Both the position numbers and the translations under genes were made by a program. Of a stretch of DNA of 64,000 bases, positions 1-64,000 are shown piece by piece (the stretch's first letter is position 1; the number at the start of each line of letters is the position of its first letter). Source of the DNA: Micrococcales bacterium 73-13 (GTDB lineage: Bacteria > Actinomycetota > Actinomycetes > Actinomycetales > Microbacteriaceae). The stretch lies in contig MKVN01000008.1 in NCBI GenBank assembly GCA_001898855.1, positions 33,285 through 97,284 on the forward strand, written 5' to 3'. The notes under the pieces were generated by a model. It was given only the letters and a program-made list of their open reading frames with translations, did no database searches and was not told the origin of the DNA.

Positions 1-1
1 C

Positions 2-1612
2 CGCGCCGACGTCCTCGCCTGGATCGGTCCGGCCTCGTACAACGAGGTCGTCTTCCAGGACGCCGACGGCCAGGCCTGCACGCCCGACCCGCAGCAGCCC
101 GAGCTCTGCGCGCTCGCGTCCGTGGCGCACCGCGGCACCGAGAGCACGGTGCCCGATCCGTACGGCGCCGACATCTGGGTCGAGGACTTCCGGGATCACG
201 GCTCGCTCGCGATGACCGAGACCTTCCCCGCGGACATGACCTACGTCCTCGCCTCGGACGGCAGCGAGCCGGCGCCGAGCGCGATCGCGATCGCCTGGCC
301 GACGCCCCCGGCCGCCTCGCGGGACATCGCCGCGTGGCTCATCATCGGCGGGGCGACGATCGGCGTGATCGGCCTCGTCCTGCTGCTGACCGCCATCCAC
401 CGCATGCGCAACCGCGGCGGCCCCCGCCGGCGCATGCCGAAGGTGCCGAAGCGGCCCACCATCAAGAGCGTCCGATCCCCCCGGGCGGCCGAGCGCGCCG
501 GCGCCGGCGTCGCCTTCGTCGCGCTCGCGATCGTCGCGCTCACGGCCGGCGGCACCGCCGCGACCGCGGAGCCGACGCCGCAGCCGACGCCGAGTCCCGG
601 GACCGGCGAGGCCGCTCGGGCGATCCCCGCGCTCGACGCACGGCAGATCCGCCGCGTCGTCGACCGGGTCACCACGACGATCGCCTCGGCGGACGAGGCG
701 AACGACGCGACGCTCGTCGCGACCCGCGTGACGGGCCCCGCGCTCGAGCTCAAGCTCGCGGATTACGCACTGCGCAGCAAGGACGCCGCCCAGGAGCCCG
801 CCTCGCCGGTCATCCCGCAGGACGGCGAGCTCGCGCTCAGCCTGCCGCAGCAGGTGCCGACCGACTCCGACGCCTGGCCGCGGCGGCTCTTCGTCGTCGT
901 CGCCCAGCCGCAGGCGCTCGAGGGGAACGCGCCGACCTCGACCCCCACCCCCTCCCCGTCCGGGACGGCGGACCCCGCCCATCCGAGCGTGCTGCCGCCG
1001 GTGGCGATGCTGCTCACCCAGGAGGACCCGAGGGCCCCCTACCAGGTCGCCTACCTGGTGGCGCTCCAGGCGGACATCCCGGAGGTCCCGGCCGCCGAGG
1101 ACGGCGCCGCGCCGATGCCGCCGGAGAGCCCCCTCGTCTCCTTCCCGCTCACGGGCGTCGCGTCCGCCTACGCGGACATCCTCGTCAACGACGCGAAGAG
1201 CACGAGCTACCCGAACTTCGACATCGCCTCGGATCGCTTCGTCCTCGGCTGGGGCCTGGCCAAGCAGCAGGAGCAGCAGGCGCAGCAGCAGGGGCAGGAA
1301 TCGCCGAACAACATGGTGTTCTCCACGATCAGCGGGGACGACCCGCTCATCGCGCTCGCGACCACCTCGGGCGGGGCGATCGTCACCGGCACCGTCCGGC
1401 AGACGGTCGACGTCACGCCCGCGGAGAGCGGGGCGAAGGTGATCGGCCAGGGCGACATCCAGCTGCTCAGCGGCGTCGAGCGCAGCGACAAGGGGTACAC
1501 CTCCGTCTACGCGGGCCAGCTGCTGTTCTATGTGCCGCCGCTGGACAGCAAGGACCCGATCGTGGTGCTCGGCTACGCGGGCGGCATCGTCTCCTCGAAG
1601 GAGCGGTCGTGA
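2..1612 (+). CDS. Membrane-anchored protein of unknown function (5' end cut)
   Basis: The frame is open from base 2, so the true start lies upstream of the window; 536 residues are visible. The order is an N-terminal domain with two Cys (about residues 26 and 36), a membrane helix (about 109-132), a basic Arg/Lys/Pro-rich cytoplasmic loop, a second helix (about 166-188), a Pro/Thr-rich linker and a large C-terminal domain. The topology suggests that both large domains lie outside the cell and the basic loop inside. It overlaps the next gene by four bases (GTGA), so the two are probably co-translated. I recognise no enzymatic motif. An internal GTG at 122 is possible as a start, but the upstream frame has the same composition and reads as protein. 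Confidence 0.75.
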   Translation, partial: RADVLAWIGPASYNEVVFQDADGQACTPDPQQPELCALASVAHRGTESTVPDPYGADIWVEDFRDHGSLAMTETFPADMTYVLASDGSEPAPSAIAIAWPTPPAASRDIAAWLIIGGATIGVIGLVLLLTAIHRMRNRGGPRRRMPKVPKRPTIKSVRSPRAAERAGAGVAFVALAIVALTAGGTAATAEPTPQPTPSPGTGEAARAIPALDARQIRRVVDRVTTTIASADEANDATLVATRVTGPALELKLADYALRSKDAAQEPASPVIPQDGELALSLPQQVPTDSDAWPRRLFVVVAQPQALEGNAPTSTPTPSPSGTADPAHPSVLPPVAMLLTQEDPRAPYQVAYLVALQADIPEVPAAEDGAAPMPPESPLVSFPLTGVASAYADILVNDAKSTSYPNFDIASDRFVLGWGLAKQQEQQAQQQGQESPNNMVFSTISGDDPLIALATTSGGAIVTGTVRQTVDVTPAESGAKVIGQGDIQLLSGVERSDKGYTSVYAGQLLFYVPPLDSKDPIVVLGYAGGIVSSKERS

Positions 1613-2442
1613 GCGACCCGGGGACCGCGGCCCTGCGCGGCGCCGTCGACCTCTCCGGCCTGGTGCGCCGGGCGAGCATGCCCGAGGGGGCCCCGATCGA
1701 CCCCGACTCCGGCGCCTTCTCGGCGGACGACGCGAGCTTCGGCCAGGTCGTCGAGCTGTCGCAGCGGGTCCCGGTCATCGTCGAGTTCGTCGACGACCGG
1801 CTGCCCGGCAGCGGCGTCGACGCGGTCATCGCGTCCTACGGCGGCCGGCTCGCGCTCGCCCGCGTCGACGCGCTCGCGAACCCGCAGCTCGTCCAGGCCT
1901 TCCAGGTGCAGCAGGTGCCGCTCGTCGCCGCGGTCATCGCCGGCCGCCCGCTGCCGCTGTTCGCCGGCTCGCTGCCGGAGCCGGAGCTGCGGGACCTGCT
2001 CGAGCAGGTGCTGCAGGTCGCCGCGCAGCAGGGCGTCGCCGGGACCGTCGGCCAGGAGGGACCCGAGGGCGAGCCCGAGCCGGCGCCGCTGCCCCCGCTG
2101 CACCAGACCGCCTACGACGCGATCGAGACGGGCGACTACGCGGCGGCGATCGCCGCCTACGAGCAGGCGATCCGGGAGAACCCGCGCGACGCCGAGGCGG
2201 TCGCCGGCCTCGCGCAGGTGCGTCTGCTCGCGCGGCTCGGCGGGGACGCCGACGAGGCCGACCGGGCGTTCGCGGCCGGGGACCCGGAGACCGCGTTCTC
2301 GCTGCTGCTCGCCGCCTTCGACGCGGGCGACGCCGAGGAGCGCGACCGGGTGCGCACCCGGCTGCTGGAGTACTTCGAGATCCTCGGGGACGACCCGCGG
2401 GTCGGCCCGGCGCGTCGCGCGCTGGCCTCCCGGCTGCTCTGA
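1609..2442 (+). CDS. CnoX/YbbN-like thioredoxin-fold and TPR co-chaperone
   Basis: A 277-residue protein. Residues about 45-140 have a thioredoxin-like pattern (PVIVEFV strand, then the VDALANPQLVQAFQVQQVPL segment ending in the cis-proline region). Residues about 160-277 form Ala-rich helical pairs like TPR repeats (YEQAIRENPRDAEAVAGLAQ). This two-part layout is that of CnoX/YbbN, a holdase that hands clients to GroEL/DnaK. The CxxC redox motif is absent: the position after the EFV strand reads DDRLPGSG. A holdase without redox activity is therefore the likelier role (inference). The GTG start overlaps the stop of the membrane protein gene upstream. Confidence 0.8.
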   Translation: MSDPGTAALRGAVDLSGLVRRASMPEGAPIDPDSGAFSADDASFGQVVELSQRVPVIVEFVDDRLPGSGVDAVIASYGGRLALARVDALANPQLVQAFQVQQVPLVAAVIAGRPLPLFAGSLPEPELRDLLEQVLQVAAQQGVAGTVGQEGPEGEPEPAPLPPLHQTAYDAIETGDYAAAIAAYEQAIRENPRDAEAVAGLAQVRLLARLGGDADEADRAFAAGDPETAFSLLLAAFDAGDAEERDRVRTRLLEYFEILGDDPRVGPARRALASRLL

Positions 2443-2476
2443 CCCGTCCGGGATCCCGGCGGCCGCCCGAACCGCG

Positions 2477-4357
2477 TCAGGCGGGAGCGAACCAGACGGC
2501 GCTGAGCGCCGGCAGGTGGACCACGGCGGAGGCCGGCCGGCCGAAGTGCTCGCCGGCGTCCGCCTCCACCGCGCCGAGGTTGCCGGCGCCCGCGCCGCCG
2601 AACTCGCGCGCGTCCGTGTTGAGCAGCTCGAGCCATCGCCCGCCGCTCGGCAGCGCGAGCCGGTAGTCGATCCCGATCCCGGAGAAGTTGAATGCGGCGG
2701 CGACCGGCCGGCCGGCCGGGGAGCGGCGCAGGAAGGCGATGACGTTCTGCGCGGCGTCCCGCTCGTCGATCCAGGCGAACCCGGCGGGGTCGTCGTCGAG
2801 CTCCCAGAGCGCCTCGTGCTCGCGGTAGCAGCGGTTCAGCTCGCGCACCAGCTGCCGCACGCCGGCGTGCTCCGGGTGGTCGGCGAGCCACCACTCGAGC
2901 CCGTGCTCGTCGCTCCACTCGGAGGACTGGCCGAACTCGCCGCCCATGAACAGCAGCGGCCTGCCCGGGTGCGCCCACTGCAGCGCGAGGCAGGCGCGGA
3001 GGTTCGCGAACTGCTCCGGCCGCGTCCCGGGCATCTTCGTCAGCAGCGACCCCTTGCCGTGCACGACCTCGTCGTGGCTGAGCGGCAGCAGGTAGCGCTC
3101 CGAGTAGGCGTACTGCATCGCGAAGGTCAGCTCGTCGTGGTGGTAGGCGCGATGCACCGGCTCCTGGCGCAGGTACTCGAGCGTGTCGTGCATCCAGCCC
3201 ATGTTCCACTTCAGGTCGAAGCCGAGGCCGCCCTCCTCGGTCGGCGCGGTGACCCCCGGCCACGCCGTCGACTCCTCGGCGATCAGCACGACGCCGGGCG
3301 CGCGCCGGTGCGCCGTCGCGGTGACCTCCTGCAGCAGGCCGATCGCCTCCAGGTGCTCCCGCCCGCCGTGGCGGTTCGGCCGCCACTGCCCGGGCTGCCG
3401 GGAGTAGTCGAGGTAGAGCATCGAGGCGACGGCGTCGACCCGAAGCCCGTCGACGTGGAACTCCTCGAGCCAGTACAGCGCGTTCGCGACGAGGAAGTTG
3501 CGGACCTCGGGCCGGCCGAAGTCGAAGACGTAGGTGCCCCAGTCCGGATGCTCGCCGAGCAGCGGGTCCGCGTGCTCGTACAGCGGCGTGCCGTCGAATC
3601 GGGCGAGCGCCCAGTCGTCCTTCGGGAAGTGCGCCGGCACCCAGTCCAGGATCACGCCGATGCCGGCCCGGTGCAGCGTGTCGATCAGCGCGCGGAAGTC
3701 GTCCGGCCGGCCGAAGCGGGCGGTCGGCGCGTAGTAGCCGGTCACCTGGTAGCCCCAGGAGGGGCCGTACGGGTGCTCCATCACGGGCAGGAGCTCGACG
3801 TGCGTGAAGCCGAGCTCCGTGACGTAGGCGACGAGCTCCTCGCCGATCCGCCGGTAGTCGAGGCCGGGCAGCCACGAGCCGAGATGCACCTCGTAGACGC
3901 TCATCGGGCCGGTGCGCGCGTCGGCGGCCGCGCGTCGCGCGATCCAGTCCGCGTCGCCCCACTCGTAGTCGTCCGCCTCGATGCGGGAGGCGGTGCGCGG
4001 CGGCGTCTCGGTCCAGCGGGCGAGCGGGTCGACGTGCAGCGCCCAGGCGCCGTCCGGCCTCCGGATCGCGAACTTGTACCGCTCCCCGTGCCCGACGCCG
4101 GGGACGAAGCCCTCCCAGACGCCGCCGCCGATCGGGTGCAGCTCGGGGCCGTCCTCCGGCACCCAGCTCCACCGGTCGCCGGCGAGCCGCACCTCGGCCG
4201 CGTTCGGCGCCCACACCGCGAACCAGGTCCCCGGCTCGCCGTCGCGGGAGCCCGCGTGCGCGCCCAGCGCCTCCCACAGCCGCTCATGCCGGCCCTCGGC
4301 GATCAGGTGCAGGTCGATCTCGCCGAGCCCGCCGGTGCGCCCCGTCCCGCGGCTCAT
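2477..4357 (-). CDS. glgB: 1,4-alpha-glucan branching enzyme
   Basis: A 626-residue GH13 enzyme that forms alpha-1,6 branches in glycogen-like glucan. It has an N-terminal CBM48-type domain (about 35-120), a catalytic barrel and a C-terminal beta domain. Visible active-site residues are the nucleophile D308 (GLRVDAV), the acid E361 (LIAEEST) and D429 in [12 protein letters not shown]. It is about 100 residues shorter than the usual roughly 730; the missing part corresponds to the extra N1 domain found in E. coli and mycobacterial GlgB. Its ATG overlaps the glgE stop (ATGA), so GlgE, which lengthens chains, and GlgB, which branches them, are probably made together. Confidence 0.97.
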
Positions 4358-6339
4358 CGCGTCGCCGTCGCGTAGTCGATCGCGAGGACGTGGACCGGCT
4401 GCACCCGCGAGTCGAGCCGCACCCAGTTCCGGCGGCCCCAGCGCCAGCGCGCGCCGGTCAGCAGCTCGACGACGTCGAAGGCGGCGTCCGGGTCGAGGCC
4501 GAGGCGCTCGAGGTCGAGGTGGACGTCCGTCTCCCGCACCGAGTGCGGGTCGAGGTTGGCGACGACGACGACGCCGTCCGGCGACCCGGTCCCGGTGAAC
4601 CGCGCGTCGAGGTGCTTGGAGGTGACGAGCACGTCGTCGGAGTCCGACCAGTGCACGGCGAGGTTGCGCAGCTGGCGCAGCGCCGGGTGCGCCGCGCGGA
4701 TCTCGTTGAGCCGTGCGAGGTACGGGGCGAGCGAGCGGCCCTCGCGCTCGGCGCCGGCCCAGTCGCGCGGGCGGTACTCGTACTTCTCGTTCTCGGCGTT
4801 CTCCTCGCTGCCCGGCCGCGCGACGTTCTCGACCAGCTCGTAGCCGGCGTAGACGCCCCAGCTCGGCGAGCTCGTCGCGGCGAGCACCGCCCGGACCTGG
4901 TACGCGGCGCGGCCGCCGAGCTGGAGGTACTCGGTGAGGATGTCCGGGGTGTTCACGAACAGGTTGGGGCGCAGCCACGCGCTCGTCTCGTGGGAGATCG
5001 AGGCGAGGAACTCCTCGAGCTCGGCCTTCGTGTTCCGCCAGGTGAAGTACGTGTAGGACTGCTGGAACCCGGCGGCGGCGAGCGCCTGGAGCATCGGCGG
5101 CCGGGTGAAGGCCTCGGCGAGGAACACGATCTCCGGGTGGCGCTCGCGGAAGTCGGCCATCAGCCGCTCCCAGAACGCCAGGGGCTTGGTGTGCGGGTTG
5201 TCGACGCGGAAGATCGTCACCCCCTGGGCGATCCAGTGCTCGAGCACCCGGACCACCTCGGCGAACAGCCCGTCCGGGTCGGCGTCGAACTCCAGGGGGT
5301 AGATGTCCTGGTACCGCTTCGGCGGGTTCTCGGCGTAGGCGATCGTCCCGTCCGGCCGGTGCGAGAACCACTCCGGGTGCTCCTGGACCCACGGGTGGTC
5401 GGGAGAGGCCTGCAGCGCCAGGTCGAGGGCGACCTCCATGCCGAGCGCGGCCGCCTTGCGCACGAACGCGCGGAAGTCGGCCGGGGTGCCGAGATCGGGG
5501 TGGATCGCGTCGTGCCCGCCGCGGCTGCCATCGGAGAGGAAGCCGCCGACCGCCCATGGGCTGCCGGGCTCGCCGGGCTGCGCCGTCGGCGAGTTGTCGC
5601 GCCCCTTGCGGTGCTGCACGCCGATCGGGTGGATCGGCGGGAGGTAGACGACGTCGAAGCCCATCGCCGCGACGCCCGGCAGCCGCTGCGCCGCGGTCCG
5701 GAAGGTGCCGCTCGTCCAGCCGCCGTCCTTCCTCCGTCGCGCGCCCTCGGAGCGGGGGAAGAGCTCGTACCACTGGCCGACGCCGGCCCGCTCCCGCTCG
5801 ACGACGAGCTCGTGCGACTCGGACTCGGTGGTCAGCGAGCGGATCGGGTCCCGCTCGATCGCCTGGGCGAGCCGCGGCGCCCGTGCGGCGGCGATCCGGT
5901 CCGCGGGGTCCAGGGCGGCGTCGCGCAGCACCGCCGCCGCGTCGCGGAAGAGCTTCAGCCGTCGGCGCCGCTCGAGCAGCTCGGCGCCCATCGCGAGCGT
6001 CAGCTCGACGTCCTGCCCCGCTGCGACCTTGATCGCGGCGTCGCGCAGCCAGGTCGCCCAGTCGTCGGCCCAGGCGCGGACCCGGAACGACCAGGAGCCC
6101 GTCGCATCGGGCATCGCCTGCGCCTCCCACAGGTCGGTGCCCTCCCCGACGAGCCGCATCCGGTGCGCGGTCGACGTCTCGTCCGGGGCGGTCAGCAGCA
6201 GCTCGGCGCCGAGCCGCCCGTGACCCTCGCGGAAGACCGTCGCCCGGAACGGCACCACCTCCCCGACCCACGCCTTCGCCGGCCAGCGGCCCTCGGGCTC
6301 GACCGGTCCGACGAAGCGGATGGGGATGCGGCCGATCAC
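4354..6339 (-). CDS. glgE: Alpha-1,4-glucan:maltose-1-phosphate maltosyltransferase
   Basis: A 661-residue GH13_3 enzyme that transfers maltose from maltose-1-phosphate to the end of an alpha-glucan. It has an N-terminal beta domain (1-100), a helical S-type domain (100-180) and the catalytic barrel. The nucleophile is D380 ([11 protein letters not shown]) and the acid is E409 ([11 protein letters not shown]), matching the conserved GlgE pattern. The start is GTG 6339, six bases after a TACCGT -10 box. Maltokinase, TreS and GlgM, which would supply maltose-1-phosphate, are not in the window. The gene is divergent from glgP, which degrades the product. Confidence 0.96.
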
Positions 6340-6345
6340 GTCTTC

Positions 6346-6351
6346 ACGGTA
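6346..6351 (-). promoter_or_regulatory. -10 box of glgE (leaderless type)
   Basis: TACCGT on the minus strand, six bases before GTG 6339, with no Shine-Dalgarno. This implies that transcription begins at or next to the start codon. Confidence 0.6.
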
Positions 6352-6365
6352 CTCCCCGTAACTTC

Positions 6366-6381
6366 GCCGTCACGTGACGGC
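6366..6381. promoter_or_regulatory. 16-bp perfect palindrome between glgE and glgP, candidate operator
   Basis: GCCGTCACGTGACGGC is a perfect dyad with a CACGTG core. It sits directly upstream of the glgP -10 box (6384-6389) and 14 bases upstream of the glgE -10 box, so one bound dimer would cover the upstream promoter region of both divergent genes. The binding protein is unknown. Confidence 0.6.
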
Positions 6382-6383
6382 CG

Positions 6384-6389
6384 TAGGCT
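6384..6389 (+). promoter_or_regulatory. -10 box of glgP (leaderless type)
   Basis: TAGGCT followed by seven bases and GTG 6397. There is no ribosome-binding site, as at many genes in this window. Confidence 0.65.
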
Positions 6390-6396
6390 CGGGCGG

Positions 6397-8949
6397 GTGA
6401 AAGCCATCCGCCGGTTCACCGTCCGCGCCGTGCTGCCGCCGGAGCTCGGCGCGCTCGAGGCGCTCGCGTCGAACCTGCGCTGGTCGTGGCACCCGCCGAC
6501 GCGGCGGCTGTTCAAGTCGATCGACCCGCTGCTGTGGGCGCGCACCGGCACCGACCCGATCGCCCTGCTCGGCGCGGTCGCGCCGGAGCGGCTGCGCGAG
6601 CTCGCGGCCGACGAGGCGTTCGTGGGACGGGCGGACGCGCTCCTGGCGGAGCTGCGCGAGTACCTCACGGAGCCGCGCTGGTACCAGGGCCTGGCGGGCG
6701 CGCCGGCCTCGATCGGCTACTTCTCGCCGGAGTTCGGGATCGCCGCGGCGCTGCCGCAGTACTCCGGGGGGCTCGGCATCCTCGCGGGCGACCACCTGAA
6801 GGCGGCGAGCGACCTCGGGCTGCCGATCATCGGGGTCGGCCTGTTCTACGCCGCCGGATACTTCCGGCAGTCGGTCTCGCAGGACGGCTGGCAGCAGGAG
6901 AGCTACCCGGTGCTCGACCCGGACGGCATGCCGCTGACGCTGCTGCGCGAGGCCGACGGCGGCGCGGTCCGGGTCGCGCTCGCGCTGCCGGAGGGCCGCA
7001 CCCTGCGGGCGCGGGTGTGGATCGCCGACGTCGGGCGCGCCAGGCTGCTGCTGCTCGACGCGAACGTGCCGGAGAACGACGAGTCGCTGCGCGGCGTCAC
7101 CGACCGGCTGTACGGCGGGGCGGGGGAGCACCGTCTGCTGCAGGAGCTGCTGCTCGGGATCGGCGGCGTGCGGGCGCTGAAGGCCTACTGCGGTCTCTCC
7201 GGGACGGCGTTCCCCGAGGTGTTCCACACCAACGAGGGCCACGCCGGCTTCCTCGGGCTGGAGCGGATCTCGGACTGGATCGGCGAGGGGCTCGACTTCC
7301 GGGCGGCGCTCGAGGTCACCCGGGCGGCGACCGTGTTCACGACGCACACGCCGGTGCCGGCCGGGATCGACCGCTTCGAGGCGAGCCTCGTGCGGCGCTA
7401 CCTCTCGGCGGGGCTGCTGCCGGGCGTGGCGGTCGACGACGCGCTCGCGCTCGGCGCCGAGGACTATCCGGGCGGTGATCCGACGACGTTCAACATGGCG
7501 GTGATGGGCCTGCGGCTCGCCCAGCGCGCGAACGGCGTCTCGCGGCTGCACGGCGAGGTCTCGCGTCGGATGTTCGGCGCGCTGTGGCCCGGCTTCGACG
7601 CCGAGGAGGTGCCGATCACCTCGATCACGAACGGCGTGCACGCGGCGACCTGGACCGACGTGCGCGTCGTCGACCTCGCCCGGGAGGCCTTCGGCAGCGC
7701 CGACACCTCCTCCGTCGACTGGTGGTCGCCCGCGCTCACCGACGAGGCGCTGTGGCGGGTGCGCGGGGAGCTGCGCACCGAGCTCGTCGCCGACGCCCGC
7801 GGGCGGCTGCGCGAGCAGTGGGCGCAGCAGCACGGCGAGGCCGCGGTCCCGGACTGGCTCGCCGGCGTGCTCGACCCCGAGGTGCTCACGATCGGCTTCG
7901 CCCGCCGGGTGCCGACCTACAAGCGGCTGACGCTGATGCTCACCGACCGGGCGCGGCTGAAGGCGATCCTCACCGATCCGCAGCGGCCGGTGCAGATCGT
8001 CGTCGCGGGGAAGTCGCACCCGGCCGACGACGGCGGGAAGCGGCTCATCCAGGAGCTCATCGAGTTCGCCGCCGACCCGGAGGTCCGCCACCGCATCGCG
8101 TTCCTGCCGAACTACGACATCGGGATGGCGCGGCAGCTCTACCCGGGCACCGACGTCTGGCTCAACAACCCGCTGCGCCCGCTCGAGGCCTGCGGCACCT
8201 CGGGGATGAAGGCCGCGCTGAACGGCTCGCTCAACTGCTCGATCCTCGACGGCTGGTGGGCCGAGTGCTACGACGGCGAGAACGGCTGGGCGATCCCGTC
8301 GGCCCTCGCCGCGGGGGACGCGGCCGAGCGCGACGCGCTGGAGGCGGCGAGCCTCTACGACCTCATCGAGCATCAGATCGCGGCGGCGTTCTACGACCGC
8401 GACGAGTCGGGCGTGCCGCGGCGCTGGGTGCGGACCATCCGGCACAGCCTCGCGGGGCTGTCCGGCGTGCTGTCGGCCGAGCGGATGGTGACCGAGTACG
8501 TGGAGCGGCTCTACGCCCCTGCCGCGCTCGCCTATCGCGCCGTGACGGCCGACGGGGCCCAGCCGGCGCGCGACCTCGCCGTGTGGAAGGCGCGGGTCGC
8601 CGCGGCCTGGCCGGGCGTCGTCGTGCTGCACGTCGAGTCCGGCGGCGTCGACGCGGTGCCGACCGTGGGGGAGACGCTCGGCGTGCGCGCCCGGATCGCG
8701 CTCGCCGGGCTCGCGCCGGACGACGTCGAGGTCGAGGTCGTGCACGGCCACGCCGGCGACGGGGATCGGATCCGCGACCCGGAGCGGCAGGCGCTCGAGC
8801 TCGAGTCGGTCGCCGACGGCGTCGCGCTGTACCGCGGGACGGTCGTGCTCGACGCGCCCGGCTCGTTCGGCTACACCGTCCGCGTCACCCCGAGCCATCC
8901 GCTGCTGACCGCCCCCGCCGAGCTCCCGCTCGTCGCGCTCGCGTCCTGA
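6397..8949 (+). CDS. glgP: Alpha-glucan (glycogen/maltodextrin) phosphorylase
   Basis: An 850-residue GT35 phosphorylase of the shorter actinobacterial/archaeal type. It begins with the DUF3417 domain (LRWSWHPPTRRLF near residue 30) and continues with the PLP-dependent catalytic region. The PLP lysine is K605 in ACGTSGMKAALNGS, and the substrate region FHTNEGHAGF is intact. It releases glucose-1-phosphate from the glucan built by GlgE/GlgB on the opposite strand. The frame stays open far upstream, but GTG 6397 is chosen because it follows the -10 box by seven bases and begins the family N-terminus (VKAIRRFTVR). The stop lies inside a hairpin shared with the convergent ABC gene. Confidence 0.95.
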   Translation: MKAIRRFTVRAVLPPELGALEALASNLRWSWHPPTRRLFKSIDPLLWARTGTDPIALLGAVAPERLRELAADEAFVGRADALLAELREYLTEPRWYQGLAGAPASIGYFSPEFGIAAALPQYSGGLGILAGDHLKAASDLGLPIIGVGLFYAAGYFRQSVSQDGWQQESYPVLDPDGMPLTLLREADGGAVRVALALPEGRTLRARVWIADVGRARLLLLDANVPENDESLRGVTDRLYGGAGEHRLLQELLLGIGGVRALKAYCGLSGTAFPEVFHTNEGHAGFLGLERISDWIGEGLDFRAALEVTRAATVFTTHTPVPAGIDRFEASLVRRYLSAGLLPGVAVDDALALGAEDYPGGDPTTFNMAVMGLRLAQRANGVSRLHGEVSRRMFGALWPGFDAEEVPITSITNGVHAATWTDVRVVDLAREAFGSADTSSVDWWSPALTDEALWRVRGELRTELVADARGRLREQWAQQHGEAAVPDWLAGVLDPEVLTIGFARRVPTYKRLTLMLTDRARLKAILTDPQRPVQIVVAGKSHPADDGGKRLIQELIEFAADPEVRHRIAFLPNYDIGMARQLYPGTDVWLNNPLRPLEACGTSGMKAALNGSLNCSILDGWWAECYDGENGWAIPSALAAGDAAERDALEAASLYDLIEHQIAAAFYDRDESGVPRRWVRTIRHSLAGLSGVLSAERMVTEYVERLYAPAALAYRAVTADGAQPARDLAVWKARVAAAWPGVVVLHVESGGVDAVPTVGETLGVRARIALAGLAPDDVEVEVVHGHAGDGDRIRDPERQALELESVADGVALYRGTVVLDAPGSFGYTVRVTPSHPLLTAPAELPLVALAS

Positions 8950-8972
8950 CGCCGGCCCGCCGGGGCGTCAGG
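8945..8972. terminator. Bidirectional hairpin containing both convergent stop codons
   Basis: CCTGACGCC (8945-8953) pairs perfectly with GGCGTCAGG (8964-8972) around a 10-base loop. The glgP TGA (8947-8949) lies in one arm and the stop of the convergent ATPase gene (8968-8970) in the other. No T-run follows, as is usual in high-GC actinobacteria. Confidence 0.65.
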
Positions 8973-9702
8973 AGGGCAGGAAGCGGGCGAGGAAGGCGCG
9001 GGTGCGGGGCTCGCGCGGCGCGCCGAGCACCTGGGCGGGCGGGCCCTGCTCGCAGACCTCGCCGGCGTCGAGGAAGACGACGCGGTCGGCGACGTCCCGG
9101 GCGAACGCCATCTCGTGCGTCGCCATCACGATCGTCGTGCCATCGGCCTTGAGCTCGCGGACGAGCTCGAGCACCTCGCCGACCAGGAGCGGGTCGAGGG
9201 CGCTGGTGACCTCGTCGAGCAACAGCAGCTCCTGCCCGGCGGCGACGGCCCGGGCGATCGCGGCCCGCTGCTGCTGCCCGCCGGAGAGCCGGTCCGGATA
9301 GGCGGACGCGTGGTCCGCGAGCCCGACCCGTTCGAGGAGCTCGGCGCCCCGTCGCGTCGCCTCGTCGCGCGGGACGCGGTGCACGGCGCGCAGGCCCAGC
9401 GTCACGTTGTCGAGGATCGTCCGGTGCGGGAACAGGTTGTAGCTCTGGAAGACGACGCCGATCCGCGCCCGGACCCCGTCCGGGTCGGCCCGCGGGTCGG
9501 TGATGTCGTCGCCGCCGAGCAGGATCCGCCCGTCGTCGACCCGCTCCAGCAGGTCGATCGTCTTGAGCAGCGTCGACTTGCCCGACCCGCTCGCTCCGAT
9601 CAGGGCGACGACCTCGTGCGCGGCGACCTCGAGGTCGATGCCGCGCAGCACCGCGCGGTCGCCGTAGGACTTCCAGACGCCCTGCACGCTGAGCACGCTC
9701 AT
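8968..9702 (-). CDS. Polar amino-acid ABC transporter, ATP-binding subunit
   Basis: A 244-residue GlnQ/HisP-type ATPase that powers import through the permease encoded just upstream. All motifs are present: Walker A GASGSGKST (about 36-44), Q-loop VVFQSYNLFP, signature LSGGQQQR, Walker B LLLLDEVTSALD and H-loop ATHE. The ATG overlaps the permease stop by four bases. The substrate is probably a polar or charged amino acid; the sequence does not say which. Confidence 0.93.
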   Translation of the reverse strand: MSVLSVQGVWKSYGDRAVLRGIDLEVAAHEVVALIGASGSGKSTLLKTIDLLERVDDGRILLGGDDITDPRADPDGVRARIGVVFQSYNLFPHRTILDNVTLGLRAVHRVPRDEATRRGAELLERVGLADHASAYPDRLSGGQQQRAAIARAVAAGQELLLLDEVTSALDPLLVGEVLELVRELKADGTTIVMATHEMAFARDVADRVVFLDAGEVCEQGPPAQVLGAPREPRTRAFLARFLPS

Positions 9703-10553
9703 GCCGCGCCCCCGACCTGCTCGCGGCGCTGCATCCGGGCGCTCAGCCAGTCGGTGAGCCGGATCATCGGCCAGGCGAGGACGACGAACAGGACGCCGGC
9801 GAGGACGTAGGGGGTGAAGTTGCCCCAGGTCGCCGTCTCGATCTGCGCGGCGCGGACGGCGTCGACGGCGCCGAGCACCGAGATCAGCCCGACGTCCTTC
9901 TGCATCGAGATGAAGTCGTTCATGAGTGGCGGGGTCACCTTGCGGATCGCCTGGGGCAGCACGACCATCCGCAGCGTCTGGCCGTGCGTGAGGCCGAGCG
10001 CGCGGCCGGCGATGCGCTGCGAGGGGTGGACGGCCTCGATCCCGGCGCGGATGACCTCGGCCACGTAGGCGGAGTAGGTGATGATCAGCGCGACCGGCCC
10101 TAGCACCAGCACGGGGACGCGCTGCTGCAGCAGCCCGGGGATCCCGAAGCCGACGAGGTAGAGCACGATGATCAGCGGCAGGCCGCGGAACAGGTCGGTG
10201 TACGCGGCGGCGAGGAAGCGCGCCGGGAACCAGACCGCGCCGCGGAGCGTGCGCAGGAACGCGATGATCGTCGCGAAGACCGCGACGCCGACCACCGAGA
10301 TGCCGAGCACCTGGAGGTTGAGCAGGAAGCCGTCCCACACCCGCGGCCAGGCGCCGACCCAGGCGACCGGGTCGAAGAAGCTCTGCTGGACCTTCGGCCA
10401 TCCCGGGGAGAACAGGATGAGCAGGGCGATCGCGGCGGCGAACACGATCGTGCTCGCCGCGCCGACGAGCACCGATCTCGCCGTCTGGCGGCGGCGGAAG
10501 GCCTGGCGCTCGACCTCGATCGGGCTCGGGCGCCGGGCCTCCGTTGCGGTCAT
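9699..10553 (-). CDS. Polar amino-acid ABC transporter, permease subunit
   Basis: A 284-residue HisM/GlnP-type membrane protein. It has a basic cytoplasmic N-terminus, a long first helix (about 28-48), a periplasm-facing loop and then about five helices with the His/Glu/Gln-type permease signature. The EAA loop is visible in RALGLTHGQTLRMVVLPQA. Normally two copies, or a pair with a second permease, form the channel; only one permease gene is here, so a homodimer is inferred. A TAGTGT box seven bases before its ATG suggests its own promoter in addition to read-through from the binding-protein gene. Confidence 0.92.
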   Translation of the reverse strand: MTATEARRPSPIEVERQAFRRRQTARSVLVGAASTIVFAAAIALLILFSPGWPKVQQSFFDPVAWVGAWPRVWDGFLLNLQVLGISVVGVAVFATIIAFLRTLRGAVWFPARFLAAAYTDLFRGLPLIIVLYLVGFGIPGLLQQRVPVLVLGPVALIITYSAYVAEVIRAGIEAVHPSQRIAGRALGLTHGQTLRMVVLPQAIRKVTPPLMNDFISMQKDVGLISVLGAVDAVRAAQIETATWGNFTPYVLAGVLFVVLAWPMIRLTDWLSARMQRREQVGGAA

Positions 10554-10560
10554 TCCGATG

Positions 10561-10566
10561 ACACTA
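10561..10566 (-). promoter_or_regulatory. -10 box of the amino-acid permease gene (leaderless type)
   Basis: TAGTGT on the minus strand, seven bases before ATG 10553. It would let the permease and ATPase be transcribed separately from the binding protein. Confidence 0.5.
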
Positions 10567-10577
10567 GCGAAGCGGGT

Positions 10578-10606
10578 CCGGGGCGGGTGCGGCGAACCCG
10601 CCCCGG
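10578..10606 (-). terminator. Stem-loop between binding-protein and permease genes
   Basis: CCGGGGCGGGT (10578-10588) and ACCCGCCCCGG (10596-10606) form an 11-bp perfect stem with a 7-base loop. It begins five bases after the binding-protein stop. This position in importer operons usually lowers read-through and protects the binding-protein mRNA, giving more binding protein than channel. Confidence 0.65.
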
Positions 10607-10611
10607 GACGC

Positions 10612-11439
10612 CTACTTGAGCAGCGGGACGCCCTGGTCGGCGCCGAGCCACTTCGCGGCGATGCTCGCGAGCGTCCCGTTCGAGCGGAGCGTCTCGATCG
10701 CCTTGGTGACGGCCGCGGTGAGCGCGCTGCCCTTGGGCAGCGCGAGGCCCCACTGGTCGGTCTCGCCCTCGACGTCCGGCAGCTGGCCCACGATGACGCC
10801 GCCGTCGAGCTCGACGCCGGTGATGTAGAACGCGGTCGGCACGTCGACGACCAGCGCGTCGACCTGGCCGGACTCGAGCGCGAGCTTCGCGTCGTCGTTC
10901 GAGTTGAACACCTGGGCCGGGGTCGTCGGCGCGATGACCTGCTCGATGGCTTTCAGGCTCGTGGTGCCGGTCGCGGCGCCGATCGAGAGCGAGCGGAGGT
11001 CCGCGATCGAGGTCGCCTTCGCCGCCTTCGAGCCCTCGACGGCGATGACGGCCTGTCCGGCCGAGTAGTAGGGCGGCGAGAAGTCGATCGAGCCCTTGCG
11101 CTCGTCGGTGATGGAGATCTGCTGGAGGTTGAGGTCGTAGCTCTTCGGGCCGGGCGCGATCGCCTCGTCGAAGGTGCTGCGCACCCAGACCACGTCCGCG
11201 GCGGCGAAGCCGAGCTGCTCGGCGACCGCGTAGCCGATCGCCGACTCGAAGCCCTCGCCGCTGGCGGGGTCGTCGTCGATGACGTACGGGAAGTAGGCGG
11301 GCTCGCCGGTGGCGATCGTGAGCTTCCCGGGCGTGACGTACTCGGGCGCGGCGCCGGAGGCGCAGGCGGAGAGTCCGAAGGCGGTCGCGGCGGCGGCGAG
11401 CACCGCCGCGGCGCGGGTGAGGAGACGGTTCTTGGGCAT
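10612..11439 (-). CDS. Polar amino-acid ABC transporter, substrate-binding lipoprotein
   Basis: A 275-residue family 3 extracellular solute-binding protein (SBP_bac_3). A signal peptide ends in the lipobox LSAC, so Cys26 should carry the lipid anchor. The mature part has the two-lobe pattern with the family segments GFESAIGYAVAEQLG and DFSPPYYSAGQAVI. It captures the amino acid outside the cell for the permease and ATPase downstream. A GAGAAT box six bases before the ATG may be a weak -10 of the leaderless kind. Confidence 0.93.
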   Translation of the reverse strand: MPKNRLLTRAAAVLAAAATAFGLSACASGAAPEYVTPGKLTIATGEPAYFPYVIDDDPASGEGFESAIGYAVAEQLGFAAADVVWVRSTFDEAIAPGPKSYDLNLQQISITDERKGSIDFSPPYYSAGQAVIAVEGSKAAKATSIADLRSLSIGAATGTTSLKAIEQVIAPTTPAQVFNSNDDAKLALESGQVDALVVDVPTAFYITGVELDGGVIVGQLPDVEGETDQWGLALPKGSALTAAVTKAIETLRSNGTLASIAAKWLGADQGVPLLK

Positions 11440-11499
11440 GCGCTCATTCTCCCGAAGCCCGCGGACGGGCGCCGGACTGCGACGCTGCGTTACGCGGCG

Positions 11500-11513
11500 G
11501 CGCCGGCCGGCGC
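11500..11513 (-). terminator. Palindrome at the end of the two-component operon
   Basis: GCGCC-GGCC-GGCGC, a 5-bp stem with a 4-base loop, touches the response-regulator stop codon. It is a possible terminator, but short perfect palindromes arise easily at this base composition. Confidence 0.3.
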
Positions 11514-12172
11514 TAGAGGTCGGTCGGCGCGATGTCCGGGCCGACCAGGATGCCGTCCTGGATCGCCTGCATCCGCAGCGCCACCTTGGTGCCGACGTCG
11601 ATGCCGTACGCCCGGTACTTCTCGCGGATCCGCTTGAGGTAGCTCTTCGCGGTCTCCTCCGAGATCTGCAGCTGGTAGGCCACCGTCTTGACCGGCTCGC
11701 CGGTGGCGTAGAGCGCCATCACGCGGCGCTCCTGCGCGGACAGCCGCGGCGAGGAGGCGTCCGGGCCGCCGTTGACGGCGAGGTCGAGCTCGGCCGAGAT
11801 GAACACCTCGCCCTGCGCCGCGGCGCGCAGCGCCTCGATGATCATCTCGGCGTCCTCGGTCTTCACCAGGTACCCGAGCGCACCGGCCGCGAGCGCCTCG
11901 CGGATGATCGAGGGCTCCGAGTAGGTGCTCATCAGCACCGGCGTCACGCCCGCGGACTTCAGCAGCGAGATCTTCACGCTGACCGGGATGTTGTCCTTCA
12001 GGTCGACGTCGAGCAGCACGATGTCCATCGGGAACGACGGGTGGGAGACCAGCTCCGACCAGGTCGGCACGGCCGCGACGATCTCGATGTCGCTCGCCGC
12101 GTTGCGCAGCCATTCGGTGAGCGCGCCGAGCAGCATGCGGTGATCGTCGACGATCGCGAGCTTGATGGTCAT
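11513..12172 (-). CDS. NarL/LuxR-family response regulator
   Basis: A 219-residue transcription factor. The receiver domain (1-125) has acidic pocket residues D9/D10, phosphoacceptor D55 (IVLLDVDL), S82 and K104. A LuxR-type helix-turn-helix occupies about 144-205 (LSAQERRVMALYATGEP, then ISEETAKSYLKRIREKY). It should be phosphorylated by the kinase encoded two genes upstream in the same operon. Its ATG overlaps the stop of the kinase-like membrane protein (ATGA), so all three are translationally coupled. Target genes are unknown. Confidence 0.93.
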   Translation of the reverse strand: MTIKLAIVDDHRMLLGALTEWLRNAASDIEIVAAVPTWSELVSHPSFPMDIVLLDVDLKDNIPVSVKISLLKSAGVTPVLMSTYSEPSIIREALAAGALGYLVKTEDAEMIIEALRAAAQGEVFISAELDLAVNGGPDASSPRLSAQERRVMALYATGEPVKTVAYQLQISEETAKSYLKRIREKYRAYGIDVGTKVALRMQAIQDGILVGPDIAPTDL

Positions 12173-13383
12173 CCGGCCCCTTCCGCGTCTGTTCTACCAC
12201 GACCGGCGCCGACCGTCGCCGGGACGAGGCAGCTGATGTCGATGCGGATGCCGGATCCGTCGAGCGCCTCGCGGTAGCGCCCGACCTGGGCGATGTGCTG
12301 CCAGACGCCCGGCTCGATGCGGGTCCGGGTGGAGCCGGGCACCACGATCCGGACGTTCACGGCGGCCAGCGTCTCGGAGTGCAGCGTCGCGACCGGCTCG
12401 CCGACCGTCAGGGCGATCGGGGTCTGGCCGCTGCGGCCGGACGCCACCCGGCCGTCGTGCAGCAGCCAGAGCGCGGAGAGCAGCGCGGCGCGCTGCCGGG
12501 TGCCGAGCAGCCCCGCGGAGGAGGAGGGATCGTCGATCTGGATCTCCTGGCTGAGCAGGGTCGACTCCTCGATCGCCAGCGCCAGCCAGGTCTTGCTCCG
12601 GCTGGCGAGCAGGTGCAGCCGCAGCTCGGTGGCCAGCACGCCGGCGCGCTTGGCGACCTCCGCCGACAGCGGCAGGGGCATCCGGCCGTCGGCGACGGCG
12701 CCGAGCAGGCTCTCCGCGGCGAGGTCGAGGCGGGCGAGCTGCTCGGAGGCCTCGACCCCGAGCGTCAGCCGCGGCGCGGCGACCGAGGCCTGCGAGAGCG
12801 CCTCCTCCATCTCCCGGCGCATCAGCCGGCGGAACTCGTCGCACACCAGGGCGGCGACCACCACCGGCAGCAGCATCCGGCAGAGCGTGAAGACCGCGTC
12901 GGCGGCGTTCGGCGCCGCGTACGCGGGGGTGAGGACCCAGACCGCGCCCGTGACGGCGGTGAGCGCGGCGGCGACCGGGATGATCTGGAAGCTCGGCCGG
13001 GTGACGACGGCGAGCATGAGCGAGAACGCCGCGGAGACGCCGACCGAGAGCGCCGCGCCGGGGTTCTCGACGTGCCGGGTGGCGGCCAGGTCGAGGCCGA
13101 GGACGATCGCGAGGGCCGCGACCCACAGCCAGAACATCCAGTTCGGCAGGTGCGCGCCGAGGATGTGGGTCACGATCAGGATCGCGGCGTCGGCGATCAC
13201 GAGCACGATCCAGGCGGTCAGGATCGGCACCGGGTCGGCGATGCGGCCGAGCAGGTCGATCGTGGTCGCGAGGTCGATGGTCATCGCCATCGCGAGCAGC
13301 AGGATGCCGCCGATCCAGATCAGCCGGGTGCCGAGCCCGGCGTACCGCCGGCTCGCGCGCTCGGCGAGCGTCGGGGCGCTCAT
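12169..13383 (-). CDS. Kinase-like membrane protein without catalytic boxes
   Basis: A 404-residue protein between the sensor kinase and the response regulator. About six hydrophobic helices occupy residues 18-182, followed by a coiled-coil-like helix (183-200) and a soluble region. That region resembles the dimerisation and ATP-binding part of a sensor kinase in layout only. There is no His in a phosphoacceptor context, no Asn-box and no Gly-boxes. The segment LGTRQRAALLSALWLLHDG occupies the place of the N-box helix. The gene overlaps both neighbours by four bases. I infer a pseudokinase or sensor partner of the kinase; the family is not recognised with certainty. Confidence 0.65.
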   Translation of the reverse strand: MSAPTLAERASRRYAGLGTRLIWIGGILLLAMAMTIDLATTIDLLGRIADPVPILTAWIVLVIADAAILIVTHILGAHLPNWMFWLWVAALAIVLGLDLAATRHVENPGAALSVGVSAAFSLMLAVVTRPSFQIIPVAAALTAVTGAVWVLTPAYAAPNAADAVFTLCRMLLPVVVAALVCDEFRRLMRREMEEALSQASVAAPRLTLGVEASEQLARLDLAAESLLGAVADGRMPLPLSAEVAKRAGVLATELRLHLLASRSKTWLALAIEESTLLSQEIQIDDPSSSAGLLGTRQRAALLSALWLLHDGRVASGRSGQTPIALTVGEPVATLHSETLAAVNVRIVVPGSTRTRIEPGVWQHIAQVGRYREALDGSGIRIDISCLVPATVGAGRGRTDAEGAG

Positions 13384-14537
13384 CGCGGCGCCTCCAGCAG
13401 CACGGTCGTCCCGGCGCCGGGGGAGGAGAACAGCCGGGCGCTGCCGCCGACCTCGCTCAGGCGCGCGATGACGGACTCCTTGAGGCCGAGCCGCTCGTGC
13501 TCCACCTCGTCGAGCTGGAAGCCCTTCCCGGCGTCGGTGATCATCGCCCGCACGGTGTGCTCGTCCTCGGTGATCGTCACGTGCGCGAGCCGGACCCCGC
13601 TGTGCCGGCGGACGTTCTCCAGGCACTCGCTGATCGCGAACAGGAACGCGTCGAGCACGCCGGGCGGCAGCAGCAGCCGTCCCGCGCCGTGCCACGCGAC
13701 GTCGAGGCCGAGCTGGTCGAAGCGCTGCTTGACGGAGTCGAGCGTCGTGCCGATCGAGGTCTCCTCGACCGGCTCCGGGCGGTAGGCGGCCTCCGGCAGC
13801 GTGAACAGCGGCTCGCCGAGGCGCAGCAGCCGCAGCAGGTGGGCGTCGTTGCGCGCCTGCTCGCGGAGCGCCTCCTCGGAGGTGCCTCGGCCGGAGTGCG
13901 CGAGCAGCGTGAGCGTCGCGAGCACGGTGTCGTGCAGCAGCCGGGCGCTCTGCCGGCGCTGCGCCTCGAGCTCGCTGGCGCGCCGCTCGGCGCGATGGGC
14001 GCGTCCGACCTCGGCGATCTGGCGGACCGCCGGCGGGATGCTCGAGGCGAGCACCAGGCCGATCGCGAAGGCGACCAGGCCGCCGAGCAGCAGCAGGGCG
14101 ATCCCGAGCACACGGACCGCGGGGCCGTCGGCGAACGCGCCCGCCGCGGTGACCAGGAGCACCCCGATCCAGAACCAGAGCGCCCCGAGGCGCTCGGGCA
14201 GCAGCGCGATGAGCGCGCCCGGCACGGCGCCGCCGAACAGGGCGAGCACCGCGAACCCCCCGACCTCGGTCGCGCCCGGGGCCGCGAGGACGAGCACCAG
14301 CGCGATCGCGATCGTCGAGGCGACGAAGCCGGCGATCCAGCCCGGCATGCCGCGCGCGTGCAGGTTCACGATGCACAGCGCGCCGACCGCGAACAGCGGC
14401 AGCAGCAGCCAGTAGACGAGCGAGCCGCCGATCGGCGGGGTGCTCAGGACGGCGACCGTCGCGAGGAGCCCTCCCGCCGCCCACAGCCGCGCCGTCTGCC
14501 GCAGCAGACGCACGCGCTTCCCCTGGATCTGATCCAT
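13380..14537 (-). CDS. Sensor histidine kinase (HisKA_3/NarX type)
   Basis: A 385-residue membrane kinase. Six or so helices occupy residues 18-170, followed by a short coiled coil (171-197), the phosphoacceptor H202 in RLLHDTVLATL, and an ATPase domain with N-box ECLENVRRHS and G-box ITDAGKGF, ending in GAGTTVLLEAPR. It has no large extracellular domain, so it probably senses something in or near the membrane. The ATG at 14537 (MDQIQGKRV) is chosen because the upstream frame is Arg/Pro-rich non-membrane sequence. Its stop overlaps the start of the kinase-like protein (ATGA). Confidence 0.9.
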   Translation of the reverse strand: MDQIQGKRVRLLRQTARLWAAGGLLATVAVLSTPPIGGSLVYWLLLPLFAVGALCIVNLHARGMPGWIAGFVASTIAIALVLVLAAPGATEVGGFAVLALFGGAVPGALIALLPERLGALWFWIGVLLVTAAGAFADGPAVRVLGIALLLLGGLVAFAIGLVLASSIPPAVRQIAEVGRAHRAERRASELEAQRRQSARLLHDTVLATLTLLAHSGRGTSEEALREQARNDAHLLRLLRLGEPLFTLPEAAYRPEPVEETSIGTTLDSVKQRFDQLGLDVAWHGAGRLLLPPGVLDAFLFAISECLENVRRHSGVRLAHVTITEDEHTVRAMITDAGKGFQLDEVEHERLGLKESVIARLSEVGGSARLFSSPGAGTTVLLEAPR

Positions 14538-14676
14538 CGCCGGTTCATCTTCCCATCCGCGCCATCCGCGCGGCCGCCGCGGACCGGGCTCTACCCCCCG
14601 AATTGGGACGACCGGCCCGCGCGCGGGCGGAACTAGCCTCCATAGCCGAGGGGCGTTGCACCCGAGGGGGACCCGA

Positions 14677-14703
14677 GCCGGGGGCCGCGGAGCGGCCCCC
14701 GGC
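14677..14703 (-). terminator. Terminator hairpin of metX
   Basis: GCCGGGGGCCGC and GCGGCCCCCGGC form a perfect 12-bp stem with a GGA loop. It starts four bases past the metX stop. No T-run follows, consistent with the actinobacterial type. Confidence 0.8.
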
Positions 14704-14706
14704 ACC

Positions 14707-15924
14707 TCAGCTCTCGGCTCGGACCTCGAGCAGCCGGCGCAGCTGCGCGCCGACGATCTCGGACTCGATGAGGAACGCGTCGTGCCCGTACTCGCTGGAG
14801 ATCAGGTGCGGGCGGCTGTCGTCGATGTTCCCCGGGACCCCCGCCGCGACGCGCTCCTGGTCGGCGACCGGGAACAGCCGGTCGGAGTCGATCGCGAGCA
14901 CGAGGGTCGGCATGGCGACGCGCTCCAGCGCGGCCTCGACGCCGCCGCGGTCCCGTCCGACGTCGTGCGAGTTCATCGCGGTCGCCAGGGTGATGTAGCT
15001 GTTCGCGTCGAAGCGGCGCGGGAACTTGTTGCCCTGGAAGTCGAGGTAGGACTCGACGGCGTAGCGGCCGCCCTCGCCGAGCGGCGAGCGGGTCGACTGC
15101 CAGCTGCGGTCGAATCGCTGGTTGAGCTCGTGCGGCGAGCGGTAGTCGAGGAGGGCGAGGCGGCGCGCGAGCGCGAGGCCGCGGTGGGGTCCGTCGCCGT
15201 CGGCGGCCTCGTAGTAGTCGCCGTCGGCGAACGCCGGGTCGGTGTGGATCGCCTCGATCTGGAGGGCCCCGCGCGCGATCTGATCGGCGGTCGTGATCGC
15301 CGGGGCGGCGAGCACCGCGAGGCGCTCGACCCGCTCGGGGCGGCCGACGCCCCACTCGAGCGCCTGCATGCCGCCCATCGAGCCGCCGACCACGAGCGCC
15401 CAGCGCTCGATCCCCAGCGCGTCGGCGAGCGCGGCCTGTGCGGCGACCTGGTCGCGAATCGTCGTGTACGGGAACCGCGCCCCCCACTCGCGCCCGTCGG
15501 GGGCGAGGCTCACCGGCCCGGTGGTGCCCTGGCAGCCGCCGAGCATGTTCGGCACCACCACGAACCACCGGTCGGTGTCGAGCGCGAGCCCCGGCCCGAC
15601 GATGTCGGCCCACCAGCCGCCGGTGGGGTGGCCCGGTCCCGGCGCCCCCGCCGCGTGCGAGTCGCCGGTCAGCGCGTGGCAGACCAGCACGGCGTTCGAT
15701 CGCCGCGCGTCCAGCTCGCCGAACGTCTCGTAGGCGACCCGGAGGGCCGGCAGCGAGCCGCCCCGCTCGAAGGCGAACGGGCCGAGACTCGCGAACGTCC
15801 GGTGCCCGGGCGGGTCGCCCTCCCGCCAGCCGCCGGTGGCGGGCGGCTTCCCGGCGAGCTCGCGGACGTTCGCGTCCGTGATGAACGCCGAGGGGAACGA
15901 GTCCTCCGGGGTCTGCCAGTCCAT
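14707..15924 (-). CDS. metX: Homoserine O-acetyltransferase
   Basis: A 405-residue alpha/beta-hydrolase-fold enzyme that makes O-acetyl-homoserine from homoserine and acetyl-CoA, the first committed step of methionine synthesis. The catalytic triad is visible: nucleophile S182 (GGSMGGMQALEWG), D348 (AIDSDRLFP) and H381 (EYGHDAFL). The family segments CHALTGDSHAAG and NMLGGCQGTTGP are intact. MetY, which uses its product, is encoded just upstream on the same strand. A REP-like inverted repeat fills the gap between them and a strong hairpin follows the stop. Confidence 0.96.
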   Translation of the reverse strand: MDWQTPEDSFPSAFITDANVRELAGKPPATGGWREGDPPGHRTFASLGPFAFERGGSLPALRVAYETFGELDARRSNAVLVCHALTGDSHAAGAPGPGHPTGGWWADIVGPGLALDTDRWFVVVPNMLGGCQGTTGPVSLAPDGREWGARFPYTTIRDQVAAQAALADALGIERWALVVGGSMGGMQALEWGVGRPERVERLAVLAAPAITTADQIARGALQIEAIHTDPAFADGDYYEAADGDGPHRGLALARRLALLDYRSPHELNQRFDRSWQSTRSPLGEGGRYAVESYLDFQGNKFPRRFDANSYITLATAMNSHDVGRDRGGVEAALERVAMPTLVLAIDSDRLFPVADQERVAAGVPGNIDDSRPHLISSEYGHDAFLIESEIVGAQLRRLLEVRAES

Positions 15925-15935
15925 GTCGCAACCGT

Positions 15936-16054
15936 GGGTCGAGTAGGCGGGTCGAGCGGCGCAGCGCGCGGATCGAGATCAGCCGTATCGAGAGCGGGTC
16001 CCGATGCGCCTGCCCTGGCAGGCTACTCGACCCTGGGCTCTCGATACGGCTGAT
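15936..16054. repeat. REP/BIME-like long inverted repeat between metX and metY
   Basis: An 18-base arm ATCAGCCGTATCGAGAGC (15978-15995) is matched perfectly by its reverse complement (16037-16054) across 41 bases. A second, outer pair, GGGTCGAGTAGGC (15936-15948) and GGCTACTCGACCC (16021-16033), matches at 12 of 13 positions. Motifs of the TCTCGATACGGCTG and CTACTCGACC kind resemble extragenic repeats that I recall from other Microbacteriaceae genomes. I saw no second copy in the window. Confidence 0.7.
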
Positions 16055-16087
16055 GTCGACCGGCCGGCCGGTCCGCGGCGGTGTCGG

Positions 16088-17404
<1,317 letters not shown>

Positions 17405-17442
17405 GTCTTGCCTGCTTTCGTGGGGGGAGGACGAACGCTGCG

Positions 17443-17448
17443 AGCGTA
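17443..17448 (-). promoter_or_regulatory. Candidate -10 box of metY
   Basis: TACGCT on the minus strand, about 38 bases before ATG 17404. A short leader with the purine-rich run GAAAGCAGG follows. Confidence 0.4.
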
Positions 17449-17490
17449 GGCGGCGGCGCGAGCACCGGCAACGGCGCGCGCAATAGTGCG

Positions 17491-17496
17491 TAGCAT
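17491..17496 (+). promoter_or_regulatory. Candidate -10 box of the first DHA2 exporter gene
   Basis: TAGCAT about 77 bases before ATG 17574. The resulting leader carries an AAAGGA ribosome-binding site (17558-17563). Confidence 0.4.
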
Positions 17497-17573
17497 TCCG
17501 AGTGCTGCGCATCGATGTCGATCGGCTCGCGCGGCCGTTGTGCGCCGAGTCGGCCGGAAAGGACCACCGCTCC

Positions 17574-19061
17574 ATGCCTGAGACGATCTCCCCGGTGCGC
17601 AGCCGCCTCGCGCTCGTCGCGCTGGTGCTCGGCGCCGCCATGATGATGCTCGACGTCACGATCGTGAACGTCGCGCTGCCGACGCTGCGCGCCTCCATCG
17701 GCGCCGACGAGTCGACGCTGTCCTGGATCGTCTCCGGCTACGCGCTGGCGAGCGGGCTCACGCTCATCCCGGCCGGTCGCCTCGGCGACCGCTTCGGCCA
17801 CAAGCCGGTGTTCCTCGCCGGCATCGTCATCTTCACGCTCGCCAGCCTGTGGTGCGGGCTCGCCGCCGACGGGACGCAGCTGGTGATCGCCCGCGTCGTG
17901 CAGGGGCTCGGCGGCGGCCTGTTCTTCCCGGCGATCGGGGCGTTCATCCAGCTGCTGTTCGCCGGCCGCGCCCGCGGGAAGGCGTTCGCGGTGCTCGGAG
18001 CCTCGATCGGCGTGTTCACCGCGCTCGGCCCGCTGGTCGGCGGCGTCATCATCGAGGCCTTCGGCGAGGAGCACGGCTGGCGCTGGATCTTCTTCGTCAA
18101 CCTGCCGATCGGCATCCTGGCCCTGATCGGCTCCATCGTGCTGCTGCCGAGGGGCGCGGAGGGCCGCGGCGAGCGGGGCTTCGACGGGCTCGGGCTCGCC
18201 GTCCTCGCCGTCGGCCTGGTCGCCATCCTGGTCCCGCTCATCCAGGGCGAGGAGGCCGGCTGGCCGCTGTGGACCTGGGTCTCGATCGCCGTCGGCCTGG
18301 TGCTGCTCGTCCTCTTCGGCTGGTGGGAGGTGCGCCGCGCCCGGCGCGATCGCACGCAGATCGTCCCGCCGCGACTGTTCCGGCATCCGTCCTTCACCGG
18401 GGGCGTCGTGCTCGGCTTCGTCTACTTCGCGGCGTTCACGAGCATCTTCTTCGTGATCGCCCTCTACTGGCAGGCCGGGCTCGGGCACAGCGCCCTGGAG
18501 TCGGGCCTGACGGTCATCCCGTTCTCGATCGCCTCGATCATCGGCGCCGCGCTCAGCGAGCGGCTCTCGCGCCGCCTCGGCCGCGGCGTGCTGGTGCTCG
18601 GCACCGCGTGCGTCGCGAGCGGCTACATCGCGCTCTGGCTCGTGGTGCTGCTCGTCGACCCCGCGGTCATGACGAACTGGATCCTCCTCGCGCCCCTCTT
18701 CGTCGCCGGCTTCGGGAGCGGCTGCTTCATCGCCCCGAACCTCCAGTTCATCGTCGCGACGGTCGACCGCCAGGAGGCCGGGGCCGCCCAGGGCGTGGTC
18801 AACACCGTGCAGCGGGTCGGCAGCGCGGCGGGCATCGCGATCGTCGGGGCGATCTTCTTCGGCACGCTCGACACCGGCCCGGTCGCGCAGGCCGGGCCGA
18901 AGGGGCCGGACGCGGTGCAGGCGGCGCTCGCCGAGGCGTTCACGACCAGCGCGCACTGGGCGCTGCTGGCCTCGGCGATCGCCGCGGTCGCCGCGTTCTG
19001 CCTGGTCTGGACGCTGCCGCGGCGGGTCGGCGCACCCGGGGGCGCCGCGGCGGAGGGATGA
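17574..19061 (+). CDS. DHA2-family (EmrB/QacA) MFS drug exporter, copy 1
   Basis: A 495-residue proton-driven exporter with about 14 membrane helices. The MFS motif A is in AGRLGDRFGHKPVFLAG; motif C and the helix-1 segment MMMLDVTIVNVALPTLRASI are typical of DHA2. The start ATG 17574 is preceded by AAAGGA at good spacing; an in-frame ATG-like start 24 codons upstream would add a non-membrane tail. The next gene is a close paralogue on the same strand, 22 bases on. The substrate cannot be read from sequence. Confidence 0.9.
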   Translation: MPETISPVRSRLALVALVLGAAMMMLDVTIVNVALPTLRASIGADESTLSWIVSGYALASGLTLIPAGRLGDRFGHKPVFLAGIVIFTLASLWCGLAADGTQLVIARVVQGLGGGLFFPAIGAFIQLLFAGRARGKAFAVLGASIGVFTALGPLVGGVIIEAFGEEHGWRWIFFVNLPIGILALIGSIVLLPRGAEGRGERGFDGLGLAVLAVGLVAILVPLIQGEEAGWPLWTWVSIAVGLVLLVLFGWWEVRRARRDRTQIVPPRLFRHPSFTGGVVLGFVYFAAFTSIFFVIALYWQAGLGHSALESGLTVIPFSIASIIGAALSERLSRRLGRGVLVLGTACVASGYIALWLVVLLVDPAVMTNWILLAPLFVAGFGSGCFIAPNLQFIVATVDRQEAGAAQGVVNTVQRVGSAAGIAIVGAIFFGTLDTGPVAQAGPKGPDAVQAALAEAFTTSAHWALLASAIAAVAAFCLVWTLPRRVGAPGGAAAEG

Positions 19062-19071
19062 GGCGGACCGG

Positions 19072-19077
19072 TAGCAT
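19072..19077 (+). promoter_or_regulatory. -10 box of the second DHA2 exporter gene (leaderless type)
   Basis: TAGCAT, six bases before GTG 19084. An adjacent GTG at 19081 is only three bases away, so 19084 is the better start. Confidence 0.55.
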
Positions 19078-19083
19078 GCCGTG

Positions 19084-20493
19084 GTGACGGACGGGGGAGG
19101 GCGCCGCGGTCTGGCCCTCTCGATCGTCATCGTCGGCATCTGCATGGTGATGCTCGACACGACGGTGGTGAACGTCGCGCTGCCGTCCTTCGAGCGCTCG
19201 CTCGGCGCCGATGCCGCGCAGCTGTCCTGGGTGGTCGCCGGCTACACGCTCGCCAGCGGCCTCTCGCTCATCCCGGCCGGCCGGCTCGGCGACCGGATCG
19301 GGCACAAGCCGGTCTTCCTCGTCGGCCTCGTCGTCTTCACGCTCGCGAGCCTGTGGTGCGGCCTCGCCCAGTCGGCCGAGGAGCTCGTCGTCGCCCGCGT
19401 CGTGCAGGGCCTCGGCGGCGGCATCTACTACCCGACGGTCACCTCCTTCATCCAGGTGCTCTACACGGGGCGGGCGCGGGGCAGGGCATTCGGCCTGATG
19501 GGCTCCGTGATCGGCCTGACGACCGCCCTCGGACCGCTCGTCGGCGGCCTGCTGATCGAGGCGCTCGGGATGGAGGACGGCTGGCGGTGGATCTTCTTCC
19601 TCAACCTGCCGATCGGCCTCGTCGTCCTGATCGCGGGCCTGCGGTTCCTCCCGCGCGCGCGGGTGCCCGGCGAGCAGCGCTCCGGACTCGACCCGTTCGG
19701 CACCGCGCTGGTCTCGATCGGGCTGGTCGTCTTCACGCTCCCGCTCGTGCAGAGCGGCGGCGGCTGGCCGGCCTGGACCTGGAGCCTGCTCGGCGTCGGG
19801 GTGCTGGTGCTCGTCGGCTTCTTCGCCTGGGAGCGGCGGGTCGAGCGGGCGGGCCGCGCGCCGCTGGTGCCGCCGCGGCTGTTCGCCCACCGCGCCTTCA
19901 CCGGCGGCGTCATCAACGGCACCGCCTTCTTCGCCGCGTTCACGACGATCTTCTTCGTGCTGTCCATCTACTGGCAGTCCTCGCTCGGCTACTCCGCGCT
20001 GGAGACCGGCCTGATGATGGTGCCGAACTCGCTCGCGAGCGTCGCCGGGGCCTTCCTCAGCGAGCGCGGCACGCACCGGCTCGGCCGGGGCGTCCTCGTC
20101 ATCGGCGCCGGCGCCGTCGCCGCCGGCCTGGTCGCGCTCGCCGCGGTCGTGCTGCTGGTGCCGCCCGAGCGGACGGACTGGGTGACGGTGCTCGTCCCGA
20201 CCGTCGTCATCGGCTTCGGCACCGGCTACTTCATCGCGCCGAACACGCAGTTCATCGTCTCGACCGTCGACCCGATCGAGGCGGGGGCGGCGTCCGGCGT
20301 CGTCTCGACAGTGCAGCGCCTCGGCGGGGCGATCGGGATCGCGGTCGCGGCCGCTGTGTTCTTCGGCGTGAGCGCCGTCGCCGGCCCCGCGATCGGCGTC
20401 CCGGTCGCGATCGCGGCGAGCGCGGTGCTGGCGATCGCGGCCTTCGCGCTGGTGTTCACGCTCCCCAGGCGGCTGCCGGAGCCCCACGACTGA
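19084..20493 (+). CDS. DHA2-family MFS drug exporter, copy 2
   Basis: A 469-residue exporter with about 14 helices, closely similar along its length to the gene before it. Shared segments include LDTTVVNVALPS, AGRLGDRIGHKPVFL and RVVQGLGGGIYYP. The pair therefore probably arose by tandem duplication. It has its own leaderless-type promoter, so the two copies need not be expressed together. GTG 19084 is preferred over GTG 19081 from the -10 spacing. Confidence 0.9.
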   Translation: MTDGGGRRGLALSIVIVGICMVMLDTTVVNVALPSFERSLGADAAQLSWVVAGYTLASGLSLIPAGRLGDRIGHKPVFLVGLVVFTLASLWCGLAQSAEELVVARVVQGLGGGIYYPTVTSFIQVLYTGRARGRAFGLMGSVIGLTTALGPLVGGLLIEALGMEDGWRWIFFLNLPIGLVVLIAGLRFLPRARVPGEQRSGLDPFGTALVSIGLVVFTLPLVQSGGGWPAWTWSLLGVGVLVLVGFFAWERRVERAGRAPLVPPRLFAHRAFTGGVINGTAFFAAFTTIFFVLSIYWQSSLGYSALETGLMMVPNSLASVAGAFLSERGTHRLGRGVLVIGAGAVAAGLVALAAVVLLVPPERTDWVTVLVPTVVIGFGTGYFIAPNTQFIVSTVDPIEAGAASGVVSTVQRLGGAIGIAVAAAVFFGVSAVAGPAIGVPVAIAASAVLAIAAFALVFTLPRRLPEPHD

Positions 20494-20534
20494 TGCCGCG
20501 GGCCCGCCGGTCGGCCGTCCGCTGCGGGGCGCGA

Positions 20535-20540
20535 TAGCGT
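20535..20540 (+). promoter_or_regulatory. -10 box of the SDR gene (leaderless type)
   Basis: TAGCGT, six bases before ATG 20547. Confidence 0.6.
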
Positions 20541-20546
20541 GAGGGC

Positions 20547-21335
20547 ATGGCGAAGCGAGCGGTGATCACCGGGGCCTCCAGCGGCATCGGCGAGGCGGCG
20601 GTCCGGCGGTTCCGGGCGAACGGCTGGGACGTGCTCGGCGTCGCGCGCCGGACCGACCGGCTGCAGGCGCTCGCGGCCGAGACCGGCGCCGAGGTGCTCA
20701 CCGCCGACGTCACCTCGGAGCAGGACGTCGCCCGCATCGCGGCCCGGGTCGAGGCGCTCGGCGGGGCGCACGTGCTCGTCAACAACGCCGGCGGCGCCTT
20801 CGGCCTCGCCTCCGTCGAGGAGTCCTCGGTCGAGGACTGGCGCCGGATGTACGAGGTCAACGTCATCAGCCTCAAGCTGGTGATCTCCGCCATGCTGCCG
20901 ATCCTGCGCCGCTCGATCGCGCCGTCGGCCGGCCTGCGCGTCGAGGACGCCGCGAGCATCGTCAACATCACCTCGGTCGCCGCCTACACGCCCTACGAGC
21001 AGGGCGGCGGGTACAACGCGGCGAAGTTCGCCGCCCGCGCGGTCGGCGGGGTGCTGCGCCTCGAGCTCTCGGGAGAGCCGATCCGCGTCATCGAGGTCGC
21101 GCCGGGCATGGTGCAGACCGAGTTCTCGCTGGTGCGCTTCGAGGGCGACGCGGCCCGGGCCGCCGCGGTCTACGACGGAGTGCACGAGCTGACCGCGGAC
21201 GACATCGCCGCCGAGATCGTGCACGCCTGCGAGCTGCCGCCGCACGTCGACCTCGACCTGATCGTCGTCAAGCCGGTCGCCCAGTCGACGCAGTACAAGA
21301 TCCACCGCGGTCCGCTGCAGGTCCGCGAGGACTGA
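20547..21335 (+). CDS. Short-chain dehydrogenase/reductase
   Basis: A 262-residue classical SDR. The nucleotide-binding motif is TGASSGIG (8-15), the NNAG motif is at 79-82 and the catalytic set is S143, Y156 and K160 (GGYNAAK). RRTDR after the second strand suggests NADP(H) preference. The sequence and length resemble YdfG/serine-dehydrogenase-like NADP-dependent SDRs that act on small hydroxy acids, but the substrate is not determinable. It is transcribed alone from its own leaderless-type promoter and converges with the ABC permease gene. Confidence 0.9.
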   Translation: MAKRAVITGASSGIGEAAVRRFRANGWDVLGVARRTDRLQALAAETGAEVLTADVTSEQDVARIAARVEALGGAHVLVNNAGGAFGLASVEESSVEDWRRMYEVNVISLKLVISAMLPILRRSIAPSAGLRVEDAASIVNITSVAAYTPYEQGGGYNAAKFAARAVGGVLRLELSGEPIRVIEVAPGMVQTEFSLVRFEGDAARAAAVYDGVHELTADDIAAEIVHACELPPHVDLDLIVVKPVAQSTQYKIHRGPLQVRED

Positions 21336-21371
21336 GCCGCCGCGACGCGCTCGAGCTCCGTTCGGCGTCCC

Positions 21372-22142
21372 TCAGCTGCGCGCGGTGGCCCGGCGCAGCG
21401 CGAGGAAGCCGAGCAGCCCGGCGACGACGACCGGGATCAGCAGCAGCGGATAGGCCCCGGCGAAGCCGAGCCCGGCGAAGAACGCGCCGACCTGCGCCCA
21501 GGCGTTCGTCAGCGCGATCCAAGCCAGGCCGCCGATCAGCAGGAAGCCGAGCACGACGCCGAAGCCGAGGATCCCCCAGGTGCGCCAGCGCACCCAGAGC
21601 GCGCCGGCGACGAGGCCGAGCGAGGCGAAGAACAGCATGAGCAGGAACACGTACCAGGTGCGCGCGAACGGCCCGTCGTCCCCGAAGTAGACGGAGGCGA
21701 ACATGTGGCCGTTCAGGCCCCAGCCGCCCGTGGCGTCCTCGACGAGGCCGAGCACGCCGAACACGATCGCCCAGCCCGCGCAGGCCACCAGCAGGGCCGC
21801 GACGGTGCCGAGGTAGTAGTCCCGGCGGGTGGCCCCGAGGCCGAGCGCGAGGTGGAAGGTGCGGTTCATCGCCTGGACGGCGAGCACGAGCAGCCAGACG
21901 AAGATGAACATGCTCGCGCCGCTCCAGGAGGTGCCGTTCGACATCTCCTCGCCGCCCTCGGTCGTGGCGGTGTGGACGATGAACCAGATCGCCCAGTTCA
22001 TCGCGAAGATGATGCCGGTGATCCCGAGCGGCATCCAGGCGACGATCGTCGGGTTGACGAAGTGGAACCGGAAGACCGCGAGGATGCGGCTCGGCCCGCC
22101 GGCGCGCGTGTCCGCCGGGACGGCGGTGGTGGCGGTGCTCAT
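21372..22142 (-). CDS. ABC transporter membrane subunit (YtrA-regulated type)
   Basis: A 256-residue protein with about six membrane helices and a cytoplasmic N-terminus. There is no binding-protein-type permease loop, so it belongs with the ABC-2-like membrane subunits of bacitracin/lipid-type exporters rather than importers. It overlaps the stop/start of the ATPase gene by four bases, and the GntR gene heads the operon. It probably dimerises and is driven by that ATPase to move or respond to a membrane-active compound (inference). Confidence 0.75.
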   Translation of the reverse strand: MSTATTAVPADTRAGGPSRILAVFRFHFVNPTIVAWMPLGITGIIFAMNWAIWFIVHTATTEGGEEMSNGTSWSGASMFIFVWLLVLAVQAMNRTFHLALGLGATRRDYYLGTVAALLVACAGWAIVFGVLGLVEDATGGWGLNGHMFASVYFGDDGPFARTWYVFLLMLFFASLGLVAGALWVRWRTWGILGFGVVLGFLLIGGLAWIALTNAWAQVGAFFAGLGFAGAYPLLLIPVVVAGLLGFLALRRATARS

Positions 22143-23026
22143 CGGTGATCGACCTCCGATCCGGTGGCGCCCGTCAATCGGACGACGAGCTGCTGCAGCG
22201 ACACGGGCGTGAGCTCGAGGCCGGCGCCGGTCGCCTCGGCGCGCTCGGCCTCGGAGAGGCGTCCGACGGTCACCGAGGCGAGGCCACCGATGCCGTCGCG
22301 GTGCAGCACCTCGCGTCCGGCGACGAAGGCCTCGACCGCGGTGCGCGGGCCGACGACGGTCGTCGCCGAGCCGCGGAGCTCGTCGGTGTCGGCGTCGACG
22401 AGGAGCCGGCCCTGGTCGATGACGAGCACCCGCTCGAGCAGGTCGCTCACCTCGTCGATCAGGTGCGTGGAGAGCACGACCGTCCGCGGCCGCTCGGCGA
22501 TGTCGGCGAGCAGCCGGTCGTAGAAGAGCTGCCTCGCCGCCGCGTCGAGCCCGAGGTAGGGCTCGTCGAAGAACGTCAGCGGCGCGCGCGAGGCGAGCCC
22601 GACGATGACCCCGACGGCGGAGAGCTGGCCGCGCGAGAGCTTCTTGATCTTCCGGCGCAGCGGCAGGCGGAAGTCGTCGACGAGCCGCTGCGCGAAGTCG
22701 GCGTCCCAGTTCGGGAAGAACCACGGCGCCGCGCGCAGGACGTGCCTCGGCTGGAAGTCGTCGGGGTAGCGCTGGCTCTCCCGGATGAAGCAGAGCCGCT
22801 GCAGCACGCCCGCGTGCTCGACGGGCGAAGCGCCGAACACCTCGATGCGCCCCGCGGTCGCGAAGTCCTGCCCGGTCAGCAGCGACATCAGCGTCGTCTT
22901 GCCCGCGCCGTTGCGGCCGAGCAGGCCGTGCACCCGGTGCTCCTCGAGGCGGAAGCTCACGTCCTCCACCGCGGTGACCGAGCCGAAGCGCTTGGTCAGG
23001 CCGCTGACCTCGGCGACGGCGCTCAC
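22139..23026 (-). CDS. ABC transporter ATP-binding protein (BcrA/YtrB type)
   Basis: A 295-residue ATPase. Walker A is GRNGAGKTT, the signature is LSRGQLSAVGV (a variant of LSGGQ), Walker B is LTFFDEPYLGLD and the H-loop is STHL. It has a C-terminal extension of about 80 residues after the H-loop, as in the YtrB/BcrA subgroup. The GTG start overlaps the repressor stop and its stop overlaps the membrane-subunit ATG, so the three are coupled. Likely physiology is cell-envelope or antibiotic response under YtrA-type control. Confidence 0.9.
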   Translation of the reverse strand: MSAVAEVSGLTKRFGSVTAVEDVSFRLEEHRVHGLLGRNGAGKTTLMSLLTGQDFATAGRIEVFGASPVEHAGVLQRLCFIRESQRYPDDFQPRHVLRAAPWFFPNWDADFAQRLVDDFRLPLRRKIKKLSRGQLSAVGVIVGLASRAPLTFFDEPYLGLDAAARQLFYDRLLADIAERPRTVVLSTHLIDEVSDLLERVLVIDQGRLLVDADTDELRGSATTVVGPRTAVEAFVAGREVLHRDGIGGLASVTVGRLSEAERAEATGAGLELTPVSLQQLVVRLTGATGSEVDHR

Positions 23027-23382
23027 GGTCGTCCCTCCGGGCTCCGGATCATGGACGCGACCGTCTCGGCGGTGATGCCGAGCTTCGCGGCCTCCGCGAG
23101 CAGCGGGGCGACGTACTGGCTGCGGAAGCGCTCGCGGCGCGCGGCGACGAGCCGCGCGCGGGCGCCGTGGCTGACGAACATGCCGATGCCTCGTTTCTTG
23201 TAGAGGATCCCGTCGTCGACGAGGAGGTTGACGCCCTTCCCGGCCGTGGCCGGGTTGATCCGGAGGAAGGCGGCGAACTCGTTCGTCGACGGGACCTGAC
23301 TGTCCTCGGGCAGCGCGCCGGAGATGATGTCGTTCTCGATCTGCTCGGCCACCTGGCTGTAGATCGGACGCGCGTCGTCCAC
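23023..23382 (-). CDS. YtrA-subfamily GntR transcriptional repressor
   Basis: A 119-residue regulator: a winged helix (about 8-75; IYSQVAEQIENDIISG, VPSTNEFAAFLRINPATAGKG, GIGMFVS) and only a short C-terminal dimerisation tail. That is the YtrA layout. YtrA proteins repress their own ABC operon. The GTG start has an AGAAGG ribosome-binding site. A perfect inverted repeat lies upstream at 23427-23452, so autoregulation of the three-gene operon is likely. Confidence 0.9.
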   Translation of the reverse strand: MDDARPIYSQVAEQIENDIISGALPEDSQVPSTNEFAAFLRINPATAGKGVNLLVDDGILYKKRGIGMFVSHGARARLVAARRERFRSQYVAPLLAEAAKLGITAETVASMIRSPEGRP

Positions 23383-23426
23383 GGCGTGCCCCTTCTTGCG
23401 CGAACCCGAGGCGGCGCCTGCCTCAG

Positions 23427-23452
23427 TGGTTCATTACTTGACTAATGAACCA
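23427..23452. promoter_or_regulatory. Operator of the YtrA-type operon
   Basis: TGGTTCATTA, six bases, then TAATGAACCA: a perfect 10-bp dyad in an A/T-rich island 45 bases upstream of the repressor start. It is the only strong dyad ahead of this operon and overlaps the likely promoter. Confidence 0.8.
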
Positions 23453-23518
23453 TATCACCCGGCGCGTGTCAAGCCCGGGATCGGACGCGGCCTCGCGTCC
23501 GAGCTCCGGCGTCGCCGC

Positions 23519-25003
23519 TCAGTCCCGCAGCGGCTCCCCGAAGGCGTCCCGCGGCACGAGGAACAGCAGCACCGCCGCGAGCAGGGCGCTCGCGCCGCAG
23601 ACCACCCACACCGTGATGTAGCCGGACAGGCTCGCCGCCGTGGTCGCCGCCGAGGCGATGCCGGTCGCCAGCACGATGCCGAACACCGTCGAGGCGAACG
23701 AGCCGCCGATGGTCTTGGTGGTGTTCGTCAGGGCCGCGGCGATGCCGGTCTGCCCCGGCGGGGCGGCCGCCGCCGCGGTCGCGGGCAGCGCCGCCACCAG
23801 GGCGCCGCAGCCGAGCCCCGCGACGACGAGCGGCGGCAGGAACTGGCCGAGCGAGCCGTGCAGCGGGACGAGGGCGAGGTAGCCGACGGCGACCAGGAAC
23901 GTCGCGACGATGAGCACCGCCCGCGGCGCGATCCGCCGGGAGAGGATCGCGAACAGCAGCGCGCCGACCGCCAGCGAGAGGATGTACCCGCCGATCACGA
24001 GCGAGGTGTCGTCGAGGCCGAGCCCGTAGCCGAGGGGGCGTCCGTCGACGACCTCCTCCGGGTCGGTCGCCGCGAACGTCGCCAGCGGTGCCTGCGCGCC
24101 GAGCAGCGAGACCCCGACCAGGCCGGCGGTCAGCTGCACCGGCCACATGCTGCGCGCCCGCAGCACGCGCAGGTCGATCGCCGGGTCCCGCTGCCGCAGC
24201 TCCCACCAGCCGAACGGCAGGAGCAGCAGCAGGCCGGCCGCGACGACGAGCCAGGTCCACCAGGCGTCGGGTCCGTTCACCGACATCAGCCGGAGCCCGG
24301 CCGTGATCCCGACGAGCGCCAGCCCGAGCAGCACGAAGCCGGTCAGGTCGAGGCTGCGCCCGCGGAGCGGCGTCGACTCCGGGACGCCGAACAGGATCGC
24401 GAAAAACACCAGCGTCACCGCGATCGCCGGCACGATCATCGTCAGCGCCACGTCGTCGCCGGTCCAACCGAGCACCCGGCGGCCGAGCAGTGCGCCGGCG
24501 ATCGCGCCGAGCTGGAGCGCGAGCACGAGCGTGCCGGCCGCCCGGCGCGTCGTCGCGGCGCCGATCCCGGTCGCCCGGCCGCGGTCGAAGATGAGCGCGA
24601 TCTCCAGCGGCAGCCACACGGCGTAGAAGCCGGTCAGCGACCAGGCGATCAGGAAGGTCGTGAAGTCGTTCGCGAAGGCGAGCCACCAGGTGAACGCCGC
24701 GGTCAGGACGGTCGCCACCAGCAGCATCCGCTTGTGCCCGAACATGTCGCCGAGCTTCGCGAGCAGCGGCACCGAGAGCGCGCTCACCAGCAGCTGGCCG
24801 GCCTCGAACCAGTTGAACTCGGCGTCGGTGATGCCGAGGTGCTCGACCAGTCGGGGGATCAGCGGCACGTAGTAGCCCTGCAGGATGCCGCTGACCAGCT
24901 CCAGGCAGAACAGCCAGCCGACGATCCGGATCGTGGTCCGCGCGAAGTCGCTGCGCAGCGGTGCGGTCGGGAGGGCTCCGCGCTGAGCCTGCCGGGGGGC
25001 CAT
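23519..25003 (-). CDS. MFS transporter, 14-helix type
   Basis: A 494-residue transporter with about 14 helices. Helix 2 and the following loop read LAKLGDMFGHKRMLL, the MFS motif A. It resembles DHA2-like exporters but differs from the tandem pair at 17.6-20.5 kb (no LDxTIVNVALP helix-1 signature). The start is ATG 25003, seven bases after a TACGCT box that is shared with the divergent gene. The substrate is unknown. Its 3' end faces the YtrA operon promoter. Confidence 0.88.
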   Translation of the reverse strand: MAPRQAQRGALPTAPLRSDFARTTIRIVGWLFCLELVSGILQGYYVPLIPRLVEHLGITDAEFNWFEAGQLLVSALSVPLLAKLGDMFGHKRMLLVATVLTAAFTWWLAFANDFTTFLIAWSLTGFYAVWLPLEIALIFDRGRATGIGAATTRRAAGTLVLALQLGAIAGALLGRRVLGWTGDDVALTMIVPAIAVTLVFFAILFGVPESTPLRGRSLDLTGFVLLGLALVGITAGLRLMSVNGPDAWWTWLVVAAGLLLLLPFGWWELRQRDPAIDLRVLRARSMWPVQLTAGLVGVSLLGAQAPLATFAATDPEEVVDGRPLGYGLGLDDTSLVIGGYILSLAVGALLFAILSRRIAPRAVLIVATFLVAVGYLALVPLHGSLGQFLPPLVVAGLGCGALVAALPATAAAAAPPGQTGIAAALTNTTKTIGGSFASTVFGIVLATGIASAATTAASLSGYITVWVVCGASALLAAVLLFLVPRDAFGEPLRD

Positions 25004-25009
25004 GGTCGG

Positions 25010-25016
25010 TAGCGTA
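25010..25016. promoter_or_regulatory. Shared bidirectional -10 element TAGCGTA
   Basis: Read on the plus strand it gives TAGCGT (25010-25015), six bases before ATG 25022. Read on the minus strand it gives TACGCT (25016-25011), seven bases before ATG 25003. The two divergent start codons are separated by only 18 bases, all of which is this promoter. Confidence 0.65.
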
Positions 25017-25021
25017 TCGGC

Positions 25022-25510
25022 ATGACCGACGCCGAGCGCGAGATCCTCACCTGGCCGCGCTTCGGCGAGTCGATCCGGGATCTCGCCCTGGTCGTGCACG
25101 GCAGCGGCTACCGCCCGGACCTCGTCGTCGCGATCGCGCGGGGCGGCATGCTGCTCGCCGGCGGCCTCGCCTACGCGCTCGGCGTCAAGGCCTGCGACGC
25201 GCTGAACATCGAGTTCTACACCGGCGTCGGGCAGACCCTGCCGCGGCCCGAGGTGCTCCAGCCGCTGCTCGACCCCGAGGCGCTCGCCGGCGCCCGGGTG
25301 CTGCTGGTCGACGACGTCGCCGACTCCGGCAGGACGCTGCGGCTCGCCGTCGACCTGCTCTCCGAGCGGGCCGCCCAGGTGCGCTCCGCCGTGCTCTACA
25401 CGAAGCCGACGACGATCATCCAGCCCGACTACAGCTGGGCGGCGACCGAGCGGTGGATCACCTTCCCCTGGTCGGCCGAGCCGCTGGTCGGCGGGGGCAC
25501 GGGGGAGTAG
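25022..25510 (+). CDS. Phosphoribosyltransferase (purine-type)
   Basis: A 162-residue type I PRTase. The PRPP-binding motif is VLLVDDVADSGRTL (about 94-107), preceded by the ARGGM loop (about 40-44) that binds pyrophosphate. Size and layout are like hypoxanthine/xanthine-guanine salvage enzymes, which attach a free purine base to PRPP. The base specificity cannot be assigned. Transcription starts from the promoter shared with the MFS gene. Confidence 0.85.
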   Translation: MTDAEREILTWPRFGESIRDLALVVHGSGYRPDLVVAIARGGMLLAGGLAYALGVKACDALNIEFYTGVGQTLPRPEVLQPLLDPEALAGARVLLVDDVADSGRTLRLAVDLLSERAAQVRSAVLYTKPTTIIQPDYSWAATERWITFPWSAEPLVGGGTGE

Positions 25511-25535
25511 CGGGGAGCGGCCAGCGGCGCGCGCG

Positions 25536-25559
25536 CCGCCGCCGACGCATCGGCGGCGG
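25536..25559 (+). terminator. Terminator hairpin after the phosphoribosyltransferase gene
   Basis: CCGCCGCCGA and TCGGCGGCGG form a perfect 10-bp stem with a CGCA loop, 25 bases past the stop and upstream of the ung promoter. Confidence 0.7.
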
Positions 25560-25585
25560 ATCGGGCCGCGCCTCGCCGGGCCGCG

Positions 25586-25591
25586 TAGGCT
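25586..25591 (+). promoter_or_regulatory. -10 box of ung (leaderless type)
   Basis: TAGGCT, six bases before GTG 25598. Confidence 0.65.
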
Positions 25592-25597
25592 CGGCAT

Positions 25598-26275
25598 GTG
25601 GCGAAGCCCCTGTCCGAGCTGGTCGATCCGGGCTGGGCGGCGGCGCTCGCCCCGGTCGAGCCGGGCATCGCGGCGATGGGCGACTTCCTGCGCGCCGAGC
25701 ACGCGGCGGGTCGGCAGACGCTGCCGGCCGGGCCGAACATCCTGCGCGCCTTCACCTATCCGTTCGACTCGGTCCGGGTGCTCATCGTCGGGCAGGATCC
25801 CTACCCGACGCCGGGGCACCCGATCGGGCTGTCGTTCGCCGTCGACCGGTCGGTGCGCCCGATCCCGCGCAGCCTGCAGAACATCTACCGCGAGCTCCAG
25901 GACGACCTGGGCATCCCGCCGGTCGCGCACGGCGACCTGACGGCCTGGGCGGAGCACGGCGTCATGCTGCTGAACAGGGTGCTCACCGTCCGCGCCGGCG
26001 CCTCCGGCTCGCATCGCGGCAAGGGCTGGGAGGCGGTGACCGAGCAGGCGATCCGGGCGCTCGCGGCGCGCGGCGGCCCGCTGGTCGCGATCCTGTGGGG
26101 CCGCGACGCCGGCACGCTGGTGCCGATGCTCGGCGAGGTGCCGTCGATCCGCTCCGCCCACCCGTCGCCGCTGTCGGCCTCGTCGGGGTTCTTCGGCAGC
26201 CGGCCGTTCTCCCGGGCGAACGAGTCGCTCGAGCGCCAGGGCGGCCGGCCGGTCGACTGGCGGCTCGAGCCCTGA
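25598..26275 (+). CDS. ung: Uracil-DNA glycosylase, family 1
   Basis: A 225-residue base-excision repair enzyme that removes uracil from DNA. The water-activating motif GQDPYP carries D67, and the DNA-intercalation motif HPSPLSA carries H188. The [20 protein letters not shown] segment is typical of the family. The GTG start is fixed by the -10 box. It lies between a salvage phosphoribosyltransferase and an acetyltransferase, each with its own promoter, so there is no operon. Confidence 0.96.
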
Positions 26276-26312
26276 GGCCCGTCCCGGCGCGGCCTCCGGA
26301 CGCCGGTGCCCG

Positions 26313-26318
26313 TAGGCT
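26313..26318 (+). promoter_or_regulatory. -10 box of the GNAT gene (leaderless type)
   Basis: TAGGCT, seven bases before GTG 26326. A second GTG follows immediately at 26329. Confidence 0.6.
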
Positions 26319-26325
26319 GACCTCC

Positions 26326-26952
26326 GTGGTGCTGCCGGACCAGGAGTACGACCCGAAGCGGGCGCTGCGCGCCGCGCAGCGCCGCCGACCCGACCCGCCC
26401 GCGCCCGCGGGGTTCACGATCCGCGACGCGGTCGCCGGCGATATGCCGCACTGCCGGGCGATCTACAACCACTACGTGGAGAACTCGACGGTGACCTTCG
26501 ACGAGGCCCCGCTCAGCCACGCGCGGATGCGGGCGAAGTTCCACAAGGCGCAGGAGCACGGCTGGCCCTGGCTGGTCGCGGTCAGCGGCCCGACCGACGA
26601 CGGCGAGGTGCTCGGCTACGCGGCGGTGTCGTCCTATCGCGACCGCTCGGCCTACCGCTACACCGTCGAGGACGCCATCTACCTCGGGCCGGCCGCGACC
26701 GGCCGCGGGATCGGGAGCGCGCTGCTGCGCGAGCTGATCGGCCGCGCCCGCGAGGCCGGCTTCCGGGAGATCGTCGCGGTCATCGCCGATCAGGGCGCGG
26801 AGGCCTCGATCGCGCTGCACGAGCGGCAGGGGTTCAAGGAGATCGGGCGGATGGGGCGGGTCGGGTTCAAGTTCGACCGCTGGCTCGGGACGGTGTTCCT
26901 CCAGCTGTCGTTGCGTCCCTCGCGGGCGCGGCGGGCAGATACCCGCCCCTGA
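26326..26952 (+). CDS. GNAT acetyltransferase, phosphinothricin-acetyltransferase-like
   Basis: A 208-residue protein. An N-terminal tail of about 28 residues precedes a GNAT domain that starts at FTIRDAV. The segments AIYNHYVENSTVTFDE and DAIYLGPAATGRGIGSALL match the phosphinothricin/methionine-sulfone N-acetyltransferase subgroup; the acetyl-CoA loop is GRGIGSALL. It may detoxify amino-acid analogues. The last 86 bases overlap the 3' end of the convergent small gene, so either the two share this end or the partner's C-terminus is non-conserved tail. Confidence 0.85.
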   Translation: MVLPDQEYDPKRALRAAQRRRPDPPAPAGFTIRDAVAGDMPHCRAIYNHYVENSTVTFDEAPLSHARMRAKFHKAQEHGWPWLVAVSGPTDDGEVLGYAAVSSYRDRSAYRYTVEDAIYLGPAATGRGIGSALLRELIGRAREAGFREIVAVIADQGAEASIALHERQGFKEIGRMGRVGFKFDRWLGTVFLQLSLRPSRARRADTRP

Positions 26953-27265
26953 CCAGGCCCGCCTCGATCTCGAACCGATTGGTCAGCGGGTCGCGCCCGG
27001 CCGCCAGGTAGAGCGGGACGAAGGCGAGCCCGAAGCGGCGCCACTGCTCGCGGTGCACCGCCTCGTGCGCCAGCACCTCGGGCCCGACGTCGCGGGAGGT
27101 GAGGAAGACCCCGCCGATCGTCGTGCCCCCGCGGCCGAAGGCCCAGCGCGGCAGACGGTCGGCGACGATCAGCCCGTCCTCGCGACGCAGCCGGCCGCGG
27201 CCGAGCGCGAGCGCCCAGCCGAGCGCCGCGCCGGTCGCCAGCCAGTAGCCGGGACGGCTGAGCAC
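26867..27265 (-). CDS. Small HExxH protein of unknown function
   Basis: A 132-residue protein with a hydrophobic N-terminal helix (about 5-22) and a zinc-protease-like motif, LAHEAVHREQW (HExxH, about 67-71). The DPLTNRFEIEAG segment further on could supply a third ligand (Glu). It is too short for a usual metallopeptidase. About 29 C-terminal residues are encoded antisense to the GNAT gene and look non-conserved in composition. The GTG start is tentative. A short membrane-bound zincin-like fold is the most I can infer. Confidence 0.6.
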   Translation of the reverse strand: MLSRPGYWLATGAALGWALALGRGRLRREDGLIVADRLPRWAFGRGGTTIGGVFLTSRDVGPEVLAHEAVHREQWRRFGLAFVPLYLAAGRDPLTNRFEIEAGLVRGGYLPAAPARDATTAGGTPSRASGRT

Positions 27266-27356
27266 GGGGTCGAGGGCCGCGGTCAGCAGGATGCGGCGGA
27301 GTCGGCGGGCCCTCGGTCTCGCCCTCGGCTCGCCCGGCCCGCGGCGCGACCGGCGC

Positions 27357-28091
27357 TCAGTCAGCGGTGATCGCCGCCTGCCCGCCCTGCTTGAGCGCGG
27401 TGAGCCGGGCCTCGACCTCGATCTCCTTGCCGGCGTCCTCGAGCGACTCGAACTGCGCGTCGAGCGAGGACGCGGCGAGCTCCTGCTGGCCCATCACGCG
27501 CGCCTCCTCGCGGCGGATCTTCTCCTCGAAGCGGCCGAGGTCGCTCGTCGGGTCCATGATGTCGACCGACTTGATGGCGTCGAGCACCTGCGACTGCGCC
27601 TCGGCGACCTTCGCCCGGGCGACGAGCTCGTTGCGCTTGGCGACGAGCTCCTCGCGCTTGGCCTTGAGCCCGTTCAGGCCGTCCTTGAGCTTGGACACGA
27701 CCTCGTTCTGCGCGTCGATCGTCGGCTTCGCGGTCTTCGCCTCGTTCTCCGCGCCGATCTGCTTGCCGAGCGCGATCTTCGCGAGGCCGTCGAACTTGTC
27801 CGCGCCGGTCGCGTCGCCGGAGGCGCGCAGCTGGTCGGCCTTCTGGCTCGCCGCGAGCGCCTTGCGGCCCCAGTCCGCGGCCGCCTCGACGTCCTCCTGG
27901 TAGTCCTGCTCGAGGAGGCGGAGGTTCCCGATGGTCGTCGCCACCGCCGACTCGGCCTCGGCGATGTTGTCGTCGTAGTCGCGGACCAGCTGGTCGAGCA
28001 TGACCTGCGGATCCTCCGCGGAGTCGATGAGCGCGTTGATGTTCGCCTTGAGGAGCTGCGCGATGCGTCCGAAGATCGACTGCTTGGCCAT
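27357..28091 (-). CDS. pspA: PspA/IM30-family membrane-stress protein
   Basis: A 244-residue protein that is almost entirely alpha-helical coiled coil, with the family N-terminus IFGRIAQLLKANINALIDSAEDP and the following MLDQLVRDYDDNIAEAES. PspA/IM30/Vipp1 proteins polymerise on damaged membranes. A GGAAGG ribosome-binding site precedes the ATG. It lies directly downstream of the TPM-domain membrane protein on the same strand, suggesting a joint envelope-stress role. Confidence 0.93.
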   Translation of the reverse strand: MAKQSIFGRIAQLLKANINALIDSAEDPQVMLDQLVRDYDDNIAEAESAVATTIGNLRLLEQDYQEDVEAAADWGRKALAASQKADQLRASGDATGADKFDGLAKIALGKQIGAENEAKTAKPTIDAQNEVVSKLKDGLNGLKAKREELVAKRNELVARAKVAEAQSQVLDAIKSVDIMDPTSDLGRFEEKIRREEARVMGQQELAASSLDAQFESLEDAGKEIEVEARLTALKQGGQAAITAD

Positions 28092-28138
28092 GGGGGTCCG
28101 CCTTCCGGGTTCGATTCGTTGAGGGGTGCTGGAGGCGG

Positions 28139-30130
28139 TCAGAATCTACCGCCGTGGCCGCGGCCGCCGCCAGAGGAGAAGCCGCCGCCGCTGCCTCGGC
28201 TGCCGCCTCCGCCGGACCAGCCGCCGCCGCGGCCGCCGCCGAACACGCCGCCGCCGGACGACCAGCCGCCGCGGCCGCCGTTGCGCATGCCGCTGCCGAT
28301 CATCCCGCCGAGGATCCCGCCGAGGACGCTGCCGAAGTCGATGCCGCCGCCCCCGCCGCCGGAGGCGCCGCCGCCCGGCCAGCCCGACTGGAAGTCGTCG
28401 ACGTCCTGCTGCGCGAGCCGGTACGCCTCCGCGCCGAGCTGCTGCGCGCGCTGCGCGAGCGCGACCGCCTGCACCGGATCGGTCTGCCCGATCGCGGTCG
28501 CCTGGCCGAGCAGGCTGTCCGCCTCGCTGATGCGGGTGCGCGCGGCCGCGCCGACGCCGCCGCGGCGGGTGGCGATGAACTGCATCGCGTTGGAGATCTG
28601 GGTGCGGGCGGCGGCGATGACGTTCGGGTACTGCGCGGTGGCCCGGCTCACCCGCTCCCTGGCCTCCCGTGCGGCGCCGAGGGCCTGGTCGATCGCGGTG
28701 TTCGCCTCCTGGATGCGGCCGATCGACTCGGCCGGCGAGCGGGGGTCGACGGCCTCGAGCGCCGCCTGCGCGCCGGCGACGGCACCGGCCAGCTCGGCCG
28801 CGCCCTCGGCGCCGAGGCCCGCGGCGGCGGCGACGTCCTGCCGAAGGTCGGCGGTCGCCGCGTCGAGCTGCGCCGAGGCGTCGGCCAGGGTCCGTCCGGC
28901 GTCGTCGATCGCCGTCAGCAGGGCGCCCACCTGGACGAGCGCCGCGTCGGCGTCCCGCACGGCGAGGGCGGCCTCGCCCGTGGTGCCGGCCGCGATGGCG
29001 CGCTGCGCCGCGCCGCGGTGCTCCTCGGCGAAGGCGATCAGCCCGTTCGCCTGCTCGACGTTCCCGGCGACCGGGGCGATCGCCGCGGCCGAGTACCTGG
29101 CGGCCAGCGCCTGGAGCGCGGTCGTCGCGGGCCCGACGCGCTCGCGGGCCGCGGCGAGTCCGGTCTCCAGCGACGGCACCGCCGAGGGCAGGCGCTGCTC
29201 GAGCGCGCGCAGGTCGTCGAAGGCGCCGGACTGCGCCTCGATCGCCGCGCCGGCCTCCTCGCAGAGCGAGATGATGCGCAGCACCATCTCCCTGGCCTCC
29301 TGCGGCGGCTCCGGCTCGGCGTCGTCGAGGCGCTGCTGGATCGAGAAGGCCTCGCGCAGGCTCGTCTTCGCCTGCTCGATCGCCTGCTGGAACTCGACCG
29401 CCGCGGCCTCGCCGAACTGCGCCTGGGCGAAGCCGAGCTCCTCCTCGCCGCTCTTGACCGCGTCGTCGAGCCGGACGAGCATCCCGCCGGCGCGCTGCTC
29501 GAGCGACTTCTGGCTCTCCTGCGGCGTCCCGGTCAGGCCGGCTCGCCGCTTCCGCCTCGCCCGGACGACGAGCCAGACGATGAGGGCGACGACGGCCGCC
29601 CCGACCACGAGCCAGACGATCCAGGCCCAGCCCCCGCCCCCGCCGGAGCCGGGGCTCGCGACGGCGTCGCCGAGGGCCGCGGCGTAGGCGACGACCGCGT
29701 CCGTGAACCGGCCGGCGCTCAGGCCCGGCACCAGCGACTGGTCCTCGATCTGGATCAGCCGGTCGTCCGTCAGCGGGAAGGCGTCGGCGACGGTCACCCA
29801 GTAGGCGCCGACGTCGACCCCGACGGCGAGGACGAGGTCCTTCGGCCCGCTCGCGCCGCTCAGCCGGCTCGTCGCCTCGGTCCAGGCCTGCGGCTCCTGA
29901 CCGCCGAAGTCGTCGACGAAGGCGACGAGCAGGTGGACGCCCGCGCGGGACTCGAGGTCGTCGATCGCGCGCTCGACCGCGGCGGCGTCGAGCACCCCGG
30001 CCTGGTCCACGACGCCGCCGGACGGGATGGCGACCGGCTCCGCGGCCGAGGCGGCGCCGGCCCCGCCGAGCGCGAGGGCGCCGACGACCGCCGCGGCCGC
30101 GAGGGCTCGGATCATGCCGTGGGGGCGCAC
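28139..30130 (-). CDS. TPM-domain membrane protein with long coiled coil and Gly-rich tail
   Basis: A 663-residue protein. The order is: signal peptide (to about residue 30, ASAAEP); TPM domain (about 35-165; the VVDQAGVLDAAAVERA start is characteristic); membrane helix (about 178-200); RARRKRR stop-transfer; about 380 residues of Ala/Gln/Glu-rich helices; and a tail of GGG and GGRG repeats ending GRGHGGRF. The TPM domain faces outward and the coiled coil inward. The gene lies just ahead of pspA. GTG 30130 is chosen because TAGACT lies six bases upstream; an internal ATG five codons later is the alternative. Confidence 0.88.
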   Translation of the reverse strand: MRPHGMIRALAAAAVVGALALGGAGAASAAEPVAIPSGGVVDQAGVLDAAAVERAIDDLESRAGVHLLVAFVDDFGGQEPQAWTEATSRLSGASGPKDLVLAVGVDVGAYWVTVADAFPLTDDRLIQIEDQSLVPGLSAGRFTDAVVAYAAALGDAVASPGSGGGGGWAWIVWLVVGAAVVALIVWLVVRARRKRRAGLTGTPQESQKSLEQRAGGMLVRLDDAVKSGEEELGFAQAQFGEAAAVEFQQAIEQAKTSLREAFSIQQRLDDAEPEPPQEAREMVLRIISLCEEAGAAIEAQSGAFDDLRALEQRLPSAVPSLETGLAAARERVGPATTALQALAARYSAAAIAPVAGNVEQANGLIAFAEEHRGAAQRAIAAGTTGEAALAVRDADAALVQVGALLTAIDDAGRTLADASAQLDAATADLRQDVAAAAGLGAEGAAELAGAVAGAQAALEAVDPRSPAESIGRIQEANTAIDQALGAAREARERVSRATAQYPNVIAAARTQISNAMQFIATRRGGVGAAARTRISEADSLLGQATAIGQTDPVQAVALAQRAQQLGAEAYRLAQQDVDDFQSGWPGGGASGGGGGGIDFGSVLGGILGGMIGSGMRNGGRGGWSSGGGVFGGGRGGGWSGGGGSRGSGGGFSSGGGRGHGGRF

Positions 30131-30136
30131 GTCACG

Positions 30137-30142
30137 AGTCTA
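30137..30142 (-). promoter_or_regulatory. -10 box of the TPM-protein gene (leaderless type)
   Basis: TAGACT on the minus strand, six bases before GTG 30130. Confidence 0.6.
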
Positions 30143-30172
30143 GGCAACGCCTCCGGCATCGGGCTGGGCGGG

Positions 30173-32029
30173 CTACGCCGACAGCCGCTCCCGGAGCGCG
30201 GCGATCTCGGTCGTCAGCTCGCTCGGCACCCGGCCGCCGAACTCGCGGAAGTACTCCTCGGCGCCCTCGGCGTCCGACAGCAGGCCCTCGGTGTCGATGC
30301 GGAACAGCTCGGCGAGGTCCGCGTCGGAGACGTCGAGGCCCGCGGTGTTCAGCCCGCCCTCGACCGGGACCAGCCCGATCGGGGTCTCCTGGGCCGCGAC
30401 CCGGCCGTCGATCCGCTCGAACATCCACTCGAGCACCCGCGAGTTCTCGCCGAAGCCGGGCCAGAGGAAGCGGCCCTGCTCGTCCTTGCGGAACCAGTTC
30501 ACCTGGAAGATCCGCGGCACCCGGCCGCCCGCGGTGCGCAGCCGCTGCCCGATCTCCAGCCAGTGCTGCCAGTGGTCGGCGGCGTTGTAGCCGTAGAACG
30601 GCGCCATCGCGAACGGGTCGCGTCGCAGCGTGCCCACCTTGGCCTCGGCGGCCGCCGTGGCCTCGGACGAGACGGTCGCACCGAGGTAGACCCCGTGCGC
30701 CCAGTCGCGTGCCTCCACCACTAGCGGCACGGTCGTGGCACGACGGCCGCCGAAGATGATCGCGTCGATCGCGACGCCCCGCGGGTCCTCCCAGTCGTCC
30801 GAGATGGACGGGCAGTTCGCCGCGGAGACCGTGAAGCGGGAGTTCGGGTGGGCGGCCGGACGGCCGGAGTCCGGCGTCCAGTCGTTGCCCTGCCAGTCGA
30901 TGAGGTGCGCCGGCTTCTCCTTGGTCGCGCCCTCCCACCACACGTCGCCGTCGTCGGTCAGCGCGACGTTCGTGAAGATCGTGTCGGAGGCGATGGTCTC
31001 CATCGCCACCGCGTTCGTCGACCAGCCGGTGCCCGGCGCGACGCCGAAGAAGCCGGCCTCCGGGTTGATCGCGCGGAGCTGGCCGTCGTCGCCGATGCCG
31101 AGCCAGGCGATGTCGTCGCCGACGGTCTCGACCTTCCAGCCGGGGATGGTCGGCTGCAGCATCGCGAGGTTCGTCTTGCCGCAGGCGCTCGGGAACGCGC
31201 CCGCCAGGTGGAAGACCTTGCCCTCCGGGCTCGTCGCCTTGATGAGCAGCATGTGCTCGGCGAGCCAGCCCTCGTCGTGGGCGAGCACCGAGGCGATGCG
31301 CAGCGCGAAGGACTTCTTCGCCAGCAGCGCGTTCCCGCCGTACGCGGAGCCGTAGGACCAGATCTCGCGCGACTCGGGGAAGTGCGTGATGTACTTCAGC
31401 TCGTTCGACGGCCAGGGGATGTCCTCCTGGCCGGGCGCGAGCGGGTAGCCGACCGAGTGCGCGGCCTTGACCCAGGGCGTGTCGTCGGTGATCTTCGAGA
31501 GCGCCTGGTCGCCCATCCTGGTCATGATGCGCATCGAGGCGACGACATAGGGCGAGTCGGTGACCTGGATGCCGTAGCGGGACAGCGGCGAGCCGATCGG
31601 GCCCATCGAGAAGGGGATCACGTACATCGTGCGTCCGCTCATGACGCCGTCGAACAGGCCGTCGAGCGTCGCGCGCATCTCGGCCGGCGCGACCCAGTTG
31701 TTCGTCGGGCCGGCGTCCTCCTCACGCTCCGAGCAGATGAAGGTGCGCGACTCGACGCGGGCGACGTCGGACGGGTTGCTGCGCACCAGGTACGAGTTGG
31801 GGCGCTTCTCGGGGTTCAGCCGGATCATGGTGCCCCTGGCGACCATGAGGTCGACGAGCGCGTCGAACTCCTCCTTCGAGCCCTCGACCCACACGACCGA
31901 CTCCGGCCTCGCCTTCGCCGCGACCGAGTCGACCCACGCCACGATCGAGGCGGGCGTCCCCGCGGGCGGCTCGGTGCGGAAGCGGTAGCCGTTCGGCGCG
32001 GTCGGGGGGTGGGACTCGAGCAGACTCAT
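30173..32029 (-). CDS. pckG: Phosphoenolpyruvate carboxykinase (GTP)
   Basis: A 618-residue enzyme that interconverts oxaloacetate plus GTP and PEP plus CO2 plus GDP in gluconeogenesis/anaplerosis. The kinase-1a loop is [11 protein letters not shown] with the reactive C283; kinase-2 is [10 protein letters not shown]; and the guanine-binding FxxN-type segment lies near [10 protein letters not shown]. The length is normal. The ATG has a GGGAG ribosome-binding site eight bases away. It is divergent from a RamB-like regulator, which in corynebacteria acts on acetate and central carbon genes. Confidence 0.97.
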
Positions 32030-32082
32030 CGGTGCATCTCCCGGAAAATAGTGGTGTCGTTCCAGTATGCGCGCCTCATTCG

Positions 32083-32094
32083 GGGTTTGAACCC
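32083..32094. promoter_or_regulatory. Short dyad between pckG and the RamB-like gene, candidate operator
   Basis: GGGTT-TG-AACCC, a 5-bp dyad in a comparatively A/T-rich gap of 111 bases. It lies upstream of both divergent genes and could be a site for the RamB-like regulator. The motif is short and its assignment is inference. Confidence 0.35.
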
Positions 32095-32127
32095 GAGAAT
32101 CGTCGTAAAGATTCCTGATTCTTTCGA

Positions 32128-32133
32128 TATGGT
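32128..32133 (+). promoter_or_regulatory. -10 box of the RamB-like gene (leaderless type)
   Basis: TATGGT, seven bases before ATG 32141. It contains an in-frame ATG (32129), which would lie inside the promoter and is therefore not the likely start. Confidence 0.6.
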
Positions 32134-32140
32134 GAAGTCC

Positions 32141-33580
32141 ATGCGCGACCTCGCCACCCTCGGCCAGCGGATCCGGCACTTCCGGGCGGCCGCCGGGCTC
32201 ACCCTCGACGAGGCGGGCGAGCGCGTCGGCGCGGCCGCCAGCCAGCTCTCCCTGATCGAGAACGGCCGCCGCGAGCCCCGGCTCAGCCTGGTCGCCGCGC
32301 TCGCCGACGCCTTCGGCGTCCCCGTCCAGCAGCTGCTCGAGGAGGCGCCGCCGAGCGAGCGGGCCGCGCTGGAGATCGAGCTCGACCGGGCCCAGCGCGG
32401 CGCCCTCTACGCCCAGCTCGGCCTGCCGTCGGTGCGCGCGTCCAGGACCATGAGCGACGAGGTGCTGCGCGCCCTCGTCGGCCTGCACCGCGAGGTCGCC
32501 CGGCGCGCCCGCCAGGCCGTCGCGACGCCCGAGGAGGCGCGGCGGGCGAACACCGACCTGCGGCTGCGGATGCGGGCGAGGGACAACCACATCCCGGAGA
32601 TCGAGGCCCTCGCGCAGCGGCTCGTCGACGAGTCCGGCCACGTCGCCGGCGCGCTCACGCACCGCACCGTCGCCCGGATGGCGCAGGCGCTCGGCTTCGA
32701 GATCGTGCACGTCGGCGACCTGCCGCACAACGCCCGCTCGGTCACCGACTACGAGAGCGGCCGGATCTACCTGCCGCCCGCCTCGATCCCGGGCGGCCAC
32801 GGGCTGCGGGCGCTCGCGCTGCAGGCGATCGCGCACCGCGTGCTCGACCACGAGGCGCCCGCGACCTACGCCGACTTCCTGCAGCAGCGGCTGGAGATCA
32901 ACTACTTCGCGGCCGCGGTGCTCATGCCCGGCCGCCAGGCGGTCGCGTTCCTCGAGGGCGCGAAGTCGGATCGGAACATCGCCGTCGAGGACTTCCGGGA
33001 CGCGTTCGGCGTGACGCACGAGGCCGCCGCGCTCCGGCTCACCAACCTCGCGACGGTCCACCTCGGCCTCGCCCTGCACTTCCTGCGCGTCAGCGGCGAC
33101 GGCGCCGTGCAGAAGGCCTACGAGAACGACGGGCTGCGGCTCCCGGTCGACGTCACCGGCTCCACCGAGGGCCAGTTCGTCTGCCGGAGCTGGGCCGCGC
33201 GCACCGCCTTCGCCCGGGTCAACCGGACGACCGAGTTCTACCAGTACACGGACACCCCGGAGGGCACCTTCTTCGAGTCGGCGCAGACCGGGACGACGGC
33301 CTCCGACGAGTTCTCCATCACCATCGGGGTGCCCTTCGAGCACTCCAGGTGGTTCCGCGGCCGCGACACGGACAACCGGCGCGGCTCGACCTGCCCGGAC
33401 GAGAGCTGCTGCAAGCGGCCGCCCGGCGCGCTCGCGAGCCGCTGGGAGGGCCGCGCCTGGAGCAGCGCCCGGCTGCACGCCCAGATCCTCAACCCGCTGC
33501 CGCAGGGCACTTTCCCCGGCGTCGACGACCGCGAGCTCTACGAGTTCCTCGACCGGCACGCCGCCCGAGCCACCGACTGA
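32141..33580 (+). CDS. RamB/ScfR-family XRE transcriptional regulator
   Basis: A 479-residue regulator: Cro/C1-type helix-turn-helix (about 5-62; [31 protein letters not shown]), an IrrE/ImmA-like central domain (about 170-290) in which the HExxH motif is not kept ([10 protein letters not shown]), and a C-terminal DUF2083-type domain with Cys clusters ([12 protein letters not shown]). Homologues control acetate, propionate and short-chain acyl metabolism. Divergence from pckG suggests that it controls pckG. ATG 32141 is chosen over upstream ATG 32129 from the -10 position. Confidence 0.88.
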
Positions 33581-33601
33581 TCCTCGCTCCGCCCCGGCCT
33601 C

Positions 33602-33646
33602 TCGCATCCTCCAGGCGCGGAGAGGCCCTTCCGCGGCCGGATGCGA
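33602..33646 (+). terminator. Probable terminator after the RamB-like gene
   Basis: TCGCATCC (33602-33609) pairs with GGATGCGA (33639-33646), with an inner GCGGA/TCCGC pair. The stem has an internal loop and lies 22 bases past the stop. Confidence 0.5.
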
Positions 33647-33713
33647 CGCGGGTCTGTCCCGTTCCCGAACACGGCACGGGCGCGACCGGGGCCGGGGGCG
33701 GGAGAATGGCGGG

Positions 33714-34793
33714 ATGCGGGTGCTGGTCGCGATGAGCGGAGGGGTCGACTCCTCCGTCGCGGCGGCGCGCGCCGTCGAGGCGGGGCACGAGGTGGTCGGG
33801 GTGCACCTGGCGCTGTCCCGGCACCGGGCGGTGCTGCGCGAGGGCTCGCGCGGCTGCTGCACCGTCGAGGACGCGATGGACGCGCGGCGGGTGGCCGACC
33901 GGCTCGGCATCCCGTTCTACGTCTGGGACTTCTCCGAGCGCTTCGCCGAGACGGTGGTGCGGGACTTCGTCGACGAGTACGCGGCCGGCCGCACGCCGAA
34001 CCCGTGCCTGCGCTGCAACGAGGAGATCAAGTTCGCGGCGCTGCTGGACCGGGCGCTCGCGCTCGGCTTCGACGCGCTCGCGACCGGCCACTACGCCGAC
34101 GTCGTTCCCGGGCCGGACGGGCTCGAGCTGCACCGCGCCGCCGCGGGGCCGAAGGACCAGTCCTACGTGCTCGGCGTCCTGACGCCGCAGCAGCTCGCGC
34201 ACGCGATGTTCCCCCTCGGCGCCGCGGCGTCGAAGGAGGAGGTGCGCGCCGAGGCCGCCGCCAGGGGCCTGGTGACGGCGGCGAAGCCGGACTCCTACGA
34301 CATCTGCTTCATCCCGGACGGCGACACCCGGGGGTATCTCGGCTCGCGGATCGACCTGCGCCCGGGTGCGATCGTCGACGCCGACGGCGCGGTGGTCGGC
34401 TCGCACGACGGCGCGCTCGCGTTCACGGTGGGCCAGCGGCGAGGCCTGCGCCTCGCGGCGCCGGCGCCCGACGGCCGCCCGCGCTTCGTGCTCGAGGTCC
34501 GGCCGTCGTCCGGGGAGGTGGTGGTCGGGCCGCGGGAGGCGCTCGCGGTGTCCCGGATCAGCGGCGCGCGGAGCTCGGCCCTCGGCCCGCTGGAGACGGC
34601 GACCGAGGTGCAGGTGCGCGCGCACGCCGAGCCGGTGCCGTGCCGGGTGTCGGTCGGCGCCGACGCCGTGGTCATCGACCTCGAGGAGCCGATCGACGGC
34701 GTCGCCCCCGGGCAGTCGGCGGTGCTCTACGCCGGCACCCGGGTGCTCGGCCAGGTGACGGTCGACCGGGCGCTCGCCGCCGTGGGGGGCTGA
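33714..34793 (+). CDS. mnmA: tRNA-specific 2-thiouridylase
   Basis: A 359-residue enzyme that thiolates U34 of Lys, Glu and Gln tRNAs. The PP-loop SGGVDSS is at 8-14, the first catalytic cysteine is C98 (NPCLRCN) and the second is C198 (YDICFI). The C-terminal beta domains follow (FTVGQRRGL). The ATG is preceded by GAGAAT at six bases, a weak leaderless-type -10. The cysteine desulfurase that would supply sulfur is not in the window. Confidence 0.96.
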
Positions 34794-34822
34794 GGCGTCC
34801 GCACCCCTTCCGCTCGCGCATC

Positions 34823-34857
34823 GGTTGCCCTAGAGTAACCGTTACTCATGAGCAACC
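34823..34857. promoter_or_regulatory. Two-tier dyad operator over the ArsR-gene start codon
   Basis: The inner arms GAGTAAC (34833-34839) and GTTACTC (34841-34847) flank a central C at 34840. The outer arms GGTTGC (34823-34828) and GCAACC (34852-34857) are perfectly symmetric around the same centre, each four bases further out. The element covers the TAGAGT -10 box (34831-34836) and the ATG at 34848. Occupancy by the ArsR protein would block its own gene. Confidence 0.75.
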
Positions 34858-35186
34858 AATCTGCGGAACGCGTCTTCGACGCCCTCGGCGAGCCCGTCCG
34901 GCGGCGGATCCTCGAGGTGCTCCGCGACGGCCCGCGTGCCGTCGTCGAGATCGCCGAGCGCGTCCCGGTCGGCCGGCCCGCGGTGAGCAAGCACCTGCGG
35001 GTGCTCGGCGAGGCGGGGCTCGTCGAGCGCACCCCTCGCGGCACCAGGAACCTCTACGCGCTCGCGCCCGCCGGCCTCGTCGCCGCGCAGCGCTGGCTCG
35101 TCGGGACCTGGGACCAGGCACTCGACGCCTACGGCGAGGCGGTCCGGCGCCGCGTCGCGGCGGAGCAGACGGGGCCGGAGCGGTGA
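34848..35186 (+). CDS. ArsR-family transcriptional regulator
   Basis: A 112-residue winged-helix regulator without metal-binding cysteines. The N-terminus VFDALGEPVRRRILEVL and recognition helix VGRPAVSKHLRVLGEAGLV are characteristic of ArsR regulators paired with SRPBCC proteins. Its stop overlaps the GTG of the SRPBCC-YCII gene (GTGA), so the two are co-translated. A symmetric 35-base operator over its own start codon argues for autorepression. The inducer is unknown, possibly a hydrophobic ligand of the partner. Confidence 0.92.
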   Translation: MSNQSAERVFDALGEPVRRRILEVLRDGPRAVVEIAERVPVGRPAVSKHLRVLGEAGLVERTPRGTRNLYALAPAGLVAAQRWLVGTWDQALDAYGEAVRRRVAAEQTGPER

Positions 35187-35935
35187 ACGGCATCCCGCCG
35201 ATCCGCCGAGAGGTGCTCGTCGAGGCGGGCCCCGACGTCGCGTTCGCGGTCTTCACGGAGGAGATCGGCGCCTGGTGGCCGCTCGCCCGGCTCGGGGTGC
35301 ACCACGACGGCACGGTCGCCTTCGCCGGCGGGCGGATCGTCGAGCTCTCCGCCGCCGGCGAGGAGGCGGTGTGGGGCAGCGTCACGGCCTGGGCGCCGCC
35401 GCGGACGCTGGCGTTCACCTGGCATCCGGGGTCCGCCGCGGAGTCGGCGAGCCGGGTCACCGTGACCTTCGAGCCGCAGGGGGAGCGCACCCTGGTGACG
35501 CTGGTGCAGGAGGGCTGGGAGGCGCTCGAGGCCCCCGACGCCGCCCGCGAGGAGTACGGAAGGGGCTGGCCGGGGGTGCTCGCGGCCTACGCCAGGCGCG
35601 CCTCGGCCGACCGAGCCGGCGACACCTGGGTCGTCCTCGTCCACACCCCGCGCGACGGGACGACCGGCTCCGTCTACGCCGACCCGAGGTTCCGTGAGCA
35701 CGTCGCCTTCATCGAGCGCACGGCGTCGCTCGGCCTCCTGGTCGCGGCCGGACCGTTCGGCGACGCCGACGGGGAGGGTCAGACGGTGCTCCGGCTGCGC
35801 GGGCCGGATCGGCTCGAGGAGGCGCGACGGCTCGCCGAGGCGGACGGCAGCGTGGCCGGCGGCCTGTTCGACGTCCGGGTGCGACCGTGGCGGGTGGTGC
35901 GCAGCGGGATCGAGGCGGCGGCGACCGGGGCCTGA
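35183..35935 (+). CDS. SRPBCC (AHSA1) and YCII domain fusion protein
   Basis: A 250-residue, two-domain protein. Residues about 8-135 form an AHSA1/SRPBCC hydrophobic-ligand domain (REVLVEAGPDVAFAVFTEEI at the start, LAFTWHPG, TLVTLVQEGWEAL at the end). Residues about 150-240 form a YCII-type ferredoxin-like domain (TWVVLVHTPRDG, REHVAFIERTASLGLLVAAGPF). These are usually separate small proteins. The fusion is intact in a single frame with no stop or frame change. It is co-translated with an ArsR regulator, as many SRPBCC proteins are. Confidence 0.88.
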   Translation: MNGIPPIRREVLVEAGPDVAFAVFTEEIGAWWPLARLGVHHDGTVAFAGGRIVELSAAGEEAVWGSVTAWAPPRTLAFTWHPGSAAESASRVTVTFEPQGERTLVTLVQEGWEALEAPDAAREEYGRGWPGVLAAYARRASADRAGDTWVVLVHTPRDGTTGSVYADPRFREHVAFIERTASLGLLVAAGPFGDADGEGQTVLRLRGPDRLEEARRLAEADGSVAGGLFDVRVRPWRVVRSGIEAAATGA

Positions 35936-35954
35936 CGTCGTCGCCGGCCGCTCC

Positions 35955-38240
<2,286 letters not shown>

Positions 38241-38270
38241 GGCTCCGGGCGCGATCGCCGCCGCGGCTGT

Positions 38271-38276
38271 TAGCGT
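38271..38276 (+). promoter_or_regulatory. -10 box of the siderophore-interacting protein gene
   Basis: TAGCGT, nine bases before ATG 38286, giving at most a two- to three-base leader. Confidence 0.5.
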
Positions 38277-38285
38277 GAGGCCGAG

Positions 38286-39035
38286 ATGACATCGTTCCGA
38301 CTCAGCAGATCCCCGCTGGAGAACCGCCCCCGCCGCGGAGTCGTCGACCTCGTCGAGGACCTCTCGCCGAGCTATCGACGCGTCCGCCTGTCCGGCGACT
38401 TCCGCGGCTTCGACTCGCGCGGCGCCGACGACCACCTCCGGGTGTTCTTCGTCCCGGACGGCTTCGAGGCGCCGCCCGCGGGCGCGCCGCCCGAGGCGTT
38501 CGCGGCGATGCGCGAGCACCCGTCCCGCGAGTACACCCCGGTCGCCTGGGACGAGGCGTCGCTCGTGCTCGACTTCGTGATCCACGGCGACGGGCCCGCC
38601 TCGACCTGGGCCGAGCAGGCCGCGCCCGGCTCGGTCGCGATGATCGGCGGGCCGCGCGGCTCGCTCGTCCTCGAGGGCGAGCCGGGGTGGTGGCTGCTCG
38701 CGGGGGACCGCACCGCGCTGCCGGCGATCCGCCGCTTCCTCGCGGCGGTCGCGCCGGGGACGCCGGCCGACGTCGTGCTGCTCGCGGAGGATGCCGAGGA
38801 CGAGCAGCCCGTCGCGTCGCCCGGCGAGCTCTCCGTCGTCTGGGTGCGATCCCTGGACCAGCTCCTCGACCGGCTGCGCGCCGCGCCGGTCCGGACCGGC
38901 GACGGCTTCGCCTTCGTCGCGGCCGAGCAGTCCGTCGTGCAGCCCGCCCGGGCGATCCTGCAGGCGCGCGGCGTCGACCTCGAGCGCGCCGTGGTCAAGG
39001 GCTACTGGAGGCGCGGCGAGGCCGCGGCGCACTAG
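38286..39035 (+). CDS. Siderophore-interacting (ferric-siderophore reductase) protein
   Basis: A 249-residue flavoprotein of the SIP family, which reduces ferric siderophores in the cytoplasm to release iron. The FAD-binding motif is REYTPVAWD (RxYT, about 80-88), the NAD(P)H-domain start is WWLLAGDRTALPAIRRFL and the C-terminal family ending is VVKGYWRRGEAAAH. No siderophore importer or iron-regulated gene lies beside it, and no Fur/DtxR-like box is recognisable upstream. Confidence 0.9.
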   Translation: MTSFRLSRSPLENRPRRGVVDLVEDLSPSYRRVRLSGDFRGFDSRGADDHLRVFFVPDGFEAPPAGAPPEAFAAMREHPSREYTPVAWDEASLVLDFVIHGDGPASTWAEQAAPGSVAMIGGPRGSLVLEGEPGWWLLAGDRTALPAIRRFLAAVAPGTPADVVLLAEDAEDEQPVASPGELSVVWVRSLDQLLDRLRAAPVRTGDGFAFVAAEQSVVQPARAILQARGVDLERAVVKGYWRRGEAAAH

Positions 39036-39113
39036 ACGCCGGCGGCATGCCGCCGGCGCTGCGCGAGCATTCGCCGAGAACGGGCGCCGCACGGCGCGCG
39101 GAGCCGGCCTGGC

Positions 39114-39119
39114 TAGGAT
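39114..39119 (+). promoter_or_regulatory. -10 box of gatC (leaderless type)
   Basis: TAGGAT, six bases before GTG 39126. Confidence 0.65.
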
Positions 39120-39125
39120 CGACGG

Positions 39126-39425
39126 GTGTCCGAGATCACCCCTGAGACCGTCGAGCACCTCGCGGAGCTCGCCCGCATCGCGCTGACCGACGAGGAGGTC
39201 GCGACGCTCACCCGGCAGCTCGGCGCGATCGCCGACAGCGTCGCGAAGGTCTCCGAGGTCGCGACCCCCGAGGTGCCGGCGACGAGCCATCCGATCCCGA
39301 TGGCGAACGTCACCCGGCCCGACGTCCCGGGCCCGACGCTGACGACCGAGGAGGCGCTCTCCGGCGCGCCCGAGTCGGACGGCTCGCGCTTCGTCGTCGC
39401 CGCGATCCTCGGCGAGGAGCAGTGA
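39126..39425 (+). CDS. gatC: Asp-tRNA(Asn)/Glu-tRNA(Gln) amidotransferase subunit C
   Basis: A 99-residue subunit that wraps around GatA and GatB in the tRNA-dependent amidotransferase, which makes Gln-tRNA(Gln) (and often Asn-tRNA(Asn)) from the mischarged tRNA. The [21 protein letters not shown]-type start is seen here as [17 protein letters not shown], and the FRPDVPG-type motif as [10 protein letters not shown]. Its stop overlaps the gatA GTG (GTGA), so the two are co-translated. gatB lies 3 kb downstream under its own promoter. Confidence 0.95.
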
Positions 39426-40939
39426 GCGGCGCCGCGATGACCGAGCTCACCCGCCTGCCCGCCGCCGAGCTCTCGGACCTGCTCGCTGAGCGGGAGGTGT
39501 CCTCGGTCGAGGTCGTCCGCGCGCACCTCGACCGGATCGCCGCCGTCGACGGCGCGGTGCACGCCTTCCTGCACGTCTCCGACGCCGCCCTCGCGGCGGC
39601 GGCCGCGGTCGACGCGGCGCGCGGCGACGGCGCCGCCCTCGGCCCGCTCGCGGGCGTGCCGGTCGCGATCAAGGACGTGCTGTGCACGCACGACATGCCC
39701 TCCACCGCCGGGTCGCGGATCCTCGAGGGCTGGGTGCCGCCGTACGACGCGACGCCGGTCGCCCGGATGCGCGCCGCCGGCCTCGTCCCGCTCGGGAAGA
39801 CGAACATGGACGAGTTCGCGATGGGCTCCTCCACCGAGCACTCCGCCTACGGACCGACCCGGAACCCGTGGGACCTGGACCGGATCCCGGGCGGCTCCGG
39901 GGGCGGGTCCGCGGCGGCGGTCGCCGCGCTCGAGGCGCCGCTCGCGCTCGGCTCGGACACCGGCGGCTCGATCCGGCAGCCCGGCGCCGTCACCGGCACC
40001 GTCGGGGTCAAGCCGACCTACGGCGGCGTCTCGCGCTACGGCGCGATCGCGCTCGCGTCCTCCCTCGACCAGGTCGGTCCGGTCGCCCGCACCGTCCTCG
40101 ACGCGGCGCTGCTGCACGACGTCATCGGCGGCCACGACCCGAAGGACTCCACCTCGCTGCCCGACGCCTGGCCGTCGTTCGCCGACGCCGCCCGCGAGGG
40201 CGCCGGCGCCGACTCGCTGCGCGGCGTCCGCATCGGCGTCGTCCGCGAGCTCGACAGCGCGGGCTTCCAGGCGGGCGTGACGCAGCGCTTCCACGAGGCC
40301 CTGGAGCTGCTCGTGGCGGCCGGGGCCGAGATCGTGGAGGTCTCCGCGCCGCACTTCGAGTACGCGGTCGCGGCCTACTACGTCATCCTCCCGGCCGAGG
40401 CGTCGTCCAATCTCGCGAAGTTCGACTCCGTGCGATTCGGCCTGCGGGTGACCCCGCCCGGCGGCGGCACCGTCGAGCAGGTGATGGCGGCGACGCGCGA
40501 GCTCGGCTTCGGCCCGGAGGTCAAGCGCCGGGTCATCCTCGGCACCTACGCGCTGTCCGCCGGCTACTACGACGCCTACTACGGCTCGGCGCAGCAGGTG
40601 CGCACGCTGATCCAGCGGGACTTCGCCGCGGCGTTCGCGCAGGCCGACGTGCTCGTCTCGCCGGCGGCGCCGACCACGGCGTTCCGGATCGGCGAGAAGG
40701 TCGACGACCCGCTCGCGATGTACCTCAACGACGTCACGACGATCCCGGCGAACCTCGCCGGCGTGCCCGGCATGGCGCTGCCGATGGGGCTCGCTCCGGA
40801 GGACGGGCTGCCGACCGGCTTCCAGCTCATGGCCCCCGCGCGCGAGGACGCCAGGCTGTACCGGATCGGGGCGACCCTCGAGCGTCTGCTCGGCGAGCGT
40901 CACGGCGCGATCCTCGACCGGGCCCCGGCACTCGCCTGA
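39422..40939 (+). CDS. gatA: Asp/Glu-tRNA amidotransferase subunit A
   Basis: A 505-residue amidase-signature glutaminase that generates ammonia for GatB. The Ser-cisSer-Lys triad is visible as K84 (VAIKDVL), S159 ([11 protein letters not shown]) and S183 ([12 protein letters not shown]). The GTG at 39422 overlaps the gatC stop and is preferred; ATG 39437 five codons later is the alternative. The gene is followed seven bases on by the AlkD-like gene, probably in the same transcript. Confidence 0.96.
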
Positions 40940-40946
40940 GGTCCCG

Positions 40947-41681
40947 ATGGCCGCGACCGCCCGCCCCGCTCGGCGCGCCTCGCCGGCCGACGGGAGCGGC
41001 CCGCGGACGGCGGCCGCGATCCGCGAGCTGCTGCGCTCGGCCGCGGACCCGGTGCGCGCCGAGGGCCAGCAGGCGTACATGAAGTCGGCGATGCCGTTCT
41101 GGGGCGTGCCGGTGCCCGAGGTGCGCCGCATGGTGCGTCCCGCGCTCGCAGGGCTCGACGCCATCGGCGCGCTCGCGCTCGCCGCCGAGCTCTGGGACGG
41201 CGCCGAGCGCCGCGAGGAGCGCTACGCCGCGCTCGGCGTGCTCGCGGCCCCGTCGCTGCGCGGGCGCCCCGAGGCGGTGCCGCTCATCGAGCGGTTCGCG
41301 ATCGAGGGACGGTGGTGGGACATCGTCGACGACCTCGCGCACCGCGTCGCCGAGCTCCACGACGCCCAGCCGGCGGCGACGCACGCGACCGTGCTCGCCT
41401 GGTCCGACGATCGTCGCGACGAGCCGGTCGAGGACGCCGGCATGTGGCTGCGCCGGCTCGCGATCCTGTCCCAGCTCGGCCGCCGGGAGCGGGTCGACCT
41501 GGACCTGCTCGCCGAGGTCGTCGACCGCAACGCCGGCGACCCCGCCTTCTTCATCCGGAAGGCGATCGGCTGGGCGCTGCGCGAGGTCGCGAGGATCCGC
41601 CCGGACTGGGTGCTGGCGTTCGTCGACAGCCGCCCGCTCAGCGCGCTCAGCCGCCGGGAGGCGCTCAGACATGTCGGCTGA
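40947..41681 (+). CDS. AlkD-like DNA alkylation repair protein
   Basis: A 244-residue protein of helical HEAT-like repeats. It keeps the residues known to line the DNA-binding cleft of AlkD glycosylases: the Trp and Asp of WWDIVDDLA, the Arg of MWLRRLAI and the Trp of RKAIGWALREV. AlkD excises bulky or cationic alkylated bases without flipping them. The first 18 residues are Ala/Arg-rich and probably disordered. It overlaps the DCC gene by 11 bases and follows gatA closely, so the three form one operon. Confidence 0.88.
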   Translation: MAATARPARRASPADGSGPRTAAAIRELLRSAADPVRAEGQQAYMKSAMPFWGVPVPEVRRMVRPALAGLDAIGALALAAELWDGAERREERYAALGVLAAPSLRGRPEAVPLIERFAIEGRWWDIVDDLAHRVAELHDAQPAATHATVLAWSDDRRDEPVEDAGMWLRRLAILSQLGRRERVDLDLLAEVVDRNAGDPAFFIRKAIGWALREVARIRPDWVLAFVDSRPLSALSRREALRHVG

Positions 41682-42039
41682 CCTCCCGATCCTGGTCTTC
41701 GACGGCGACTGCGGCTTCTGCACCTCGGCGATGCGCTGGCTGGCCCGGCGCAGCGAGTTCGAGCCGGTCCCGTACCAGTGGGCCGATCTCGACGCGCTCG
41801 GGATCACCCGTGCCGAGGCGGAGTCGCGGGTCTGGGTCGTTGGCGGCGGCGAGCGGCTCGGCGGAGCGCCGGCGGTCGCGCGCCTCCTGGCCCGATCCCG
41901 GCGACCGGCCTGGCGTGCGGTCGGCCGGGCGATGGCGCTGCCGGGCGTCCGATCGGTCGCCGCGCTCGGATACCGCCTCGTCGCCCGGTACCGGCACCGA
42001 CTGCCCGGCGGCACCCCGATGTGCGCCGCGCCGCGCTGA
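41671..42039 (+). CDS. DCC-family thiol-disulfide oxidoreductase-like protein
   Basis: A 122-residue protein of the DCC family (formerly DUF393). The name-giving motif is FDGDCGFC (about 10-17), with a CxxC-like C-G-F-C arrangement near the N-terminus on a thioredoxin-like fold. The C-terminal half has a hydrophobic helix and a basic stretch (VARYRHRLPGG). The redox partner is unknown. The ATG lies inside the end of the AlkD-like gene, so its translation is coupled. Confidence 0.85.
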   Translation: MSADLPILVFDGDCGFCTSAMRWLARRSEFEPVPYQWADLDALGITRAEAESRVWVVGGGERLGGAPAVARLLARSRRPAWRAVGRAMALPGVRSVAALGYRLVARYRHRLPGGTPMCAAPR

Positions 42040-42061
42040 GCCCGCCGGCGGATCACAGCGC
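42033..42061. terminator. Possible bidirectional hairpin between convergent genes
   Basis: GCGCTG (42033-42038) and CAGCGC (42056-42061) flank the palindrome CCGCCGGCGG. It includes the stop of the DCC gene and the convergent small gene's stop region. Stability is uncertain. Confidence 0.35.
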
Positions 42062-42319
42062 CACGCCCCACAGGTACTCCTCCCCGTTCGGCCGCAGCCA
42101 GCGGACGCAGACCCGGCTGCGACGCCCCAGGTCGTCGCCGCGCATCAGCACGTCGAGCGCGGCGCCGGGTCTCAGGCGCGGCGTGAGCGGGGCCATCGCG
42201 AGTCCGGGCCCGCGCATCTCGACGCGGATCCAGCGCAGCGCCTCCCCGCTCGTGTTGACGATCCGGAGGCGCGGCGCGCGCGAGCGGTCGATCGCGAAGG
42301 GAACAGGGTAGGCGTCCAT
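42053..42319 (-). CDS. Small protein of unknown function
   Basis: An 88-residue protein, mostly beta-strand by appearance, with Arg and Trp well spread ([37 protein letters not shown]). There is no signal peptide, membrane helix or Cys-rich motif. Support for a real gene comes from TAGCCT exactly six bases before the ATG, the same leaderless arrangement as other genes here, and from its place between two well-defined genes with no large overlap. The family is not recognised. Confidence 0.6.
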
Positions 42320-42325
42320 GGGGCG

Positions 42326-42331
42326 AGGCTA
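42326..42331 (-). promoter_or_regulatory. -10 box of the 88-residue protein gene (leaderless type)
   Basis: TAGCCT on the minus strand, six bases before ATG 42319. Confidence 0.55.
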
Positions 42332-42440
42332 GGAGGGCGCTCCGACATCGCGGTCCGCCGGTGCGCGAGCGCTGTGGAGCGGGAGCTCGAGCGGCGCGGC
42401 TGTGGGGGACGGGGCCGCCCGGTGCGTCCGCGGCAGCTTC

Positions 42441-42446
42441 TAAGCT
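42441..42446 (+). promoter_or_regulatory. -10 box of gatB (leaderless type)
   Basis: TAAGCT, seven bases before ATG 42454. The frame is open upstream for 31 codons, but the promoter and the family start agree on 42454. Confidence 0.65.
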
Positions 42447-42453
42447 TGAGTCC

Positions 42454-43971
42454 ATGGCGCGCGCGGATCTCATGGACTTCGACGAGGCTTGTCAGCGGTT
42501 CGACATCGCGCTCGGCTTCGAGGTCCACGTCGAGCTCTCGACGCGGACCAAGATGTTCTCGGACGCCCCGAACCCCGCGAGCTCCGAGTTCCACGGCGCC
42601 GAGCCGAACACGCTGGTGACCCCGGTGTGCCTCGGCCTGCCGGGCAGCCTCCCGGTCGTCAACGAGCAGGCGATCGAGCACGCCATCTCGCTCGGCCTCG
42701 CGCTCGGCTGCTCGATCGCGCCCTCGAGCCGGTTCGCCAGGAAGAACTACTTCTACCCCGATCTCGCGAAGAACTACCAGATCTCCCAGTACGACGAGCC
42801 GATCGCGTTCGACGGCTCGATCGAGATCGAGCTGGAGGACGGTCGCACCGTCGCGATCGGCATCGAGCGCGCGCACATGGAGGAGGACGCCGGCAAGCTC
42901 ACGCACGTCGGCGGCGCCACCGGCCGCATCCAGGGCGCCGAGTACAGCCTGGTCGACTACAACCGCGCGGGCGTCCCGCTCGTCGAGATCGTCACCAGGG
43001 TGATCCTCGGCACCGGCGCCGACGCGCCCGCGGTGGGACGGGCGTACGTGAGCACCATCCGCGACATCGCGCTCGCGCTCGGCGTGTCCGAGGGCCGCAT
43101 GGAGCGCGGCAACCTGCGCTGCGACGCGAACGTCTCGCTCTCGCCGAAGGGCTCCGGCGTGCTCGGCACGCGCACCGAGACGAAGAACGTCAACTCCATG
43201 CGCAGCGTCGAGCGCGCGATCCGCTACGAGATCCAGCGCCAGGCCGCGATCCTCGACGCCGGCGGCGCGATCGTCCAGGAGACCCGGCACTGGCACGAGG
43301 ACACCGGGACGACCTCCCCGGGGCGCCCGAAGTCCGACGCCGACGACTACCGCTACTTCCCGGAGCCGGACCTGCTGCCGGTGCAGCCCTCCGCCGTGCT
43401 CGTCGAGCGGCTCCGCGCCGCGCTGCCCGAGCCGCCGGCCGCGCGCCGGCGGCGGCTCAGGGAGACCTGGGGCTTCACGGACCTCGAGTTCCGCGACGTC
43501 GTCAACGCCGGCCTGCTGGTCGAGGTCGAGCGCACCGTCGCCGCGGGCGCCGCGCCGGCGCAGGCGCGCAAGTGGTGGACCGGCGAGATCAGCCGGATCG
43601 CGAACGCCTCCGACCGCGAGCCGGCCGAGCTGATCGACCCGGCGGCGGTCGCCGAGCTGGTCGGCCTCGTCGAGTCCGGCGCGCTCACCGACCGCCTCGC
43701 GCGCGAGGCGCTGGACGGGGTCGTCGCGGGGGAGGGCAGCCCGGCCGAGGTGGTCGAGCGCCGCGGGCTCGCCGTGGTCTCCGACGACGGCGCGCTCGTC
43801 GCGGCGATCGACGAGGCGCTCGCGGCGCAGCCGGACGTGCTCGAGAAGATCCGCGACGGCAAGGTGCAGGCGGCCGGCGCCGTCATCGGCGCGGTCATGA
43901 AGGCGATGCAGGGCAAGGCCGACGCCGCCCGCGTCCGCGAGCTCGTGCTGGAGCGGGCCGGGTCGGCGTAG
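42454..43971 (+). CDS. gatB: Asp/Glu-tRNA amidotransferase subunit B
   Basis: A 505-residue subunit that binds the mischarged tRNA and activates its acyl group before amidation. The catalytic cradle begins [20 protein letters not shown]. The metal/substrate region includes [19 protein letters not shown], and the C-terminal YqeY-like tail domain ends [18 protein letters not shown]. It is separated from gatC-gatA by the AlkD, DCC and 88-residue genes and has its own promoter. A DUF1905-type gene starts immediately after its stop. Confidence 0.97.
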
Positions 43972-44271
43972 GTGGCGGGGGAGTCCTACGGCTTCGCCGC
44001 CCCGCTCTGGCGCTGGGCGGCGAGGAGGGAGGCCTGGTTCTTCCTGACGGTGCCGACGGACGCGAGCGAGGAGATCGCGGCGATCCCGCGGCCGCCGCGC
44101 GGCTTCGGCGGGGTCCGGGTCCGCGTCCGGGTCGGCGGCTCGGCCTGGGAGACCAGCATCTTCCCCGACAGCAGGGCCGGCGCGTACGTGCTGCCGATGC
44201 GCCGCGCGGTGCTCGTCGCGGAGGGCATCGAGGAGGGCGACCTCGTCGATGCCCGGATCGACCTGCTCTGA
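43972..44271 (+). CDS. DUF1905-type small beta-barrel protein
   Basis: A 99-residue protein. The order of segments (FFLTVPTDASEEIAAI, GGVRVRVRVGGSAWETSIFP, AYVLPMRRAVLVAEGIEEGD) is that of DUF1905, a small double-psi-like barrel of unknown role. The GTG directly follows the gatB stop with no spacer, so it is probably translated by ribosomes ending gatB. Its function is not known. Confidence 0.8.
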   Translation: MAGESYGFAAPLWRWAARREAWFFLTVPTDASEEIAAIPRPPRGFGGVRVRVRVGGSAWETSIFPDSRAGAYVLPMRRAVLVAEGIEEGDLVDARIDLL

Positions 44272-44327
44272 GCCCGAGCCCGGACGCGGACCCGGGTGTC
44301 GCGCTTGTGCGCCGGGGCCCCGGCCGC

Positions 44328-44333
44328 TGGAAT
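44328..44333 (+). promoter_or_regulatory. Weak -10 box of the 225-residue membrane protein gene
   Basis: TGGAAT, six bases before ATG 44340. It lacks the A at position 2 of TAnnnT, so it is a weaker candidate. Confidence 0.35.
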
Positions 44334-44339
44334 GGTGGC

Positions 44340-45017
44340 ATGTCGACACCCGATCAGCCCGCCGCGCCGACGACCGCCGCCCCCGGCGCGGCTGCCGCCA
44401 CCGGCCCGGCTGCCGCCCCTCCGGCCCCGCGGCCCGCGGGGTCGAGGCCGAAGACGCCGCGGATCACCGGGGGTCAGCGCGCGAGCGCGATCCTCGCCGG
44501 CATCGCCGGGCACATCCTGTTCGCGATCGGCTGGTTCGGCATCGCGTTCGTGATCCTCGGCGGCGCGTTCTCGCCGCTGGTGAACGAGCTCCTCGCGAAC
44601 CTCCTCGGCGACGCCGACGCCCAGCGCTTCACGGAGATCCTGCAGCGCGCGAGCGCGATGTTCTGGCTGCTCGGCCTCGTCTTCCTGGTCGGCTCCGTCG
44701 CCTTCGTCGCGTTCGGCGTGCTCGCCTCGCTGCTCATCCTCCGGCGCGGCGGCGTCGACAAGCCCGGACGGGTCAACTGGACGTCCTTCCTCATCGCCGC
44801 GATCGTCGACCTGCCGGTGTTCCTGCTCGTGCTCTGGCTCGCCACCCTGGTGACCGACGACTCGGCCGGCCTGATCTGGCTGCCGCCGGTGCTCGCGCTC
44901 GTGCTCAGCGCGGCGATCGGCATCGCGGTGTGGTGGCTGATGGCGCACGCCAACCGCGGCGCGGCGAAGCCGCGGCCGCCGAAGCCCGTCAAGGGGACGA
45001 GGCCCGCGGCGGGCTGA
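44340..45017 (+). CDS. Four-helix membrane protein of unknown function
   Basis: A 225-residue protein: a Pro/Ala-rich cytoplasmic N-terminus (1-45), four hydrophobic helices (about 48-72, 102-128, 145-165, 172-195) and a basic Lys/Pro-rich C-terminal tail. No catalytic or transport motif is visible. The frame is open far upstream, overlapping gatB; the start is chosen where the low-complexity N-terminus and the weak -10 box coincide. Its stop lies in a hairpin shared with the convergent FBP gene four bases away. Confidence 0.7.
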   Translation: MSTPDQPAAPTTAAPGAAAATGPAAAPPAPRPAGSRPKTPRITGGQRASAILAGIAGHILFAIGWFGIAFVILGGAFSPLVNELLANLLGDADAQRFTEILQRASAMFWLLGLVFLVGSVAFVAFGVLASLLILRRGGVDKPGRVNWTSFLIAAIVDLPVFLLVLWLATLVTDDSAGLIWLPPVLALVLSAAIGIAVWWLMAHANRGAAKPRPPKPVKGTRPAAG

Positions 45018-45029
45018 GCGCTAGCCCGC
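45009..45029. terminator. Bidirectional hairpin at convergent stops
   Basis: GCGGGCT (45009-45015) pairs with AGCCCGC (45023-45029). The stop codons of the two convergent genes (45015-45017 and 45021-45023) both fall within it. Confidence 0.55.
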
Positions 45030-45512
45030 GAGCACCGACGCGCAGAACGACCGCACCCGGTCGACGAGCCCCGTCGACCGCGACTCGAGCAGGTCGCCGG
45101 AGCCGATCGCCCACGGCGAGGACGCCGGGAGCATCCGGATGATGTGCGGACAGCCGAGGTCGTCGCAGATGTAGGTGCCGACCGACGCGCCGTCGCGGCC
45201 CGCCTGGCCGGCGCGCGGCGCGGACCAGAGCGCGACCTGCGTCGCCGGCTGGGTGGCGCGGCACAGCGAGCACATCGCGGGGATGCCGGCCCCCGCGCGG
45301 CCGTCCGCGCGGCGCAGCACGATGCCGACCGGCCCCTCGGCCGCCTCGTGCACGAGGTAGCCGCGGCTCGCCAGCGACGGGTCGCGCCAGCCGAGGAACT
45401 CGCGGTCCTCCCACACCACCTCGTGCAGCCCCGGCAGCGGGATGCGGGCCGCGTCGTCGGGCTCGACGTTGACGAAGGACGCGCGGATCTCCTCCGCCGT
45501 CAGCGCCCGCAT
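45021..45512 (-). CDS. FBP/EF-G-binding-type treble-clef zinc-finger protein
   Basis: A 163-residue protein. Two Cys pairs, CSLCRATQ (about residues 79-82) and ICDDLGCPH (about 116-121), form a treble-clef zinc site of the kind at the C-terminus of FusB/FBP-like proteins, which bind elongation factor G and relieve fusidic-acid inhibition. The start MRALTAEEIRASFVN is family-like. ATG 45512 follows TACAGT by six bases. A role at the ribosome is inferred from the family only. Confidence 0.8.
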   Translation of the reverse strand: MRALTAEEIRASFVNVEPDDAARIPLPGLHEVVWEDREFLGWRDPSLASRGYLVHEAAEGPVGIVLRRADGRAGAGIPAMCSLCRATQPATQVALWSAPRAGQAGRDGASVGTYICDDLGCPHIIRMLPASSPWAIGSGDLLESRSTGLVDRVRSFCASVLAG

Positions 45513-45518
45513 TCCCCC

Positions 45519-45524
45519 ACTGTA
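45519..45524 (-). promoter_or_regulatory. -10 box of the FBP-type gene (leaderless type)
   Basis: TACAGT on the minus strand, six bases before ATG 45512. Confidence 0.6.
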
Positions 45525-45535
45525 GCCGCGGGTCA

Positions 45536-45541
45536 TAGGAT
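45536..45541 (+). promoter_or_regulatory. -10 box of the MFS gene at 45553
   Basis: TAGGAT, 11 bases before ATG 45553, giving a leader of only a few bases. It is one of three genes here with this longer spacing. Confidence 0.5.
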
Positions 45542-45552
45542 GGACGGCTCTC

Positions 45553-46887
45553 ATGACCACGACCCCCCGCCTCCCGCGCGCCCTCCGGCCCTTCGCCGGC
45601 GGCCGGTACCGCCTGCTCGCCGGCGCCCTCGCGCTGTCGCTGTTCGGCGGCGGCGTGTGGATCGTCACGCTGGTCGCCGCGGTCTGGCAGCTCGGCGGCA
45701 GTCCGAGCGACCTGTCGCTCATCATGACCGGGAACGCGATCGGCATGGTCGTCGCGGTGCTGCTCGGCGGCGCGCTCGCCGACCGGCTGCCGCAGCAGCG
45801 CATCCTGGTCGTCGTCGAGGCGTCGCGGATCTGCGTCGCCGTCGCGGTCGGGCTGCTCGCCGCGACCGGTCTGCTCCAGGTCTGGCACCTCGCCGTCGCC
45901 GGCGTGGTGATCGGGCTGGTCGAGGGCGTCTTCTACCCGGCGTACAGCGCCCTGCTGCCGCGCATCGTCCCCGCGGAGCAGCTGCTCGCCGCGAACGGGA
46001 TCGAGGGCATGCTCCGTCCGTTCGCCTACCAGGCCGCCGGGCCCGCGGTCGGCGGCCTGGTGATCGCCGCGGCCTCGCCGGCGGTCGCGTTCTGGGTGGT
46101 CGCGGGCAGCCAGGCGCTCGCGCTGGTCCTGCTGCTCGCGCTCGGCCGGGCCGCCCTGCCGCGGCGGTCGGCGACGGAGGCGGAGCAGTCGGCGTCCGGC
46201 GCGTTCGGCATCCTCGGCGACATCGGCCGCGGCTTCGCCTACATGGCGAGGACGCCCTGGCTGCTCGGCACGCTGCTGTACTCCTGCGCGGTCGTGCTGC
46301 TCATCATGGGGCCGATCGAGGTGCTGCTGCCGTTCGCGGTGCGCGACCAGACCGGCGGCGGCTCGACCGAGTTCGCCTTCGTGCTCGCGGCCTTCGGAGT
46401 GGGGGCCGCGGTCGGCTCGCTGACCGTCGCCTCGCTGCGGCTGCCGCGACGCTACCTGACGGTGATGACGCTGCTGTGGTGCGTCGGCTGCATCCCGCTC
46501 GCGGCGATCGGCCTCATCGACCAGCTCTGGCTGATGATCCTCGTGGTCTTCGCGGCCGGCGTGCTGACCGACGGGGCGGGCGTCATCTGGGGCACCATCC
46601 TGCAGCGCCGGGTGCCGCCGGAGATGCTCGGCCGGGTCTCCAGCCTCGACTTCTTCGTCTCGCTCGCCCTGATGCCGGTCTCGATGGCGCTCGCGGGACC
46701 GATCGGCGAGGGGGTCGGCTTCCCGGCGGTGTTCCTCGTCGCCGGGCTCGCGCCGATCGCGATCGGGGCGGTCGCGCTGCTCGCCTTCCGGATGCCGCAG
46801 GACGAGATCGCGCATCCGCTGTCGTCGGACGACATCGAGCCGGACGCGCAGGAGACGCTCGGCCCGGCGGCGCCGATCCACGGCTGA
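45553..46887 (+). CDS. MFS transporter, 12-helix EntS/MFS_3 type
   Basis: A 444-residue transporter with about 12 helices. The loop after helix 2 reads LGGALADRLPQQRILVVVEASR, characteristic of the EntS/MFS_3 group that exports siderophores, macrolides or other small molecules. The central loop (about 195-220) is charged. The C-terminus is an acidic tail (DDIEPDAQET). It is divergent from the FBP-type gene and has its own promoter. The substrate is not determinable. Confidence 0.88.
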   Translation: MTTTPRLPRALRPFAGGRYRLLAGALALSLFGGGVWIVTLVAAVWQLGGSPSDLSLIMTGNAIGMVVAVLLGGALADRLPQQRILVVVEASRICVAVAVGLLAATGLLQVWHLAVAGVVIGLVEGVFYPAYSALLPRIVPAEQLLAANGIEGMLRPFAYQAAGPAVGGLVIAAASPAVAFWVVAGSQALALVLLLALGRAALPRRSATEAEQSASGAFGILGDIGRGFAYMARTPWLLGTLLYSCAVVLLIMGPIEVLLPFAVRDQTGGGSTEFAFVLAAFGVGAAVGSLTVASLRLPRRYLTVMTLLWCVGCIPLAAIGLIDQLWLMILVVFAAGVLTDGAGVIWGTILQRRVPPEMLGRVSSLDFFVSLALMPVSMALAGPIGEGVGFPAVFLVAGLAPIAIGAVALLAFRMPQDEIAHPLSSDDIEPDAQETLGPAAPIHG

Positions 46888-46929
46888 GCCGGCCGCGGAG
46901 GCGTCGCGCGAGACCTGCGCGAGACCCGT

Positions 46930-46954
46930 GTGAGCCGGCCTCCAGCCCGCTCAC
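46930..46954 (+). terminator. Possible terminator after the MFS gene
   Basis: GTGAGC (46930-46935) and GCTCAC (46949-46954) form a 6-bp stem with a 13-base loop, 43 bases past the stop. It is weak. Confidence 0.3.
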
Positions 46955-46990
46955 GGCTGCCGCGAAGGCCCGCGTGGGACGATCGGACCC

Positions 46991-47425
46991 ATGTCCGCCG
47001 CCCGACCGCTGCTGTGGGGTGCGACGGGTCTCGTGCTCGGAGGCGTCGGGGCCTTCGCATTCGCCCTCCCCGGCCGCGCCGACGACGTGTCGCCGTGGTG
47101 GACGCTGCTGGTCTTCGTGCCCGTCGGCGGGATGTTCGCGCTGGTGTCGCGCCCGCAGCGCTGGTGGGTGGCGCTCGGCTTCGCCTGGCTGCTCGCGGCC
47201 TGGGTCGAGGCCGGCCAGGCGGTCTGGCTCGCGGAGACCGGGCGGGCGCGCGTGATCGACCTGCTGCTCGGCTGCGTCGGCGGGACCGTCGGCGTCGCCA
47301 TCGTCGTCGGGGGCCGGGCGCTCGCGGCGCACTCGCGCGCGGTGCGCGCCGCGGCCGCCGTCCGGGCCGGCGCCCCCGAGGTCGCCCGCCCTAGCGCAGC
47401 TGCGGCAGCACCTCGGATCCGATGA
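46991..47425 (+). CDS. VanZ-like membrane protein
   Basis: A 144-residue protein with about four hydrophobic helices. The WVEAGQAVWLAETGRARVIDLLLGCVGGTVG segment, which spans helices 3 and 4, follows the VanZ pattern of Glu/Gln on one helix and an Asp-Leu-Leu start to the last. The Ala-rich tail overlaps the convergent LLM gene by 35 bases and is probably unconserved. Function is unknown; VanZ proteins contribute to glycopeptide resistance in some bacteria, but most homologues are uncharacterised. Confidence 0.65.
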   Translation: MSAARPLLWGATGLVLGGVGAFAFALPGRADDVSPWWTLLVFVPVGGMFALVSRPQRWWVALGFAWLLAAWVEAGQAVWLAETGRARVIDLLLGCVGGTVGVAIVVGGRALAAHSRAVRAAAAVRAGAPEVARPSAAAAAPRIR

Positions 47426-48314
47426 GCTCGATCTGCTCGAGGTCGCGCAGCGGCAGCAGCTGGAAGTAGCAGCGGTCGATCCCGAGCCCGGCGAGCCGGC
47501 CGATCAGGTCGACGACCTCGGCCGGGCTGCCCGCGAAGCCGAGCGCCCGCAGCCGGTCGGCGGTCGAGCTCGACGCCTCGGCGCGCCGGGCGACGTCCGC
47601 CTCGGTGCGGCCGATCGCGGTCGTGCCGGCCAGTGAGAACGTGATCGCGTCCGGGTCGCGCCCGATCTCCTCGGCGGCGGCCCGCACCCGCGCGATCCGC
47701 TCCGCGATGACCTCGTCCGAGGCGCGGAAGGCGTTGAACTCGTCGGCGAAGCGGGCGGCGATCTGCGGCGTCTTGGTGGCCCCGGTGCCGCCGACGATGA
47801 TCGGGATGCGCGCCTGGACCGGCTTCGGAAGGGCGGGCGCGTCCACCAGCGCGTAGTGCTCGCCCCGATAGGAGAACGTCTCGCCGCGCGGCGTCGCCCA
47901 GAGCCCGGTGATGATCTCCAGCTGCTCGCGGAACGGGCCGAAGCGCCTCGCCGGGAACGGGAAGCCGTAGGCGACGTGCTCCGCCTCGAACCAGCCGGTG
48001 CCGAGCCCGAACTCCACCCGCCCGCCGGACATCTCGTCGACCTGGGCGACCTGGATCGCGGTGAGCGACGGGTGGCGGAACGTCGCCGAGCTGACCAGCG
48101 TGCCGATGCGCAGCCGCTGCGTGGCCGTCGCGATCGCGCCGAGCGTGACCCAGGAGTCGGTCGGACCGGGATCGCCGCCGGCGGGGTCCATCGACAGGAA
48201 GTGGTCCGAGCGGAAGAACCCGTCGAAGCCGGCCTGCTCGGCCGTCTGCGCCGCCCGGAGCTGGTCCCCGAAGGTCGCGCCGTTCTGCGGCTCGACGAAG
48301 AGGCGGAAGTCCAT
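47391..48314 (-). CDS. LLM-class (F420-type) flavin-dependent oxidoreductase
   Basis: A 307-residue TIM-barrel enzyme of the luciferase-like monooxygenase family, in the actinobacterial F420-dependent group. Family segments are FDGFFRSDHFL, LGAIATATQRLRIGTLV, GGRVEFGLGTGWFEAEHVAYG and IPIIVGGTG. ATG 48314 is chosen over the GTG just before it because TAGGCT lies exactly six bases upstream. The substrate is unknown. The 3' end overlaps the VanZ-like gene. Confidence 0.88.
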   Translation of the reverse strand: MDFRLFVEPQNGATFGDQLRAAQTAEQAGFDGFFRSDHFLSMDPAGGDPGPTDSWVTLGAIATATQRLRIGTLVSSATFRHPSLTAIQVAQVDEMSGGRVEFGLGTGWFEAEHVAYGFPFPARRFGPFREQLEIITGLWATPRGETFSYRGEHYALVDAPALPKPVQARIPIIVGGTGATKTPQIAARFADEFNAFRASDEVIAERIARVRAAAEEIGRDPDAITFSLAGTTAIGRTEADVARRAEASSSTADRLRALGFAGSPAEVVDLIGRLAGLGIDRCYFQLLPLRDLEQIELIGSEVLPQLR

Positions 48315-48320
48315 CACCTC

Positions 48321-48326
48321 AGCCTA
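48321..48326 (-). promoter_or_regulatory. -10 box of the LLM gene (leaderless type)
   Basis: TAGGCT on the minus strand, six bases before ATG 48314. Confidence 0.65.
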
Positions 48327-48367
48327 GGACGGGAGGGGCGGCTCCCCGGATCCTCGATCCGCTCCGC

Positions 48368-48373
48368 TAGGAT
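48368..48373 (+). promoter_or_regulatory. -10 box of the thiamine-transport operon
   Basis: TAGGAT about 12 bases before the riboswitch begins. The transcript would start just ahead of helix P1. Confidence 0.5.
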
Positions 48374-48384
48374 GCTCCTCGTAC

Positions 48385-48472
48385 ACGGGAGTCCGGGCGG
48401 AACCGGACTGAGAGGGAGCGTGCCGCGCTCCGACCGTCGAACCTGATCCGGGTCATGCCGGCGCTAGGGAGC
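48385..48472 (+). promoter_or_regulatory. Thiamine pyrophosphate (THI-box) riboswitch
   Basis: The conserved THI elements occur in order: GGGAG (5' side of P1), ACTGAGAGGGAG, AACCTGATCCGGGTCATGCC and GGCGCTAGGGAG. The last AGGGAG (48466-48471) doubles as the Shine-Dalgarno of thiB, six bases before its ATG. TPP binding would therefore hide the ribosome site directly. This shows that the genes below are thiamine-related. Confidence 0.95.
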
Positions 48473-48477
48473 ACATC

Positions 48478-49563
48478 ATGGGATCTCGCATCCGTCCTGT
48501 CCGTCTCGTCGTGGCCGCGGTCGCCGCGGGCGCGCTGCTCGGGCCCGCCCTCGCGGGCTGCTCGGGCTCGCCTCAGGACCCGCCGGCCTCGGGCGCGTCG
48601 GCGCAGCTCGTCCTCGTCACGCACGACTCGTTCGCGCTGAGCGACGGCGTCCTCGACGCGTTCACGTCGGAGACCGGCATCGCGGTCGACGTCGTCGCGC
48701 TCGGCGACGCCGGCGAGCTGGTGAACAAGCTCGTGCTCACGAAGGACTCGCCGCTCGGCGACGTGGTGTTCGGGATCGACAACACCTTCGCCTCGCGCGC
48801 CGTCGACGCCGGCGTGCTGCTCGACTACGTCTCGACGGCGCTGACCGCCGCGGAGGCGCCGTATCTGCTGCCGGCCGGTCAGGGCGGCGAGCAGCTCACG
48901 CCGGTCGACTCCGGCGACGTGTGCGTGAACGTCGACCACGAGTGGTTCGCCGAGCGCGGGCTCGCCGAGCCCGCGACGCTGGAGGATCTCGCGGACCCCG
49001 CCTACCGGGACCTGCTGGTCGTCGAGAGCGCGGCCACCAGCTCGCCCGGCCTCGCCTTCCTGCTGGCGACCGTCGCCGCGTTCGGCGAGGGCGGCTGGCA
49101 GGACTACTGGCGCGCGCTGATCGGCAACGGCGTCAAGATCGACGCGGGCTGGACGGACGCGTACTACGCCGACTTCTCGGGACCGTCCAGCGACGGCGAG
49201 CGGCCCCTCGTCGTCTCCTACTCCTCGTCGCCGCCGGTGGAGGTGGTCGACCCCGCGGCGCCGTCGCCGACCGGCGTGCTCACCGCGACCTGCTTCCGGC
49301 AGACCGAGTACGCCGGCGTCCTCGCCGGCACCGCGTGGCCGGAGGCGGCGCAGCGGCTGGTGGACTTCCTGCTGTCCCCGACCGTGCAGCAGGACCTGCC
49401 GGGGAGCATGTACGTGTACCCGGTGGTCGCCGGCACGCCGCTGCCGGAGACCTGGGCGGCGCATGCCGTCCGGATCGAGGACCCGTACGGACTCGACCCG
49501 GCCGAGATCGGCGCGAGCCGCGAGCGGTGGATCCAGGAGTGGGCCGCGATCGTTGACCGCTGA
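48478..49563 (+). CDS. thiB: Thiamine ABC transporter, substrate-binding lipoprotein
   Basis: A 361-residue type-2 binding protein. The signal peptide ends in the lipobox LAGC (Cys28). The mature protein follows the ThiB pattern: LVTHDSFALSDGVLDAFTSETG, the NKLVLTKDSPLGDVVFGIDNTF ligand region and the FRQTEYAGVLAGT end region. It binds thiamine or its phosphates outside the cell. Control by the TPP riboswitch immediately upstream confirms the vitamin. It overlaps the permease gene by 11 bases. Confidence 0.94.
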   Translation: MGSRIRPVRLVVAAVAAGALLGPALAGCSGSPQDPPASGASAQLVLVTHDSFALSDGVLDAFTSETGIAVDVVALGDAGELVNKLVLTKDSPLGDVVFGIDNTFASRAVDAGVLLDYVSTALTAAEAPYLLPAGQGGEQLTPVDSGDVCVNVDHEWFAERGLAEPATLEDLADPAYRDLLVVESAATSSPGLAFLLATVAAFGEGGWQDYWRALIGNGVKIDAGWTDAYYADFSGPSSDGERPLVVSYSSSPPVEVVDPAAPSPTGVLTATCFRQTEYAGVLAGTAWPEAAQRLVDFLLSPTVQQDLPGSMYVYPVVAGTPLPETWAAHAVRIEDPYGLDPAEIGASRERWIQEWAAIVDR

Positions 49564-51223
49564 GGCGCGCTCCAGGACCGCCCCGAGCCGGGCGGGCGGG
49601 AGCGGCCGCGTCTGGACCTGGGCCGGCGCGCTGCTGCTGCTCGCCTTCCTCGGGGTGTTCTTCCTCTGGCCGGTCGGCGAGATCCTCGCCAGGGGGATCG
49701 CCCCGGACGGGGCGCTCGACCTGTCGGGGATCGGCGAGGTGCTCGCGCGCCCGCGGACGCTGCGCATCGTCGGGCTCACGCTCGCGCAGGCCGCGCTCGC
49801 GACGCTCGCCTGCCTGGTGCTCGGGATGCCGGCCGCGTTCGTCCTCTACCGGCTGCGGTTCCGCGGGCGCACCGCGCTGCGGGCGCTCGCGGTGGTGCCG
49901 TTCGTGCTGCCGACCGTCGTCGTCGGCGTGGCGTTCAAGGTGCTCCTGGCGGACACGCCGCTCGACGGCTCGTGGTGGGCGATCGTGCTCGCGCTGGTGT
50001 TCTTCAACGTCTCGGTCGTCACCCGGACCGTCGGGACGGCCTGGGAGGAGCTCGACCCCGCGGTCGAGGACGCCGCGGCGGACCTCGGCGCCCGGCCGCT
50101 GCGGGCCTTCTGGTCCGTCACGCTGCCGCGCCTCGGCCCGGCGATCGCCTCGGCCGGGATCATCGTGTTCCTGTTCTGCGCCACGGCGTTCGGCGTGGTG
50201 CTGGTGCTCGGCGGCGCCCGCTACGGCACCGTCGAGACCGAGATCTGGAGGCTCACCTCGCAGTACCTCGACCTGCGCGCGGCGAGCGCGCTGAGCCTGG
50301 TGCAGCTCTGCTTCGTCGTCCTCGTGCTCTGGGCCGCGGGGCGCGTGCGCAGCCGGCCGGAGCTGCGCGTGCCGGACCCGGGTCGCGCTCCGCGCCGGGG
50401 CGACGTCCCGGTGATCGCGGTCGCGGCGGCGGTCGGCGCGCTGCTCGCGGTGCCGGTGCTGGCCCTGCTGCTGCGCTCGTTCCTCGACCGGGACGGCTGG
50501 ACGCTCGAGGCGTGGGCCGCGCTGGTCGGGCTCGGGTCCGGCGCGGGCGGCGCCGCGCCCGCGCTCGCCGTCTCGCCGCTGGCCGCGCTCGGCAACTCGC
50601 TCGCCTTCGCCGCGGCCGGCATGCTCCTCGCGCTCGCGGTGGGGCTCGGCGCGAGCATCCTGCTGTCGCGCCGTCCCGCGTCCGGCTGGGGCTCACGGCT
50701 GCGCTCGGGGCTCGAGGGCGTCGTCATGCTGCCGCTCGGGGTGTCGGCGGTCACCCTCGGCTTCGGCTACCTGGTCGCCCTCGACGCGCCGCCGTTCGAC
50801 CTCCGCTCGTCGCCGCTGCTGGTGCCGATCGCGCAGGCGCTGGTCGCGGCGCCGCTCGTCGTGCGCACCCTGCTGCCGGTGCTGCGCGGCGTCGACCCGC
50901 TGCTGCGCGACGCCGCGGAGGACCTAGGGGCGTCGCCCGTCCGCGTGCTGTGGTCGATCGACCTGCGGCTCGCGGCGCGTCCGGTGATCGCGGCCGCCGG
51001 GCTCGCGTTCGCGATCTGCCTCGGCGAGTTCGGCGCGACGACGTTCCTCTCCCGGCCGGCCACGGCGACGCTTCCGATCGTGATCGAGCGGCTCGCCGGC
51101 CACCCGGGTCCCGGCAACCTCGTGATGGCGAACGCGGCGGCCGTGCTCCTCGCGGCGGTCGTCGCGGCGGCGCTGGCGCTCGCCGAGCTCGCCGGTGCGC
51201 GGCGGGTCAGCCGACGCGGTTGA
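49553..51223 (+). CDS. thiP: Thiamine ABC transporter, fused two-domain permease
   Basis: A 556-residue permease in which two ABC permease domains are fused, giving about 12 helices. Each half has an EAA-type loop that contacts the ATPase (DAAADLGARPLRAFWSVTLP and DAAEDLGASPVRVLWSIDL). The TTG start at 49553 lies inside the end of thiB and begins LTAEARSRTAP; no better start fits. No ATPase gene (thiQ) follows: the next gene is convergent and unrelated. The pump must borrow an ATPase encoded elsewhere. It overlaps the convergent lipoprotein gene by 17 bases. Confidence 0.92.
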   Translation: MTAEARSRTAPSRAGGSGRVWTWAGALLLLAFLGVFFLWPVGEILARGIAPDGALDLSGIGEVLARPRTLRIVGLTLAQAALATLACLVLGMPAAFVLYRLRFRGRTALRALAVVPFVLPTVVVGVAFKVLLADTPLDGSWWAIVLALVFFNVSVVTRTVGTAWEELDPAVEDAAADLGARPLRAFWSVTLPRLGPAIASAGIIVFLFCATAFGVVLVLGGARYGTVETEIWRLTSQYLDLRAASALSLVQLCFVVLVLWAAGRVRSRPELRVPDPGRAPRRGDVPVIAVAAAVGALLAVPVLALLLRSFLDRDGWTLEAWAALVGLGSGAGGAAPALAVSPLAALGNSLAFAAAGMLLALAVGLGASILLSRRPASGWGSRLRSGLEGVVMLPLGVSAVTLGFGYLVALDAPPFDLRSSPLLVPIAQALVAAPLVVRTLLPVLRGVDPLLRDAAEDLGASPVRVLWSIDLRLAARPVIAAAGLAFAICLGEFGATTFLSRPATATLPIVIERLAGHPGPGNLVMANAAAVLLAAVVAAALALAELAGARRVSRRG

Positions 51224-51791
51224 AGGTCCAGACCAGATGGCCCTGGCGGGCCTCCAGCTGCAGCTGCTCGGCGGAGCAGGTCGTCTTCAGGCCGACCATA
51301 TCGTCGATCCAGAGCGGGACCCAGGTGAACGCCGGGTCGACCGGAGCGCCGTCCTGCGTCGTCTCGGTGCGGACCGCGAGGTCCTCGTTCCAGTCCCGCG
51401 GAATGGCGACGGTCCCGGAGAAGTAGGCGAGTCCCGTCGAGGTGCCCTTCGCCGTGTACGTCTGGGTGATGACCGGGTCGCTGCCATCGACCGTCCCGGT
51501 GAACGTCAGGTCGGTGTCGAAGGTCATCCGGAACTCCTCGTCCCAGGTCAGCCGCTGCGAGCCGCTGACGGCGACGGTGACGCCGAGGCCGCGCTCCTTC
51601 ATCGAGGCCTGGGCGACCGGGGTGAACGCCTCCGTGTCGAGCTCCCAGGTGTGCCCGGTGGCGCAGGCCTCGATCGCGGTCGGGGTGCGCTGCGGCGCCT
51701 TCGCGACGAACAGCTGGCAGCCGGTGAGCGTCCCGATCGCGAGCGCACCGGTCGCGAGGAGGGCGCCGGTCGTGCGCATCACTCGGGCCAC
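51207..51791 (-). CDS. Lipoprotein of unknown function
   Basis: A 194-residue secreted lipoprotein. The signal peptide (RTTGALLATGALAIGTLTGC) ends in a TGC lipobox. The mature part is beta-rich with Cys in CATGHTW and KTTCSAEQ, which may form a disulfide. GTG 51791 has a GGAGAGG ribosome-binding site six to eight bases ahead; ATG 51779 is an alternative four codons in. TAGGAT (51836-51841) is a plausible -10 with a leader of about 40 bases. No family is recognised. Confidence 0.78.
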   Translation of the reverse strand: MARVMRTTGALLATGALAIGTLTGCQLFVAKAPQRTPTAIEACATGHTWELDTEAFTPVAQASMKERGLGVTVAVSGSQRLTWDEEFRMTFDTDLTFTGTVDGSDPVITQTYTAKGTSTGLAYFSGTVAIPRDWNEDLAVRTETTQDGAPVDPAFTWVPLWIDDMVGLKTTCSAEQLQLEARQGHLVWTFNRVG

Positions 51792-51835
51792 GGGCCACCC
51801 CTCTCCGCTCGGCCGCGCGGTCGGCGGCCCTGGGA

Positions 51836-51841
51836 ATCCTA
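51836..51841 (-). promoter_or_regulatory. -10 box of the lipoprotein gene at 51791
   Basis: TAGGAT on the minus strand. The start codon is 45 bases downstream behind a GGAGAGG ribosome-binding site, so this transcript has a normal leader. Confidence 0.45.
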
Positions 51842-51887
51842 CCGGGCGCACCCGGCGCACCCTGGGAGGCCGGTCGGCGGGCCCGGC

Positions 51888-52244
51888 TCAGGCCCAGCCG
51901 AGCCGGTGCAGCTCCGCGTCGTCGATCCCGTAGTAGTGACCGATCTCGTGCACGAGCGTGGTGTGCACCTCGTCGCGGAGCTCGTCCAGGTCGGCGCAGA
52001 CGGCGAGCAGCGGCTCGCGGTAGAGCACGATCCGGTCCGGGAGCTCGCCGTAGCCGTAGCGGTCGCGCTCGGTCAGGGCGATGCCGTCGTAGAGACCGAG
52101 CAGGTCCAGCGAGCCGTCCTCCGGACGGTCCTCGACGACGAACACGACGTTCTCCAGCCCGTCGACCATCTCGTCGGGCAGCAGGTCGAGCTCGGCGACG
52201 ACGAGCGCCTCGAAGGCCTCCGCGTCGAGGCGCAGTCCGCTCAC
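51888..52244 (-). CDS. Zincin-like metallopeptidase family protein
   Basis: A 118-residue minimal zincin (DUF1025/metallopeptidase family type). The zinc motif TTLVHEIGHYYGIDDAEL gives HExxH plus a downstream Asp. The rest matches the family: FVVEDRPEDG, LYDGIALTERD, LPDRIVLYREPLL. The GTG overlaps the DUF2017 stop by four bases. It is the third gene of the clpS-DUF2017 operon, which suggests a proteolysis or protein-quality role (inference). Confidence 0.9.
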   Translation of the reverse strand: MSGLRLDAEAFEALVVAELDLLPDEMVDGLENVVFVVEDRPEDGSLDLLGLYDGIALTERDRYGYGELPDRIVLYREPLLAVCADLDELRDEVHTTLVHEIGHYYGIDDAELHRLGWA

Positions 52245-52747
52245 GAGCCCGCCCGCTGCGCGGCGCGCTCGTCGAGGAGCTCCAGGAGCTCGGCCTGCAG
52301 GGCGCCGAGGGCGTGATAGGTCCAGCCCATCGCACGCTGCTCCTCGGTCTCGACGAGTCCCTCGTCGCCGTCGACGAGGATGCCGAGGCGGGCGGCGAGG
52401 ACGAGCCGGATGTCGGTGAGCCACTGCAGCCACGCGAGCTCGTCGCGCGGCTCGAGGGCGCCCGGCCGGGCGAGCGTCGCGGCGACCCGCTCGGCGTTCG
52501 CGCGCTTGTGCTCGACGAGCGCGACGGCGGTGAGCCCGCGGACCTCCTCCGACTCCTCGGGGTCGTCCTGGACCGGGTCCGGGAGCAGCCGGCGCAGCGC
52601 CGGGTCGGTCGCCGGGGCGTGCTCGGCGGTCGCGGCGGAGGCGCCGAGCAGACCGGTGAACTGCCCGGCGAGCCGGGTGAGGGCGGCGGCGTCCTCCGCA
52701 TCGGCGGCGAGCTCGATGCGCTCGCCGGCGAGGTCGAAGCGGATCAC
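52241..52747 (-). CDS. DUF2017-family protein
   Basis: A 168-residue, mostly helical protein. The family pattern is seen at RFDLAGERIELAADAEDAAA, LRRLLPDP and LTDIRLVLAARLGI. DUF2017 genes commonly sit beside clpS in actinobacteria, but their job is unknown. Here the GTG overlaps the clpS stop and the stop overlaps the metallopeptidase GTG (both GTGA). All three are coupled, so roughly fixed stoichiometry is likely. Confidence 0.88.
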   Translation of the reverse strand: MIRFDLAGERIELAADAEDAAALTRLAGQFTGLLGASAATAEHAPATDPALRRLLPDPVQDDPEESEEVRGLTAVALVEHKRANAERVAATLARPGALEPRDELAWLQWLTDIRLVLAARLGILVDGDEGLVETEEQRAMGWTYHALGALQAELLELLDERAAQRAGS

Positions 52748-53040
52748 CCGTCGCCCTTGTCGGAGGTCGCCCAGAGCCCGTACTCGTGCATCGCCTCGGT
52801 GTGCCGCTCGATCTGCTCCCGGGGTCCGGTCGCGACCACCGCGCGGCCCTCGTGGTGCACGCGGAGCATGAGCCGCTCGGCCTCCTCGCGCGGGTAGCCG
52901 AAGTAGGTCCGGAAGACGTGGGCGACGTACTGCATGAGGTTGACCGGGTCGTTCCAGACGACCGTCCGCCATGGGCGGTCCAGGCTCGACCGCGGCGCGA
53001 GGAGGAGCTCCTCGTCGAGCTGCGGGCCGATGGAGGTCAT
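52744..53040 (-). CDS. clpS: ATP-dependent Clp protease adaptor
   Basis: A 98-residue adaptor that delivers N-degron substrates to ClpC/ClpA-ClpP. The substrate pocket region RTVVWNDPVNLMQYVAHVF and the RVHHEGRAVVATGPREQIE segment are typical. ATG 53040 lies six bases after TAGCAT, a leaderless arrangement. It heads the operon with DUF2017 and a metallopeptidase, just downstream of tRNA-His on the same strand. Confidence 0.96.
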   Translation of the reverse strand: MTSIGPQLDEELLLAPRSSLDRPWRTVVWNDPVNLMQYVAHVFRTYFGYPREEAERLMLRVHHEGRAVVATGPREQIERHTEAMHEYGLWATSDKGDG

Positions 53041-53046
53041 GCGCCC

Positions 53047-53052
53047 ATGCTA
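53047..53052 (-). promoter_or_regulatory. -10 box of clpS (leaderless type)
   Basis: TAGCAT on the minus strand, six bases before ATG 53040. Confidence 0.65.
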
Positions 53053-53077
53053 CGCGCGGGTGCTGCGCGGCCTGCGG

Positions 53078-53154
53078 TGGGGCGGCTGACGGGACTCGAA
53101 CCCGCGACTCCCGGCACCACAAGCCAGTGCTCTACCAACTGAGCTACAGCCGCC
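53078..53154 (-). tRNA. tRNA-His (anticodon GTG)
   Basis: It folds as a cloverleaf: acceptor GCGGCTG/CAGCCGC, D stem GCTC/GAGC, anticodon stem CTGGC/GCCGG with loop TTGTGGT (anticodon GTG) and T loop GGTTCGAGTC. An extra G at -1 faces C73, the histidine identity pair, and the 3' CCA is encoded. It lies between orn and clpS on the same strand. Confidence 0.97.
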
Positions 53155-53228
53155 ATGCCCGCGCCAGCGCGGGACCGATCCATTCTAGGGCAGGTCGCGC
53201 GGCGTCGTGGACGCCGCCCGGACGCGGG

Positions 53229-53849
53229 TCAGAGCCGTCCGGTGTACGCCGTCGTGACCGCGTCCGCGACCTGCTGCGCCTCCTCGGAGCTCGGCCCGGG
53301 CGGCGCGACGAAGACGGCGCGGCGGTAGTACTCCAGCTCGCGGATCGACTCGCGGATGTCGGCGAGGGCGCGGTGGCCGCCGTGCTTGACGGGGGCGTGG
53401 AAGAACACGCGCGGGTACCAGCGCTTGGAGAGCTCCTTGATCGAGGAGACGTCGACGCTGCGGTAGTGCAGGTGGGCGTCGACACGCGGCATGTAGCGCC
53501 CGAGGAAGGCGCGGTCGGTGCCGATCGTGTTGCCGGCGAGCGGCGCGGTCCCGGCGGCCGGCACGAAGCGGACGATGTAGTCGAGCACCTGCCGCTCGGC
53601 CTCGGCGAGGTCCACCGCGGCGGCGAGGTCCTCGAGCAGCCCGGACGCGGTGTGCATGTCCCGCACGTACTCCGCCATGCCGTCGAGCGCGCCGGCGCTC
53701 GGCGCGATCACGATCTGGAAGCCGGGGTCCACGGCGTTCAGCTCGTAGTCGGTGATCACCACCGCGACCTCGATCAGCTCGTCCCGCTCGAGGTCGAGGC
53801 CGGTCATCTCGCAGTCGATCCAGACGAGCAGATCGGGCGAGGCGGCCAT
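53229..53849 (-). CDS. orn: Oligoribonuclease
   Basis: A 206-residue DEDDh 3'-5' exonuclease that finishes RNA decay by degrading two- to five-base RNAs, including pGpG. The Exo I motif is WIDCEMTGLD (D12, E14), Exo II includes NTIGTDRAFL and Exo III is HRALADIRESI. It is divergent from a 90-residue gene; the two ATGs are 14 bases apart and share overlapping, weak -10 boxes. The tRNA-His gene follows on the same strand. Confidence 0.95.
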   Translation of the reverse strand: MAASPDLLVWIDCEMTGLDLERDELIEVAVVITDYELNAVDPGFQIVIAPSAGALDGMAEYVRDMHTASGLLEDLAAAVDLAEAERQVLDYIVRFVPAAGTAPLAGNTIGTDRAFLGRYMPRVDAHLHYRSVDVSSIKELSKRWYPRVFFHAPVKHGGHRALADIRESIRELEYYRRAVFVAPPGPSSEEAQQVADAVTTAYTGRL

Positions 53850-53851
53850 GC

Positions 53852-53860
53852 CATGATTGT
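53852..53860. promoter_or_regulatory. Candidate overlapping divergent -10 boxes of orn and the 90-residue gene
   Basis: CATGAT (53852-53857) lies six bases before ATG 53864 on the plus strand. GACAAT (53860-53855, minus strand) lies five bases before ATG 53849. Both deviate from TAnnnT at the first base, so this is weaker than the element at 25010. Confidence 0.35.
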
Positions 53861-53863
53861 CCC

Positions 53864-54136
53864 ATGACCGGCACGCCGCACATCGCCAAGGGCGAGGAAT
53901 ACATCGTCTTCTACTCCGGCGGCCCCTACGACGGGCAGGTGGACCGGCGGATCTCCACGGACGGTTCCTGGGACGCGTCGATCACCGTCTCGGTCGAGAT
54001 CGACGGCGACAACAGCCTGCTGGTGTACGGCTCGCCGGCGGCGCGCGAGGTCGGCGGCCAGCTCCAGGTCACCTACACCTGGGACTCGGCGGACTCCGAG
54101 GCCGTCGCCGACCCGGACGACCGCGACGAGCTGTAG
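53864..54136 (+). CDS. Small acidic protein of unknown function
   Basis: A 90-residue protein rich in Asp and Glu, looking like a small beta-barrel: GEEYIVFYSGGPYDGQVDRR, SITVSVEIDGDNSLLVY, GGQLQVTYTW. There is no signal, membrane helix or known motif. Its ATG is 14 bases from the divergent orn ATG. The family is not recognised; length and position rather than homology support it. Confidence 0.65.
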   Translation: MTGTPHIAKGEEYIVFYSGGPYDGQVDRRISTDGSWDASITVSVEIDGDNSLLVYGSPAAREVGGQLQVTYTWDSADSEAVADPDDRDEL

Positions 54137-54157
54137 CGGGCGCCGGACGGCGCCTCC

Positions 54158-55225
54158 TCAGCGCATCGAGACCAGGATCTTCACCTCGCCGCGGTCGTGC
54201 AGCAGGCGCTGGTAGCCGAGCTCCACGATGTCCTCGACCGCGATCCGGCTGGTGATGAACGGCGCCAGGTCGACGAGGCCCTGCTGCACCAGGCGGATCG
54301 CCTCCGGGTGGTCGTCGGCGTAGCCGGCGCAGGAGCTCAGCACGCGATCCTGCAGGGTGAGCCGCCCCATGATGTCGAGCCGGTAGGGCTCCGTGTGCAG
54401 GGCGATCACCTGGAGGCGGCCGCCGGGTGCGAGCGAGTCGAGCAGCTGATCGACGACGACCCCGACGCCGGCCGCCTCGAAGGCGAACGGCGCCATCGCC
54501 CCGTCCGTCGCCTCGCGCACCGCGTCGGCCAGCGGGCGCTTCGACGGGTCGACCACGAGGTCGGCGACGCCCGACTCCTCCGCCTTGCGGCGGCGCTCCT
54601 CCGAGACCTCGCTCACGATCGTGCGCAGTCCGTAGGCGTGCAGCACTGCGGCGGTGAGCAGCCCGATGGGGCCGCCGCCGCCGACCACGGCCACCTGCCC
54701 GGCCGCCCGGTCGGCGCCGGCGTGCCGCACCGCGTGCACCGCGACCGCGAGCGGCTCGAGCAGCGCGGCCTGGTCCAGCGGCATGTCGCCGACCGGGTGC
54801 ACCCACCGACGCTCGACCACGATGTGCTCGGAGAGCCCGCCGCCGCGTCCGGAGATGCCGATGAAGCCCATCCGGGCGCACAGGTTGTAGCGCCCCGACC
54901 GGCAGGCGGGGCAGTCGCCGCACACCATGAACGGCTCGACCGCGACCCGGTCGCCGACCGCGATGCCCTCGACGCCCTCGCCGACCTCCTCGACGACGCC
55001 GGAGAACTCGTGCCCGAACACGACGGGCAGCGTCTCGCCGGAGAGCGGGTGCGGCTCGGTCGCGCTCGGCGCCGGCGGGATCGGACCGTGGTGGTAGAGG
55101 TGCAGGTCGCTGCCGCAGATGCCGTTGAACGCCGGCGCGATCTTCACCGTGCCGGGTCGGACCTCGGGCTCGGGGATCTCCTCGACACGGACGTCCTCCT
55201 TGCCGTAGTAGCGCGCAGCCTTCAT
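54158..55225 (-). CDS. Zinc-dependent alcohol dehydrogenase, 2,3-butanediol/sorbitol type
   Basis: A 355-residue medium-chain dehydrogenase. The catalytic zinc ligands are in GICGSDLHLY and GHEFSGVVEEVGEGV. The structural zinc site has four Cys (CGDCPACRSGRYNLC). The NAD-binding motif is GGGGPIGLLTAAVL. The overall pattern is that of 2,3-butanediol dehydrogenases. It has a strong GAGGAGG ribosome-binding site before the ATG, unlike the leaderless genes around it, and sits just downstream of tRNA-Arg. Confidence 0.9.
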   Translation of the reverse strand: MKAARYYGKEDVRVEEIPEPEVRPGTVKIAPAFNGICGSDLHLYHHGPIPPAPSATEPHPLSGETLPVVFGHEFSGVVEEVGEGVEGIAVGDRVAVEPFMVCGDCPACRSGRYNLCARMGFIGISGRGGGLSEHIVVERRWVHPVGDMPLDQAALLEPLAVAVHAVRHAGADRAAGQVAVVGGGGPIGLLTAAVLHAYGLRTIVSEVSEERRRKAEESGVADLVVDPSKRPLADAVREATDGAMAPFAFEAAGVGVVVDQLLDSLAPGGRLQVIALHTEPYRLDIMGRLTLQDRVLSSCAGYADDHPEAIRLVQQGLVDLAPFITSRIAVEDIVELGYQRLLHDRGEVKILVSMR

Positions 55226-55244
55226 CCGGTCCTCCTCGACGCAG

Positions 55245-55317
55245 TGCCCCCGGCTGGAATCGAACCAGCGACCAAGAGATTAGAAGGCTCCTGCTCTATC
55301 CGCTGAGCTACGGGGGC
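55245..55317 (-). tRNA. tRNA-Arg (anticodon TCT)
   Basis: A 73-base cloverleaf with acceptor GCCCCCG/CGGGGGC, D arm GCTCAGCGGATAGAGC, anticodon loop CTTCTAA (anticodon TCT, decoding AGA) and T loop GGTTCGATTCC. Base pair 31-39 is C-T, a mismatch next to the loop. CCA is not encoded (A73 is followed by CTG). AGA is a rare codon at this base composition. Confidence 0.93.
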
Positions 55318-55416
55318 GCGAGTCAAGGCTAACGCCGGGCCGGGGGAGCGGTCGGAGGGCTCGGACCCCGTGGGTGCAGGGGCGGGGATCCGAGGGCTCC
55401 GACTCCGGAATTGGAA

Positions 55417-55456
55417 CGCGCCGACCGAGTCCCGTGATCGGGGCCCGGTCGGCGCG
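55417..55456 (-). terminator. Terminator hairpin downstream of the 225-residue protein gene
   Basis: CGCGCCGACCG (55417-55427) and CGGTCGGCGCG (55446-55456) form an 11-bp perfect stem, with an inner CCCG/CGGG pair. It lies 45 bases past the stop of the minus-strand gene. The rest of the 183-base gap (55318-55500) holds only the tRNA-Arg promoter region. Confidence 0.7.
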
Positions 55457-55500
55457 AAGCCGATTCGAGGGCGGGGCCGCGGAGAGCCGGGGCCAGGGGG

Positions 55501-56178
55501 CTAGGACGCCTTCTGGGCGGACGGGAGCACCTGGGTCGCCGCGCCGCCGGCGATGAGCTCGTCGATGTTCCCGAACGGCGTCGTCTCGGGCGCCGCCGCG
55601 TCGACGCCGGCGGTCCGGCCGTCCTGCGTCGCCTGCCACTGCCGCTGCCGCGAGATCAGCTCGCGGTCGAGCGAGCCGGAGTCCATGCGGAGGTAGTCGA
55701 TCTCGGTCTTGAACTGCTTCTTCGCGGCGCCCGGGCGGCGGTACCAGAGGATGAGGCCGTTCTCGAGGTCGGCGAGGCCCTTTTCCGCGTCGTCGATGAG
55801 CGCGGCGGAGTTGCGCTTCATCGCCGAGACCATGAGCTGCGACCACTCGGCGGCGAGGTCCGCGCCGGTGATCGGCAGCAGCCGGAGCCGGACCGTCGAC
55901 TCGGTGATCTGGTAGTCGAGGTGGTCGCGCTCGGCGGAGCCGAGCGAGGCCCAGATCGTGACCCGGCGGCACACCGCGAGCAGGCCGGCGATCGCCGCGG
56001 CCTTCTCGGAGTTGTCGCGGTGGCGCATCAGGCGGGTGCTCGAGGCGCGCGCGATGAGGGCCGCGAGCAGCCCCGCGACGAGGATCGCGGCCGCCGGGAG
56101 CACGACCGTGACGAGGATCTTCTGCCCGTCGGCGCTGGTGAGCCATTTGACGAGGGCCTGCCACCATTCGAGAATCAT
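55501..56178 (-). CDS. Single-helix membrane-anchored protein of unknown function
   Basis: A 225-residue protein with one N-terminal membrane helix (about 21-43, ILVTVVLPAAAILVAGLLAALI). The rest is a charged, mainly helical cytoplasmic region (AEWSQLMVSAMKRNSAALIDDAEKGLADLENG) and a disordered C-terminus. ATG 56178 is chosen because TATGGT lies exactly six bases upstream; a longer in-frame version lacks a plausible start signal. The family is not recognised. Confidence 0.72.
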   Translation of the reverse strand: MILEWWQALVKWLTSADGQKILVTVVLPAAAILVAGLLAALIARASSTRLMRHRDNSEKAAAIAGLLAVCRRVTIWASLGSAERDHLDYQITESTVRLRLLPITGADLAAEWSQLMVSAMKRNSAALIDDAEKGLADLENGLILWYRRPGAAKKQFKTEIDYLRMDSGSLDRELISRQRQWQATQDGRTAGVDAAAPETTPFGNIDELIAGGAATQVLPSAQKAS

Positions 56179-56184
56179 GGTGGC

Positions 56185-56190
56185 ACCATA
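56185..56190 (-). promoter_or_regulatory. -10 box of the 225-residue protein gene (leaderless type)
   Basis: TATGGT on the minus strand, six bases before ATG 56178. Confidence 0.6.
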
Positions 56191-56294
56191 AGCCTCAGCT
56201 TGAAGGTTCATCTCGACCGACACGCGGGGCCCGCCCGGGTCGGGCCGAGCCCGGCGGACGGAATACCGGTCGCGGAAGGGGCGTTCCAACCGAC

Positions 56295-56822
56295 ATGCTG
56301 CACACCTTCCACCTGGCCGGCGGCTGCTTCTGGTGCCTCGACGCCGCGTACCGGATCGTCGACGGCGTCGTCGACGTCGAGTCCGGCTACACGGGCGGGA
56401 CGGCCCCGCATCCCTCGTACGAACTGGTCTGCACCGGCACCACCGGCCACGCCGAGGCGGTCGCCGTCACGTTCGACCCGGAGCGCGTGCCGGACGAGGT
56501 CATCCTCGACATGTTCTTCACCATGCACGATCCGCGGCAGCTGAACCGCCAGGGCAACGATGTCGGGACGCAGTACCGCTCCGCGATGTTCGCTGCGGAT
56601 GAGGCCCAGCGCGAGCTCTTCGAGGCGGCGCGCGTGCGCGCGGACGAGCTCTGGGGCGGCGGCGTCGTGACGACCGTCGAGGCGCTCGGCCAGTGGTATC
56701 CGGCCGAGGACTACCACCAGGACTTCTTCGCGAAGAACCCGACGCAGGGCTACTGCCTGGCGGTCGCGGTGCCGAAGGTGAACAAGGTCCGCAAGTCCTT
56801 CACCCAGTACATCAAGGCCTAA
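56295..56822 (+). CDS. msrA: Peptide-methionine (S)-S-oxide reductase
   Basis: A 175-residue repair enzyme that reduces methionine-S-sulfoxide in proteins. The catalytic Cys is C11 in GGCFWCLDAAY. The substrate pocket segments SGYTGGTAPHPSYELVCTG and QGNDVGTQYRS are typical. A GGAAGGGG sequence lies 15-20 bases before the ATG. MsrB is not beside it. A strong hairpin follows in the 160-base gap before the SSB-like gene. Confidence 0.96.
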   Translation: MLHTFHLAGGCFWCLDAAYRIVDGVVDVESGYTGGTAPHPSYELVCTGTTGHAEAVAVTFDPERVPDEVILDMFFTMHDPRQLNRQGNDVGTQYRSAMFAADEAQRELFEAARVRADELWGGGVVTTVEALGQWYPAEDYHQDFFAKNPTQGYCLAVAVPKVNKVRKSFTQYIKA

Positions 56823-56881
56823 GTCCTCCACATTTCGCACCTCGCCGGACGCACGTCCCCCGCATCCCGTCCAGGCTCGAC

Positions 56882-56936
56882 GCATCGGGCCCCGGGGCGG
56901 CATTCCCGGCACGAGCGCCGCTCCGGGGCCCGATGC
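56882..56936 (+). terminator. Long hairpin between msrA and the SSB-like gene
   Basis: Two 20-base arms (56882-56901 and 56917-56936; GCATCGGGCCCCGGGGCGGC on the left) match at 19 of 20 positions, and the exception is a G-U pair in RNA. The loop is 15 bases. A second hairpin, CCGACG-AC-CGTCGG (56940-56953), follows directly. It could end msrA or act in the leader of the downstream gene. Confidence 0.7.
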
Positions 56937-56982
56937 CGGCCGACGACCGTCGGACCGGCGTCGTGGAGCGAACGGAGCACAG

Positions 56983-57447
56983 ATGTCCGACATCATCAGC
57001 GTCGCCGGGGTCATCGCGACCGACCCCAGGCACGTGGTCACGAGCGAGGGGCTGCGGATCACCTCCTTCCGGCTCGCCTCGCAGCAGCGCCGCTACGACC
57101 GGGCGCAGGCCCGATGGATCGACGCGGAGACGAACTGGTTCAGCGTGACCGCCTTCCGGCAGCTCGCCGAGAACTCGCAGGCCTCGCTGGCCAAGGGCGA
57201 CCGGGTGCTCGTGCGCGGCCGGCTGCGGATCCGGGACTGGACGAAGGGCGAGCGCACCGGCATCACGGTCGAGATCGAGGCCGAGGGCCTCGGCCACGAC
57301 CTCGCCTGGGGTCGCAGCGAGTTCCGCCGGTCGGTGCGCGCCGCGGCGGAGGCTCCGGCGGAGGCGGGGCCGGACGAGGCCGCCGTCGGCGCCGATCCGG
57401 ATCCCGAGGCGGCGGAGCTCGAGCCGCCCGTCGCGGTCCCGTTCTGA
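56983..57447 (+). CDS. Single-stranded-DNA-binding protein
   Basis: A 154-residue OB-fold protein. The order is ISVAGVIATDPRHVVTSEGLRITSFRLAS, NWFSVTAFRQLAENSQASLAKGDRVLVRGRL and an acidic Pro/Ala-rich tail ending EPPVAVPF, in place of the DDDIPF-type tail. The partner-binding tip is thus altered though still short and hydrophobic. It is probably a secondary SSB rather than the replicative copy, which usually sits between rpsF and rpsR. A GGAGC ribosome-binding site precedes the ATG. Confidence 0.88.
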   Translation: MSDIISVAGVIATDPRHVVTSEGLRITSFRLASQQRRYDRAQARWIDAETNWFSVTAFRQLAENSQASLAKGDRVLVRGRLRIRDWTKGERTGITVEIEAEGLGHDLAWGRSEFRRSVRAAAEAPAEAGPDEAAVGADPDPEAAELEPPVAVPF

Positions 57448-57514
57448 GGCGCCCGGCGCGCTGGGGAAGCGCTGGACGCCTGGGGCTCGCGGCCTCCCGT
57501 CAGGCGCCGGTCAA

Positions 57515-57520
57515 TAGAAT
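57515..57520 (+). promoter_or_regulatory. -10 box of the lipoprotein gene at 57527 (leaderless type)
   Basis: TAGAAT, six bases before GTG 57527. Confidence 0.65.
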
Positions 57521-57526
57521 CGCCGG

Positions 57527-58009
57527 GTGCGCGCCCGCCCCGCCCTCCTCGTCGCCGCGTCCGCGGTCCTCGGCCTCGGCGCGCTGAGCGGCTGCGCCGT
57601 GTCGGCGCCGGTGCCGACGACCGCGCCCCCGTCGTCCCCGCCGCCGACCATCGATCCCGGCGTCGAGGTGGTGCCGACGGCCGCGCCGCAGCTGCGCCCG
57701 GGCGGCACCGCGGAGCAGAACAAGCTCTACTGGGACGCCGCGATCCAGGACTACTCGGGACGGTTCGGCCTCGGCAGCACGCAGACCATGATCGACCAGC
57801 TGGCCAACTGGGGCTTCGACCCCGCCGCGACCGAGATCACCTACGACTCGACCGCGATCGGCATCGGGGTCGACTCGATCGAGGTCTCCGTGCGCTTCGG
57901 GGACGAGTGCCTGCTCGCCACCGTCCGCAACGGGCGGTACACCACGGCGCTGATGCCGGTGCTCGGCACCGGGACCTGCCTGGTCGGCGAGACCCGGCCG
58001 GTCGGCTGA
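57527..58009 (+). CDS. Small secreted lipoprotein of unknown function
   Basis: A 160-residue lipoprotein: signal peptide to lipobox LSGC (Cys23), a Pro/Thr-rich tether (about 28-60) and a C-terminal domain of about 95 residues that begins NKLYWDAAIQDYSGR and contains two Cys (DECLLAT, GTCLVGE), probably disulfide-bonded. It may belong to the DUF6993 group, but I am not certain. GTG 57527 is fixed by the -10 box six bases upstream. Confidence 0.82.
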   Translation: MRARPALLVAASAVLGLGALSGCAVSAPVPTTAPPSSPPPTIDPGVEVVPTAAPQLRPGGTAEQNKLYWDAAIQDYSGRFGLGSTQTMIDQLANWGFDPAATEITYDSTAIGIGVDSIEVSVRFGDECLLATVRNGRYTTALMPVLGTGTCLVGETRPVG

Positions 58010-58085
58010 GCCGGGCCCGCCTCGATCGGGTGGCGCCCGCGCGGAGACCGGGCCGAGGGCGCCCTCGGACCCGACCGCGGCGGGG

Positions 58086-58091
58086 TAGCGT
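58086..58091 (+). promoter_or_regulatory. -10 box of ettA
   Basis: TAGCGT. The usual spacing would start the RNA near 58098, giving a leader of about 35 bases with AGAAGGTGG (58114-58122) ahead of GTG 58133. Confidence 0.5.
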
Positions 58092-58132
58092 TGATGCCGC
58101 AGCAAATCGAGCCAGAAGGTGGTCAGCAGCAA

Positions 58133-59807
<1,675 letters not shown>

Positions 59808-59815
<8 letters not shown>

Positions 59816-60266
59816 GGTCGCCGTCCCGATCCAGCTGCGCTGGGGCGACCTGGACGCCTACGGCCACGTCAACAACGCGACGATGCTGCGGCTCCTGGAG
59901 GAGGCGCGGGTGCGCGCGTTCTGGAGCCGGGGCGGCGAGGGGACGCCGGACACCGCGGTGATCGAGGCCGATCCCGACGCCGCGTCCTGGACGCTCATCG
60001 CGCGGCAGGAGATCGAGTACCTGGCCCCGATGCCGTACACCTCGGAGCCGGTCGTGGTCGAGATGTGGCTGACCAAGATCGGCGGCTCGAGCATCGAGGT
60101 GGGCTACGAGATCCTCTCGCCGGATCGCTCGCAGCTGCACGCCAGGGCGGCGACGGTCATCGTCTTCGTCGACCGCGCCTCGCAGCGGCCGCGCCGGGTC
60201 GCCGAGCGCGAGCGGGCCGCCTGGGAGCCGTACCTCGGCGAGCCGGTCGCGTTCCGCCGCGGCTGA
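59808..60266 (+). CDS. Acyl-CoA thioesterase, 4HBT/FadM type
   Basis: A 152-residue hot-dog-fold thioesterase. The catalytic segment is RWGDLDAYGHVNNATMLRLLEEAR with the Asp of GDLDAYGHVNN. The GTG overlaps the ettA stop by eight bases, so translation is coupled. The likely substrates are fatty acyl-CoAs. A second, unrelated-type thioesterase (TesB) is encoded convergently just downstream. Confidence 0.92.
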
Positions 60267-60313
60267 GCGGGCCCCTCGACCGCGGCTCCCCGCGATGTCA
60301 CCCCGACGGGGGC

Positions 60314-60329
60314 GCCCCCTTCTGGGGGC
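60314..60329. terminator. Hairpin between the two convergent thioesterase genes
   Basis: GCCCCC-TTCT-GGGGGC, a 6-bp G/C stem with a 4-base loop, in the 176-base gap. Nothing else is recognisable in this gap. Confidence 0.5.
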
Positions 60330-60442
60330 CCGATCCGCGCGCGCCGCGGCCGCTCGTCATGGCAGCATCGATGACGGCAACCCGGCCTCGTCTCCGGGGG
60401 CGCGGCTCGACCCGACGACCGCGACCCCGGGGGCTCGAGGGC

Positions 60443-61342
60443 TCAGCGCGACGGGACGCGGATCATCCCCTCCTGCGCGACGCTGGCGATGAGCACGCCG
60501 TCCCGGGAGAAGATCCGGCCGAGCGACAGGCCCCGGCCGCCGATCGCGTTCGGCGCCTCCTGCACGTAGCACCACCACTCGTCGGCGCGGCTGGGACGAT
60601 GCCACCACATGGCGTGGTCGAGGCTCGCCATCTTCAGCCCCGGCGTCGCCCACGGCACGCCGTGCCGGCGCAGGGTGGACTCGAGGATCGTGAAGTCGCT
60701 CGCATAGGCGAACGCCGCGCGCTGCAGCATCGGGTCGTCGGGCAGCCGCCGTCTCGCCCGCATCCAGACGGCCTGATGGGCCACCCGCTCGCCCTCGACG
60801 TCGAGCCAGATCGGCGTGCCGGCGTAGCGGATGTCGAACGCCGAGCCGGTCCAGAACGCGGTGAGCGTCCGCGGCAGGTGGCCGAGCAGCTCCTCCGCGG
60901 TCGGCAGCGAATCCGGATCCAGGAGCCCCTCCGGCATCGCGGCCTGGTGGTCGAGGCCCGGATCGTCGTCCTGGAACGAGGCGATCATGGAGAAGATCGG
61001 GACGCCCTCCTGCAGCGCCTGCACCCGCCGCGTCGTGAACGAGCGTCCGTCGTGGATGCGCTCGACGGCGAACGCGATCGCCGGCTCGAGCGAGCCGGGC
61101 CGCAGGAAGTAGCCGTGCGCGGAATGGATGGCGCGCTCCGGCGGCACGGTGCGGCTCGCGGCGACGACGGACTGGGCGAGCACCTGGCCGCCGAAGACGC
61201 GGCCGTGCGGCATCCACTGGCTCGGCGCGCGGAACGCGTCGTCGCCGGTCTCGGCGAGGTCGAGGACGGCCAGCAGGTCGCCGACGGGGTCCGCGCCGCG
61301 TGTCGGCGCCCCGGTGGGCGCGTCGGGGGCGTCGGGGGTCAC
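60443..61342 (-). CDS. tesB: Acyl-CoA thioesterase II
   Basis: A 299-residue double hot-dog enzyme that hydrolyses medium- and long-chain acyl-CoA. The first repeat has GRVFGGQVLAQSVVAASRTV and HSAHGYFLRPG; the second has AYASDFTILEST and ASLDHAMWWHRP, which carries the catalytic Asp. The length matches E. coli TesB. GTG 61342 is six bases after TAGACT. Confidence 0.95.
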   Translation of the reverse strand: MTPDAPDAPTGAPTRGADPVGDLLAVLDLAETGDDAFRAPSQWMPHGRVFGGQVLAQSVVAASRTVPPERAIHSAHGYFLRPGSLEPAIAFAVERIHDGRSFTTRRVQALQEGVPIFSMIASFQDDDPGLDHQAAMPEGLLDPDSLPTAEELLGHLPRTLTAFWTGSAFDIRYAGTPIWLDVEGERVAHQAVWMRARRRLPDDPMLQRAAFAYASDFTILESTLRRHGVPWATPGLKMASLDHAMWWHRPSRADEWWCYVQEAPNAIGGRGLSLGRIFSRDGVLIASVAQEGMIRVPSR

Positions 61343-61348
61343 GCCGGA

Positions 61349-61354
61349 AGTCTA
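61349..61354 (-). promoter_or_regulatory. -10 box of tesB (leaderless type)
   Basis: TAGACT on the minus strand, six bases before GTG 61342. Confidence 0.6.
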
Positions 61355-61384
61355 GGGCGGCCGGCCGGGGCGGGCGCGAGCGGG

Positions 61385-61390
61385 TAGCGT
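61385..61390 (+). promoter_or_regulatory. -10 box of the 226-residue protein gene
   Basis: TAGCGT, 11 bases before ATG 61402, giving a leader of four to five bases. Confidence 0.5.
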
Positions 61391-61401
61391 GGTCTGACGC
61401 C

Positions 61402-62082
61402 ATGACCACGACGCTGCTGCTCGCCGATCCGCGAGGCCCCGCCGACCTCGACACCTTCCTCGGTCGCGCGATCCAGGTCGAGGACGGCTCGGCGCGGCTG
61501 GTCGCGCACGCCGGCGTGCTCGCGGTGTACGTGCCGGTGCTCTTCCCGTCCGGGCTGCTCGACGACTCCGCGACGGTCCTCGGCCTGCGGACCTTCGCGC
61601 TCGCGGACGCCGAGGCGGAGGCGGACTCGGTGGTGCCGATGGCGTCGCTGCGCGCCCGCGCCGCCGCCGCGGCCGCCGGGGACGGGTTCGAGCTCGGCAT
61701 GCCGACACCGGTCTACTCGGTGACCTGGGCCGGGGTGGTGCCGCCGCGCGGCGGCTGGCAGCCGAGGCAGGACGCGGTGCCGAGCGGCCTGCTCGCCGAG
61801 GTCGCCGAGCACGGCATCCGGGAGGTCGCGGCCGCGCTGCCCGCCGGTGTCGGCGAGGCGATCGTCCGGCAGGTGCGCGCCGCTGTCTGGGGCGAGCCGA
61901 TCCCCGAGGCGCCCGCGCTGCCGCGGGGCGCCGCGCTCGCGGCGGCGGCGCTCGGGTTCCTGCCGCCGGAGGGCGCCGAGCCCGACGTCGGCGCCGTCTA
62001 CGAGGTCGGACCGTGGACCCGTCTGACGCTCGCCCGCGGGCACGTGCTCGTCAAGCGCCGCTCCTGGTCGCTCGCCGGCTGA
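61402..62082 (+). CDS. Protein of unknown function
   Basis: A 226-residue soluble protein, Ala- and Val-rich, without signal peptide or membrane helix. Distinct stretches are TFLGRAIQVEDGSARLVAHAG, PTPVYSVTWAGVVPPRGGW (about 106-124) and a Trp-rich C-terminus (GPWTRLTLARGHVLVKRRSW). Composition and codon use match neighbouring genes. The ATG is supported by TAGCGT upstream. I do not recognise the family. Confidence 0.72.
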   Translation: MTTTLLLADPRGPADLDTFLGRAIQVEDGSARLVAHAGVLAVYVPVLFPSGLLDDSATVLGLRTFALADAEAEADSVVPMASLRARAAAAAAGDGFELGMPTPVYSVTWAGVVPPRGGWQPRQDAVPSGLLAEVAEHGIREVAAALPAGVGEAIVRQVRAAVWGEPIPEAPALPRGAALAAAALGFLPPEGAEPDVGAVYEVGPWTRLTLARGHVLVKRRSWSLAG

Positions 62083-62158
62083 GCGTGCGCCCGCCGGCTC
62101 GCCACCTCCCGGCCCGCCGTCCCGCGCCCGCTCCGCCGACGGGCGAGCGCGCGCGCCG

Positions 62159-62575
62159 TCAGGCCGAGTTGACCATCGCGTGCGCCGCGCGCTCGAGGTA
62201 GTCCCAGAGCTGGTGCTCGTCGGCGGGGGAGAGCGAGCCGTCCGCGACGAGGAGGTCGACGCCGACCCGCATGTGCGCGAGCCAGCGGTCGCGCGCGTCC
62301 GGCGTGATGCGGTAGGGCTGGTGGCGCAGCCGCAGCCGTGGGTGGCCGCGTTCCTGGGAGTACGTGGTCGGGCCGCCCCAGTACTGCTCGAGGAAGCCGG
62401 TGAGCCGCTGGATCGCGCCCTCGAGGTCCTCCTCCGGGTACATCGGACGCAGCGCCGGGTCCTCGGCGACCCCGCGGTAGAACTCGCGGACCAGCCGCTC
62501 GAAGGCCGCCCGTCCGCCGACCCGCGTCCAGAACGTGCGGTCCGGCCCGGTCGGGATCAGCTGCGGCTCAGGCAT
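62159..62575 (-). CDS. glbO: Group II truncated haemoglobin (trHbO)
   Basis: A 138-residue 2-on-2 globin. The proximal His is H85 in RLRHQPYRI and the distal pocket Tyr (B10) is Y33 in REFYRGVAEDP. MYPEEDLEGAIQRLTGFLEQYWGG is characteristic of group II. These bind O2 and are linked to oxygen handling or peroxide chemistry. The ATG overlaps the MscS stop by eight bases, so the two genes are co-translated. Confidence 0.94.
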   Translation of the reverse strand: MPEPQLIPTGPDRTFWTRVGGRAAFERLVREFYRGVAEDPALRPMYPEEDLEGAIQRLTGFLEQYWGGPTTYSQERGHPRLRLRHQPYRITPDARDRWLAHMRVGVDLLVADGSLSPADEHQLWDYLERAAHAMVNSA

Positions 62576-63581
62576 CGGCCTTGGGCGGGGTCTTCGGCAT
62601 CGGCTTCGTGCGGGGGCTGCGGTGCGGTGCGGTCGGGACGACGGCCTCCCCATCGAGACGGATCGAGTTCACGGACGGCAGCCGCACGCCTCGGGCGTCG
62701 AGCGCGCTCTTGATGCGGGACTGCAGCTCCCGGCGCACGTCGTCCTTCGCGCTCGACCGGGTGGTCGCGACCACGCGCAGCACAACGGCGTCCGAGGAGA
62801 TCGACTCGATGCCCCAGAGCGTCGGCGGCTCGAGCAGTCGGGTGCGCCAGGCCGAGTCCTCCGCGAGGGACTTGCCGGCGTCGAGGATCGCCTCCTTGAC
62901 CGCGTCGATGTCGGTGTCGTAGGGCACCGCGAGGTCGATGATCGCGCGAGCCCAGCCCTGCGACTGGTTGCCGACCCGCACGATCTCGCCGTTGCGGACG
63001 AACCACAGCGTGCCGTTCACGTCCCGCACCTTGGTGACCCGGATGCCGACGTCCTCCACGACGCCGGAGGCGAGCCCGAGGTCGACGACGTCGCCGATGC
63101 CGACCTGGTCCTCGCTGACCAGGAAGATGCCGTTCATGACGTCCCTGACGAGGCCCTGGGCGCCGATGCCGAGGCCGGCGCCCACCGCCGCGGCGACGAT
63201 GGCGAACGCGCTCGTCGCCCCGGGGAAGAGGGTGTAGAAGATCAGGAACAGCGAGAGGATGACGATCGCCCAGGTCACCGCGCTGCTGAACACGGTGCCG
63301 AGCGAGCGGGTGCGCTGCACGCGCCGGACGGCGGAGACGGGGGACTGCGCGGTCAGCGCCCGGGTGTCGTCGACGGCGTAGCGGCGCTTGACCCCGCTGA
63401 CGATGCGGTCCACCGAGCGGTGGATCAGGATCTGCAGGATCGCGCGCAGCAGCAGCGCGATCACGATGATCAGCAGCACCCGGACGGGCGCGCCCCAGAC
63501 GGAGCCGAACAGCCAGTCGAGCCAGTCGGTGAACTGCTCCCAGCCGTTCGCCGTCGGCGCCTCCTCCCCGTCCCCCGGCAC
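62568..63581 (-). CDS. MscS-family mechanosensitive channel
   Basis: A 337-residue channel with three membrane helices (about 33-53, 105-127, 131-150). The pore helix is the Gly/Ala-rich VAAAVGAGLGIGAQGLVRDVMNG. It is followed by the beta domain (EDQVGIGDVVDLG, GIVxDVGI seen as GVVEDVGIRVT) and an alpha/beta domain. A Lys/Pro-rich tail of about 20 residues ends the protein. It releases solutes on osmotic downshock. The GTG is three bases from the pepN stop, and its own stop overlaps the globin start. Confidence 0.93.
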   Translation of the reverse strand: MPGDGEEAPTANGWEQFTDWLDWLFGSVWGAPVRVLLIIVIALLLRAILQILIHRSVDRIVSGVKRRYAVDDTRALTAQSPVSAVRRVQRTRSLGTVFSSAVTWAIVILSLFLIFYTLFPGATSAFAIVAAAVGAGLGIGAQGLVRDVMNGIFLVSEDQVGIGDVVDLGLASGVVEDVGIRVTKVRDVNGTLWFVRNGEIVRVGNQSQGWARAIIDLAVPYDTDIDAVKEAILDAGKSLAEDSAWRTRLLEPPTLWGIESISSDAVVLRVVATTRSSAKDDVRRELQSRIKSALDARGVRLPSVNSIRLDGEAVVPTAPHRSPRTKPMPKTPPKADA

Positions 63582-63583
63582 GG

Positions 63584-64000
63584 CTACGGCTCCGCCAGGT
63601 CCCGCTGCTGCGCGCGCAGCGCCCGCTCGATCCCGGCGAGGTTCTCGACGACGAGTCGGCGCAGCGCCGGGATGCCGGGGTGGGCGTCGAGCCAGGCGCG
63701 GGTCGCCGCCGCGAGCTCGGGGGAGGCGAGCGCGCCGGGGTAGAGCCCGACGACGAAGAACTCCGCGAGCTTGTACGAGCGCGAGCCCCAGATGTCCTCG
63801 AGCGCCGCGAAGTAGGGCTCGACGAGCGGCTCCAGGACGGCGGGGTCGTTGACGTGCCCGACGCCGAGCGTCACGCTGCGCTGCAGCTCGTTGGAGAGCT
63901 CGGCCGATTCCGCCAGCGAGGCGAAGGCGGCGCGCTTCGCCTCGACGGTCGGGATCGCCGCCCGCAGCCGGGTCGCGGCCTGCTGGCCCTTCGCCGAGGG
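63584..64000 (-). CDS. pepN: Aminopeptidase N, C-terminal part (5' end outside window)
   Basis: The last 138 codons of a gene that continues past the right edge. The visible protein is the helical ERAP1_C-type domain of M1 aminopeptidases: SVTLGVGHVNDPAVLEPLVEPYFAAL, IWGSRSYKLAEFFVVGLYP, ATRAWLDAHPGIPALRRLV. The catalytic zinc site (HExxH) would be far upstream and cannot be checked. It lies ahead of the MscS and globin genes on the same strand, so one transcript may cover all three. Confidence 0.9.
   Translation of the reverse strand, partial: PSAKGQQAATRLRAAIPTVEAKRAAFASLAESAELSNELQRSVTLGVGHVNDPAVLEPLVEPYFAALEDIWGSRSYKLAEFFVVGLYPGALASPELAAATRAWLDAHPGIPALRRLVVENLAGIERALRAQQRDLAEP

Follow-up and report, generated by a model that had tools for sequence, protein, structure and literature searches.

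A predicted pseudo-histidine kinase encoded between a membrane histidine kinase and a LuxR-type regulator in Microbacteriaceae

What is the role of a membrane protein that is encoded between a histidine kinase and a response regulator, and that has the layout of a kinase without any of the catalytic boxes? The question is raised by a locus of the window, i.e. the whole stretch of 64,000 nucleotides analyzed here, which comes from a Microbacteriaceae assembly (GTDB family) of 2.4 Mb in 48 contigs. An earlier note on this DNA had described three genes overlapping by four bases at 11513-14537. This observation was confirmed: the genes follow one another on the minus strand in the order K (the kinase), M (the protein in question) and R (the regulator), with an ATGA overlap at both the K/M and the M/R junction. 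The genes and their upstream neighbours are the following:

13380..14537, minus strand: K, membrane histidine kinase of 385 aa, catalytically complete by sequence (HATPase_c and invariant residues)
12169..13383, minus strand: M, predicted pseudo-histidine kinase of 404 aa, with six membrane helices, a DHp-like and a CA-like domain
11513..12172, minus strand: R, response regulator of 219 aa, with a receiver and a LuxR-type HTH
13380..13383, minus strand: overlap of the K stop and the M start, ATGA on the coding strand
12169..12172, minus strand: overlap of the M stop and the R start, ATGA on the coding strand
14707..15924, minus strand: metX-like gene upstream of K (alpha/beta hydrolase, homoserine O-acetyltransferase type; Pfam Abhydrolase_1)
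16088..17398, minus strand: metY-like gene (Cys/Met metabolism PLP enzyme; PF01053, E 2e-140), start approximate

Four-base overlaps are frequent in operons and, taken alone, prove little. The long plus-strand open reading frames that cover the K-M-R region look like the usual antisense frames of high-G+C DNA. Directly downstream of R, at 8968-11439 on the minus strand, lies what we take from the ORF sequences to be an ABC transporter set of the amino-acid type, with ATPase, permease and substrate-binding protein; the compared relatives often have an MFS transporter, a thiamine-binding protein or an opposite-strand glycosyltransferase downstream of R instead.

The outer two genes of the trio were considered first. 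K corresponds to the complete membrane histidine kinase that the note had announced. It matches HATPase_c in Pfam (PF02518, E 5e-7) and has the HisKA_3-type layout, in which this domain is combined with an HDxxxx DHp motif: 'LLHDTVLATL' is found around H202, with HDTVLATL invariant or nearly so, and the N-box and G-box read 'ECLENVRRHS' and 'DAGKGF', respectively. The Pfam HisKA_3 model itself gave no match to K. Residues H202, D203, N308, D335, G337, G339 and G351, which include the phosphoacceptor and residues of both boxes, are invariant in 64 homologues, and conservation in K is highest in the DHp and in that part of the CA domain which holds the G-box. The phosphoacceptor codon is located as follows:

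13932..13934, minus strand: His202 of K (64 of 64 homologues; 30 of 30 in the joint alignment of K and distant M relatives)

The best NCBIfam matches of K are MacS (58 bits) and LiaS (31 bits), for family cut-offs of 300 and 450; at 58 bits against a curated cut-off of 300, K does not qualify as a member of the MacS family (NF047322). MacS- and LiaS-type HisKA_3 kinases are like K in having several membrane helices, no extracellular domain, a HisKA_3-like DHp and HATPase_c, and differ from it in that K scores far below the cut-offs of these families. A review of S. coelicolor systems mentions no pseudokinase partner. R carries a receiver (PF00072) and a GerE domain (PF00196), both above cut-off, and its phosphorylation residues are complete, including the phosphoacceptor Asp and the Lys: D9, D10, D55, S82 and K104 show no variation among 70 homologues; the NarL-type regulator of the note was thus recovered, as a member of the NarL/LuxR type.

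Domain libraries gave no name to M. No match was found in Pfam (up to E 10) or in NCBIfam (up to E 1), and neither a PDB sequence search with M nor Pfam scans of 65 M members returned anything reliable. An AlphaFold2 model of M, built from a 79-sequence alignment (pLDDT 86.5), predicts six membrane helices and a long helix that runs into a DHp-like hairpin, followed by a CA-like domain. The parts are distributed as follows:

12835..13335, minus strand: membrane region of M, residues about 17-183, six helices in the model, least conserved part
12595..12834, minus strand: DHp-like helical hairpin of M, residues 184-263 (model helices 157-231 and 241-263), most conserved part
12208..12594, minus strand: CA-like (Bergerat-type) domain of M, residues 264-392, without the N-box Asn and the G-box residues
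12724..12726, minus strand: Asp220 of M, Asp in 65 of 65 and in 79 of 79 homologues

The best PDB structure matches of this model, obtained with Foldseek, are the kinase domains of LOV-HK, LvrB, AgrC, NtrB, DesK, RetS and HK853; Spo0B is also present, ranked lower. Modelled alone, the CA-like part reached a pLDDT of 91.9 and a pTM of 0.86, and its six best PDB matches, with TM-scores of 0.50-0.62 by query length, are LOV-HK, NtrB and phytochrome A kinase-related domains. The soluble region is thus predicted to fold as a kinase rather than as something unrelated, in keeping with the note, which had described a second multi-helix and kinase-like membrane protein devoid of catalytic boxes.

Since the Foldseek E-values of the M models are modest (1e-3 to 5e-3), evidence was sought at the sequence level. 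A full-length profile alignment of M with K covered the membrane part only, which could be compositional; it was discarded, and soluble parts were compared instead, together with reversed controls. When the soluble parts of M were compared directly with those of its own K, the result was not significant (E 0.087), and the homology of M to kinases therefore rests on a transitive chain combined with the fold. The M family matches distant M relatives from outside Microbacteriaceae at E 4e-11 over 344 columns, and at E 8e-4 for the soluble parts (reversed control 0.15). The soluble parts of these distant relatives match in turn those of their own kinases (E 1e-14; reversed control 0.05) and those of the Microbacteriaceae K (E 1e-6; reversed control 0.33). 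In proteins in which K and M are fused, the distant-M profile matches both the kinase and the M half (L183, E 9e-12; L185, E 5e-6), and the kinase profile matches the M halves at 23-54 bits. Models, PDB matches and transitive profile homology all point to a histidine kinase fold, composed of DHp and CA, for M.

The catalytic residues of this fold are missing. No His is conserved at the phosphoacceptor site among the 65 members, nor in any of 26 distant relatives, and neither the N-box Asn nor the Asp-x-Gly-x-Gly of the G-box is conserved in the M family. When 30 K sequences were aligned jointly with 26 distant M sequences, His202, Asn308, Asp335, Gly337 and Gly339 of K were found in 30/30 kinases, and the equivalents of the His, Asn and Asp in 0/26 distant M. 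In the Microbacteriaceae family, the position of the lost phosphoacceptor His aligns, give or take one residue in the gap-free register of the profile alignment, with the Asp220 listed above, a residue that is not retained in the distant relatives. Sequence and model together indicate that M is a diverged kinase copy without phosphoacceptor, N-box or G-box.

The divergence is not uniform along the protein. Fifteen columns are invariant in the 65 members (W58, D220, A247, L254, R255, L258, W266, L267, A270, S274, L277, D285, R298, W306 and G368). Over 79 sequences, the two DHp helices have the highest column identity (0.85 and 0.81), ahead of the first portion of the CA domain (0.72), its remainder (0.53) and the membrane part (0.44). 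Being high in the DHp and lower in the later CA, these values indicate that M has retained a predicted dimerisation and regulator-binding surface and has relaxed its putative nucleotide lid. In the sole other genome of the window's genus that was met (locus L002, about 1257-2478), M is split into two frames near residue 78; this genome is 66% complete and in 290 contigs, and the frame break is possibly an assembly error.

The association of M with K was then analyzed in 200 Microbacteriaceae genomes. M is present in 139 of them, and K (presence threshold E 1e-40) in exactly the same ones, both being missing in the other 61. K adjoins M in all 70 loci first examined, and R is found downstream of M on the same strand in 67; three paralogous copies (L064, L065 and L068) have R nearby on the opposite strand. 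Scanning the genome collection with the M protein of the window alone as query gave no match. With an alignment of closer M relatives as query, 80 further named loci were obtained, in which the order K-M-R was again found wherever the contig extends far enough. Moreover, metY and metX lie upstream of K in 59 of the 59 loci with full flanks. M is thus constantly associated with an intact kinase, through its co-occurrence (139/139), synteny and fusions, and the gene is indeed conserved beside the kinase, as expected under the reading of the note. The overlaps are less constant. K and M overlap in about 30 of the 70 loci (start choice was heuristic), and an overlap of M and R is rare (5 of the 67 same-strand loci), most of these loci showing gaps of about 10-90 bases. 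Adjacency and order are fixed; because the M-R overlap is rare in relatives, co-translation of all three genes is not. The 'fixed co-translation' put forward in the note was therefore overstated, and applies at most to K and M.

Relatives of M were also found beyond the family. A sample of 248 genomes of the order yielded 15 matches to M, of which nine are family members and the rest are weak; weak matches outside Microbacteriaceae that are confined to the membrane helices were disregarded, being probably compositional. Distant M relatives across the class were gathered with L160 as query, a locus from a different family of the order that had matched weakly, and the resulting profile was found in 41 of 297 genomes. 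Distant M relatives lie in K-M-R operons at loci such as L172-L175 and L177-L179. In 22 genomes (20 of one family and one each in two others), K and M form a single continuous open frame. A plasmid of Streptomyces sp. NBC_00536 carries K as an 'ATP-binding protein', M as a 'hypothetical protein' and R as 'LuxR', and a plasmid of Rhodococcus sp. AH-ZY2 has the order R-K-M; the M proteins of both plasmids match the distant-M profile. Finally, the distances of K and M are correlated once the species signal is removed via metX and metY (partial correlation r 0.61, reached in 0 of 2000 permutations), for values of 0.37 between K and R and 0.38 between M and R. As a sign of coupling between K and M this correlation is suggestive only, since neighbouring genes share their history.

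Several variants of the locus were met in the course of these comparisons. The order R-K-M is found in two Microbacteriaceae paralogues and on the Rhodococcus plasmid (L168, L169, L203). Roughly half of the named loci have, just upstream of K, an additional response regulator that is ~43% identical to R (L075, L077, L081-L083, L085, L086, L089, L094, L097, L099-L101, L103, L108, L109, L112, L114, L115, L118-L120, L123-L129, L134-L137, L140 and L141); where checked it sits between metX and K, so that the kinase pair is flanked by two regulators. This second upstream regulator was not seen in the window. Some Microbacteriaceae have an additional K-M or K-M-R set that is weakly related (L166, L167, L170 and L253), beside a gene that we presume, from its appearance to the eye, to be a thymidine kinase. 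At L233 / L249 (G655:C11), an unusually long frame apparently contains an M domain preceded by two kinase-like stretches, and a response regulator lies on the other strand.

Taking fold, residues and distribution together, M probably belongs, as an obligate pseudokinase subunit, to a membrane sensor complex in which K is the only enzyme. An obligate subunit of this kind explains the presence of both genes in the same genomes and in the same order, the fusions, the retained DHp and the lost catalysis. K would bind ATP and phosphorylate its own His202, from which the phosphoryl group would pass to Asp55 of R. M would most likely pack on K through a four-helix DHp bundle and through the membrane helices, in an assembly that may be a K:M heterodimer or K2M2, and the state of its membrane part would set the ease with which R is phosphorylated by K or dephosphorylated. 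Direct contact between K and M is what we infer here, as are the heterodimer geometry and the direction of control, be it activation or inhibition. That the pseudokinase belongs to the sensor complex had been proposed in the note, and the K-M fusions, as read from the open frames, strongly support such a shared complex; for a physical association of K and M, and for a changed kinase activity, they would give indirect support. The note had gone further in suggesting that M is perhaps the signal-sensing half of a heterodimer. This specific role is not borne out, K and M carrying comparable membrane domains, and the interpretation of the note is on the whole partly supported.

The nature of the off-step leaves room for another reading, in which M is a dedicated phosphatase or off-switch for R, in a division of labour with K. 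The DxxxQ motif of HisKA_3 phosphatases (PMC3510030, PMC5231405) is absent from K, which has Ala207 in 64 of 64 homologues at the position where DesK and NarX have Gln. K may therefore have little phosphatase activity, and the off-step may be provided or governed by M through Asp220 (65/65) and Glu224 (63/65), an acidic i,i+4 pair that could face the regulator; in addition, the phosphoacceptor His is dispensable for phosphatase activity in HisKA_3 kinases (PMC5231405). We nevertheless regard this reading as unlikely: Glu is not known to serve as a phosphatase residue in place of Gln, Asp220 can be lined up with the His-Asp pair only to within one residue, and the distant M relatives have not kept Asp220.

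M might also be a separate homodimeric sensor that binds R, by sequestration or delivery, without contact with K. DHp helices are indeed also the surface that binds response regulators, and the DHp-like part is the most conserved one in M. The fusions, the strict co-occurrence of K and M, and a distance correlation that is higher for K-M than for M-R (0.61 versus 0.38, species signal removed) make this improbable. An activity of M as a kinase with unusual catalytic residues is very improbable in turn: the CA fold is kept in the model and its first part is well conserved, but the domain has no conserved Asn, Asp-x-Gly or Gly-rich motif, and conservation drops at the expected position of the nucleotide lid. 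As for M being a functionless, decaying remnant of a duplicated kinase, the loss of all catalytic residues and the frame break at L002 would fit, but the presence of M in all 139 genomes with K, the 15 columns invariant across 65 divergent members and a DHp better conserved than the membrane part largely refute it, and we give it hardly any credit.

An obligate pseudokinase subunit can be compared with several known systems. Bacterial sensor kinases are usually regarded as homodimers. RetS and GacS of Pseudomonas, which are hybrid proteins encoded apart, are in this respect unlike K and M. The interaction between these two sensors tunes the output (PMC5992135), and the PDB matches of the M model include RetS structures. 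In Streptomyces coelicolor, AbrC1/C2/C3 likewise groups the genes of two sensor proteins with that of a single regulator; the AbrC kinases share 57% mutual identity and are both annotated as kinases (PMC3098853), whereas M is a strongly diverged and catalytically empty partner. DivL of Caulobacter likewise resembles a kinase and, without phosphorylating, controls a genuine one, CckA (PMC4211667, PMC9430884); it is alphaproteobacterial, and the portions of these sources available mention no operon that it shares with CckA, whereas M is encoded beside K and fused to it in some relatives. A pseudokinase variant of ChrS in Corynebacterium glutamicum, a kinase without CA function, raises signalling via another kinase; the native kinases of that study formed heterodimers in two-hybrid tests, and truncated ChrS formed none in that assay (PMC9491836). 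This variant is a laboratory-evolved frameshift, whereas M is a natural conserved protein. In Hik36-Hik43 of Synechocystis, a split kinase, two proteins jointly make up one kinase (PMC7656254); split kinases divide the catalytic parts between both proteins, and here K holds all of them.

The note had put the arrangement forward as possibly undescribed. This holds for the M family in the libraries and literature searched: no description of it or of K-M fusions was found in the open-access literature, an absence that is not proof, and the same search returned no interaction, expression or phosphorylation report on family members. It does not hold for the kinds of system involved, as pseudokinase partners and triads of two kinases and one regulator are already known.

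On a broader scale, it is conceivable, and proposed here tentatively, that actinomycetes possess a widespread, as yet unnamed class of bipartite sensors, whose intact kinase would work only with a dedicated pseudokinase subunit, adjacent or fused, so that the kinase is split from control (sensing or phosphatase); in Microbacteriaceae this class would be near-core and tied to metY-metX. If K and M do form such a complex, they would provide a natural, family-wide kinase:pseudokinase pair, and with it a direct test of how an inactive partner controls a kinase, the K-M fusions fixing the ratio at 1:1. It would also give a meaning to 'hypothetical proteins' encoded next to two-component systems of the LuxR type in Microbacteriaceae, Streptomyces and Rhodococcus.
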